Shown in pieces: positions 1 through 39,200 of a stretch of DNA of 39,200 nucleotides. A model generated the notes under the pieces. It did no database searches. It was given only the letters and a program-made list of their open reading frames with translations, and was not told where the DNA came from. Within the stretch, counting starts at the first letter, position 1. Each line of letters opens with the position of its first letter. The position numbers and the translations under genes were made by a program. Source of the stretch: Lysobacterales bacterium (GTDB lineage: Bacteria; Pseudomonadota; Gammaproteobacteria; Xanthomonadales; SZUA-36); contig JAOUCZ010000009.1 of assembly GCA_029859505.1 (NCBI GenBank), forward strand, positions 1 to 39,200, in the 5' to 3' direction.

Positions 1-167
1 ATTTCAGCGTTCTCGAGGGCAAAATCTGCAACGGCCTCTGAGGCAGTCCTTGGCCAGGGTGCAATCGCGGCGTGGTTGGCATATAGGCCGTGTTGTAAAA
101 TCGGAAACTCGTCAATGGGAATGGGAATGGGATTGGCTGGATTCTGTGCTGTGGTGTCAGGGTTCAT
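1..167 (-). CDS. Class V aminotransferase-family protein, N-terminal fragment cut by the window edge
   Basis: Reading the minus strand from an ATG at 167 gives 55 open codons that run off the window. The translation contains a short segment, GLYANHAAIAPWP (residues 27-39), that matches the N-terminal signature of class V (cysteine desulfurase or isopenicillin-epimerase-like) PLP enzymes, which typically begin with a Y-x-N-x-A-A-x-x-P pattern. The catalytic lysine and PLP pocket lie outside the window, so the substrate cannot be told. Residues 13-18 are a Pro-Ile triplet repeat encoded by a tandem hexanucleotide. No clear Shine-Dalgarno sequence precedes the ATG. Its start codon is only 20 bases from the GTG start of divergent dinB, so the two genes must share or interleave promoter elements. 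Family assignment is likely; the exact enzyme is unknown. Confidence 0.72.
   Translation of the reverse strand, partial: MNPDTTAQNPANPIPIPIDEFPILQHGLYANHAAIAPWPRTASEAVADFALENAE
114..131. repeat. Three tandem AATGGG hexanucleotides
   Basis: AATGGG occurs three times in a row. On the minus strand it lies inside the aminotransferase fragment and encodes alternating Pro-Ile. A change in copy number by slippage would stay in frame. It also lies inside the extended upstream frame of dinB, which I consider non-coding. Confidence 0.85.
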
Positions 168-172
168 ATCGA

Positions 173-178
173 TATAAT
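173..178 (+). promoter_or_regulatory. Perfect TATAAT -10 element just upstream of dinB
   Basis: TATAAT ends 9 bases before the GTG taken as the dinB start. If it is used, transcription would begin at about 185, giving a leaderless or nearly leaderless dinB mRNA. That fits the absence of a Shine-Dalgarno sequence before the GTG. No good -35 hexamer is visible at the expected distance (around 150-155), and I see no convincing LexA box (CTGT-N8-ACAG) nearby. Activity is an inference. Confidence 0.4.
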
Positions 179-187
179 GAACGCATC

Positions 188-1402
188 GTGACACCCATCG
201 CAACTTCAAATTCGGAGCTTTCCCGTGAACGTTCCATCATTCATGTTGATATGGATGCGTTTTATGCGTCGGTTGAGCAGCATGATCAGCCTGAGCTCAA
301 AAACAAACCCGTCATCGTGGGTGGTACCGGCAACAGGGGTGTTGTTGCCGCCGCCAGTTATGAAGTACGGAAGTTTGGCGTTTTTTCAGCCATGCCGATG
401 TCCCGCGCCCGTGGCTTGTGTCCACAGGCGGTGATACTGCCGGTGAGGATGTCACGTTACCGGGAGGTTTCAGCCGAGGTATTTAAAGTTTTCCGCGAAT
501 CGACTCCCGAGGTGGAAGGCTTGTCCCTGGATGAGGCTTTTCTGGATGTAACGGCCAGCCTTGCCCTTTTTGGCAGTATCGAAACGATTGGGGCGTCACT
601 AAGGGAAAAGATACTGGCCCGAACAGGTCTTCATGCCTCGGTAGGAATGGCACATAACAAGTACCTCGCAAAACTGGCATCGGATGCAGGTAAGCCGAGA
701 GGGTTTGTCCATGTTCCACGAGATGGTGTCCGTTTGTTTCTGGATCCGATGCCGGTAAACAGGATTTGGGGTATTGGTAAACAGACACTACCCAAATTGC
801 AAAAGATGGGTATCCTGACCGTAGGCCAGCTTCGTAAGGCGGATCAAATCGAACTCGGTCGCGTACTCGGAAACCGTGCTGGACACTTTATGGCATTGGC
901 AAGAGGCGAGGATGTACGCGAGGTGGTCGCTTCCAGACCGGATAAGTCCATCAGTCGTGAGGTGACGTTTGACCAGAATATTATCAAGCCGAATGAACTG
1001 TATGCCGAGTTGCAACGACAGGTGGAGTCGGTAACAGGACGTTTACGTACCCAGGGCCTGGTGGCACGTACGATTCAGATCAAGGTTCGTGATGCCCGTT
1101 TTCACACAGTCACAAGAAGACGCAGTCTCGCACTACCTACCTCAAGTACGGAGGTTGTCTTCAAGCAGGCCCGTTCATTGTTGGAAAAATGGTTGTTGGA
1201 ACACGTGAACACTTCTGTCAGGTTACTGGGTGTGGGTGTCAGCGGACTTGAAGAACCTGATGACCGGGGCATCGAATACGATACGGTCGCACAAAAAGCA
1301 TTGGATAAAACCCTGGACGAAATAAACCGCCGCTATGGTGAAAGCAAAGTGACGCACGCGCGTGCGCTAAAAAAAGACAATAAAACAAAGCCCGGGCAAT
1401 GA
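188..1402 (+). CDS. dinB: DNA polymerase IV (Y-family translesion polymerase)
   Basis: Error-prone Y-family polymerase that extends stalled primers across lesions, working with the beta clamp. The palm motif DMDAFYASVE (residues 21-30 from the GTG) carries the first metal-binding Asp, and SLDEAFLD contains the catalytic Asp-Glu pair (about D115 and E116). The HASVG-x-A-x-N-K-x-LAKLASD-x-x-KP block is typical of DinB, followed by the helix-hairpin-helix and little-finger regions. I choose GTG 188, giving 404 residues, because family members start a few residues before the DMDAF motif. The frame is open back to an ATG at 50, but that part has no family resemblance and lies antisense to the aminotransferase. 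At 404 residues it is somewhat longer than the 351-residue E. coli enzyme. It converges on fadD with a 65-base gap in which I see no clear terminator. Confidence 0.93.
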   Translation: MTPIATSNSELSRERSIIHVDMDAFYASVEQHDQPELKNKPVIVGGTGNRGVVAAASYEVRKFGVFSAMPMSRARGLCPQAVILPVRMSRYREVSAEVFKVFRESTPEVEGLSLDEAFLDVTASLALFGSIETIGASLREKILARTGLHASVGMAHNKYLAKLASDAGKPRGFVHVPRDGVRLFLDPMPVNRIWGIGKQTLPKLQKMGILTVGQLRKADQIELGRVLGNRAGHFMALARGEDVREVVASRPDKSISREVTFDQNIIKPNELYAELQRQVESVTGRLRTQGLVARTIQIKVRDARFHTVTRRRSLALPTSSTEVVFKQARSLLEKWLLEHVNTSVRLLGVGVSGLEEPDDRGIEYDTVAQKALDKTLDEINRRYGESKVTHARALKKDNKTKPGQ

Positions 1403-1467
1403 TGCCGGCAATGTCAGGCCATTGGTCGGCTATGGTGGATAAGGAGCTATGAGGCTCAATTTACGCC

Positions 1468-3135
1468 TTAGGTCACCAAGTCTCTAAGTTCCCTGCGCAG
1501 AATTTTTCCTACGTTGCTTTTTGGCAAATCTTCCATAAACTCAACATAGCGAGGACGCTTGTAACCAGTGAGGTTTTCCTTGCAAAAAGCAATGACATCC
1601 TCCTTGGTCAGGCTCGGGTCCTTTTTGACGATATACAAACCTACCACTTCGCCGGATTTCTCATCCGGTACACCAATTGCAGCGACCTCCAGTACTTTCG
1701 GATGCAATGCCATCACATCTTCAATTTCGTTAGGGTAAACATTAAAACCTGATACCAGGATCATGTCCTTTTTACGGTCAACGATCTTGAAATAGCCATC
1801 TTCTGTCATCAGCGCAATATCGCCGGTATGTAACCAGCCGTCGGCGTTGAGTACTTCATCGGTGGCTTCCTGACGTTGCCAGTAGCCCTTCATCACCTGC
1901 GGTCCACGTATGCACAGTTCGCCGGTTTCACCTACCGGCAGAAAGTTACCTTCCTCGCTGATGATGGCCCCTTCGGTAGAGGAAATGGGCAGCCCGATGT
2001 AACCATTGTAGTCTTCCAGTGTTACGGGGTTTATACAGGCGGCAGGGGATGTTTCCGTTAATCCATAAGCCTCAACCAGGGTAACGCCTGTGACTGCTTT
2101 CCACTGGTCAGCGACGGCCTTTTGAACGGCCATGCCGCCACCGAGCGTCATCTTGACGTTTGAGAAATCAAGTTCGGCAAAGCCATCTGTATTTAGCAGG
2201 GCATTGAACAGAGTGTTGACGCCTGTGATCGCGGTAAACGGGTGACGACCGAGTTCCTTGACAAATCCAGCCATGTCACGCGGGTCGGTGATCAGGATGT
2301 TGCTGCCACCCAGGTAAAGAAAAGTAAGGCAGTTCGCGGTCAATGCAAAGATGTGATAGAGCGGTAACGCGGTGACGATGGTCTCATGTGACTCACCATC
2401 CAGTTGCGCAAGCCAGGCCCGCGCCTGGAGCAGGTTTGCAACGATATTGCGGTGTGTCAGCATCGCGCCTTTGGCCACTCCCGTGGTGCCGCCGGTATAC
2501 TGCAAAAATGCAACGTCTTCAAAAGCGATATTGACCGGTTTCAACGGCAGTTTTTTACCCTTGTCCAGAACATCCTGAAACTTAACTGAACCTGGCAATT
2601 TCCAGGCCGGGATGGCCTTTTTAACATGTCGTAATACAAAATTCACCAGCAGGTTTTTCGGGAAATCGAGTAAATCTCCAACCCCGGTGGTTATGACGTG
2701 TTCCAGGGGAACTTCGCCACGCACGCTTTCAAGTACAGAGGCAAAATTTTCTACTACAACAATTGCCTTGGCACCGGCATCGACCAGTTGGTGCCGTAAC
2801 TCACGTGCGGTGTACATGGGGTTGGTATTGACGATGATCAGGCCGGCTCTGAGCGCTCCAAACAATGCCACCGGGTACTGCAGTATATTCGGCATCATCA
2901 GTGCGATGCGGTCACCCTGCTGTAAGCCCATTTCCTGCAGTGAAGCCGCAAAATTCCGGGTCAGGTAGTCAAGCTCGGAATAACTCAATTCCGCACCCAT
3001 GTTGTGATAGGCCATGCGGTCCTTAAACTCGCTACAACTCTTTTCGAGTATATCGACGATGGAGTGGTAACCGCTCAGGTCTATTTGCGCGGGTACGCCG
3101 GGTGGGTAACTTTTAAGCCAGGGTTTGTCCGTCAT
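1468..3135 (-). CDS. fadD: Long-chain fatty acid-CoA ligase
   Basis: Activates free fatty acids to acyl-CoA with ATP, via an acyl-adenylate, at the inner face of the cytoplasmic membrane; this is the entry step of beta-oxidation. The 555-residue protein shows the adenylate-forming P-loop YTGGTTGVAKGAMLTHRN (about residues 212-229), the YGLTETSP motif, the GWLHTGDIA motif, the hinge DRKKDMILVSGFNVYPNEIE and the C-terminal catalytic-lysine region PKSNVGKILRREL. ATG 3135 is preferred over the ATG at 3222 because AGAGGA lies just upstream of it and the product then begins like other FadD proteins. It is divergent from the GCS2-CBS gene across 165 bases. No other beta-oxidation gene is in the window. 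Confidence 0.95.
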   Translation of the reverse strand: MTDKPWLKSYPPGVPAQIDLSGYHSIVDILEKSCSEFKDRMAYHNMGAELSYSELDYLTRNFAASLQEMGLQQGDRIALMMPNILQYPVALFGALRAGLIIVNTNPMYTARELRHQLVDAGAKAIVVVENFASVLESVRGEVPLEHVITTGVGDLLDFPKNLLVNFVLRHVKKAIPAWKLPGSVKFQDVLDKGKKLPLKPVNIAFEDVAFLQYTGGTTGVAKGAMLTHRNIVANLLQARAWLAQLDGESHETIVTALPLYHIFALTANCLTFLYLGGSNILITDPRDMAGFVKELGRHPFTAITGVNTLFNALLNTDGFAELDFSNVKMTLGGGMAVQKAVADQWKAVTGVTLVEAYGLTETSPAACINPVTLEDYNGYIGLPISSTEGAIISEEGNFLPVGETGELCIRGPQVMKGYWQRQEATDEVLNADGWLHTGDIALMTEDGYFKIVDRKKDMILVSGFNVYPNEIEDVMALHPKVLEVAAIGVPDEKSGEVVGLYIVKKDPSLTKEDVIAFCKENLTGYKRPRYVEFMEDLPKSNVGKILRRELRDLVT

Positions 3136-3300
3136 TTGTGTTTCCTCTAAAGGTGAGCTGACACCGACATGAATCGCATTACTATCGTCTATTATCCTCA
3201 TATCATAAATGACTTGGAGCAAAAAATTGTAGTTTTTGTTTGCCGACCTCAGTAGCTGTGTTTATCATCAGTGCAATAGCAAATCTCAAGGCAGCAGCTG

Positions 3301-5217
3301 ATGGGTGAACAGAACATAGAAGAATTTGCCAGCGAATCGAGCCGGCAGGAGTTCATGAAGTCGCTTCTGGAAGAGGTGAGGGCGCTGGAAGCCATGCTGG
3401 ACAAGGGTATGGTGGAGTCAGGTGTCAGCAGGATCGGGGCGGAACAGGAAATGTTCCTGATCGATGAAGCGCGCAAACCAGCATTGACCGGGCTTGAAGT
3501 TTTAAAGAAGCTGGACGATGAAAGGTTCACCCATGAGTTGGGATTGTTCAATATTGAAGCCAATCTTTCTGTCCAGGAGCTGAAAACTGATTGCCTGAGA
3601 CGGATGGAAAACGAGGCACAGGAGGTCTACGCCAAGGCCCGAAAAGCAGCTCATCAATGCAATAGTGAAATTGCCCTGGTTGGGATTCTGCCAACCTTGA
3701 CCATGGAGAACCTCGGTCTTGACTCGATGGTGCCAATTCCTCGTTATCACGCCTTGAACGAGGCAATTATGGCACTTCGCGGCCATGATCTGCAGTTCAC
3801 CATAAACGGCACCGACCAGCTTGTTGTTAAACACGACAACCTGATGTTAGAAGCATGCAACACCAGTTTCCAGGTGCATTTTCAGGTTAGCCCGAAAGAT
3901 TTCGCAAAGCTTTATAACATCGCCCAGACGGTGACAGGTCCACTGCTAGCAGCAGCGGTTAATTCACCCCTTTTGCTTGGAAAACGTCTATGGCATGAAA
4001 CACGAATTTCCGTTTTTGAGTATTCCGTTGACGCACGATCCACGACGCATCAGACCAGGGGGCTGAAACCACGCGTACATTTTGGTAACAACTGGGTAGA
4101 TAAATCCGTCACAGAGATCTTCAAGGAAGACATAGCGCGCTTCCGGGTGATACTGACGACGGAAACTGAAAACGATCCCCTGGCGATGGTGGCCCAGGGT
4201 ATCGCGCCAAAACTCAAAGCTTTGTGTCTTCACAACGGAACAGTTTACCGTTGGAACAGGGCCTGCTATGGCGTGCACAATAATGTCCCGCATCTGCGCA
4301 TTGAGAACCGTGTTATCCCCTCGGGGCCAACGGTGATCGACGAGATTGCCAATACCGCATTTTTCGTTGGCATGATGGCAGGAATGGCCGATGAGTACGA
4401 AGATGTTCGCAAGATGATTACCTTTGACGATATCAAGGCAAATTTCCTGGCTGCCGCAAGGGGTGGAATCCGTGCACAAATGAACTGGTTTGGTGATACG
4501 CACATGCCGGTCCGTAAATTGATACTGGATGAATTGTTACCGCTGGCAGAACATGGCCTGCAGAAATATAACGTTGATAAGAAGGATATTGATCAGTACC
4601 TTGGTGTTTTACATGGTCGCGTTTCGACACGCAGAAATGGCGCGCGCTGGGCGCTTGAGTCACTTAATGAAATGCACGGACGAGGAACAGAGGATCAACG
4701 TCTGCGTTGTCTCGTGGCCAGTATGGTTGAACAACAGTCAACTGGTATCCCGATATCAGAATGGGTGTTGGCCGACTTCTGTGAGCAACAGGACTGGCGT
4801 GAGAGTTACCTGAAAGTATCCCAGTTCATGGCAACAGATCTGTTTACCGTGCGTCCGGATGACATCGTGGACTTTGCCGCGACGCTGATGGATTGGCGCC
4901 ATGTACGGCATGTGCCGGTTGAAGGTGATGATGGCGAATTGGTTGGTCTGGTATCTCACCGTGCACTGCTGCGTCTTGTTGCGGAAGGCCGGGTTGGTGG
5001 TGATCACAAGGTAACCGTTAAGGAAATCATGACTAAAAACCCCGTCACGGTGAACTCCGATGCAACCACGGCAGATGCGATAAGGTTAATGCGCAAAGCC
5101 CGTGTGGCGTGCCTGCCAGTGGTCGATGACGGAAAACTGCATGGTCTCATCACCGAGCATGATCTGATCCTGGTTTCTTCACACCTGTTGGAGCGTTACC
5201 TGGAAGACGCTAAATGA
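3301..5217 (+). CDS. Glutamate-cysteine ligase-like (GCS2) protein fused to a CBS-domain pair
   Basis: A 638-residue protein in two parts. Residues about 40-470 resemble the GCS2 / carboxylate-amine ligase superfamily (YbdK, EgtA and plant-type gamma-glutamylcysteine ligase). Visible elements are IGAEQEMFLID (46-55, acidic metal or substrate ligands), LFNIEANLS (82-90), the FQVHFQV strand, NSPLLLGKRLWHETRI and RIENRVIPSGPT. Residues about 505-635 form two CBS motifs (FMATDLFTVRPDD... and VKEIMTKNPVTVNSDAT...), which in other proteins bind adenine nucleotides. I infer an ATP-dependent ligase joining an amine or amino acid to a carboxylate, controlled by nucleotide binding; the substrate is unknown. 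The ATG has only a weak ribosome site (AAGGCAG, somewhat distant). A small lipoprotein gene follows after 7 bases, suggesting one transcript. Confidence 0.82.
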   Translation: MGEQNIEEFASESSRQEFMKSLLEEVRALEAMLDKGMVESGVSRIGAEQEMFLIDEARKPALTGLEVLKKLDDERFTHELGLFNIEANLSVQELKTDCLRRMENEAQEVYAKARKAAHQCNSEIALVGILPTLTMENLGLDSMVPIPRYHALNEAIMALRGHDLQFTINGTDQLVVKHDNLMLEACNTSFQVHFQVSPKDFAKLYNIAQTVTGPLLAAAVNSPLLLGKRLWHETRISVFEYSVDARSTTHQTRGLKPRVHFGNNWVDKSVTEIFKEDIARFRVILTTETENDPLAMVAQGIAPKLKALCLHNGTVYRWNRACYGVHNNVPHLRIENRVIPSGPTVIDEIANTAFFVGMMAGMADEYEDVRKMITFDDIKANFLAAARGGIRAQMNWFGDTHMPVRKLILDELLPLAEHGLQKYNVDKKDIDQYLGVLHGRVSTRRNGARWALESLNEMHGRGTEDQRLRCLVASMVEQQSTGIPISEWVLADFCEQQDWRESYLKVSQFMATDLFTVRPDDIVDFAATLMDWRHVRHVPVEGDDGELVGLVSHRALLRLVAEGRVGGDHKVTVKEIMTKNPVTVNSDATTADAIRLMRKARVACLPVVDDGKLHGLITEHDLILVSSHLLERYLEDAK

Positions 5218-5224
5218 GCCTGGG

Positions 5225-5683
5225 ATGAGACTCGTAACTAGTCTCGTATTTGCGGTTCTGTTGCTGACTGCCTGCGATGATGAGCTGACGGTAGAGCAGC
5301 AGGTCATCGCAACCATTCGTAACATGGAGTACGCCGCAGAAGAAGGGCAGCACCTGGAGTTTATGACTTACATTGCGGAGTCATTCGGTGCTCAGCAAGG
5401 CTCGATGGACCGGCGCGAATTCCATCGATTCATGATTTTTCAGATTAATCAGAACCGCCGTTTGCAGGCTCAGATTTTCCCGATATATGTCACCGAAACC
5501 GGTGAGGAAACGGCTTCTGCACAGTTTCGGATCCTGGTCACCGGTGGCGCTGGGCTATTGCCGGAAAGCGGCCGCTTATTTGACGTAGAAACAAACTGGT
5601 TACGTGATGGTGGAGACTGGCAGTTGAACCAGGCTGACTGGGAGCCCTTGTCTCTCCCTGATTTGCCAACGGTTGGTGAGTAG
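5225..5683 (+). CDS. Small putative lipoprotein of unknown function
   Basis: A 152-residue protein beginning with a short signal peptide and the lipobox LLTAC, so Cys17 should be lipidated and the protein anchored in a membrane facing the periplasm. The mature part is acidic, with a helical stretch (about residues 24-45) followed by segments that could form a small alpha-beta fold such as the NTF2-like or SnoaL type; that fold is a guess. It starts 7 bases after the GCS2-CBS stop codon and is probably co-transcribed with it. I do not recognise a family. It might help the upstream enzyme at the envelope, but nothing in the sequence proves this. Confidence 0.8.
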   Translation: MRLVTSLVFAVLLLTACDDELTVEQQVIATIRNMEYAAEEGQHLEFMTYIAESFGAQQGSMDRREFHRFMIFQINQNRRLQAQIFPIYVTETGEETASAQFRILVTGGAGLLPESGRLFDVETNWLRDGGDWQLNQADWEPLSLPDLPTVGE

Positions 5684-5734
5684 CTGAAACGGGGCATTCT
5701 CGGCTTTTGAGAACAGCTGGTCTACAATCTATAT

Positions 5735-8700
5735 ATGCCCCTGCCTGAGTCGACAAGATCGTTGCCTGCTGAATTTCATCCGGCTGTAAGTGCGTGGTTT
5801 GAAAATTCGTTTGATTCACCTACGCCGGTACAGGCAGCGGCCTGGCCGCAGGCCATTTCCCAGAAACGTGTGCTAATTGCAGCGCCCACGGGCAGCGGCA
5901 AAACGCTGGCAGCATTTTTAAGTGCCATCAATGACCTGGTTTTGCAAAGCCGGCACGGTGCACTGGAAGACCGGGTTCATGTTCTTTATGTCTCACCACT
6001 CAAAGCGCTCTCAAATGACATAGAGAAGAACCTGCAGGCGCCGTTGCTGGGTATTGCCGAAGTACTGGAATTGATGGGTGAAGCTCCCCACCACATTCGT
6101 GCTGCGGTCAGGACCGGAGACACACCCGCTGGTGAGCGTGCCAAAATGAGTAAGCGGCCGCCGCATATACTCGTCACGACTCCTGAATCCTTATACCTTC
6201 TGCTGACCTCTGTGTCTGGCAGAAACATGCTTGACGGTGTATCTACTTTGATTGTGGATGAGATTCACGCGTTGGCGGGTAACAAACGAGGCAGCCATCT
6301 GTCGCTGTCACTGGCAAGGCTTGACGCTCTGTGCGGCTTTCCACCCGCACGAATCGGGCTGTCTGCCACACAGAAGCCCATAAAGAAAATTGCGGATTAC
6401 CTCTGTGGCGGTCTGGAATGTGCCATTGTCGATACCGGGCATAAACGGAATATGGACATCCGTCTGGAATTACCGGAGTCGCCACTTGCACCGGTATTAT
6501 CCAACGAGGTCTGGGAAGAGCTTTATGAGCGGCTCGTGGCATATATTCTCGACCATCGTACGACACTGATATTTGTCAATACCCGCCGGCTCACCGAACG
6601 TCTTGCCCGTCACCTGGCCGAGCGCCTGGGTGAGGATGCGGTTACGGCGCATCACGGCAGTTTGTCACGTAAACACCGTCTTGAAGCAGAGCAGGCGCTC
6701 AAATCCGGTCAGCTTAAAGCCCTGGTAGCTACCGCATCGCTGGAGTTGGGAATCGATATTGGTCATGTAGACCTGGTTTGCCAGCTTGGAACGCCCGGCA
6801 GTATCGCGGCTCTTTTACAACGTATTGGACGCTCCGGGCATGGAGTGGGTGAAACACCCAAGGGGCGCTTGTTCCCTTTGAGTCGTGATGATCTGGTCGA
6901 GTGTGTGGCCCTACAAAAGGCACTTGAGTCTGGTGAGCTTGATGCCATTGTGATTCCGCCTGCACCACAGGATGTACTGGCTCAGCAACTGGTCGCAGAA
7001 GTGGCCGCCAGGGACTGGCAGGTGGATGACCTGTTCCAGGTCGTATGTGCTGCCTGGCCATACCATGATCTTAAGAAAGAGCAGTTTCTGGCTGTCATAC
7101 GAATGCTTGCCGATGGCTATTCAACCCGAAGAGGAAGACGCTCCGCATTACTGTTTTACGATGCCATCAACGGCCAGTTACGTGGTCGGCCAGCGGCGCG
7201 CCTGACAGCGCTACAAAACGGAGGGGCCATCCCTGATCACTTCGATTATGAGGTAATCATGATGCCGCAGGGTCACCGTATTGGAACACTCAATGAGGAC
7301 TTTGCCTTTGAGAGCATTCCAGGTGATATTTTTCAGTTAGGCAATACCAGTTATCGCATGCTGAAAATTGAACAGGGCAGGGTGTTGGTTGAGGATGCAC
7401 ATGGTCAGCCTCCCAACATTCCCTTCTGGACCGGAGACAAGCCCGGACGAAGTGATGAATTATCAGTCGCGGTTTCTGACTTACGAACCGAGATAGAGCG
7501 AAAGCTTATAAAACAAGAGCCTATAGAGGTTATCGATAATCTATGTGAAGAAGGAATCACACGGATTGCAGCCATACAATTGGTCGAATACCTGCATGCT
7601 TCCATTCAGGCGCTGGGTTGTCTGCCAACACAAAGCAAGATCATCATGGAGCGTTTTTTTGACGATTCCGGTGATATGCACCTGGTAGTACATGCACCAT
7701 TGGGTTCACGTCTTATGCGTGCCTGGGGGTTGGCATTGCGCAAGCGCTTCTGCCGGCAGTTCAATTTTGAACTACAGGCGTCGGCACTTGAAGACTCGCT
7801 AATACTTTCATTGGGTGAAACACATAGTTTCGAAATCGCCGATGTTGCCGCTTATTTAAAGGCGGAAACGGTTCGCGATGTGCTGATACAAGCACTGCTA
7901 GATGCTCCCATGTTTGAACTGCGCTGGCGCTGGAATGCAACCATCGCGTTGGCGGTACAACGAATGCGTAACGGTAAAAAGATACCTCCCCAGTGGCAGA
8001 GAAACCAGGCCGAAGACCTGGTTGCAGTCGTTTTTCCGGACCAGATCGCCTGTTTTGAGAATATCCGCGGATCGCGCGAGATACCTGATCATCCGCTGGT
8101 CAACCAGACTATTGATGACTGTCTGACTGACACAATGGATATTGATGGTCTGGAAGAACTATTGGTTAAGATGGCAACGGGTGACATTGAAATACACTGC
8201 CTCGACCTGGTCGGCCCTTCGCCGTTGTCGCGTGAAATAATCAATGCTCGGCCCTACGCATTTCTGGATGACGGCGAGGCTGAAAACCGGCGCACACGCG
8301 CCATTAGCAATGACCCGGATGATCTTTCCTCTGCAAGTACACTGAGTATCATCAGTGTCGAAGCACGCACACAGGTCCGTGATGAAGCCTGGATTCAGCC
8401 ACGGAACGCCGACGAGTTGCATGATGGCCTTTTGCAACTGGGTTTTTTGACCCGGCCGGAGTATTCGAGTGGCAACTCAAGTTGCGGCGCAGGAGGCACA
8501 GCGAGCAACTGGAGTCAGTGGTTCTCAGCACTTGCTAATGATTTCAGAGTTTGCAGCGTAAAACTGGATCAAGACGGGGAGAGGAGGTTTGAACACTGGT
8601 GGGTGGCCTCCGAGCGCTTGCCTGAGTGGTTAGCCATTCATCCGGAATCCCAATTCTCACCAGACCCGTTGGCGTTGTTACCTGAAATTCCTGGTTGTGA

Positions 8701-10072
8701 GCGGGATGAAGCATTGGTTGGGCTGTTGAGAAGCCGTATGAGTGGCCTGGGGCCCGTTAGTCGGTGTCAACTGGCCAAGGACTTCGCTTTGGATGAAGAT
8801 CGCCTCCAACAGGCTTTGCTGAGTTTGCAGAATGAAGGGTTTGCAATCCTGATGCAGGATGAGTCCACTGAGAACCTGTGGTGTGAACGGCGTTTGCTGG
8901 CAAGAGTACATCGCTATAGCCGGGAGCAGCGCCGCAGGGCGGTAAAGCCTGTCTCACCGGCAACTTTTATGAATTTCCTGGTCCATTGGCATGCTTTGGA
9001 TGATGCAGGTGCTGATCTCGATCAGGCGTTGTCACTTTTACAGGGCTGGTCTGCGCCTGCGGTGATGTGGGAGCACAACTTACTGGGGGCACGGTGTAAG
9101 GGCTATTCCCCCGAGCAACTGGATCAGCGTTTTCTGAGCGGGCAACTGGTCTGGTTCAGACCGCAGTCTGTGCCGGAGCAAACAAGCACAATCGTTTCGG
9201 CGACACCACTCGCCATTGTGCCTCGCAGCAGTGTTCCACAATGGCTTCCAAGGACACCAGATCCCGGTGTCATATCTGACTCGGTGGCAAGAAAGGTCCT
9301 GGAACTGCTTGAGAAGCACGGTGCGATGTTCACTTCGGATCTCGAGCAGCAGTCAGGCCTTTTGCGGCCTCAACTGGAGCAGGCGTTAAAAAACCTGATC
9401 GCGGCCGGTGCGATTACCGCTGATGCCTTTTCACCGGTGCGCTGGTTGTTGCGGCCTGAAGCACAGAAGTTACGGCGATCAAGAATGGCGAAACGGCATG
9501 CTGCTAATCTGCCGGTCGGTCGCTGGAGTATTACGGCTTTTGGTTTTGACACACAGCAGACTGGTGTTGCAGGCAGCAATGGGCAACAACAGCGAATGGC
9601 TGTTATCTGCCAATCACTGCTGCGCCGCTACGGTGTAGTATTTCGTGCCGTTATACAAAGGGAGACACTACTGCCACCCTGGCGGGATTTGCTGAACTAC
9701 CTGAGACGCATGGAAGATCGAGGTGAAGTTCGTGGTGGACGTTTTGTCGACGGTTTTTCCGGCGAACAGTTTGCATTACCCGAAGCATTGGGTCTGCTTC
9801 GTCAATCCAGCGAGACCAGTGGCAAACCCGACTTCACCGTTATCAGCGCATGTGATCCTCTAAACCTGGGTGGTTTGATCACGCCGGGAGTAAAGACACC
9901 ATCGGTAGGTGGTAACAAGATATTATTGGAGAAAGGCCTGCCTGTTGCGCGGATGATTGGAGAGGAGTTTCAGGAATTTGAAAACATCAGCGCTGAGGCC
10001 AGTCGCGAAGCGCAACGGCGACTCCTGGTTGTGAGGCCTTGGCCAAATTTAAGTTCATTGCATCGTAAGTAA
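5735..10072 (+). CDS. lhr: Large superfamily 2 ATP-dependent helicase, Lhr type
   Basis: A 1445-residue DNA helicase of the Lhr family, close in length to E. coli Lhr (1538 residues). RecA domain 1 has the Walker A loop APTGSGKT (50-57), TTPESLYLLLT, the DEIH box (175-178) and GLSATQKP. RecA domain 2 has AHHGSLSRKHR, ATASLELGIDIG and LLQRIGRSGH, followed by the winged-helix and beta-barrel Lhr core. The long C-terminal part, about residues 870-1445, is the extra region of the full-length bacterial forms. Lhr proteins translocate 3' to 5' and are linked to DNA repair and to damage induction in mycobacteria. The start at 5735 lacks a clear ribosome site, but the N-terminus looks right. The gene stands alone, 51 bases after the lipoprotein. 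Confidence 0.94.
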   Translation: MPLPESTRSLPAEFHPAVSAWFENSFDSPTPVQAAAWPQAISQKRVLIAAPTGSGKTLAAFLSAINDLVLQSRHGALEDRVHVLYVSPLKALSNDIEKNLQAPLLGIAEVLELMGEAPHHIRAAVRTGDTPAGERAKMSKRPPHILVTTPESLYLLLTSVSGRNMLDGVSTLIVDEIHALAGNKRGSHLSLSLARLDALCGFPPARIGLSATQKPIKKIADYLCGGLECAIVDTGHKRNMDIRLELPESPLAPVLSNEVWEELYERLVAYILDHRTTLIFVNTRRLTERLARHLAERLGEDAVTAHHGSLSRKHRLEAEQALKSGQLKALVATASLELGIDIGHVDLVCQLGTPGSIAALLQRIGRSGHGVGETPKGRLFPLSRDDLVECVALQKALESGELDAIVIPPAPQDVLAQQLVAEVAARDWQVDDLFQVVCAAWPYHDLKKEQFLAVIRMLADGYSTRRGRRSALLFYDAINGQLRGRPAARLTALQNGGAIPDHFDYEVIMMPQGHRIGTLNEDFAFESIPGDIFQLGNTSYRMLKIEQGRVLVEDAHGQPPNIPFWTGDKPGRSDELSVAVSDLRTEIERKLIKQEPIEVIDNLCEEGITRIAAIQLVEYLHASIQALGCLPTQSKIIMERFFDDSGDMHLVVHAPLGSRLMRAWGLALRKRFCRQFNFELQASALEDSLILSLGETHSFEIADVAAYLKAETVRDVLIQALLDAPMFELRWRWNATIALAVQRMRNGKKIPPQWQRNQAEDLVAVVFPDQIACFENIRGSREIPDHPLVNQTIDDCLTDTMDIDGLEELLVKMATGDIEIHCLDLVGPSPLSREIINARPYAFLDDGEAENRRTRAISNDPDDLSSASTLSIISVEARTQVRDEAWIQPRNADELHDGLLQLGFLTRPEYSSGNSSCGAGGTASNWSQWFSALANDFRVCSVKLDQDGERRFEHWWVASERLPEWLAIHPESQFSPDPLALLPEIPGCERDEALVGLLRSRMSGLGPVSRCQLAKDFALDEDRLQQALLSLQNEGFAILMQDESTENLWCERRLLARVHRYSREQRRRAVKPVSPATFMNFLVHWHALDDAGADLDQALSLLQGWSAPAVMWEHNLLGARCKGYSPEQLDQRFLSGQLVWFRPQSVPEQTSTIVSATPLAIVPRSSVPQWLPRTPDPGVISDSVARKVLELLEKHGAMFTSDLEQQSGLLRPQLEQALKNLIAAGAITADAFSPVRWLLRPEAQKLRRSRMAKRHAANLPVGRWSITAFGFDTQQTGVAGSNGQQQRMAVICQSLLRRYGVVFRAVIQRETLLPPWRDLLNYLRRMEDRGEVRGGRFVDGFSGEQFALPEALGLLRQSSETSGKPDFTVISACDPLNLGGLITPGVKTPSVGGNKILLEKGLPVARMIGEEFQEFENISAEASREAQRRLLVVRPWPNLSSLHRK

Positions 10073-10212
10073 TTATTTTAATTGAGAATGTTCGAGTGCT
10101 TTTTAAGGGCGCGCAGGAAAACTCGATAGAAGCGCCGTTACTTCATTTCATGATACTGTCAATTTTATCAGCTGACTTGACACTCCCAGGCAAGTATAAA
10201 TTCCCTCGAGTA

Positions 10213-10249
10213 GTTGGTTTTTATGTTTTGACATGGATGTTCAACCAAC
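10213..10249. promoter_or_regulatory. GTTGGTT / AACCAAC inverted repeat around a TTGACA hexamer
   Basis: GTTGGTT (10213-10219) and AACCAAC (10243-10249) form a perfect 7-base inverted repeat with a 23-base spacer. The spacer contains TTGACA at 10228-10233, a consensus -35. A matching -10 is weak (AGAATA or GAATAA around 10251-10256). The arrangement could be an operator over a promoter for the small frame and pilT-like genes, or it could be chance. A second TTGACA lies at 10177-10182 with TATAAA at 10195-10200, but the 12-base spacing is too short for sigma-70. Confidence 0.3.
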
Positions 10250-10278
10250 AAGAATAACAACTGGTAAAGGATTACCAT

Positions 10279-10383
10279 ATGAAACCTTCAATCAATATAT
10301 TGATGCTGTGTGTATTTGGCTTTAAATCTGGAATTAGAGATTTAAGCGCGTTGACTGATTCGTCCGGGACGCTGTACCAATGA
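10279..10383 (+). CDS. Possible 34-residue peptide coupled to the pilT-like gene
   Basis: A short frame, ATG at 10279 to TGA at 10381-10383, sits behind a good ribosome site, AAAGGA (10266-10271), seven bases upstream. Its stop overlaps the start of the next gene as ATGA, the usual sign of translational coupling, and the next gene has only a weak ribosome site of its own. The peptide begins MKPSINILMLCVFGF, with a modest hydrophobic stretch, then a polar tail. It could be a leader that controls ATPase translation, a small membrane peptide, or the remnant of a longer gene. No homologue is recognised. Confidence 0.45.
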   Translation: MKPSINILMLCVFGFKSGIRDLSALTDSSGTLYQ

Positions 10384-11717
10384 CGCCACAATCAATGCAC
10401 GCAAGAGCTGATCTTGCGGTCGATGAATCAATCTCATCACGCACACAAGCCCCCGCCGCAAAACCACAGGTCAGGCTGGTCAAAATTGACGGAAAGCTCA
10501 CTGCTGTACCTGTACAGGAACACGAGCCCGTTCAAGTACGTGAACCTGTTAATGCTGTTAAACCTCTGCAAGTGGTTAAGCCCGCACCGGCAGTTCAAGC
10601 CACGCAGCCACAGCCCGTACAGGCAATTCAAACGTCGCAGGCTAATAAGTCCGGCAGTCTGAGGTATAGCCCCGGTGTCAAGCTGCAGGACCTGCTGCAA
10701 CAGGCGATTGAACAGAACGCCAGTGACCTTCATATCCACAGTGGTGCTGTATTGCGCCTTCGTGTTGGTGGTAAATTTCATGATGCCACAGCTGCCGAAC
10801 TGAGCTCGAAGGAGTGTAAGGAGCTCATTATGGAGATAATGAGTGAGTCGCAACTCAAACAACTGGAAGAAAAATTTCAGGTCGACTTCGCTTACGACGT
10901 ACATGGGGTCGGGCGCTTTCGCGCTAATATTTATAAGCAACAGCGTGGTTACGATGCGGTGTTCCGCACCATTAAGCCATCACCGCCAACCCTGGCTGAG
11001 CTTGGACTCCCAACGGAGTTCGAAAAGTACACTGAATTTCACCAGGGCCTGATTCTATTCACGGGACCAGCCGGTTGTGGTAAGTCTTCGACTATGGCTG
11101 CGATGGCAGATCTGATCAACAAGCGCCGGCATGATCACATCCTGACCATTGAAGACCCGATTGAATATGTCCACACCTCGGATGCGTGCAACGTTACACA
11201 ACGGCAGGTAGGTGCCCAGACCGAGTCTTTCCCTACGGCTTTGAGGGCAGCCTTGCGAGAAGACCCCGATGTCATCGTTATTGGCGAACTACGTGATCTG
11301 GAGACGGTTTCGCTTGCTATAACAGCGGCCGAAACCGGTCATCTCGTTATGGCAACGCTTCATACATCCAATGCCATTCGTACCATCAATCGCCTGCTTG
11401 GCGTCTTCCCTCCGGATCAGATTTGCCAGATCCGCAGGATGTTGTCGGAGTCTTTGAAGGTCGTCATTTCACAGCGCCTGGTGAAACGTGCGGATGACCG
11501 GGGTCAGGTTGCGGCACTGGAGGTAATGATCAATAACAATGCGGTCGCTAATCTCATCCGTGAAAACCGGACTTTTCAGATCAAATCCATTATGCAAACT
11601 GGTAAAGCTGACGGTCAGCGACTTCTTGACGCTTCTCTGACCCGTTTGATGAACGACAAGGTAATCACCAAAAAGGAAGCGATCAAGCATGCTGAAGAGC
11701 CTGCGAACTTCAAGTAA
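10380..11717 (+). CDS. PilT-family type IV pilus ATPase with an N-terminal extension
   Basis: A hexameric secretion-type ATPase of 445 residues; PilT proteins power pilus retraction at the cytoplasmic base of the type IVa pilus. The first 95 or so residues are an extension absent from classical PilT (about 344 residues), rich in Pro, Val and Gln with repeated P-V-Q-type units, and probably disordered. The PilT domain starts with LQDLLQQAI-x-QNASDLHIH. Walker A is GPAGCGKS (229-236) instead of GPTGSGKS. Then come the Asp box, IGELRDLETVSLAITAAETGH (Walker B) and the His box TLHTSN. The C-terminus ends in a form like the usual PilT E-x-P-x-x-F. The second PilT-like gene follows after 12 bases, so they likely form an operon. 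Whether this is a retraction motor or a regulator is not clear. Confidence 0.88.
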   Translation: MTPQSMHARADLAVDESISSRTQAPAAKPQVRLVKIDGKLTAVPVQEHEPVQVREPVNAVKPLQVVKPAPAVQATQPQPVQAIQTSQANKSGSLRYSPGVKLQDLLQQAIEQNASDLHIHSGAVLRLRVGGKFHDATAAELSSKECKELIMEIMSESQLKQLEEKFQVDFAYDVHGVGRFRANIYKQQRGYDAVFRTIKPSPPTLAELGLPTEFEKYTEFHQGLILFTGPAGCGKSSTMAAMADLINKRRHDHILTIEDPIEYVHTSDACNVTQRQVGAQTESFPTALRAALREDPDVIVIGELRDLETVSLAITAAETGHLVMATLHTSNAIRTINRLLGVFPPDQICQIRRMLSESLKVVISQRLVKRADDRGQVAALEVMINNNAVANLIRENRTFQIKSIMQTGKADGQRLLDASLTRLMNDKVITKKEAIKHAEEPANFK

Positions 11718-11729
11718 CAGGAGAACGGT

Positions 11730-12794
11730 TTGGCCAGGATTGATGAGTTATTTCGATATCTGAAAGAGAAGGGCGGTTCGGACCTGCACCTGTTGGCCAC
11801 AAGGCCCCCCAGGGTGCGTATTCACGGCAGGTTGACCGACGTCAGCGGCTGGGGAGTTATCTCGGACGAAGAATTACGGGAGTTGCTGCGTGAGATAAGC
11901 TCCGAGGAGCAATGGCAGGAATTCGAGGCCTGTGGTGATCTGGATTTTGCCTGGGCCTTACCTGGAGAAGCGCGTTTTCGTGTCAATTTTCTGAATCAGC
12001 ACCTGGGTGTCGGAGCCATATTCCGTATTATCCCTGAAAAGATTCTCACCTTTGATGAACTTAATATACCCAAGTCGATTCGCGATCTGGCCTACCTCGA
12101 ACGGGGACTGGTCCTCGTCACCGGTCCTACCGGCTCAGGTAAATCTACGACGCTGGCTTCGATCATTAATGAAATCAACGAGAACTTCAGTAAACATATT
12201 GTCACGATCGAGGATCCGGTAGAGTTCGTTCACCTCAATAAAAAGTGTGTGTTTTCACAACGTGAAGTTGGTCATGACACGCTCAGTTTTGCTGATGCCC
12301 TGAAAGCCACTATACGGCAGGATGCCGACGTTATCCTTGTGGGTGAAATGCGTGACAGGGAAACAATTGAACTGGCGATTACTGCTGCCGAGATGGGTAC
12401 ACTTGTATTTGGAACACTGCATACCAACAGTGCAACCAAGACCATCGATCGTTTAATTGATGCGTTTCCGGCCAGTCAGCAGACCCAGATACGAACCACC
12501 CTGGCTGATTCCATATGTGCCATTGTTTCGCAACTCCTGTTGCCGACGTCCGATGGTAAGGGTCGGTGTGCCGCTTACGAGATCATGCTGCGCACCAACA
12601 GCCTGCCCAATATCATCCGGGAGGGCAATACGACCATGTTGACCTCCGTAATCCAGGGCGGTGTCAACGATGGTATGTGTGCGATGGACGATTCTCTGGA
12701 AGACCTGTTGAGAGAAGGCAAAATCACCAGTGCTGCGGCCATGTCCAAAGCGAAGGATAAGTCCCGCTTTCAAAGTTATGCGGGACAATCCTGA
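11730..12794 (+). CDS. PilT/PilU-family type IV pilus retraction ATPase
   Basis: A 354-residue ATPase of the usual PilT length. The N-terminal PAS-like domain contains KGGSDLHLLATRPP, and the RecA domain has the canonical Walker A GPTGSGKS (132-139), TIEDPVEFVH, the Walker B region VGEMRDRETIELAITAAEMG and the His box TLHTNS. The start is TTG at 11730, chosen because AGGAGA lies five to six bases upstream and the product then begins like PilT. The C-terminus lacks the E-x-P-x-x-F ending of PilT, so it may act as a PilU-like accessory motor. It probably pairs with the preceding ATPase, as PilT and PilU do in other gammaproteobacteria. No pilin or other pilus gene is in this window. It converges on ppc with 24 bases between. 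Confidence 0.9.
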   Translation: MARIDELFRYLKEKGGSDLHLLATRPPRVRIHGRLTDVSGWGVISDEELRELLREISSEEQWQEFEACGDLDFAWALPGEARFRVNFLNQHLGVGAIFRIIPEKILTFDELNIPKSIRDLAYLERGLVLVTGPTGSGKSTTLASIINEINENFSKHIVTIEDPVEFVHLNKKCVFSQREVGHDTLSFADALKATIRQDADVILVGEMRDRETIELAITAAEMGTLVFGTLHTNSATKTIDRLIDAFPASQQTQIRTTLADSICAIVSQLLLPTSDGKGRCAAYEIMLRTNSLPNIIREGNTTMLTSVIQGGVNDGMCAMDDSLEDLLREGKITSAAAMSKAKDKSRFQSYAGQS

Positions 12795-12818
12795 GTAGCC
12801 AGCGTGTCGGGATGGAAG

Positions 12819-15515
12819 TTATCCGGTGTTTTGTAATCCGCGTGCGATACCGTTCACGGTGACAAGCAACGCCTCAAGTAAGGAGTTGTCCTGACGGTCA
12901 CCTGCGCGCCATCGTTTTAACAAATCAACCTGTAACAGACTCATGGGGTCTACATAGGGGTTACGTAAACGGATGGATCTTTGCAGGGTCGGCTCTGAAT
13001 CAAGTAATTCACCTTGCTCCTTGATGCTCAAAATCATCGAGCGGGCGAGCTTTAGTTCGTTATCGATCAGTTCGAATACAGCCTGGCTTGGTAAAGGTGC
13101 CAGAAGCTGGTAATGCCGGCCAATTTCCAAGTCGGATTTTGCCAGTGCCATTTCGACATCCGATATCATGCTACTGAAAAATAGCCAGCCATGGTTCATG
13201 GCTCTTAACATTTCGAAGCCAAACTCCTTTCTGACTGCGGCGAGGGCGGTGCCCATTCCAAAGGCTGCCGGCAACCCGATACGGCACTGGGCCCAGGAAA
13301 ATACCCAGGGAATAGCACGCAGGTTCTCTACACCGGCTCCTGAGCGGCGGGAAGCCGGTCTCGACCCGATTCCCATTCGTTCAATGACGTCAATTGGGGT
13401 CGCATGCCGGAAATAATCAATAAACTGCGGGTGCTTGTACACCAGTTCACGATAGGCCTGTCTTGAAGTATCCGCCATTAATGACATGGCCTGAAGCCAC
13501 TCTGGTTTCGGTGTGGATACTGTACCCAGACTACTTTTCAGAGTCGCTGCAGTTGCTAACTCAAGATTTCTCTCGGCCAGTGAGCGGTTGCCATATTTCT
13601 GGTTTATCACTTCTCCCTGCTCGGTTACTCGCAGAAATCCATTTACCGTTCCTGCCGGTGCACCAAGAATGCCTTGTACAAAATTACCACCGCCCCGGCT
13701 GACAGTCCCACCCCGGCCATGAAAAAATCCCGGACTGACTGAGTGCTTATCGCATATCCGTGCAAGTTGAGTCTGCGCCGTAGCCAATGCCCAGCGGGCG
13801 GAAATCAACCCACCGTCCTTGTTGGAGTCGGAATAACCCACCATGATGATCTGACGCCGGTTCCGCGCTTCCAGGTGTGCCTGGTAAGCGGAGTCAGTAA
13901 ATAGACGTTCCAGAATGACTTCGCCATGTTGCAAATCTGGCACGGTTTCCAGCAGGGGGGTGACGTCCAGTGGAACATGATTGTTCTCATCAACCAGTCC
14001 GGCCATTCTTGCCAGGAACAATACACTTAACACATCATCTGCACCCTGGGTCATGCTGATGATATAAGGGCCCAGAGCCCGGCGGCCAAAGTGTTGATGA
14101 CCCCACGCGATACTTTGGAAAACACCGATGGTCTTTGTGACCATTTCATCATCCGGCAACTCCGGAAGTTGACCGGACAAAATCAACCCGGTCAGGCGGT
14201 CGGCCCTTGATCCTGCATCAAGTCCAAGCCAGTTTTCATCTCCAAGTATCCGTGCGATTACCTGCCGATGTACCAATGAATCCTGTCGGATATCGAGCGT
14301 GGCCAGGTGAAACCCAAAAGTCCTTTCCCGAACCTGTAAGCGATTGAGTGCAAAGATACCGGCATGCCGGCCTTTGTTTGCCTGCAACGATTGCCTGATC
14401 AATTCGAGGTCAGACCTGAACTCCTCCGCATTGCGGTAAGCACCCGGTAAGCCATCAAGCACCTGTTGCAACCGGACCATCATGAGCTTGAGCAGACAGC
14501 GGTAGGGCATGTTACGGATGCGCTCACCGATAGCCCCTGCCTCATCCGGGAACATTTTCCAATAGTTTTGTAATTGGTCCAATACGGCCCGGCTGACTTT
14601 TACTTCACTCAAAGACTGGCTGAGAAACCTTGAAAGAGAGCGTACTTCAGGCAGGTACTTCTTAATGATCTCTCGCCGGTGATACTCCAATGATCGACGG
14701 ATGGTGAAGGCGTCCACGTTGGGGTTGCCATCCATGTCACCACCTACCCAGGACCCGAAGTGAAGCAGTGAAGGCAACGACCGGGCTGGTACGTCCTGCC
14801 AGTTGGATTCCAGGGCTTGATACAGACTTTCATAAAACGGCGGGACAACGCGGTAAAGCACATCTGTCAGGTAAAACAGGACGTGCTCCATTTCATTTTT
14901 GACCGAGAGCTTTTGCTCTGGATACATTTCGGTTTGCCAGTTGCTGGTGACCGCAGCACGGATGCGTTCCAGCGCAGCGGCTTCCTGATCAGGTGTTCTG
15001 GACGGGTCGAGACGCTCAACCAGTCTGCGCAGGATCATTTGTTCCTTTTCCAAAAGGGTACGGCGTGTGGATTCGGTTGGATGTGCCGTCATGACCGGCT
15101 CAATACTCAGGGATTTGAGTTCCTGCATGACTTCTTCAAGGGAATGGCCCCTGAATTCCTGCATGACCGCCAGAAGTCCTCCGGGTTGGGCTCTTTCCCC
15201 TCTTCTAAGGTAATCACGACGCCGACGGATACGATGCACTTTCTCAGCAAGATTCACTACCTGAAAATAGGTGGTGAAGGCCCGTACCAATAAACCGGCT
15301 TCCGTGACACCCATGCCGCTGAGCAATCTATCCAGGGCGGCATCAGCACCGGTTTTACCTTCACGCCGGTCGATGGCAATGCGCCGAACAGCTTCAACCC
15401 GTTCCAGAAATCCCGCATCTTCCTGCTCCGCCAGCATATCTCCAACAAGTGCTCCAAGTACGCGTACATCATCACGTAAGGGTTTATCTTTTTCAGGAAA
15501 GTAGATTTCGCGCAT
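12819..15515 (-). CDS. ppc: Phosphoenolpyruvate carboxylase
   Basis: Cytosolic enzyme that adds bicarbonate to PEP to make oxaloacetate, refilling the TCA cycle. The length, 898 residues, is standard. Signature blocks are all present: VMTAHPTEST with the catalytic His (H145), the GYSDSNKDGG motif, FHGRGGTVSRGGG, and ATPIDVIERMGIGSRPASRR near the C-terminus. The protein ends in a form resembling the family's usual N-T-G terminus. The ATG at 15515 gives a typical N-terminus, although no strong ribosome site precedes it. It is divergent from yrdA across about 140 bases, a pairing that makes sense if the carbonic anhydrase-like protein helps supply bicarbonate; that link is inference. Confidence 0.96.
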   Translation of the reverse strand: MREIYFPEKDKPLRDDVRVLGALVGDMLAEQEDAGFLERVEAVRRIAIDRREGKTGADAALDRLLSGMGVTEAGLLVRAFTTYFQVVNLAEKVHRIRRRRDYLRRGERAQPGGLLAVMQEFRGHSLEEVMQELKSLSIEPVMTAHPTESTRRTLLEKEQMILRRLVERLDPSRTPDQEAAALERIRAAVTSNWQTEMYPEQKLSVKNEMEHVLFYLTDVLYRVVPPFYESLYQALESNWQDVPARSLPSLLHFGSWVGGDMDGNPNVDAFTIRRSLEYHRREIIKKYLPEVRSLSRFLSQSLSEVKVSRAVLDQLQNYWKMFPDEAGAIGERIRNMPYRCLLKLMMVRLQQVLDGLPGAYRNAEEFRSDLELIRQSLQANKGRHAGIFALNRLQVRERTFGFHLATLDIRQDSLVHRQVIARILGDENWLGLDAGSRADRLTGLILSGQLPELPDDEMVTKTIGVFQSIAWGHQHFGRRALGPYIISMTQGADDVLSVLFLARMAGLVDENNHVPLDVTPLLETVPDLQHGEVILERLFTDSAYQAHLEARNRRQIIMVGYSDSNKDGGLISARWALATAQTQLARICDKHSVSPGFFHGRGGTVSRGGGNFVQGILGAPAGTVNGFLRVTEQGEVINQKYGNRSLAERNLELATAATLKSSLGTVSTPKPEWLQAMSLMADTSRQAYRELVYKHPQFIDYFRHATPIDVIERMGIGSRPASRRSGAGVENLRAIPWVFSWAQCRIGLPAAFGMGTALAAVRKEFGFEMLRAMNHGWLFFSSMISDVEMALAKSDLEIGRHYQLLAPLPSQAVFELIDNELKLARSMILSIKEQGELLDSEPTLQRSIRLRNPYVDPMSLLQVDLLKRWRAGDRQDNSLLEALLVTVNGIARGLQNTG

Positions 15516-15656
15516 AAAACTGGTTCGACCATGAATTTTAGGGAAGGAAGATAATAGCGGATTCTCGAACTTTTGACCGACACAATCGTCTTGTTTTTCA
15601 ATTTAGGTTAATGTGTCAGCAAATACCTATTAATCGCGACAGGATGAGCCTGAATA

Positions 15657-16214
15657 ATGAGTATACGTAGTCATAACGGTCAGCACCCCAGATTAGCTGC
15701 AGGTGTATATATTGATCAGGACTCGGTCGTCATCGGTGATGTTGAAATCGGTGAAGGGAGTTCAGTCTGGCCAATGACCGTGATCAGGGGAGATATTCAC
15801 CGGATTCGTATTGGTAAAAGAACCAGCGTACAGGATGGAAGTATTTTGCATGTTACCCATGCCGGCCCTTACAACCCTGATGGGTTTCCGCTGATCATCG
15901 GGGATGATGTCACCATTGGTCACAAGGCCATGCTGCATGGATGCACAATCGGCAATCGTATTTTAATTGGGATGGCGGCCGTGATCATGGATGGTGTAGA
16001 GGTGCATGATGAGGTCATCATTGCTGCCGGTACGCTGGTGCCACCGGGCAAGGTGCTTGAAAGCGGATACCTCTATATGGGAAACCCCGTCCGCCAGGCA
16101 AGAGCCCTGACGGATAAAGAACTAAAGTTTTTTCATTACACGTCTAAACGTTATGTAGATCTGGCTGCGGTTTACCTTGCTGAAGACAAGACTGACAGCA
16201 GCGCATCAATTTGA
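15657..16214 (+). CDS. yrdA: Gamma carbonic anhydrase-family protein (YrdA type)
   Basis: A 185-residue left-handed beta-helix protein built from hexapeptide repeats, such as IGDVEIGEGSSVWPMTVIRGDI. The trimeric gamma carbonic anhydrase fold binds metal between subunits; the expected ligands are seen in HVTH (H65/H68) and IGHKAMLHGC (H89 and H94). Members of the YrdA branch are often inactive or weakly active as carbonic anhydrases, so activity is uncertain. The product starts at ATG 15657 with AGGATGA some 15 bases upstream. It converges on a GNAT gene with only six bases between the stops and is divergent from ppc. Confidence 0.92.
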   Translation: MSIRSHNGQHPRLAAGVYIDQDSVVIGDVEIGEGSSVWPMTVIRGDIHRIRIGKRTSVQDGSILHVTHAGPYNPDGFPLIIGDDVTIGHKAMLHGCTIGNRILIGMAAVIMDGVEVHDEVIIAAGTLVPPGKVLESGYLYMGNPVRQARALTDKELKFFHYTSKRYVDLAAVYLAEDKTDSSASI

Positions 16215-16220
16215 AGGGCT

Positions 16221-16703
16221 TCAGCTTTCGGCAAGTTTTGTCAATGCTTGTCCGGTCAGGCGATACGAGATCCATTCGTTTTGTGGTTCGGCGCCCAGTG
16301 ACTGATAAAACTTGATCGCTGGTTCATTCCAATCAAGGACACTCCATTCAAAACGGCCACACTGATTGGCAACTGCAATTTTAGCCAGCTGTACCAAAAG
16401 TGCCTTTCCTGCGCCGTGGCCCCTGTGTTGGGGTAAAACGAACAGGTCCTCAAGATAGAGTCCTTGTTTACCCAGCCAGGTTGAGTAGTTGAAAAAATAG
16501 ACTGCAAAGCCGACGGCTTGACCATCTATTTCACATACAAGCGCACGCGTGGTGGAGTCCTCTCCAAACAGGGTTTGTTCAATGTCAAATACCGTGGCGA
16601 TCACGGCATCCCCGGCTTTTTCATAAATGGCAAGATCCGTAATCAGACGCAGGATCAATGCGGAATCTTCGGCACTGGCAGAACGGATTTCTAAATTTGA
16701 CAT
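16221..16703 (-). CDS. GNAT-family N-acetyltransferase, diamine acetyltransferase-like
   Basis: A 160-residue acetyl-CoA-dependent acetyltransferase. Motif A, with the pyrophosphate-binding loop PQHRGHGAGKALL (91-103), and the C-terminal LDWNEPAIKFYQSLGAE (123-139) are clear. The layout, including IRSASAEDSALILRLITDLAIYE at the N-terminus and YLEDLFV before the loop, resembles the spermidine/spermine or thialysine acetyltransferases (SSAT1/SSAT2). A polyamine or amino acid side chain is therefore a reasonable substrate, but not proven. GGAG lies eight bases before the ATG. The gene follows the class D beta-lactamase after 40 bases on the same strand, so the two may share a transcript. Confidence 0.9.
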   Translation of the reverse strand: MSNLEIRSASAEDSALILRLITDLAIYEKAGDAVIATVFDIEQTLFGEDSTTRALVCEIDGQAVGFAVYFFNYSTWLGKQGLYLEDLFVLPQHRGHGAGKALLVQLAKIAVANQCGRFEWSVLDWNEPAIKFYQSLGAEPQNEWISYRLTGQALTKLAES

Positions 16704-16743
16704 TGGATGCTCCGGTTGTCCCTGTGATGGGTTGAGTGTTTTC

Positions 16744-17526
16744 CTAAAAAATGTCCAGTGCTTTGAGACTGGCTTTGCCGAGTTCTATCCGTTTCGCAAC
16801 TGTGACCCTGTCCGGCATGTCGATATTCAAGGCAAAACTGAAAATCTGTTGATCTTTTACAACCCAGCCAACCCACCAGCCGATATCCGGATCGGGTGTT
16901 GTTGTCCATCCGGTCTTGCCATATAAAACCCGCTCATCAGCCTGCTCGATTTTGACAATTTCCCGCACGCTTTGCTGGATCTCACTGGAAAAGGGAAGGT
17001 CGCTCTGTGCCAGGCGGGCGAGGAATGTTGCCTGCTCCATGGCGCTGATTTGCAATGGCCCTCTCAGCCAGAATGTATCGACCTCATTTCCTGTGTCAGC
17101 GTTACCGTAGGGAATAGCAGCCAGGTTTTCACGCATACGGTCGAGACCGATACGCCGGGCGAGTTCCTGGTAAACAGGTACATTGGAGACCTTGATCGCA
17201 TCACGAAGTCCCATATCCTGCTCCCAGGCCTTGAATGGCTGGGGCTTGCCGCCATAAGGCAAAACCTCGTCAACACTGGATATAGCACCCGTTGAGAGGC
17301 CGATCAGGCTATTGGCAACCTTGAAAGTCGATGCAGGGATAAATCGCTTTTCCGCCCTTTGATGATTATGGGTGACAAAACGGTCAGCAGTCACATCGTA
17401 AAGTACAAAGGTACCGTTCACGCCGGCTTCGTTGAACAGCTTCTCAATCTCCGGACTATGCTCGGTCTCAACAGCATAAGCCTGGTTCACCAATAGAAAT
17501 ATGGAAAGGGCAAATAGAAGTTTCAT
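16744..17526 (-). CDS. Class D (OXA-type) serine beta-lactamase
   Basis: A 260-residue exported penicillin-hydrolysing enzyme. A signal peptide (MKLLFALSIFLLVNQAYA) directs it to the periplasm. All class D landmarks are present: S66-T-F-K69 (nucleophile and the lysine that becomes carboxylated), S114-N-V116, Y140-G-N142, W153, K204-T-G206 and R246. These fall a constant four positions below the OXA-48 numbers (70, 73, 118, 120, 144, 157, 208, 250). The loop between the KTG strand and IGWWVGW has the OXA-48 length, but the Arg214 equivalent is Thr210. AGGA sits four to five bases before the ATG. It is probably a resident chromosomal gene, since no mobile element surrounds it. The resistance spectrum cannot be predicted from this. 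Confidence 0.95.
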   Translation of the reverse strand: MKLLFALSIFLLVNQAYAVETEHSPEIEKLFNEAGVNGTFVLYDVTADRFVTHNHQRAEKRFIPASTFKVANSLIGLSTGAISSVDEVLPYGGKPQPFKAWEQDMGLRDAIKVSNVPVYQELARRIGLDRMRENLAAIPYGNADTGNEVDTFWLRGPLQISAMEQATFLARLAQSDLPFSSEIQQSVREIVKIEQADERVLYGKTGWTTTPDPDIGWWVGWVVKDQQIFSFALNIDMPDRVTVAKRIELGKASLKALDIF

Positions 17527-17707
17527 GGGTTTCCTGTGGGATAACTGTATGAGATTAGTTCACAGTGGTTCTTAAATGATGCCAGGCAGTATGGCTGACA
17601 TCATCATGCCGCCATTTGCTGTGAGCTGATAAGCAGGATGAGAATTTGAAGTGTCTTGTAAATTTAAACACCCAGGACTGAATTGACTTGCTCCAAAGGA
17701 GTTAATC

Positions 17708-17745
17708 ACCCCATCCCCGATGACTTTCATCAAAGGGGACGGGGT
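17708..17745 (-). terminator. Long stem-loop downstream of acn
   Basis: In minus-strand RNA, arms at 17735-17745 and 17708-17718 pair over 11 bases, including one G-U wobble. The inner arms TCATC and GATGA pair around a three-base loop, with three unpaired bases between the two stems. The wobble would be an A-C mismatch if the plus strand were transcribed, so the structure suits the acn transcript. It starts 18 bases past the acn stop codon. There is no T-run behind it, so it may be an mRNA-stabilising 3' structure rather than an intrinsic terminator. Confidence 0.55.
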
Positions 17746-17762
17746 AATTATCCGGAAGTCTG

Positions 17763-20429
17763 CTAGCTGGCAAGTTGCCTCAGAACATAATTCAAAATAC
17801 CGCCATGGCGGTAGTATTCGACTTCCTTGGGTGTATCCAACCGGCTCTTGGCCTGAAACTGTTTACTGCTGCCATCAGATGCGGTTGCGGTTACGGTCAC
17901 CTGGCTGGCTGAACCGTCACCCAAACCCTCAATGTCAAAGGATTCCGTGCCATCAAGGCCGAGGCTGTCAGCATTTTCACCTTCCATGAAATTCAGGGGC
18001 AAGACACCCATGCCAATCAGGTTGGAGCGGTGAATACGTTCAAAGCTGGCGGTGATAACGGCTTTCACACCCAGCAGTTGGGTGCCTTTTGCCGCCCAGT
18101 CACGGGAGGAGCCGGTCCCATACTCTTTACCGGCCAGCACGACCAATGGTGTGTTGTCCTGTTGGTAGCGATTGGAGGCGTCAAAAATGGTCATTTGCCC
18201 GCCATCCGGCTGGAATGTTGTCCATCCACCCTCAGTGCCCGGAGCCAACTGGTTGCGCAAACGTACATTGGCAAAAGTGCCACGCATCATGACCTCGTGA
18301 TTTCCACGTCGGGAGCCATAGGAGTTGAAATCAGACCTGGGAACACCCTTGGATTTGAGGTAATCACCCGCAGGAGAATCTTCGGCAATCGCACCGGCCG
18401 GAGAAATGTGGTCGGTGGTAATGGAATCACCCAGTCGTGCCAGGCAGCGTGCGCCGTGAATATCCTGAATTGGAGGTATATCCATGCTCATGCCGTCAAA
18501 GTAGGGCGGGTTGCGGATATAGGTTGAGTCATCCTGCCAGTCAAAACTTTCGCCCACGGGAGAGTTGACGGCCTGCCAGCGTTCATCACCGGTAAAGACA
18601 CTGCTGTAGCCTTTCTTGAACATCTCGGCGGTCACACTATCGGATATACATTGCTGAATTTCATGGCTGCTGGGCCAGATATCACGCAGGTAAACCGGAT
18701 TGCCATTCTGATCATTGCCGAGGGATTCGGTGGTGATATCGATATTCAGATTACCCGCAATAGCATAGGCAACCACGAGTGGTGGTGAGGCCAGGTAATT
18801 CATCTTGATATTGGCGTGAATACGACCTTCGAAATTGCGGTTGCCTGACAGAACCGAACAAGCCACCAGGTCGTTGCCCCGAATCGCATTACCAATCTCA
18901 TCAGGCAATGGGCCGGAGTTGCCGATACAGGTAGTACAGCCATAACCAACCACGTAGAAGCCCATGGCTTCGAGATCATCCATCAGGCCTGCTTTGTTCA
19001 GATAATCGGTAACCACACGCGAACCGGGTCCGAGTGAAGTCTTGACCCAGGGCTTGGCCTTTAAACCTTTTGCGGCAGCATTTCTGGCCAGCAAACCCGC
19101 GCCCAGCATCACCGCCGGGTTGGAGGTGTTGGTACATGATGTGATTGCGGCAATCACCACTGCACCGTCTTCCAGTTCAAACTGCTCACCGTTGTAATCT
19201 ACGGCAACACTACCGCTGCCATCCCGTCCTTCAGTGAATACATCTTTGTCCTTCAAATAGGTCTGCTTGGCTTCGCTCAGCAAAATCCTGTCCTGCGGGC
19301 GTTTGGGGCCAGCCAGGCTGGGGACGACTGTGGACATATCCAATTCAAGCACCGCTGAGTACTGGGCCACAGGCGAGTCTGTGGTATGAAACATGCCCTG
19401 TGCGCGCGAATAAGATTCCACCAGGGCAATCTGCTCTTCAGACCGTCCGGACAGACGCAGGTAATTTAAGCTCTCCTGGTCAACCGGGAAAATACCGCAG
19501 GTCGCACCGTATTCAGGCGCCATGTTGGCAATGGTTGCACGATCAGCCAATGGCAGGCTGGGCAGTCCTTCACCGAAAAACTCTACAAACTTGCCCACCA
19601 CACCCAGTTCACGCAGCATTTGCACCACGGTCAACACCAGGTCTGTTGCAGTGGCGCCCTCGGGTAATTCACCGGTTAATTTAAAACCGACAACCTGTGG
19701 GATAAGCATCGTAATTGCCTGTCCCAACATCGCAGCTTCGGCTTCGATACCACCCACACCCCAGCCCAGTACACCGATTCCATTAATCATCGTAGTATGG
19801 GAGTCGGTGCCTACCACCGTATCGGGATAGGCCATTAATTCGCCGTTACGTTCCGCGCCAAAAATTACACGTGCAAGGTGTTCAAGATTGACCTGGTGAA
19901 CAATGCCCGTATTGGGTGGAACCACGTTAAAGTTACTGAACGCACTTTTACCCCACTTCAGAAAGCTATAGCGCTCCTGGTTGCGTCCAAATTCAATCTC
20001 GTTATTGATGGTCAATGCATCAGCACTACCGAAGCGGTCTACCTGGACCGAGTGGTCAATCACCAGTTCGGCCGGAGATAGCGGATTAATCAGTTCCGGG
20101 TTACCACCGAGTTTTTTCATGGCATCGCGCATGGCCGCGAGATCGACCACTGCCGGTACACCGGTGAAATCCTGTAAAACAACCCGTGAAGGTGTGAATG
20201 CGATTTCCGTGACTGGTTTTGCCTTCGGATCCCAATTGGCGAGAGCTTCGATGTCACTATGGGTGATGTCGATGCCGTCCTCGTGACGAAGCAGGTTTTC
20301 CAGCAGGATTTTCAGAGAAAAGGGTAGTCGCGTAATATCTATCTTTTGACTTAGCAGAGGCAGGCTGAAATAACTGTAATTTTTATCGTTAACGGAAAGT
20401 GTACTGCGGACTGAAAATGAATCTTGCAT
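17763..20429 (-). CDS. acnA: Aconitate hydratase, AcnA/IRP type
   Basis: Isomerises citrate and isocitrate in the TCA cycle through a [4Fe-4S] cluster. The cluster cysteines are visible in [10 protein letters not shown] and in [42 protein letters not shown] and the C-terminal swivel domain ([34 protein letters not shown]) are typical of the AcnA/IRP branch. ATG 20429 is preferred over the in-frame ATG at 20459 because GGAGG lies six bases before it and family members begin near this point, giving 888 residues. Proteins of this branch can bind mRNA when the cluster is lost; whether this one does is unknown. It follows hflD by 80 bases on the same strand. Confidence 0.96.
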
Positions 20430-20509
20430 GCTGGCCTCCAATAAGTGCATGTGTAACAACCGGATGACCGGTTATTATCACCTATCAGAACCCCATTTCC
20501 CAAACAGTA

Positions 20510-21118
20510 TTATCCGGGTAACAGCGATTGAGCCTGTTCGAGCATTTTTTTACGTCCAAACATCAGGCTGAAGCGGCCGCCACCCAATTGGCGCCAGAGC
20601 ACGGCCGAGCGAAGACCGGCAAAAAGCAATGTGCGTATCCAGTGCACGGTGCGGTCTACCTGTAAGTGCTGTGGTCGTCCGTTTACAACAATGCGGGGTG
20701 ACAGGGTACTGATGGTTTGGGTATACAGGGCGGCTATTTTTTTGGCCTGCAAATCCTTGATCTCGTGGATCTCAGTGCCGTCGTCGATTTCGGAAATTGG
20801 CAGCAATTCGGCTCCGATATGCGCCTGCATTTTTGTCTTTTTACGAAAATTGTTTTCAAGTTGCATGATAGAGACTGCATATGACAGGCTCTCCATGTAA
20901 CGACGGTCACCCTGGAGTACCGAAATGAGTGTGTCTGCACCAAGGCGTAAGCGGTTGGCACTACCAAAAATATCTTCGACACTATCAGCCTCGATAGCCA
21001 ACAGGCTCTCGAGACAGGTATCCGCTGAATAACCCGACCAGGTGCCATGATTGGCCGCCTGTCTGACGAGTTCGGAGGCCTGGAATATGCCGGACAATGC
21101 CATTATGCGTTCTTTCAT
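20510..21118 (-). CDS. hflD: HflD, lysogenization regulator homologue
   Basis: A 202-residue, largely helical, membrane-associated protein of the HflD family. In E. coli HflD interacts with the phage lambda CII protein, and its housekeeping role is unclear. Family features visible are the N-terminal ALSGIFQASELVRQAA block, the LRLGADTLISVLQG and YAVSIMQLE segments, and the C-terminal IRTLLFAGLRSAVLWRQLGGGR-x-x-LMFGR region. The gene starts 13 bases after mnmA on the same strand, the same order as in E. coli (mnmA-hflD), which strongly supports the call. A second ATG five codons in is an alternative start. Confidence 0.93.
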   Translation of the reverse strand: MKERIMALSGIFQASELVRQAANHGTWSGYSADTCLESLLAIEADSVEDIFGSANRLRLGADTLISVLQGDRRYMESLSYAVSIMQLENNFRKKTKMQAHIGAELLPISEIDDGTEIHEIKDLQAKKIAALYTQTISTLSPRIVVNGRPQHLQVDRTVHWIRTLLFAGLRSAVLWRQLGGGRFSLMFGRKKMLEQAQSLLPG

Positions 21119-21131
21119 TCGATTACCATCT

Positions 21132-22244
21132 TTAGTGTGTGCCTGACGGCGGTGTGTTCATGGATTCAATGATGCCGCCGCCCAGGCAGGTTTCGCCATC
21201 ATAAAGTACCACGGACTGACCGGGTGTGACGGCGCGCTGGGCTTGCTGAAATGTCAACTGCATGCGGTCTTTATCGATATGATCGATCTGCACTGATTGA
21301 TCCTGCTGGCGATAGCGGACTTTCGCGGTCAGTGAACTACCTGCCTCGGGTGCAATGCCTGATACCCAGGCCAATTGCGCTGCTTCAAGCCTGGTTGAAA
21401 GCATCCATGGGTGTTTGTGATCCTGGCCGACATAAAGTACGTTATTTTCCATATCCTTGTGCAATACGTACCATGGTGCCTCCGAATAGCCCTTTACACC
21501 ACCGATACCCAGTCCCTGGCGCTGTCCCAGCGTGTGAAACATCAAACCCTGATGTTCACCAATAAGTTGGTCGTCGGTTGTTCGGATTTCGCCGGGCTGT
21601 GCGGGCAGGTACTCACTCAGAAATGCCGTGAAGTTGCGTTCGCCGATAAAGCAGATACCGGTACTATCCTTTTTATCAAAGACGTTAAAACCAGCTTGTT
21701 CTGCGATTTCACGTACCCGTGGCTTTTCGAGTTCACCTACGGGAAATAGCGTTTTTGCCAATTGTTTATGACCGACTGCATACAGGAAGTAACTCTGGTC
21801 TTTATTGTGGTCCAGACCGCGTAACAGGCAATGTTTTCCATCAATGAAGCCCGAACGGACATAGTGTCCGGTGGCAATCCTGTCAGCACCGAGTTGTTCG
21901 GCATGTTCCAGGAAGGTTTTGAATTTTATTTCACGGTTACACAGGATGTCGGGGTTCGGAGTTCGGCCGGCGCGGTACTCACTGAGAAATTCCTCAAATA
22001 CATTCTCCCAGTACTCAGTGGCAAAATTACGGGTGTGAAGCAAGAACCCCATGGATTCTGCGACAGCCCTTGCATCGGCAGCATCCTCGGCTGCTGAGCA
22101 CTCACCAAAGCGATCATCCTCCTCCCAGTTCTTCATGAACATGCCGGCAATATCCAGCCCCTGGTTTTGCAATAACAGCGCCGAGACAGACGAATCGACC
22201 CCGCCAGACATCGCTACCATGATTTTGCCGCTTACTTTATTCAT
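21132..22244 (-). CDS. mnmA: tRNA-specific 2-thiouridylase MnmA
   Basis: Adds sulfur to U34 of tRNA-Lys, tRNA-Glu and tRNA-Gln, taking persulfide sulfur delivered by the Tus relay in E. coli. The 370-residue protein has the PP-loop SGGVDSS (13-19), the nucleophile Cys102 in [10 protein letters not shown] and the second catalytic Cys198 in [12 protein letters not shown], matching C102 and C199 of E. coli MnmA. GRRQ-type residues and a C-terminal barrel ([28 protein letters not shown]) complete it. It heads the mnmA-hflD unit and is divergent from clpS across about 85 bases, which must hold both promoters; no consensus element is obvious. The ATG has no strong ribosome site. Confidence 0.97.
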
Positions 22245-22329
22245 GTCAGTTAAATGGGGTCAAAAAACAGAACGTCAATCGCTGAATTGATGGTTCAACT
22301 TCTGCTAATAGATGTACTACAATGAAACC

Positions 22330-22650
22330 ATGAGTAATGAATTTGAATCACAACATGATCGCGGCATCGCTTTGGAAGAGGCCCGCCCCGAGATCAAGCC
22401 GCCGCCGATGTACAAGGTGGTGTTATTAAATGACGACTTCACCCCGATGGATTTCGTGGTGGATGTAATCCAAACTTTTTTTGAGTTCGATCATGACCGG
22501 GCCACTCAGATCATGTTACACGTTCACACCCGGGGTAAAGGCGTATGTGGCATTTTTACGTTTGAAATTGCCGAAACCAAGGTAGCCCAGGTCAATGATT
22601 ACGCACGTCGCAATGAGCATCCTCTCAAGTGTGCTCTGGAAAAGGCCTGA
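22330..22650 (+). CDS. clpS: ClpS, adaptor of the ClpAP protease
   Basis: A small adaptor that binds N-degron substrates (N-terminal Leu, Phe, Tyr or Trp) and hands them to ClpA. The fold-defining segment [22 protein letters not shown] is present, with the ND and TPM residues of the N-degron pocket, followed by [19 protein letters not shown] and the ENEHPL-like end ([13 protein letters not shown]). ATG 22330 gives 106 residues, the same length as E. coli ClpS; an in-frame ATG at 22312 would add six residues. Neither has a convincing ribosome site. It lies 65 bases upstream of clpA, the usual arrangement. Confidence 0.94.
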
Positions 22651-22715
22651 AACCTGCCATTGAACCCGGCAAGCGGGAACCGGTCATAACTAGTATTCCA
22701 AATACGGAAAAATAA

Positions 22716-25013
22716 ATGTTCAGTAAAGAACTGGAAGTAACCATTAGCCAGGCTTATCAAGAAGCCCGTAGCGCCCGACATGAATTCCTAACGGTAGAGC
22801 ATTTATTGCTCGCTTTACTGGATAACAGTTCTGCTTTATCAATCCTCAGTGCCTGTGGCGCCAGTATCACGGAGCTTGAATCAGAGTTACGTAAGGCACT
22901 TCGCGATACCGTCCCTGAACTGGCCGGGGATGACAACCGTGACACACAGCCGACAATTGGTTTCCAACGTGTTTTGCAGAGAGCCCTTTATCACGTGCAA
23001 TCTGCCGGCAAGCAGGAGGTGATCGGTGCCAATGTGCTGGTGGCCATATTCAGTGAGAAAGATTCATATGCTATTTATCTTCTGAATAAATTCAATGTTA
23101 CCCGTCTCGATGTGGTCGACTACATTTCACATGGGATTTCCCCGGTGGATAAAAGCAACGGGGACAGTGTTGAGGAATCAGAGGTAGAGGGTCAGGAAGA
23201 GGGCTCGGATGCCGGCGGCAGCGCACTGGACAATTTCACCAGCAACCTGAATGAGCGTGCTCGTGAAGGCAAAATTGATCCGTTGATCGGGCGTGTGGAC
23301 GAGGTCGAGCGTACTATCCAGATATTATGCCGAAGACGTAAAAACAATCCGCTTTTCGTCGGTGAAGCCGGTGTTGGCAAGACTGCCATGGCCGAGGGTC
23401 TGGCACTAAGAATCGTCGAGGGCAATGTCCCGGAGGTCTTGGCAGACGCGACGCTGTACGCGCTGGATCTCGGCGCATTACTGGCCGGAACCAAGTACCG
23501 TGGCGACTTTGAAAAACGCCTGAAGGCGGTATTGGCTGAATTACATAGTATTGAAGGGGCTGTGTTGTTCGTTGATGAGATACATACGATCATCGGTGCA
23601 GGTGCTGCATCAGGTGGTGTCATGGACGCATCCAATCTTATTAAGCCGGTACTGGCCTCAGGTGAATTGCGCTGTATAGGCTCCACTACCTACCAGGAAT
23701 TCCGCGGTGTGTTTGAGAAAGACAGGGCATTGGCAAGGCGCTTCCAGAAAATCGATATCGTAGAGCCGACCATTTCAGAGACCATCGAAATACTGCGGGG
23801 TCTCAAATCACGCTTTGAAGAGCATCACGGGATCAAATATACCGATGAGGCCCTGTGTGCAGCGGCAGAATTAGCTGGTCGTCATATCAACGACCGCCAT
23901 CTACCAGACAAGGCTATCGATGTCATTGACGAAGCCGGTGCACGGCAACGTATGCTACCGGAGGATGAACGCAAGCAACTTCTGGACGAACACGATATCG
24001 AGGCGATCATCGCCCACATGGCACGTATTCCGCCCAAACAGGTTTCACGATCGGACCGGGATGCATTGCGCACTCTCGAACGCGATCTGAAACTGACCAT
24101 ATTCGGACAGAATGAGGCCATAGATGCCCTTGCTGCCGCTATCAAAATGTCCCGTTCCGGTTTGGGTGAAGAAGAAAAACCGATCGGGTCGTTCCTTTTC
24201 GCAGGGCCCACCGGTGTTGGTAAAACCGAAGTGACCCGTCAACTGGCCATGACAATGGGTATTGAGCTGATACGCTTCGATATGTCGGAGTACATGGAAG
24301 CACATTCCGTATCACGCCTGGTGGGTGCGCCGCCGGGTTACGTGGGGTTTGATCAGGGTGGTCTGCTGACAGAGGCGGTGACACGTAATCCGCATGCCGT
24401 ATTGTTACTGGACGAAATCGAGAAAGCTCACCCCGATGTATATAACATCCTGTTACAGATAATGGATCACGGTAAGTTGACGGATACCAACGGTCGTGAA
24501 GCCGATTTCCGTAATGTCATCCTCGTGATGACCACCAACGCGGGTGCCCAGCAGAGTTCACGCCGCTCGATCGGATTCACGGAGCAGGAGCACGTCTCTG
24601 ATTCCAGTGAAGCCATACGCAGAACGTTCACACCCGAATTCAGAAATAGACTCGACGCGGTCATACAATTCAAGGCACTTGATTCCTCCATTGTGCTGTT
24701 GATCGTGGACAAGTTCATACTCGAACTTGAAGCACAACTTGGCATGAAGGATGTCACTTTGTCGGTATCCATTGCCGCAAGGGAGTGGCTTGCAGAGCAG
24801 GGATTCGATCCGGAAATGGGTGCCCGCCCAATGAAACGCGTTATTCAGAACAAAATAAAACGTCCGTTGGCAGATGACCTGCTTTTTGGTGTCTTGTCTG
24901 AAGGGGGTGAGGTGGATATTACGCTGTCGAAGAAACAGGGTAAGAAGTTGAATATCCGTACCAAGCCGAAGAAGGAATTACCAAAAGCCCTGCCGGCAGC
25001 ATCAGAAAGCTAA
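22716..25013 (+). CDS. clpA: ClpA, ATPase subunit of the ClpAP protease
   Basis: A hexameric AAA+ unfoldase of 765 residues that threads substrates into the ClpP chamber in the cytosol. An N-terminal Clp-N repeat domain (about 1-145), which docks ClpS, is followed by an acidic linker. D1 has Walker A GEAGVGKT (216-223) and VLFVDEIHTIIGAG. D2 has Walker A GPTGVGKT (497-504), AVLLLDEIEKAHPDVYNILLQ, the VGAPPGYVGFDQGG pore region and the FTPEFRNRLDAVI sensor. The absence of a ClpB-style coiled-coil middle domain separates it from ClpB. clpP is not in this window. It converges on infA with 28 bases between. Confidence 0.97.
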   Translation: MFSKELEVTISQAYQEARSARHEFLTVEHLLLALLDNSSALSILSACGASITELESELRKALRDTVPELAGDDNRDTQPTIGFQRVLQRALYHVQSAGKQEVIGANVLVAIFSEKDSYAIYLLNKFNVTRLDVVDYISHGISPVDKSNGDSVEESEVEGQEEGSDAGGSALDNFTSNLNERAREGKIDPLIGRVDEVERTIQILCRRRKNNPLFVGEAGVGKTAMAEGLALRIVEGNVPEVLADATLYALDLGALLAGTKYRGDFEKRLKAVLAELHSIEGAVLFVDEIHTIIGAGAASGGVMDASNLIKPVLASGELRCIGSTTYQEFRGVFEKDRALARRFQKIDIVEPTISETIEILRGLKSRFEEHHGIKYTDEALCAAAELAGRHINDRHLPDKAIDVIDEAGARQRMLPEDERKQLLDEHDIEAIIAHMARIPPKQVSRSDRDALRTLERDLKLTIFGQNEAIDALAAAIKMSRSGLGEEEKPIGSFLFAGPTGVGKTEVTRQLAMTMGIELIRFDMSEYMEAHSVSRLVGAPPGYVGFDQGGLLTEAVTRNPHAVLLLDEIEKAHPDVYNILLQIMDHGKLTDTNGREADFRNVILVMTTNAGAQQSSRRSIGFTEQEHVSDSSEAIRRTFTPEFRNRLDAVIQFKALDSSIVLLIVDKFILELEAQLGMKDVTLSVSIAAREWLAEQGFDPEMGARPMKRVIQNKIKRPLADDLLFGVLSEGGEVDITLSKKQGKKLNIRTKPKKELPKALPAASES

Positions 25014-25041
25014 GCTCTCCCGGTCTGACAGGGCCGGTAGA

Positions 25042-25260
25042 TTATTTCATACGGTAGGTAATACGTCCTTTGGACAGGTCGTAAGGTGTCAGTTCAACTT
25101 TGACGCCATCACCGGTCAAAATCCGGATATAGTGCTTTCGCATCCGACCGGAAATATGAGCCGTAACAACATGTCCGTTTTCCAGCTCAACTTTGAATAA
25201 GGTATTTGGTAACGTTTCCAATACCTTGCCTTCCATTTCAATTACATCTTCTTTTGCCAT
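25042..25260 (-). CDS. infA: Translation initiation factor IF-1
   Basis: A 72-residue OB-fold protein that occupies the ribosomal A site during initiation. The sequence [19 protein letters not shown] and the region [19 protein letters not shown] are nearly invariant in the family, and the length is standard. An in-frame ATG at 25269 would add three residues; ATG 25260 restores the usual MAKED start. Its position next to clpA and before tRNA genes is common in gammaproteobacteria. Divergent from the tRNA-Gly gene. Confidence 0.97.
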
Positions 25261-25337
25261 GAGTCCCATGCCTTGTTAAGGTGGCCGTATTGTGCCACCC
25301 ACTGGCAAACTTCGAAAGGGGTTAATGCAAAATAACA

Positions 25338-25365
25338 TTGACACAACGTTCGATTTGCTTAAAAT
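25338..25365 (+). promoter_or_regulatory. Promoter of the tRNA-Gly gene
   Basis: TTGACA (25338-25343) and TAAAAT (25360-25365) are separated by 16 bases, matching the sigma-70 consensus at 6/6 and 5/6 positions. The tRNA starts 13 bases after the -10. The intervening sequence is rich in C (ACGCCTCC), as in discriminators of growth-controlled stable RNA promoters. Confidence 0.7.
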
Positions 25366-25378
25366 ACGCCTCCTTAAT

Positions 25379-25454
<76 letters not shown>

Positions 25455-25465
25455 ATTTAGAAAAT

Positions 25466-25499
25466 CCGGCCTGGAGTAATTCCAGCGCCGGTTTTTTTT
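25466..25499 (+). terminator. Intrinsic terminator after tRNA-Gly
   Basis: A ten-pair stem (CCGGC/CTGGA against TCCAG/GCCGG, with one bulged C) closes a GTAAT loop at 25466-25491 and is followed by eight T residues. It starts 12 bases after the tRNA end, so the two tRNA genes are probably transcribed separately. Confidence 0.9.
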
Positions 25500-25610
25500 A
25501 TGCTCCATGATTTTCAAGCTATAATAATCATTGCTGAACACATAGCATTGTGAAGCAAGCGATAGTAGAATATCGCGCTCCTGAGCAAATGCTCTGGAAC
25601 TTGTCACAGA

Positions 25611-25684
25611 GGCCAGGTGGCAGAGTGGTTATGCTGCGGCCTGCAAAGCCGTCTACGCCGGTTCGATTCCGACCCTGGCCTCCA
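25611..25684 (+). tRNA. tRNA-Cys (anticodon GCA)
   Basis: A 74-base cloverleaf with encoded CCA. The acceptor arm GGCCAGG pairs with CCTGGCC, the anticodon loop CTGCAAA places GCA at 25643-25645, and the T arm holds GGTTCGATTCC. Discriminator U73 is the key CysRS identity base. A TATAAT at 25520-25525 is a possible upstream -10, but no matching -35 is clear. Confidence 0.97.
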
Positions 25685-25686
25685 AT

Positions 25687-25709
25687 AAGCCCCTTCATGG
25701 GGCTTTTTT
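25687..25709 (+). terminator. Intrinsic terminator after tRNA-Cys
   Basis: AAGCCCC and GGGGCTT pair over seven bases around a TTCAT loop and are followed by further T residues. It begins three bases after the tRNA CCA end. Confidence 0.9.
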
Positions 25710-25837
25710 GTGTCCTGAGTTTTTGGATTAGCAACATTGATGATTTCCGGTTAATCCTGGCCTTGTACAGTTGGCGTTCATAAAAAAGGAGTAGACTGGT
25801 ATCAAGTTTCAATAAACTAAACAAAGAGGCAGTAGTA

Positions 25838-26710
25838 ATGAGATCACCAGTCACAAGGTATTTCACTTCATTTATTGTTTCAGTTTGTCTTCTTTTTCAA
25901 ACCCAACTGGTTTATGCCACGAGTGTTGCTTTAGTGAATGAGACCCGTGTGTATATTGAAACCAGGCAGGATCTGATTGGTAAAGGAGACCAAGTAAGGG
26001 AAGGTCAGTTCGTCGATGCGGTTGTTTGGCGGGATGTGGTGGTCAACGGACATGTTCTGGTCGCCGCTGGAGCACCAGTAGTTGCAAAAGTGGAAGAGCT
26101 TAAAAAAAGGCAAATTGCCGGTGTAAAGGGCCAAATGACACTCGGTGCCTACGAAACGACCAGCGTGGACGGGCAGACCATTCAGCTCAGCGGCGGTTAT
26201 CACAAGGATGGCAAAAGCCGAATGGCTTTATCGATAACTTTGGGCGTTCTTTTCATATTGCCCATTTTCATCCCGGGCAAGGCAGCGGAACTTCCGACCG
26301 GCACTATATTTGATGCATATATTGATAATGACTGGAGCATTGATGTTGGTGACTCACCACCATCGAGAAAGGTTGATCTCAGCTTTATTGATGCTGACCT
26401 TTCGGCCGAGCTCCTGTATGAAAAATTCGAGGAACAGGAAAAGCCGGAGTACTTTGAGTTTCTGATTACGACATCAACGAGCATCTCCACCGAGTTTGTT
26501 ATTGACAGAATCAACTCTGAAGAAATTAAGCCGCTCAAGCTTGAGAATATCTCCGAGGCCTTTGAGGATGATGAACTGATCGTCAATACCCAGATCAAGA
26601 TTAAAAAGCTGCTGAAGAAACTTGCCAAGGGAATCAACACCATTGAAATCGCAAGTTTTCATGGTGAGGAAAGAACAGCCGTAAGCCTGGTGATTGACAT
26701 AGAAATTTAA
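25838..26710 (+). CDS. Exported protein of unknown function
   Basis: A 290-residue protein with a signal peptide ending near VYA (residue 27). Residues about 45-165 alternate short strands with Gly and Val in a pattern of the type ...GHVLVAAGAPVVAKV...KRQIAGVKGQMTLGAYETTSVDGQTIQL..., then a hydrophobic segment (129-145, containing ALSITLGVLFILPIFI) and ELPTGTIFDAYID. This layout, a small beta domain interrupted by a membrane-like segment, recalls uncharacterised exported proteins of several phyla, but I cannot name a family. The C-terminal 120 residues are acidic. The ATG follows AGAGGCAG with a short spacer. It is the first of three exported-protein genes in a row; a 247-base gap separates it from the second, so co-transcription is uncertain. 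Confidence 0.78.
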   Translation: MRSPVTRYFTSFIVSVCLLFQTQLVYATSVALVNETRVYIETRQDLIGKGDQVREGQFVDAVVWRDVVVNGHVLVAAGAPVVAKVEELKKRQIAGVKGQMTLGAYETTSVDGQTIQLSGGYHKDGKSRMALSITLGVLFILPIFIPGKAAELPTGTIFDAYIDNDWSIDVGDSPPSRKVDLSFIDADLSAELLYEKFEEQEKPEYFEFLITTSTSISTEFVIDRINSEEIKPLKLENISEAFEDDELIVNTQIKIKKLLKKLAKGINTIEIASFHGEERTAVSLVIDIEI

Positions 26711-26957
26711 TCAAATAGTCGTTGTCTACGCGATGTCACCATCGCGGGATTTAGTTTCAATCAGCCACCCTATCAAATTTATGCCCGACCAGACTTTGGG
26801 TCTAATATAGCGCGACAGATGCATGTATTGACGCAAACTGTAAGAAAATCAGCATGTTTTCCTAAAACGACAGGTTGGCGGTGCAAGATAATTTTAATAT
26901 ACTGCATCGCTGTCCGGCATTTGCCGAACCTGAACCTTATACCCGCAAGATGTTCAA

Positions 26958-28973
26958 ATGTTTCTTGTGGAAGAGTTGGAAATAATTTTGAGCAAATCTT
27001 TTAATGTCCCGGGACGTTCCGGGTTCCTGCCGGGTCTGATTGCCATTCTGCTGTTGGCGATGGTCACCGGTATGATCGGCGGTTGTGCCGGGACTGCAAC
27101 GGGCAGGGATACGTCTGTGTATTCCAGCCTTCAGGCCGAAGAGGTATCCTCCCAAAAGTCATCAGAAGCGTCAGCGCTTGTTGTTATTCGTTATCCGGCT
27201 CTAATTCATACCAACGCGGAAAACCTCTACGTGAGCTCCTTTGCAATCAACGCAATCGGCGGCGAGGTGCCTTACGGTGTGCAGGGCAACCGGCAGACCT
27301 CGAGGGTGGCTCAGTCCATCATTGAAAAATCCAGCTATTTTGCGATGTCTTTATACAACGAGCTAAAGAGTGTTTTGCCGGAAGGCTCGGTGCTGCTGTC
27401 GCCGCATATCGTTGAATGGGACAAGGAACGAAACCTCTACAGCCGTCCGATATTGGGCTCCGAGCAGATCCCCAGTGTGTTGACCATTGATTTTAATATC
27501 TATTCATTTCCGGATGTTAATGAGTTGATGGATGCACCCCCGGTGACATTCGGCGACCTGGTTACCCCGATGATCGTCGTCAAAAGCAGCCGCTGGGTAC
27601 AACCATCACTGGGTGGTCTGCTGATATCCAGTCCGCCGCTGGTCAGTTCGGCATGGCGGCAGGCACGTAAAGAAGCTGATAGCAGTTTCAAGTCGCGGCT
27701 TGATGATACACCTCAGGAAACAGACTCCTCACTCGAGTTTATTTCATTCCTGCGTGAGAGAGACCAGGCCGAACTCGCATTGCCGTTGAAAGCAGGTGGT
27801 GACTCGAATCAGCAAGTGGCGGCCATTGAGCAATATTCTCTGGAAAAAATCCGCATGAATGGAGCGCTTGTCGGCACTTTGCCTGAAGATTACTCCATAG
27901 ACCCATTTGTTCAGGCTTTTGTAAAAGGTGCCTCTACGCGTATCGTTGACATGCTGAACTCCATAGATCACGAGAAAGCGACGTTCTTCGCGCGACAGGC
28001 TGCGATAGAGCGGTTTGATCCTGAGTTAGCCAGGGTGTTTTTCGTACAGTCTGATGACGAGAGTGTCCGGGCTCGTCTGCAACTGGCCGAGGCGCTGGTC
28101 GGGGCGGAGCGGGAATTCCTCGCAGCGCAGTCAGACAGTATTTACGACGGCACCTACATCGGCAGTTATGGTTCGAAAATGCGGAATATTATTGCGGCTG
28201 AGTATCGGACACTTGAAGAGCGCCGCCAATTGGCACGCAAACAGAACATCACCACGGCAGTGGCCGTGATAGCGCTGGCCGGTGCCGTTTATGGTGCGGT
28301 GGCATCGGCAGCAAGTACCGCTGCCATCGTGACCACTTCAGGGGCCTTACTGGCAGGTTCCGGTTGGGCACTGCATGAAACACTTGAAACCAAAACCGAG
28401 TCAAAAGAGGTCAATCGGTATTTTCTAGCTCGAATGGCACCTGCTTTTGACCGGCAGATGTCGGTGCAAATGGAGTGGCTGGAATCCAAGGAATTGATCA
28501 CCGCACGTGGTTTTGCAGAATTCAGAAACAAGACATTGAGTCTCTACCAGTCAAGGGTCAGGTCCATGCAGGTAAGTGCTGAGGAACAATGCCGTTTTGA
28601 GCATCCATCATTCGGATCGAGTGGACGCTGGTATGGTGTTTGTGAAGATGGCCTTGCAGCGGGCAGGGGTTACGGGCTGATCATGAATGAGCACGGGGAT
28701 ACCGTTGAATTTATTGGTGAAGCCGAGAACGGACTGGCTTCGGGTGCTGGTGGCATGATCGTGCATCGTCGTGGCCGGGTTGGGGCGACCTATTACGAAG
28801 GTGGTTTCAAGCATGGATTGCCTGATGGTGTCGTACGGATTGAAGAGCCCGGTCAGTCACCAAAAACCCGTTTGTATAAAGCAGGTACGGATATCGGCAA
28901 GGGCGATACCGCACGTTTGCAAAGTCTGAATTTTGCACTTAACTCAGTTGCTACGGGCCCGTCAGCACCATGA
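26958..28973 (+). CDS. Large putative lipoprotein with a MORN-like C-terminus
   Basis: Up to 671 residues, unknown function. A hydrophobic N-terminal segment ends in the lipobox IGGC (Cys43), so the mature protein is probably membrane-anchored in the periplasm. After a folded region (about 70-250) comes a helical part, then a Gly/Ala-rich hydrophobic stretch (about 430-470) that could cross a membrane or pack as a glycine-zipper hairpin. Residues about 553-640 contain Gly-Tyr/Phe-Gly-type strand pairs (GRWYGVCEDGLAAGRGYG, YYEGGFKHGLPDG) like MORN repeats. ATG 26958 leaves a long pre-signal region. TTG 26988 would give a neater signal peptide of 661 residues, but its ribosome site is weak. The stop overlaps the next gene's start as ATGA. 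Confidence 0.8.
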   Translation: MFLVEELEIILSKSFNVPGRSGFLPGLIAILLLAMVTGMIGGCAGTATGRDTSVYSSLQAEEVSSQKSSEASALVVIRYPALIHTNAENLYVSSFAINAIGGEVPYGVQGNRQTSRVAQSIIEKSSYFAMSLYNELKSVLPEGSVLLSPHIVEWDKERNLYSRPILGSEQIPSVLTIDFNIYSFPDVNELMDAPPVTFGDLVTPMIVVKSSRWVQPSLGGLLISSPPLVSSAWRQARKEADSSFKSRLDDTPQETDSSLEFISFLRERDQAELALPLKAGGDSNQQVAAIEQYSLEKIRMNGALVGTLPEDYSIDPFVQAFVKGASTRIVDMLNSIDHEKATFFARQAAIERFDPELARVFFVQSDDESVRARLQLAEALVGAEREFLAAQSDSIYDGTYIGSYGSKMRNIIAAEYRTLEERRQLARKQNITTAVAVIALAGAVYGAVASAASTAAIVTTSGALLAGSGWALHETLETKTESKEVNRYFLARMAPAFDRQMSVQMEWLESKELITARGFAEFRNKTLSLYQSRVRSMQVSAEEQCRFEHPSFGSSGRWYGVCEDGLAAGRGYGLIMNEHGDTVEFIGEAENGLASGAGGMIVHRRGRVGATYYEGGFKHGLPDGVVRIEEPGQSPKTRLYKAGTDIGKGDTARLQSLNFALNSVATGPSAP

Positions 28974-29755
28974 ACCTGTGGTTTAAGGGTATAACGCAAA
29001 TTGTATTGCTGCTACTGCTAATGGTTGTTGATGTCAGTGCCAATACCAGCATAGAGGACATCAATGATCTCCCGCCCGGTGAGCAATATCGGCAACTGAG
29101 CCTGATACTGTTAATTTCAGGTGGTGCTGACCCGGCCTTGATGGAGGCGCTTGCACCGAAGGATGACATCGATCAGGGCAGGGCGGCTTCCCGGCTTAGT
29201 CCAGACGATTACAAAACACCTCTGATCCGTATTGTTGACCAGGAGTCGATGCTGACCGGGGCTGCGTTCCTGTTACGGTTTGCCCAGGAATCCAATGATG
29301 AAATCCAGGCAAACCTTGCCACGATTAATGCTAACAACCCGGTTCTGATCAGCATGGCAGATATGAATGCGATCACCGAGGATGCCATCATTATTCGCAA
29401 TGCAATCGCCGATGCGATCAGTTATTCGAGCCTGATGGATAATGAGCAGATTGCCATGCACCTGCAAAACTACAGAACCCAGACCATACGTCTGAGAAAC
29501 ATCATGGAGTTTGAGCTTTTTGACGAGGAGCTTGAGCGCTTGACAGACGAAGCTATACTGTCTGTGGGCGGAAAACTGGACGCATATCAGCGTATGTTTG
29601 ACGAAGAAGTGAATTCAAAAGACCTTGACCGCCAGTTTGATGCGGCAAAATATATCTTCAATCGAACTGAAAAGTTCGATGAAAAAGCGGGCATACTAAC
29701 CGAGGAGATCATGAAAAACGTGATAATCTCGCAAAGTAACCCCAATAATCCTTAG
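28970..29755 (+). CDS. Exported helical protein, translationally coupled to the lipoprotein
   Basis: A 261-residue protein with a signal peptide (residues 1-24, ending DVSA), followed by an acidic and mostly helical sequence without cysteine. No catalytic motif or known domain is seen. Its ATG overlaps the TGA of the MORN-like lipoprotein (ATGA), a strong sign that the two are made together and may form a complex in the periplasm. Transcription converges with the YbaK-like gene 53 bases further on. Function unknown. Confidence 0.8.
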   Translation: MNLWFKGITQIVLLLLLMVVDVSANTSIEDINDLPPGEQYRQLSLILLISGGADPALMEALAPKDDIDQGRAASRLSPDDYKTPLIRIVDQESMLTGAAFLLRFAQESNDEIQANLATINANNPVLISMADMNAITEDAIIIRNAIADAISYSSLMDNEQIAMHLQNYRTQTIRLRNIMEFELFDEELERLTDEAILSVGGKLDAYQRMFDEEVNSKDLDRQFDAAKYIFNRTEKFDEKAGILTEEIMKNVIISQSNPNNP

Positions 29756-29808
29756 ACCATTACACTTGATTTCAACCCGCCACATATTCACCGCGGGTAG
29801 CTGCCGGA

Positions 29809-30303
29809 TCAGTTACTAATCCACCTTGAGTAATCTTTGCCCGTACTGATGATGTTATGCGGCAAGTTTTCCATAAGTTTGCAAAACTCTGCACCGTGCA
29901 TGTGGATCAGGTTTTCATGATCGCCTGCCTCAATATAGATTTCCGAGGCATTGGTCAATTGCTCATCCCAGATCACATCCAGCCCATAAGCGTTACTCAG
30001 TGCAGGTACTGCACCCGGATCACAGTCCTGGAATAACTCCGGCAACTCGTTCTCGGGGGCGATCTTGAGTTTGCGTCCCAGGCTTTCATTGACCCATTCC
30101 ATGTCCAGACGATTGGTGGACGGCAGAACACTGACAATGTAGCCGCTTGCATCCTCGAGGACCACGGCCTTGGCCACCTGGTGACCGGGTACGTGGGCGG
30201 AATGTGCTGACTCCAGGGCAGATTCGGAATGATTGTGTTTTACCATGTCATATTCGACATGGTGATCTTCCAGATAGGATTTCAATGTTGTTGCGATAGC
30301 CAT
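29809..30303 (-). CDS. YbaK/ProX-type aminoacyl-tRNA deacylase domain protein
   Basis: A 164-residue single-domain protein of the YbaK/EbsC superfamily, whose members hydrolyse mischarged aminoacyl-tRNAs. The conserved lysine lies in QVAKAVVLED (K45); the segment CDPGAVPALSNAYGLDVIWDE resembles the Gly-x-x-P-hinge of the family, and HGAEF follows near the end. The exact subfamily (YbaK, ProXp or another) cannot be decided, so no symbol is given. The ribosome site AGGAGG six bases before the ATG is the best in the window and implies strong translation. It follows the methyltransferase gene on the same strand after 139 bases. Confidence 0.88.
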   Translation of the reverse strand: MAIATTLKSYLEDHHVEYDMVKHNHSESALESAHSAHVPGHQVAKAVVLEDASGYIVSVLPSTNRLDMEWVNESLGRKLKIAPENELPELFQDCDPGAVPALSNAYGLDVIWDEQLTNASEIYIEAGDHENLIHMHGAEFCKLMENLPHNIISTGKDYSRWISN

Positions 30304-30442
30304 GGCTTCCTCCTGTAAACATTGAGTGAAACCGTGCTTGACGGCAAATGTCGCAAGTCACGCACCAGGCATTGTACTTTCAGCGCCTGATAACTTAATT
30401 ATAAGCAAGAAAAACAACTATGGTGTATTTTTCGCATCATTA

Positions 30443-31795
30443 TCATAAAGGGATGAACTTCCTGGAGTCTGTCACGGGAGCAATAGTGCTTTCGGTTGGG
30501 TGCTTGCTTTCGCTTGATGTGTGCCAGGCCGAGGTTGAGATCTGGCGCAATGACTGCTCCAATTCGTTTAAAGGCTCCGGCGCTGCCTCAAAATCTCCCG
30601 GCTCGATACAGCGAAGTTCGATCAACTGGTAGCGCAGCAACCACTCCAGGTCTTCCCGGATATCCTGAATATCAGAAAATAGTGATTTGACACTGAGACC
30701 ACGTGGCCACAGCGGTTGAAGTTTAAGCAATGCCTTGTGAAGGGGGTCCTTGCAGGTTTCAATTTCCTGACCCAAGATATGTTTGAAACTCGGGTTTTCT
30801 CCCTGTTTACCTTCAACCGGTTCGAGCATGGAAGCCATTACCAGGTTTGCGAATTCCGTGTCATTACAGGCCCTTTTTGCAAATGGTGCATGCGTTAAAA
30901 TTGGACTTTGCATTTGCCGGTAACAGATCAGATCGGCGCCTTCACTTGGGGCGCGACCTGGCATGCCTGCTTCCTTTAATAGATTCTCGTAGTCCGAAGT
31001 TATCCGGTTGGATATGCAGTTGAAGTCAGCATCTGCAACATAGGCGAACCCGGACTCGTGCAGAAGCGAAAAAAACTCATCACGCCAATAGGCATTGTTT
31101 TCGGGTGACAGGTATTCGTGTGCGATGTAGGCAGGGTCCTGATTTACGACCAACTGAAACTCATTACCCATCAGCTTGGAATAGGGGTGTTCTTCGGCCT
31201 GCAATGGTGCGATGACCTTGGCCGAAACTTCCCTGCACATTTCTGCACGTTCTTTCAGCGTACTGGCATGCGCTGTTTGCTGCATCAGAAAATCCCGCAC
31301 CATACCGCGTACCGTCCAGCCGGGTTTCGCATTGTAATTGAGGTATAACAAGCCGTCAGGGGCCAGCAATGAACGACATAAACCCAACATTGCATCACGG
31401 GCATCATCGTTGATCCACGAAAAAACCCCATGTGCCATGATAATGTCAAATGGACCCTCAAGCTGATCGGGTGCAGAGCGGAAATCACCGTGAACAAATT
31501 GCAGGTTGGATAAACCCAGATGGTCCCTGGCTTCATTGGCCAGGGAGACCTGCCTGGCTGAGGCATCAAAGCCGGTGAACTCACCATGCTGGCGGTACCA
31601 GGCCATCGGTAAAAGATTGGCTCCATTTGCGCAACCCAACTCCAGTACCCGGTATTGATCCAACGGTAGTCTTGGGCCTCCGTGAAGCAAGCTGGTCAGC
31701 GCAAGGCGCTCGGGCGCCGTCCATGCGACTGGGTAGGCGCAATAGGGGAGCTCGTCGTAGGGATTGGGTGGGGTTTTGTAGTTTGCTGCCGTCAT
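30443..31795 (-). CDS. SAM-dependent methyltransferase with regulatory domain (PKMT-like)
   Basis: A 450-residue protein. Residues 1-180 form a class I methyltransferase: motif I LELGCANG (51-58), an acidic residue in FTGFDAS that should hold the SAM ribose, and YLNYNAKPGW after the core. Residues about 200-310 correspond to the methyltransferase regulatory domain (PF10119), the arrangement of the rickettsial protein-lysine methyltransferases that modify outer-membrane protein OmpB. The remaining C-terminal part is helical and unknown. I infer a protein-lysine or surface-protein target, but the substrate is not shown by sequence. The PNPYDELPYCAYPVAWTAPERL start is typical of the family. The gene is divergent from a secreted protease across 455 bases. 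Confidence 0.87.
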   Translation of the reverse strand: MTAANYKTPPNPYDELPYCAYPVAWTAPERLALTSLLHGGPRLPLDQYRVLELGCANGANLLPMAWYRQHGEFTGFDASARQVSLANEARDHLGLSNLQFVHGDFRSAPDQLEGPFDIIMAHGVFSWINDDARDAMLGLCRSLLAPDGLLYLNYNAKPGWTVRGMVRDFLMQQTAHASTLKERAEMCREVSAKVIAPLQAEEHPYSKLMGNEFQLVVNQDPAYIAHEYLSPENNAYWRDEFFSLLHESGFAYVADADFNCISNRITSDYENLLKEAGMPGRAPSEGADLICYRQMQSPILTHAPFAKRACNDTEFANLVMASMLEPVEGKQGENPSFKHILGQEIETCKDPLHKALLKLQPLWPRGLSVKSLFSDIQDIREDLEWLLRYQLIELRCIEPGDFEAAPEPLNELEQSLRQISTSAWHTSSESKHPTESTIAPVTDSRKFIPL

Positions 31796-32250
31796 ATAGC
31801 GATGATACCCAAAAACCAGTCCAGAGAGGCAATTAGCAACACCCCTGGCAGATAAGTGCCGGTATATCGAGGGTTTCTATAGCAGGGAATTAGGTGGCTA
31901 ACTGTGAAGCGAAGTAAACCGCCATTAACTGGCTGGAAATCATGCTCTTATTACCATACAGGCGATCTTAATTACTAATTTAATCTCCTGTTAATAAATT
32001 GGGAGTATCATGAAATAAACCTGTTCTCAAAGCCAAATCTGGCCCCAGGTTTTTTTGAACGTTATCGCATAGACAGTTTAGTGATATGCAAATTAGTAAA
32101 GCCCATTCAATGAAATATGAACGCCCGATATTGCGACGCACCAATGATATGAGAGTCTTTGATTCATAGGGTGTATATTCGCGAATAATTCGCGACCTAA
32201 GTGCGCCTTTCAGAGAATGTCATTCGACACAATCAGGAGGTAACCATCTG
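31796..32250. other. Intergenic region between methyltransferase and protease genes
   Basis: 455 bases, AT-rich, without a convincing gene. It holds the direct repeat at 32177-32195 and a terminator-like hairpin: AAATCTG and CAGGTTT pair (32035-32041 and 32046-32052) around GCCC, followed by T residues to 32056. A 27-codon frame (32086-32169) has no ribosome site and is not called. Both flanking genes start here, so their promoters must lie in this stretch. Confidence 0.6.
32177..32195. promoter_or_regulatory. Direct repeat ATTCGCGA, 11-base period
   Basis: ATTCGCGA occurs at 32177-32184 and 32188-32195, one helical turn apart, 56-74 bases before the protease start codon. Each copy includes the palindrome TCGCGA. 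The spacing suits two DNA-binding units on one face of the helix, as in an operator, but no regulator is identified. Confidence 0.4.
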
Positions 32251-34740
32251 ATGAAAAAGTATGTCTCGATACTCGCGCTATTGCTGTTACCAGCCTTGGC
32301 GTTGAGTGCTGTCCAACAAATTGAACCCCAGGTTGCAGCATCTGTAGCAAATGCCAACGGGGTGATCAATGAGACGCCGAATCGCTGGTTCGTTGAACTG
32401 GCCAGCAAACCGGCATCTGAAGGAACCAGTATAAAAGCACTGAAAATGGAAAAGGCTGCTTTCCACTCCCAAGCGAGAAAAGCAGGCCTGAAGTATAAAC
32501 AGCGTTATGAGTTCCATACGCTTTTCAACGGTTTGTCAGTTACGATCGACCCCAAGTCACTAGGCGCCTTGTCCCGTATCCCAGGTATCAAGGCTTTGTA
32601 TCCAGTGCTTTCACTATCGCTTCCGGAAACCGTTAGTAGCAACCCGAATCTTTCTACCGCAATTACGATGACGGGCGCGGATATCGCCCAGACTGAACTG
32701 GGTTTTAACGGTGCGGGAATTAGAGTAGCTGTTGTGGACACCGGTATTGATTATGACCACCCAGACCTTGGTGGTTGCTTTGGTGATGGTTGCCGCGTCG
32801 CGTTTGGCTACGACCTGGTAGGCGACGACTATGACGCTAACACCAATCCGGTTCCCGTCCCCGACGATGATCCCGATGATTGTGGCGGTCATGGTACGCA
32901 TGTAGCCGGTATTGTTGGTGCCAACGGCACCGTGGTTGGCGTAGCCCCGGATGTGACCTTTGGTGCCTACCGTGTATTTGGCTGTGAAGGCTCAACCGAC
33001 GCAGACATCATGATTGCTGCAATGGAAATGGCGCTGGCTGATGGCATGGATGTGCTGAATATGAGCATCGGTGCCGCTTTTTGGGGCTGGCCGCAGTACC
33101 CGACGGCTGCCGCCAGTGATCGGCTGGTGAACAAGGGTGTGGTTGTAGTTGCATCCATTGGTAACAGCGGAACATCTGGCACGTTTGCTGCCGGTGCGCC
33201 AGGTGTGGGCAAGAAAGTTATTGGTGTTGCATCTTTTGACAATATTCAGAGCACACAACCCGCATTTGATGTAAACGGAACGCTGATTGGCTACAACCAT
33301 GCGTCCTTTTCCGATCTCCCACCGACTTCAGGTACCGAGGAAATCGTGTTTGTTGGACAAGGGTGCGATGCCGATTTGCCACTATTGGAGAATCCGGCGG
33401 GTAAAGTAGCCTTGATTATTCGCGGTGCTTGTACATTTAACGAAAAAGCCACCAATGCGTTGGATGCCGGAGCTACAGCTGCAGTCATAATGAACAATCG
33501 ACCTGGTAATCTGAACCCTACGCTGGGCACTTATGTTCCGATTGTCGCGGTGGGAATAACCCAGGCTGATGGTGAGTTCATCCAGTCCCAGGCAGCTCCC
33601 ACCATGATGACCTGGACAAGTCAGGTAGTAACAACGCCACTAGAAACGGCGGGACTCATTGCATCATCCAGTTCATATGGTCTGGCAGCAGATCTCAGCC
33701 TCAAACCTGACATCGGTGCACCGGGCGGAAGCATCTATTCGACTTATCCACTTGAGCTGGGCGGTTATGCATCTCTGGGTGGTACATCAATGGCATCACC
33801 ACATGTTGCGGGTGGCGCAGCCCTGCTGTTGCAAGCGCATCCGAAAACCAACTCACAGGCAATGCGCCGTATCCTTCAGAACAGTGCTGATCCTGCTGCC
33901 TGGAGCCTGAACCCGGAATCTGGCTTCTATGACAGCGTACACCGACAGGGTGCCGGTATGCTCGACATCGATGATGCAATTCTGGCTACAACCAGGATCA
34001 AGCCTGGGAAGATTTCCCTTGGTGAAAGCGAATGGGGTCCGGTTGTTCACACACTGACCATCCAGAACAGGGCTGACACAGATGTAACCTATGGTATCTG
34101 GGAGCAATGGAATGCGGTTGCCACTACTGGTACGTTTGCCGCTGACATGGGTTACTGGCCATCAGACGGATACCTGATCATGCCGTCAAGTGTCGTGGTT
34201 CCAGCCAATGGTGAGGCAGAGGTAAACGTTACATTTGTCCCACCCACCGGACCTGGTCTTTCAATCTACGGTGGTTACATCCTGTTCCAAACCCAAGATG
34301 GCACAAAGAGTTATCGAGTTCCGTATGCGGGGTTTGACGGTGACTACCAGGCCTTATCGGTTCTCTATGCGAACCCGTATGGATTGCCCTTTATAGTGAA
34401 CGAAGCACCAAGCTATACCATGGTGGGCGACGATATACCCGACTTCTGGGTTAATTTTGGTCAACAAGCCCGCAAATTCCGCATGGAGGTCTTCGATGCC
34501 GTAAAAGGCAAAGCCTGGCATCGGGCTTATGACTTTGATTACTTTGGTCGTAATTCCTCCGAAGGGAACGTCTATTCATTCCCATGGGATGGCACCACGG
34601 TGAGCGGGAATAAAGTCAGAACGGTACCAGATGGAGAATACTATGTCGTAATCTCTGTGCTGAAAGCACTTGGTGATGACAATAATCCCGACCATTGGGA
34701 AACCTGGGCCTCGCCGGTGTTTAGTATCGACAGGCCTTAG
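32251..34740 (+). CDS. Secreted subtilisin-family (S8) protease with PA domain
   Basis: An 829-residue exported serine protease. A signal peptide (residues 1-20, ending ALS or LSA) is followed by an I9-like propeptide (about 45-125). The catalytic domain has D163 (VVDTGID), H214 (GGHGTHVAG), the oxyanion-hole N305 (SIGNSG) and S513 (GGTSMASPHVAGG). A protease-associated (PA) domain is inserted at about 345-450 (IRGACTFNEKATNALDAGATAAVIMNN). After the catalytic domain, about 590-690 resembles the Fn3-like domain of C5a-peptidase-type proteases, then a further C-terminal beta region. The ribosome site AGGAGG is ten bases before the ATG. A strong terminator follows 29 bases after the stop. It is a paralogue of the protease at 35853-38765, which faces it. 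Confidence 0.93.
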   Translation: MKKYVSILALLLLPALALSAVQQIEPQVAASVANANGVINETPNRWFVELASKPASEGTSIKALKMEKAAFHSQARKAGLKYKQRYEFHTLFNGLSVTIDPKSLGALSRIPGIKALYPVLSLSLPETVSSNPNLSTAITMTGADIAQTELGFNGAGIRVAVVDTGIDYDHPDLGGCFGDGCRVAFGYDLVGDDYDANTNPVPVPDDDPDDCGGHGTHVAGIVGANGTVVGVAPDVTFGAYRVFGCEGSTDADIMIAAMEMALADGMDVLNMSIGAAFWGWPQYPTAAASDRLVNKGVVVVASIGNSGTSGTFAAGAPGVGKKVIGVASFDNIQSTQPAFDVNGTLIGYNHASFSDLPPTSGTEEIVFVGQGCDADLPLLENPAGKVALIIRGACTFNEKATNALDAGATAAVIMNNRPGNLNPTLGTYVPIVAVGITQADGEFIQSQAAPTMMTWTSQVVTTPLETAGLIASSSSYGLAADLSLKPDIGAPGGSIYSTYPLELGGYASLGGTSMASPHVAGGAALLLQAHPKTNSQAMRRILQNSADPAAWSLNPESGFYDSVHRQGAGMLDIDDAILATTRIKPGKISLGESEWGPVVHTLTIQNRADTDVTYGIWEQWNAVATTGTFAADMGYWPSDGYLIMPSSVVVPANGEAEVNVTFVPPTGPGLSIYGGYILFQTQDGTKSYRVPYAGFDGDYQALSVLYANPYGLPFIVNEAPSYTMVGDDIPDFWVNFGQQARKFRMEVFDAVKGKAWHRAYDFDYFGRNSSEGNVYSFPWDGTTVSGNKVRTVPDGEYYVVISVLKALGDDNNPDHWETWASPVFSIDRP

Positions 34741-34769
34741 TTTTAGCCAGTTAGAATATGTGTCAAATC

Positions 34770-34804
34770 ACTGCCCCGGAACTAACTATCCGGGGCAGTT
34801 TTTT
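34770..34804 (+). terminator. Intrinsic terminator of the first protease gene
   Basis: An eleven-pair stem (ACTGCCCCGGA with TCCGGGGCAGT) closes an eight-base loop and runs into six T residues. Confidence 0.93.
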
Positions 34805-34985
34805 ATCCACTAAACGTCGCCCTAAAAAACGAGTGCACTTTGCATACAGCTTATTAACGCAAGGATGGGTAGAAATCCAAGTGACGTCCATATTTACTCC
34901 CACTCAAATGAGGCATTAAGGCCTTTCCATATTTGGTATGATGCCCAACCAGAATATTACTGACTGAAAGTGAATTTTATCTCTT

Positions 34986-35756
34986 ATGAACACACAAAAA
35001 ATTGATCGACCCTTCCGCCGTAGATCCTCATTACTCGCGATCGCAATGGCATCAGCACTGGTGACTAATCCGGCTTTTGCATCTGAACCTGATTCAACCA
35101 AGGGTGAACTGGATAGTGTGATGATGGGACTCAACAAAGAGCAGAAACAAAAGGTTGTCAAAGCCAGGGAGGAGCAGGCCAAGATAGGTTATTCCAAAGA
35201 GGAAGAGGCGGCCATTAATCTGGCTATCAGTAAAGTCAACGAACGGACACCCGTTTCAAGGGAGGAACTAACCAACCTTAGAATTCGATCCATACAGTGG
35301 CCTGATTCCAGTCTCGGTTGCGCTGAACCCGGTGTTGAATATCTGCAAAAAGTAGTACAGGGATACCTTGTTAATTACAACGTTGCTGAGGAATTCTATT
35401 CGGTCAACGTCGGTGATGGCAGAGCCATTGTCTGCGACCGTGTAAACGACTTCATGCTGGAAAGAAAACAGCGTGCAGACTCAGTTATCCGCTCACATCG
35501 GACCGCAAGGCTTGATCTGGCGGAGAAATTAATGGTCGACCCCGAACTGGTAAAGATGAACAAAATTAAGGTTGAGACCTGGGCTGACTCGAGTCTGGGT
35601 TGTCCGCAACCGGGTCAGCAGTACAAAGCGGGTCCGATAGAGGGACTTAAAATCAACATGACCTGCCGTGACAAGAAGTACGAGTATCGGGTTCCATTGG
35701 AGGGTGGGGAATTCATCAGTTGCACAGAAATCATTTCCTGTCACGAAACTGAATAA
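34986..35756 (+). CDS. Exported protein with two W-x-DSSLGC-x-x-PG modules
   Basis: A 256-residue protein with a basic signal peptide (cleavage likely after AFA, residue 32). An acidic helical linker (about 40-95) leads to two homologous modules: W105-PDSSLGC-AEPG...C150 and W199-ADSSLGC-PQPG...C246, each with a Tyr six residues after PG and a second Cys about 40 residues downstream. C112-C150 and C206-C246 could form disulfides. I recall the same W-x-D-x-S-LGC-P-x-PG motif in uncharacterised secreted proteins of several phyla, but know no assigned function. It lies between the two S8 proteases and ends in a bidirectional terminator shared with the second. An inhibitor, chaperone or substrate of the proteases is possible but unproven. 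Confidence 0.85.
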   Translation: MNTQKIDRPFRRRSSLLAIAMASALVTNPAFASEPDSTKGELDSVMMGLNKEQKQKVVKAREEQAKIGYSKEEEAAINLAISKVNERTPVSREELTNLRIRSIQWPDSSLGCAEPGVEYLQKVVQGYLVNYNVAEEFYSVNVGDGRAIVCDRVNDFMLERKQRADSVIRSHRTARLDLAEKLMVDPELVKMNKIKVETWADSSLGCPQPGQQYKAGPIEGLKINMTCRDKKYEYRVPLEGGEFISCTEIISCHETE

Positions 35757-35773
35757 ACCACATCAGCACCAAA

Positions 35774-35808
35774 AAAATGGGCCGCTAATGCGGCCCATTT
35801 TGTTTTTT
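35774..35808. terminator. Bidirectional terminator between converging genes
   Basis: A twelve-pair stem (AAAATGGGCCGC with GCGGCCCATTTT) closes a TAAT loop. T-rich sequence follows on the plus side, and seven A residues (35771-35777) on the other side give a T-run in minus-strand RNA. It serves the DSSLGC protein and the second protease. Confidence 0.93.
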
Positions 35809-35852
35809 GGATGCCTAATCTGTTTACCAGACTATTTATCCATGAGTTACCT

Positions 35853-38765
35853 TCATTCTATGGTAACGGTTTGCGCCTGGTCTCCCGCTGAATTGTTCGG
35901 GAAAATCCATAGCATATCGCCAGAAGGTCCAGATGTTCCAAGGTGAGCGCCACCGCCGCCAAGGAATCCAACAGATGCTGCTTCAGGCAGGATTTCATTG
36001 GCGGTATCAACCGTACCAGTCTGTATGTCGATGCTGCCATCACGACCAAACACGACCAAGGTGTAATTGAAGCTGTCGGTGACAAAGCCTCCACTTGAGT
36101 CCATGGTAAATGGCAAAATCGCAACACGATCATTATAGTCCACGCTTGTGAAGAACCAGTCCAGGAACCCGCCGGGTCCGGCCAAATTAAACTGAGCCGT
36201 AACCATATCTCCGGCAGTTCCGGCTGAACTCAGGGCTGAGTAATCAGCTCCCACCAGGACTGCGTCATCATTACCATCTTTGTCGATATCGATATAGATA
36301 TCCCACTCAAGATTGGATGGAGACTCCCAGATCTGTTCGGACGAAACTGCGAATTCCATCACATTAAAACCAAAATAGAAGTTCGGATCTGCACTCCGGA
36401 ACCCGACCGCATCGATTGAATTGTTGGTGCCGTCAAGTAACAGTCCATCCAGACCTGCGAGCGTGAATCCTTCACCAAAGCCGGCGGCCTGGCCACCGTA
36501 ATTCTGAACGAGCAGTCCGTCGTCACTCCATTCCGCTTTCATACGGGACGCAGGGTCAACCGTGGCCATGTAACCAATGCGAAGCGTATCTTCTCCGTCA
36601 TCCAGTACACACCAGCCATCGACCTCGGTCTGGGTCAGGTAGAAGGGGACGTCATAAGGCATCATGGTAGGATCTAGAGTGATACTAATCTTGAATTTCT
36701 TAGTACTGTTACCTCTAACCTTAACACCCGCATCACAACTCACGCTGACACCCGGCACCGTCTGGTTGGGTATATGCGAAGCGGTAAAATTGCGTGTGCT
36801 ACCTGAGATATCGGTAACATAAATGGTTTGTTTCAACATCTGATGACTATTCGGATTCAGACGTCCAAAGCTGACGCCACCTGGAGATGCGTAACTGCTC
36901 AGGCTCATCGCGTTAGCAACATCAACGCGGCCAACACCCTGACGGGAGAGAGGCAGCGGTTGGTTCATATCAATCGTGGAATTCTGAATGATTGCCTTGA
37001 TGGCTGCGGAATCTAGATTTGGATGCTGTTGACGCATCAATGCCGCAACACCGGCGGTATGCGGAGAAGCCATAGAGGTGCCCTGGAAATTTGCTGAACC
37101 GTCAACGGTACCCGAGGCTGTTGAAACAATGCTTACACCCGGAAGGGTGACATCAGGTTTAAAGGTTGAACCACCGTGACCTGGACCACGAGAAGAGAAA
37201 CCGGCGATCAGGTCAGCAAACTGGGTTGGTGTTTCAAGTGTATCGTCCAACAGTGCAGTAGCTGAGTCACCGCCACCAATGGCTGCGCTCAAGGCAAAGC
37301 CATCTGTCGATGGGATCATGACAGCCGCAACACCAGCTCCTTCCAAACCGCCCATAATGATCGGGGCGACACGTGTAGGATCGGCGCCGTCGTTATACAC
37401 GACAACCGCTGTGGCTCCAGCTGCTTCAGCATTTGCGACTTTGTCAGCAAACGAGCAAGCACCGCGTGAGATCAACGCAACACCAGCGGTCATATCGGTC
37501 GTGATACCCCCGGTACTTGTACAACCAAGGGTATTCGGGTCCTGAACCAGTGGGCCGGAAAAAGGACCATCACTGACCGCAACCGGGCTAGTGCCCTCTG
37601 TCGCTTCTATAAGTGCGTTGATGTCGCCTGAAACCTGAATGGCTGGCACGTCGCCGCCCTTAGTGGAAGCTGCAGTCGAAATTGCCAGACTCGCGACACC
37701 CGGTGCACCGGTAATATACGGCACATCACCTGAGTTGCCGGCTGAGGTGGCTACAACGATACCGAGTTCAGCTGCGTTGTTGCTTGCGATGGAAGATGGA
37801 TCATCCGGGGTACCCGAAGATGAGCCCAGGCTCATGTTGATGACATCAAGGTGGTCGCTCATGTCACCGTCACCATTCGGATCCATGGCCCATTCAATGG
37901 CATCGGCGGTCACAGTAGTGTAACCAGCACAGCCAAAGACTCTCAGCGCATAAAGGTCTGCACCCTTTGCAACACCGGGTCCGATGGGGTCGGGAACACC
38001 GGCGGGAACACCAATACCTGCAGCGGTACCTGCTACATGGCTGCCATGTCCATTACAATCGAGAGGGTCATCGTCAGGAACGGGCGAGTTCTCGCCATTA
38101 TAGTCATCACCTACAAAATCCCAGCCGCCAACTACTTTGGCCGTTGGATAACTATTGGTTCCATCACCACCGAAATTCTCATGTTGATAGTCGATACCTG
38201 TGTCGATGACACCTATGCTGACACCTTCACCGGTGCCAATGGCATCCCAGAATGCCTGGGTACCGATCCAGGGTACGCTCTCAGCGTTGTCAAGTTCATG
38301 CCGGCTTACCGGTGACACGCTACGAACGCCGGGTAGCGCCCTGATTTCTGAGATGGTGGCCGCGTCAACCTTGATGCGTACACCGTTTGCACCGACTCGA
38401 ATGGACGATTGCTCCCTGGCTCCAAATGCTGAAAGTGCTTTCCGCACATTCTTTTGCTGTGCAGTCACCTTTCTAGCTTGTCTTTTCTGTGAATTGCTAT
38501 TAGCCATCTTGCCAGTGCGCTTCATGGAGTCGATATTAAGTTCTGCCACCGAAGGCACATCAAGCCTGACAAATACTTCAACTTCTCCAGACAGCAGACG
38601 CTGGGGCATAGTGACTTCTCCTCGGGCCGAAGGCCGCGAGTTCACCTGCTTTTTCTGGACTAAATCACCTGCTTGGACTACAGGCATGAACATTGAGGCG
38701 CCCAAGATAATTGCGCATGTCTTTCCGGTCACGGTCGACAATAATAATTTCTTACCTAGTGACAT
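35853..38765 (-). CDS. Secreted subtilisin-family (S8) protease with PA domain and calcium-site motifs
   Basis: A 970-residue exported serine protease. The signal peptide (residues 1-32, ending VVQA) is followed by a propeptide (about 45-155). The catalytic triad is D188 (GVIDTGID), H240 (CNGHGSHVAG) and S564 (QGTSMASPHTAG), with oxyanion N344 (SAGNSG). DPNGDGDMSD (295-304) is an acidic calcium-type loop. A PA domain (about 395-500, ISRGACSFADKVANAEAAGA) is inserted as in Vpr-like proteases. The C-terminal third contains a beta domain and a second acidic loop, DIDKDGNDD. GGAG lies ten bases before the ATG. It shares the D-x-x-GDDY...PVPDDDP...C-x-GHG layout with the first protease, so both come from a duplication or a shared subfamily. 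Calcium binding is inferred from motifs. Confidence 0.93.
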   Translation of the reverse strand: MSLGKKLLLSTVTGKTCAIILGASMFMPVVQAGDLVQKKQVNSRPSARGEVTMPQRLLSGEVEVFVRLDVPSVAELNIDSMKRTGKMANSNSQKRQARKVTAQQKNVRKALSAFGAREQSSIRVGANGVRIKVDAATISEIRALPGVRSVSPVSRHELDNAESVPWIGTQAFWDAIGTGEGVSIGVIDTGIDYQHENFGGDGTNSYPTAKVVGGWDFVGDDYNGENSPVPDDDPLDCNGHGSHVAGTAAGIGVPAGVPDPIGPGVAKGADLYALRVFGCAGYTTVTADAIEWAMDPNGDGDMSDHLDVINMSLGSSSGTPDDPSSIASNNAAELGIVVATSAGNSGDVPYITGAPGVASLAISTAASTKGGDVPAIQVSGDINALIEATEGTSPVAVSDGPFSGPLVQDPNTLGCTSTGGITTDMTAGVALISRGACSFADKVANAEAAGATAVVVYNDGADPTRVAPIIMGGLEGAGVAAVMIPSTDGFALSAAIGGGDSATALLDDTLETPTQFADLIAGFSSRGPGHGGSTFKPDVTLPGVSIVSTASGTVDGSANFQGTSMASPHTAGVAALMRQQHPNLDSAAIKAIIQNSTIDMNQPLPLSRQGVGRVDVANAMSLSSYASPGGVSFGRLNPNSHQMLKQTIYVTDISGSTRNFTASHIPNQTVPGVSVSCDAGVKVRGNSTKKFKISITLDPTMMPYDVPFYLTQTEVDGWCVLDDGEDTLRIGYMATVDPASRMKAEWSDDGLLVQNYGGQAAGFGEGFTLAGLDGLLLDGTNNSIDAVGFRSADPNFYFGFNVMEFAVSSEQIWESPSNLEWDIYIDIDKDGNDDAVLVGADYSALSSAGTAGDMVTAQFNLAGPGGFLDWFFTSVDYNDRVAILPFTMDSSGGFVTDSFNYTLVVFGRDGSIDIQTGTVDTANEILPEAASVGFLGGGGAHLGTSGPSGDMLWIFPNNSAGDQAQTVTIE

Positions 38766-39200
38766 AATTTATATGCTCCTTTTGAATCTAAACGAAACTG
38801 ACTGTTTTAACTCTTTTTCTGTAAGATAAAAAACTCAGTGTTTCCTGAAAATAGAAAATTCAGTACTGATGAACTTACAAGTACACAAATCACGCAGCTT
38901 GATAAGCTGTTAAATGGTAACCCTGATATCCAACGATACTGACAAAAATAGTTTAAGTGACAAACTTGATAAATTGAAACAAGAGCTTAAGATTGCAACT
39001 TAAAGTTAATTCATTCCCTTTACCCATGAACGCTTCCATCCATGAAGAAACCTAGGCTAGACCGTATACACAAAGAAGTCAATTTTGACGACAAAAAAAA
39101 GAAAATAACTCAGGTTGATTGATGGCAGAGCGGGTGATTTAGACAGGTGGTAAATATCATTCTGAGGTCATTTGGATTATTTAGCGACTGTATCCGGGCT
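38766..39200. other. Right-end region with short broken reading frames
   Basis: 435 AT-rich bases upstream of the second protease. Three short frames read like protein but are broken: 38838-38942 (GTG start, 34 residues, containing FSTDELTSTQITQLDKLLNG), 38914-39003 (29 residues in the next frame, SDKLDKLKQELKIAT) and 39042-39122 (26 residues, MKKPRLDRIHKEVNFDD). The first two overlap in shifted frames, as if one small gene had suffered a frameshift. Coding status is weak; the protease promoter must also lie here. No RNA gene is seen. Confidence 0.3.

Follow-up and report, generated by a model that had tools for sequence, protein, structure and literature searches.

Secreted subtilases are common bacterial exoproteases, used industrially, and to our knowledge producer self-protection from them is known for few. 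The subtilase propeptide I9 (PF05922) is a small domain of helices and sheet. Like the module described below, I9 is a partner of S8 enzymes, but it lies within the protease polypeptide, whereas the module is encoded by a separate gene and no member of its family alignment matches I9. Pairs of protease and inhibitor genes are a known kind of arrangement, as with emfourin (M4in) and protealysin: emfourin inhibits the metalloproteases protealysin and thermolysin (Serratia proteamaculans), and its gene lies in one operon with that of protealysin and is co-transcribed with it (PMC9505478). The locus described here is alike in that a small protein is encoded beside a protease gene, with the logic of a dedicated inhibitor or immunity partner that we propose for it. 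It differs in that the partner is an S8 subtilase with a PA domain, the layout is usually convergent, and inhibition is something that we infer.

Two subtilases around a double-module protein

The window, the whole 39,200-nucleotide stretch of DNA that we analysed, is contig C344 in a MAG of 3.9 Mb and 400 contigs that is 88.67% complete. The features of the locus are:

32251-34740, + strand: protease 1, 829 aa; secreted S8 subtilase with PA and fn3_5 domains (ORF list, Pfam)
34770-34799, + strand: terminator-like hairpin, 3' of protease 1 (consensus scan)
34986-35756, + strand: double-module protein, exported, 256 aa (ORF list; structure model; 65%-identical relative in locus L215)
35196-35465, + strand: module 1, residues 71-160 (matches to profiles that contain module 1; structure model)
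35298-35348, + strand: conserved loop of module 1, WPDSSLGCAEPGVEYLQ (alignment of the family and conservation; coordinates counted from sequence)
35463-35753, + strand: module 2, residues 160-256 (matches to profiles that contain module 2; structure model; fold comparison)
35580-35630, + strand: conserved loop of module 2, WADSSLGCPQPGQQYKA (alignment of the family; coordinates counted from sequence)
35774-35801, no single strand: terminator hairpin separating the double-module gene from protease 2, perhaps serving both (+ strand scan; A-run read directly)
35853-38765, - strand: protease 2, 970 aa; S8 subtilase, secreted, with PA domain; partner of the double-module protein by position

A first reading, made from the sequence alone, had described two S8-PA proteases enclosing an exported two-module protein, and the open reading frames bear this out in place and strand. 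Pfam matches in protease 1 were Peptidase_S8 (E 1e-52, residues 154-555), PA (E 3.8e-14, residues 370-442), and fn3_5; those in protease 2 were Peptidase_S8 (E 2.9e-46, residues 179-612) and PA (E 6.4e-16, residues 403-491). By these coordinates the PA domain is inserted inside the S8 catalytic stretch in both window proteases, and both keep the catalytic motifs DTGID, GHG[TS]H, and GTSMASPH. With 34% identity over 595 residues, the two appear to be distant paralogues, and that identity rules out a recent duplication as their origin. In PADLOC, both matched subtilase models and, weakly, IetS; two module proteins had no match.

The 256-aa protein contains WPDSSLGCAEPG and WADSSLGCPQPG; aligned over 57 residues, the two modules share 32% identity. 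Read by eye, it has a Sec-type signal peptide that ends ...NPAFA-SEP and lacks a lipobox. Pfam, NCBIfam, and PDB sequences contained nothing that matched it significantly.

The terminator consensus scan gave 5 sites, compared with a mean of 1.5 in shuffles. Given the hairpin that follows protease 1 at 34770-34799, the small gene is probably not on the transcript of that protease. The hairpin at 35774-35801 sits between the stops of the double-module gene and protease 2, where the sequence-only reading had placed a terminator common to both genes. The hairpin is present, and because an A-run and a T-run border its stem it could terminate both strands; that the two genes share it is possible, the scan having listed the + strand site alone. 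Co-transcription like that of emfourin is not the arrangement here: the window gene is convergent with protease 2, and a hairpin separates it from protease 1.

A module family and its S8 neighbours

The module is ~90 residues long, with a W-x-DGSLGCP loop that is very conserved. When 61 genomes were searched with the plain protein sequence, 9 genomes other than that of the window gave matches (E <= 0.01). These relatives are single-module proteins of the pattern VTWxDGSLGCPxPGMxYTQALVxG...YxYH...C, several with a lipoprotein-type signal by eye, and both window modules align with them, with W, G, C, Y, G, and C invariant. Our later module profiles include the window modules, and the independent support for the family is the plain search with its 9 other genomes. 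Profile matches occurred in 9 of 39 genomes of the family, at least 38 of 299 of the order sample, at least 5 of 369 of the class sample, and at least 2 of 398 in the phylum sample. The window's genome, which contributed its modules to the profile, is included in every one of these counts. The order, class, and phylum counts, like the class-sample S8 count given below, are lower bounds because only part of some genomes' candidates was scored.

A contig scan yielded 152 relatives, and we analysed the best 80 of these 152 loci, which comprise 43 from Actinomycetota, 19 from Pseudomonadota, 15 from Chloroflexota, 1 from Myxococcota, and 2 without a named phylum. A lipobox-like stretch was found upstream in 58 of 84 module ORFs with a simple regular expression, and the L099 module protein lacks one by eye. 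One module is built into a Germane/Gmad2 protein (L219). Other double-module proteins occur in L129, beside an S8 gene, and, in a divergent form, in L216, with no S8 in the 12 kb around it.

The remark in the first reading that no function is described for the module agrees with our searches, in which no Pfam or NCBIfam model described the family: 70 modules gave scattered matches to one or two members each. The 23 Pfam families matched by these modules at E <= 1 included neither cystatin nor PepSY, and neither the window protein nor the 70 modules matched I9 or another inhibitor family (Pfam, E <= 1). A search of PDB sequences with the family alignment gave a best E of 0.58. Viral contigs gave 3 stretches for the whole protein as query and 3 for a module of 55 residues, none of them confirmed; phages searched with the window protein and plasmids searched with one module (from L153) gave nothing. 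In the literature, the motif strings occurred in no paper searched, and among the papers listed for combined terms none concerned the module family by its title and abstract start; few subscription papers were covered, so that absence from print is unproven. The module family, its S8-PA partners, and their convergent layout thus came up in none of our literature, Pfam, or NCBIfam searches and may be new.

Multiple observations tie the module to S8 proteases. First, genes for the DSSLGC module adjoin S8 genes across genomes, as had been surmised from the window. An S8 gene lay within 600 bp of the module in 34 of the best 80 of 152 loci (35 of 84 module ORFs). By chance 0.16 of the 80 loci would be linked, given a genome-wide density of 1.70 S8 genes per Mb (307 in 180.9 Mb) in 38 module genomes of our choosing, which also serve for the module counts below. 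Linkage was called with phmmer and five S8 queries (E < 1e-8, over 200 aa, within 600 bp), and the call missed one overlapping pair, formed by the second module of L145 (gap 38). Across these 80 loci, the number of S8 genes per Mb was 381 at less than 600 bp, 36 at 600-1500, 0 at 1500-3000, 15 at 3000-5000, and 1.9 at 5-10 kb. As the loci are related rather than independent, we left a binomial P unused; among the 34 linked loci, 4 come from Kribbella that are close relatives, and their S8 proteins are short (422-438 aa).

Second, linked loci occur in Actinomycetota (18 of 43), Pseudomonadota (7 of 19), Chloroflexota (7 of 15), Myxococcota (1 of 1), and the group without a named phylum (1 of 2). 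Third, the layout is mostly constant: 26 of the 35 linked module ORFs are convergent with the S8 gene, tail to tail, which is unusual for enzyme-partner pairs, and the others have S8 upstream on the same strand (4), head to head (3), or downstream on the same strand (2). Two [module -> <- S8] cassettes stand side by side in L145 and in L168, and an S8 gene lies on each side of the module in L118, L160, and L178.

Fourth, the neighbours are mostly large PA-domain proteases. Among 36 neighbouring S8 proteins, Pfam found S8 in all 36, PA in 30, I9 in 21, fn3_6 in 20, fn3_5 in 12, and PPC in 10; the 15 that had no I9 match at E <= 0.001 include at least one truncated protein. Many partners thus come with an intramolecular chaperone of their own. 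In the partner alignment, with columns assigned by motif, the catalytic Asp and His columns are at least 90% conserved and the Ser is invariant.

Finally, protease and module distances are correlated. With three of the four Kribbella loci left out beforehand, r was 0.40 over 41 pairs, a value that 0 of 2000 permutations reached. Dropping window protease 1, truncated L108, and L110 left 38 pairs with r of 0.51, or 0.485 given a taxonomy that was partly entered by hand and in which the order of G314 is a guess. The 488 cross-phylum comparisons, which use phylum only, gave r of 0.33, reached by 0 of 5000 within-phylum permutations. Such co-variation means that the members of a pair are co-inherited or are matched to one another, without proving contact.

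The link is also frequently missing. No S8 gene lay within 600 bp in 46 of the 80 loci, three of which have one at 1.2-1.4 kb and two of which (L115 and L176) reach their end no more than 60 bp from the module. Among 42 loci from the order and class samples, a set that overlaps the first in part, 5 are linked, namely the window, G001, G006, G314, and G185. None of 29 loci in family f9, which we take to hold Wenzhouxiangella, has an S8 neighbour, one having a subtilase-like ORF 6 kb off; S8 neighbours are also absent from all 6 further loci in the window's family and from G105, and the 3-kb contig of G363 shows nothing. Many module genes sit in unrelated neighbourhoods. The linked label requires 24 changes on the tree built from 94 modules, compared with a mean of 31.7 after shuffling; strongly supported branches force at least 6, and the link has therefore been gained or lost often. 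It arose or was kept many times, and it is often absent. The S8 enzymes themselves are present in all 38 module genomes, including all 11 with an unlinked fetched module locus, versus at least 211 of 369 class-sample genomes, a comparison made without control for genome size. Among those 11, G1068 has a second, linked module and G1069 has a second module ~1 kb from an S8 gene. Conversely, these 38 genomes contain 307 S8 matches and only 52 module matches, so that most S8 genes lack an adjoining module.

The probable partner protease in the window

Protease 1 and the module are present in the same 3 of 10 genomes of the genus. In the two besides the window's genome, G001 and G006, relatives of protease 1 (67% and 66% identical) lie tail to tail, at 83 bp, with a single-module lipoprotein of their own. 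A gene for such a lipoprotein was not found in the window's assembly, where at 88.67% completeness a copy may have been missed. We also looked for its remnant between protease 1 and the double-module gene and found none. The sole significant blastn match there was 102 bp that start inside the 3' end of protease 1, and the tblastn matches below E 1 downstream of protease 1 were the double-module gene itself.

The double-module gene has a counterpart in the MAG G1037, the genome of L108. This relative, 65% identical, lies 104 bp, tail to tail, from an S8 gene whose product is 80% identical to protease 2 over 956 residues; by the same measure, the window gene is 103 bp from protease 2. That S8 gene is the only one found in 8.5 kb around the relative. 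A separate gene of G1037, with one module, stands tail to tail with another S8, which is cut by the contig end (L108). The double-module protein is therefore the positional partner of protease 2 and not of both proteases, since its relative adjoins a relative of protease 2 and the relatives of protease 1 have their own single-module lipoprotein. We rejected the idea that the protein has two modules because two proteases flank its gene, since in G1037 the relative also carries two modules yet has a single S8 in view (~2 kb visible beyond).

The natural unit is one [module -> <- S8] pair per protease, and the sandwich between two proteases is probably secondary. In the window, then, protease 1 lacks the partner that it usually has, and the double-module gene and protease 2 beside it form an intact pair. 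The sequence-only reading had cast the small protein as a dedicated inhibitor, activator, or maturation factor of the flanking proteases. Its association with S8 genes holds across genomes, a partnership with both enzymes does not, position assigning it to protease 2 only, and among the roles named we favour the inhibitor for the reasons that follow.

Predicted fold and candidate function

The single module of L104 was modelled from 70 sequences with a mean pLDDT of 95. The model has a helix (6-21), strands at 29-38, 57-66, 69-76, and 82-84, and an ordered loop at 39-56; in this prediction the helix lies against a sheet of four strands, and the long loop joins strands 1 and 2. Of six segments compared, the loop shows the highest conservation (mean frequency of the top residue 0.80 versus 0.37-0.59), and W38, G44, C45, Y52, G59, and C84 are invariant. 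Because C45 and C84 are both invariant, a disulphide between them could join the loop to the last strand. The window protein, modelled from an alignment whose 16 rows MAFFT had divided between its two modules (mean pLDDT 75), shows the same element order twice, with helix 71-87 and four strands followed by helix 152-181 and four strands.

Foldseek of both models against the PDB gave no match at E <= 0.001, and the viral fold library gave none at that threshold. In VIA comparisons, the double-module model first matched 4r80, a designed cystatin fold, on module 2 (Z 8.3, rmsd 2.5, 70 aligned), tied with lipoprotein CD1622 (4exr, Z 7.9). Copper amine oxidase domains, a DUF4467 protein, YpmB (2gu3), YpeB (5boi, Z 6.4), and 4k90 chain B (Z 6.2, on module 1) came next, followed by affimers, stefin B (4n6v), and monellin; 3nqy and 3nqz were also among the resemblances. 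For the single module, 4exr came first (Z 6.3), then amine oxidase domains and affimers. We take 4k90 chain B, a fungalysin entry, to be a prodomain, and 4k90_B, 3nqy, and 3nqz to be propeptide domains; several of 4r80, 4n6v, 4exr, 2gu3, 5boi, 4k90_B, and 3nqy are presumably protease inhibitors or propeptides.

What the module shares with these cystatin-fold and PepSY/propeptide domains is a predicted helix on an antiparallel sheet. It differs from them in the W-x-DGSLGCP loop with its cysteine, which marks the module family, in having no Pfam match to them in 70 modules, and in having no significant Foldseek match. The predicted fold is at best a cystatin/PepSY-like arrangement, a weak resemblance that by itself shows no function, and the middling VIA Z-scores may reflect merely a common arrangement. 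On a cystatin-like reading, the conserved loop would lie at the position of the first inhibitory hairpin of cystatins. Cystatins act mainly on cysteine proteases, which speaks against inhibition of an S8 enzyme; propeptide domains both chaperone and inhibit.

The module and the S8 protease very probably have a functional partnership of some kind. Linkage and co-variation, for their part, speak of the co-inheritance of neighbours, not of contact. We put a probability of about 0.5 on the double-module protein being a dedicated partner of protease 2 whose most likely role is that of an inhibitor. This reading explains the observations best because the module is exported, tied to a protease with intact motifs, often lipid-anchored, and predicted to carry an ordered conserved loop on an inhibitor- or propeptide-like fold. 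After export, the module loop would dock on the mature protease and block its activity while the enzyme is periplasmic or surface-located, shielding the producer up to the release of the enzyme from the cell. The single-module relatives, many of them lipoprotein-like, would stay on the cell; the double-module form, which lacks a lipobox, might engage two protease molecules or bind one more tightly. Somewhat more tentatively, the whole phylum-spanning family of exported cystatin-like proteins may be a dedicated inhibitor system of PA-domain subtilases, hitherto undescribed, with a near-invariant, disulphide-bridged loop in place of a variable substrate-like one, spread as convergent [module -> <- S8] cassettes. 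A widespread partner family with a high-confidence model is a concrete candidate for producer protection from subtilases. Testable pairs exist in named strains (Povalibacter uvarum, Actinotalea ferrariae, and Paraglaciecola sp.), and the near-invariant loop is open to direct mutational test.

In two respects the system is unlike a textbook inhibitor. The layout is convergent, and a substrate-like inhibitor is expected to have a variable residue in its loop, whereas the module loop is nearly invariant and has none. Both leave room for maturation or tethering roles. A maturation or secretion factor, acting as an external foldase or escort in the folding, processing, or envelope crossing of the large subtilase, would produce the same linkage and co-variation genetics as an inhibitor; a lipoprotein or periplasmic location would suit it, as would the weak resemblance to 4k90_B, 3nqy, and 3nqz and the 15 of 36 partners (at least one truncated) that have no I9 match. 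Dedicated foldases, however, are normally co-transcribed with their protease, whereas 26 of 35 pairs here are convergent; the excess of S8 over module matches (307 versus 52 in 38 genomes) speaks against a general need; and 21 of the 36 partners carry an I9 propeptide of their own, which weakens the case for a foldase. We regard this role as unlikely.

We consider it quite improbable that the module is instead a cell-surface receptor or tether, lipid-anchored so as to retain, position, or guide the protease through its PA or fn3 domains. PA domains often mediate protein contacts and are present in 30 of the 36 partners, the lipobox-like stretch in 58 of 84 module ORFs would supply the anchor, and a nearly invariant loop fits a conserved docking site; but the double-module protein of the window and the L099 module have no lipobox by eye, which argues against tethering as the common function. 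Least probable is a module with a general envelope role (sensing or the binding of a ligand), carried along with S8 genes in cassettes of accessory genes but making no contact with the protease: the many unrelated neighbourhoods, the fusion within a Germane/Gmad2 protein, and the 24 changes on the module tree are compatible with it, whereas a hitchhiker would not be expected to re-pair repeatedly, to recur beside diverse S8 partners in four named phyla in mostly one orientation, or to give the cross-phylum distance correlation that none of 5000 permutations reached.

Tandem cassettes and short protease neighbors

In two loci of module relatives from other genomes, L145 (5258-12413) and L168 (2802-10230), two convergent cassettes, each pairing a module gene tail to tail with an S8 gene, lie side by side. 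The two S8 genes of L168 differed in best query in the S8 query search. At a third locus, L072 (9223-10343), a tandem pair of single-module genes was present without an S8 neighbor.

The S8 partners at other loci are large and secreted, whereas in Kribbella the exported module is accompanied by a short S8 protein of 422-438 residues, without a signal peptide as judged by eye.

Short S8 genes of Kribbella, each convergent with a module gene
L110:10431-11702
L112:10435-11748
L114:10441-11706
L132:10476-11747

Divergent and embedded modules

A divergent double-module protein is encoded at L216 (2878-3966), where the loop reads WSDGCLGL...C, with the first cysteine position shifted, rather than the W-x-DGSLGC found elsewhere; no S8 gene was found near this gene in the 12 kb examined. 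Proteins of a like form, reading WPDGCLGL, probably occur in cyanobacteria. One DSSLGC-type module also occurs in a 716-residue protein of a Chloroflexi MAG (L219:3279-5426), and its position between Gmad2 and Germane domains indicates that the module can form part of other proteins.

Other features of the window

Only 435 bp (38766-39200) separate the start codon of protease 2, the S8-PA subtilase at 35853-38765 (minus strand), from the contig end on its upstream side, and thus its upstream gene is not visible on the contig. An adjacent gene pair at 26958-29755 encodes products of 671 and 261 residues, neither of which had a Pfam match at E ≤ 1; both have N-terminal hydrophobic segments (by eye), and tRNA-Gly and tRNA-Cys genes lie upstream of the pair.
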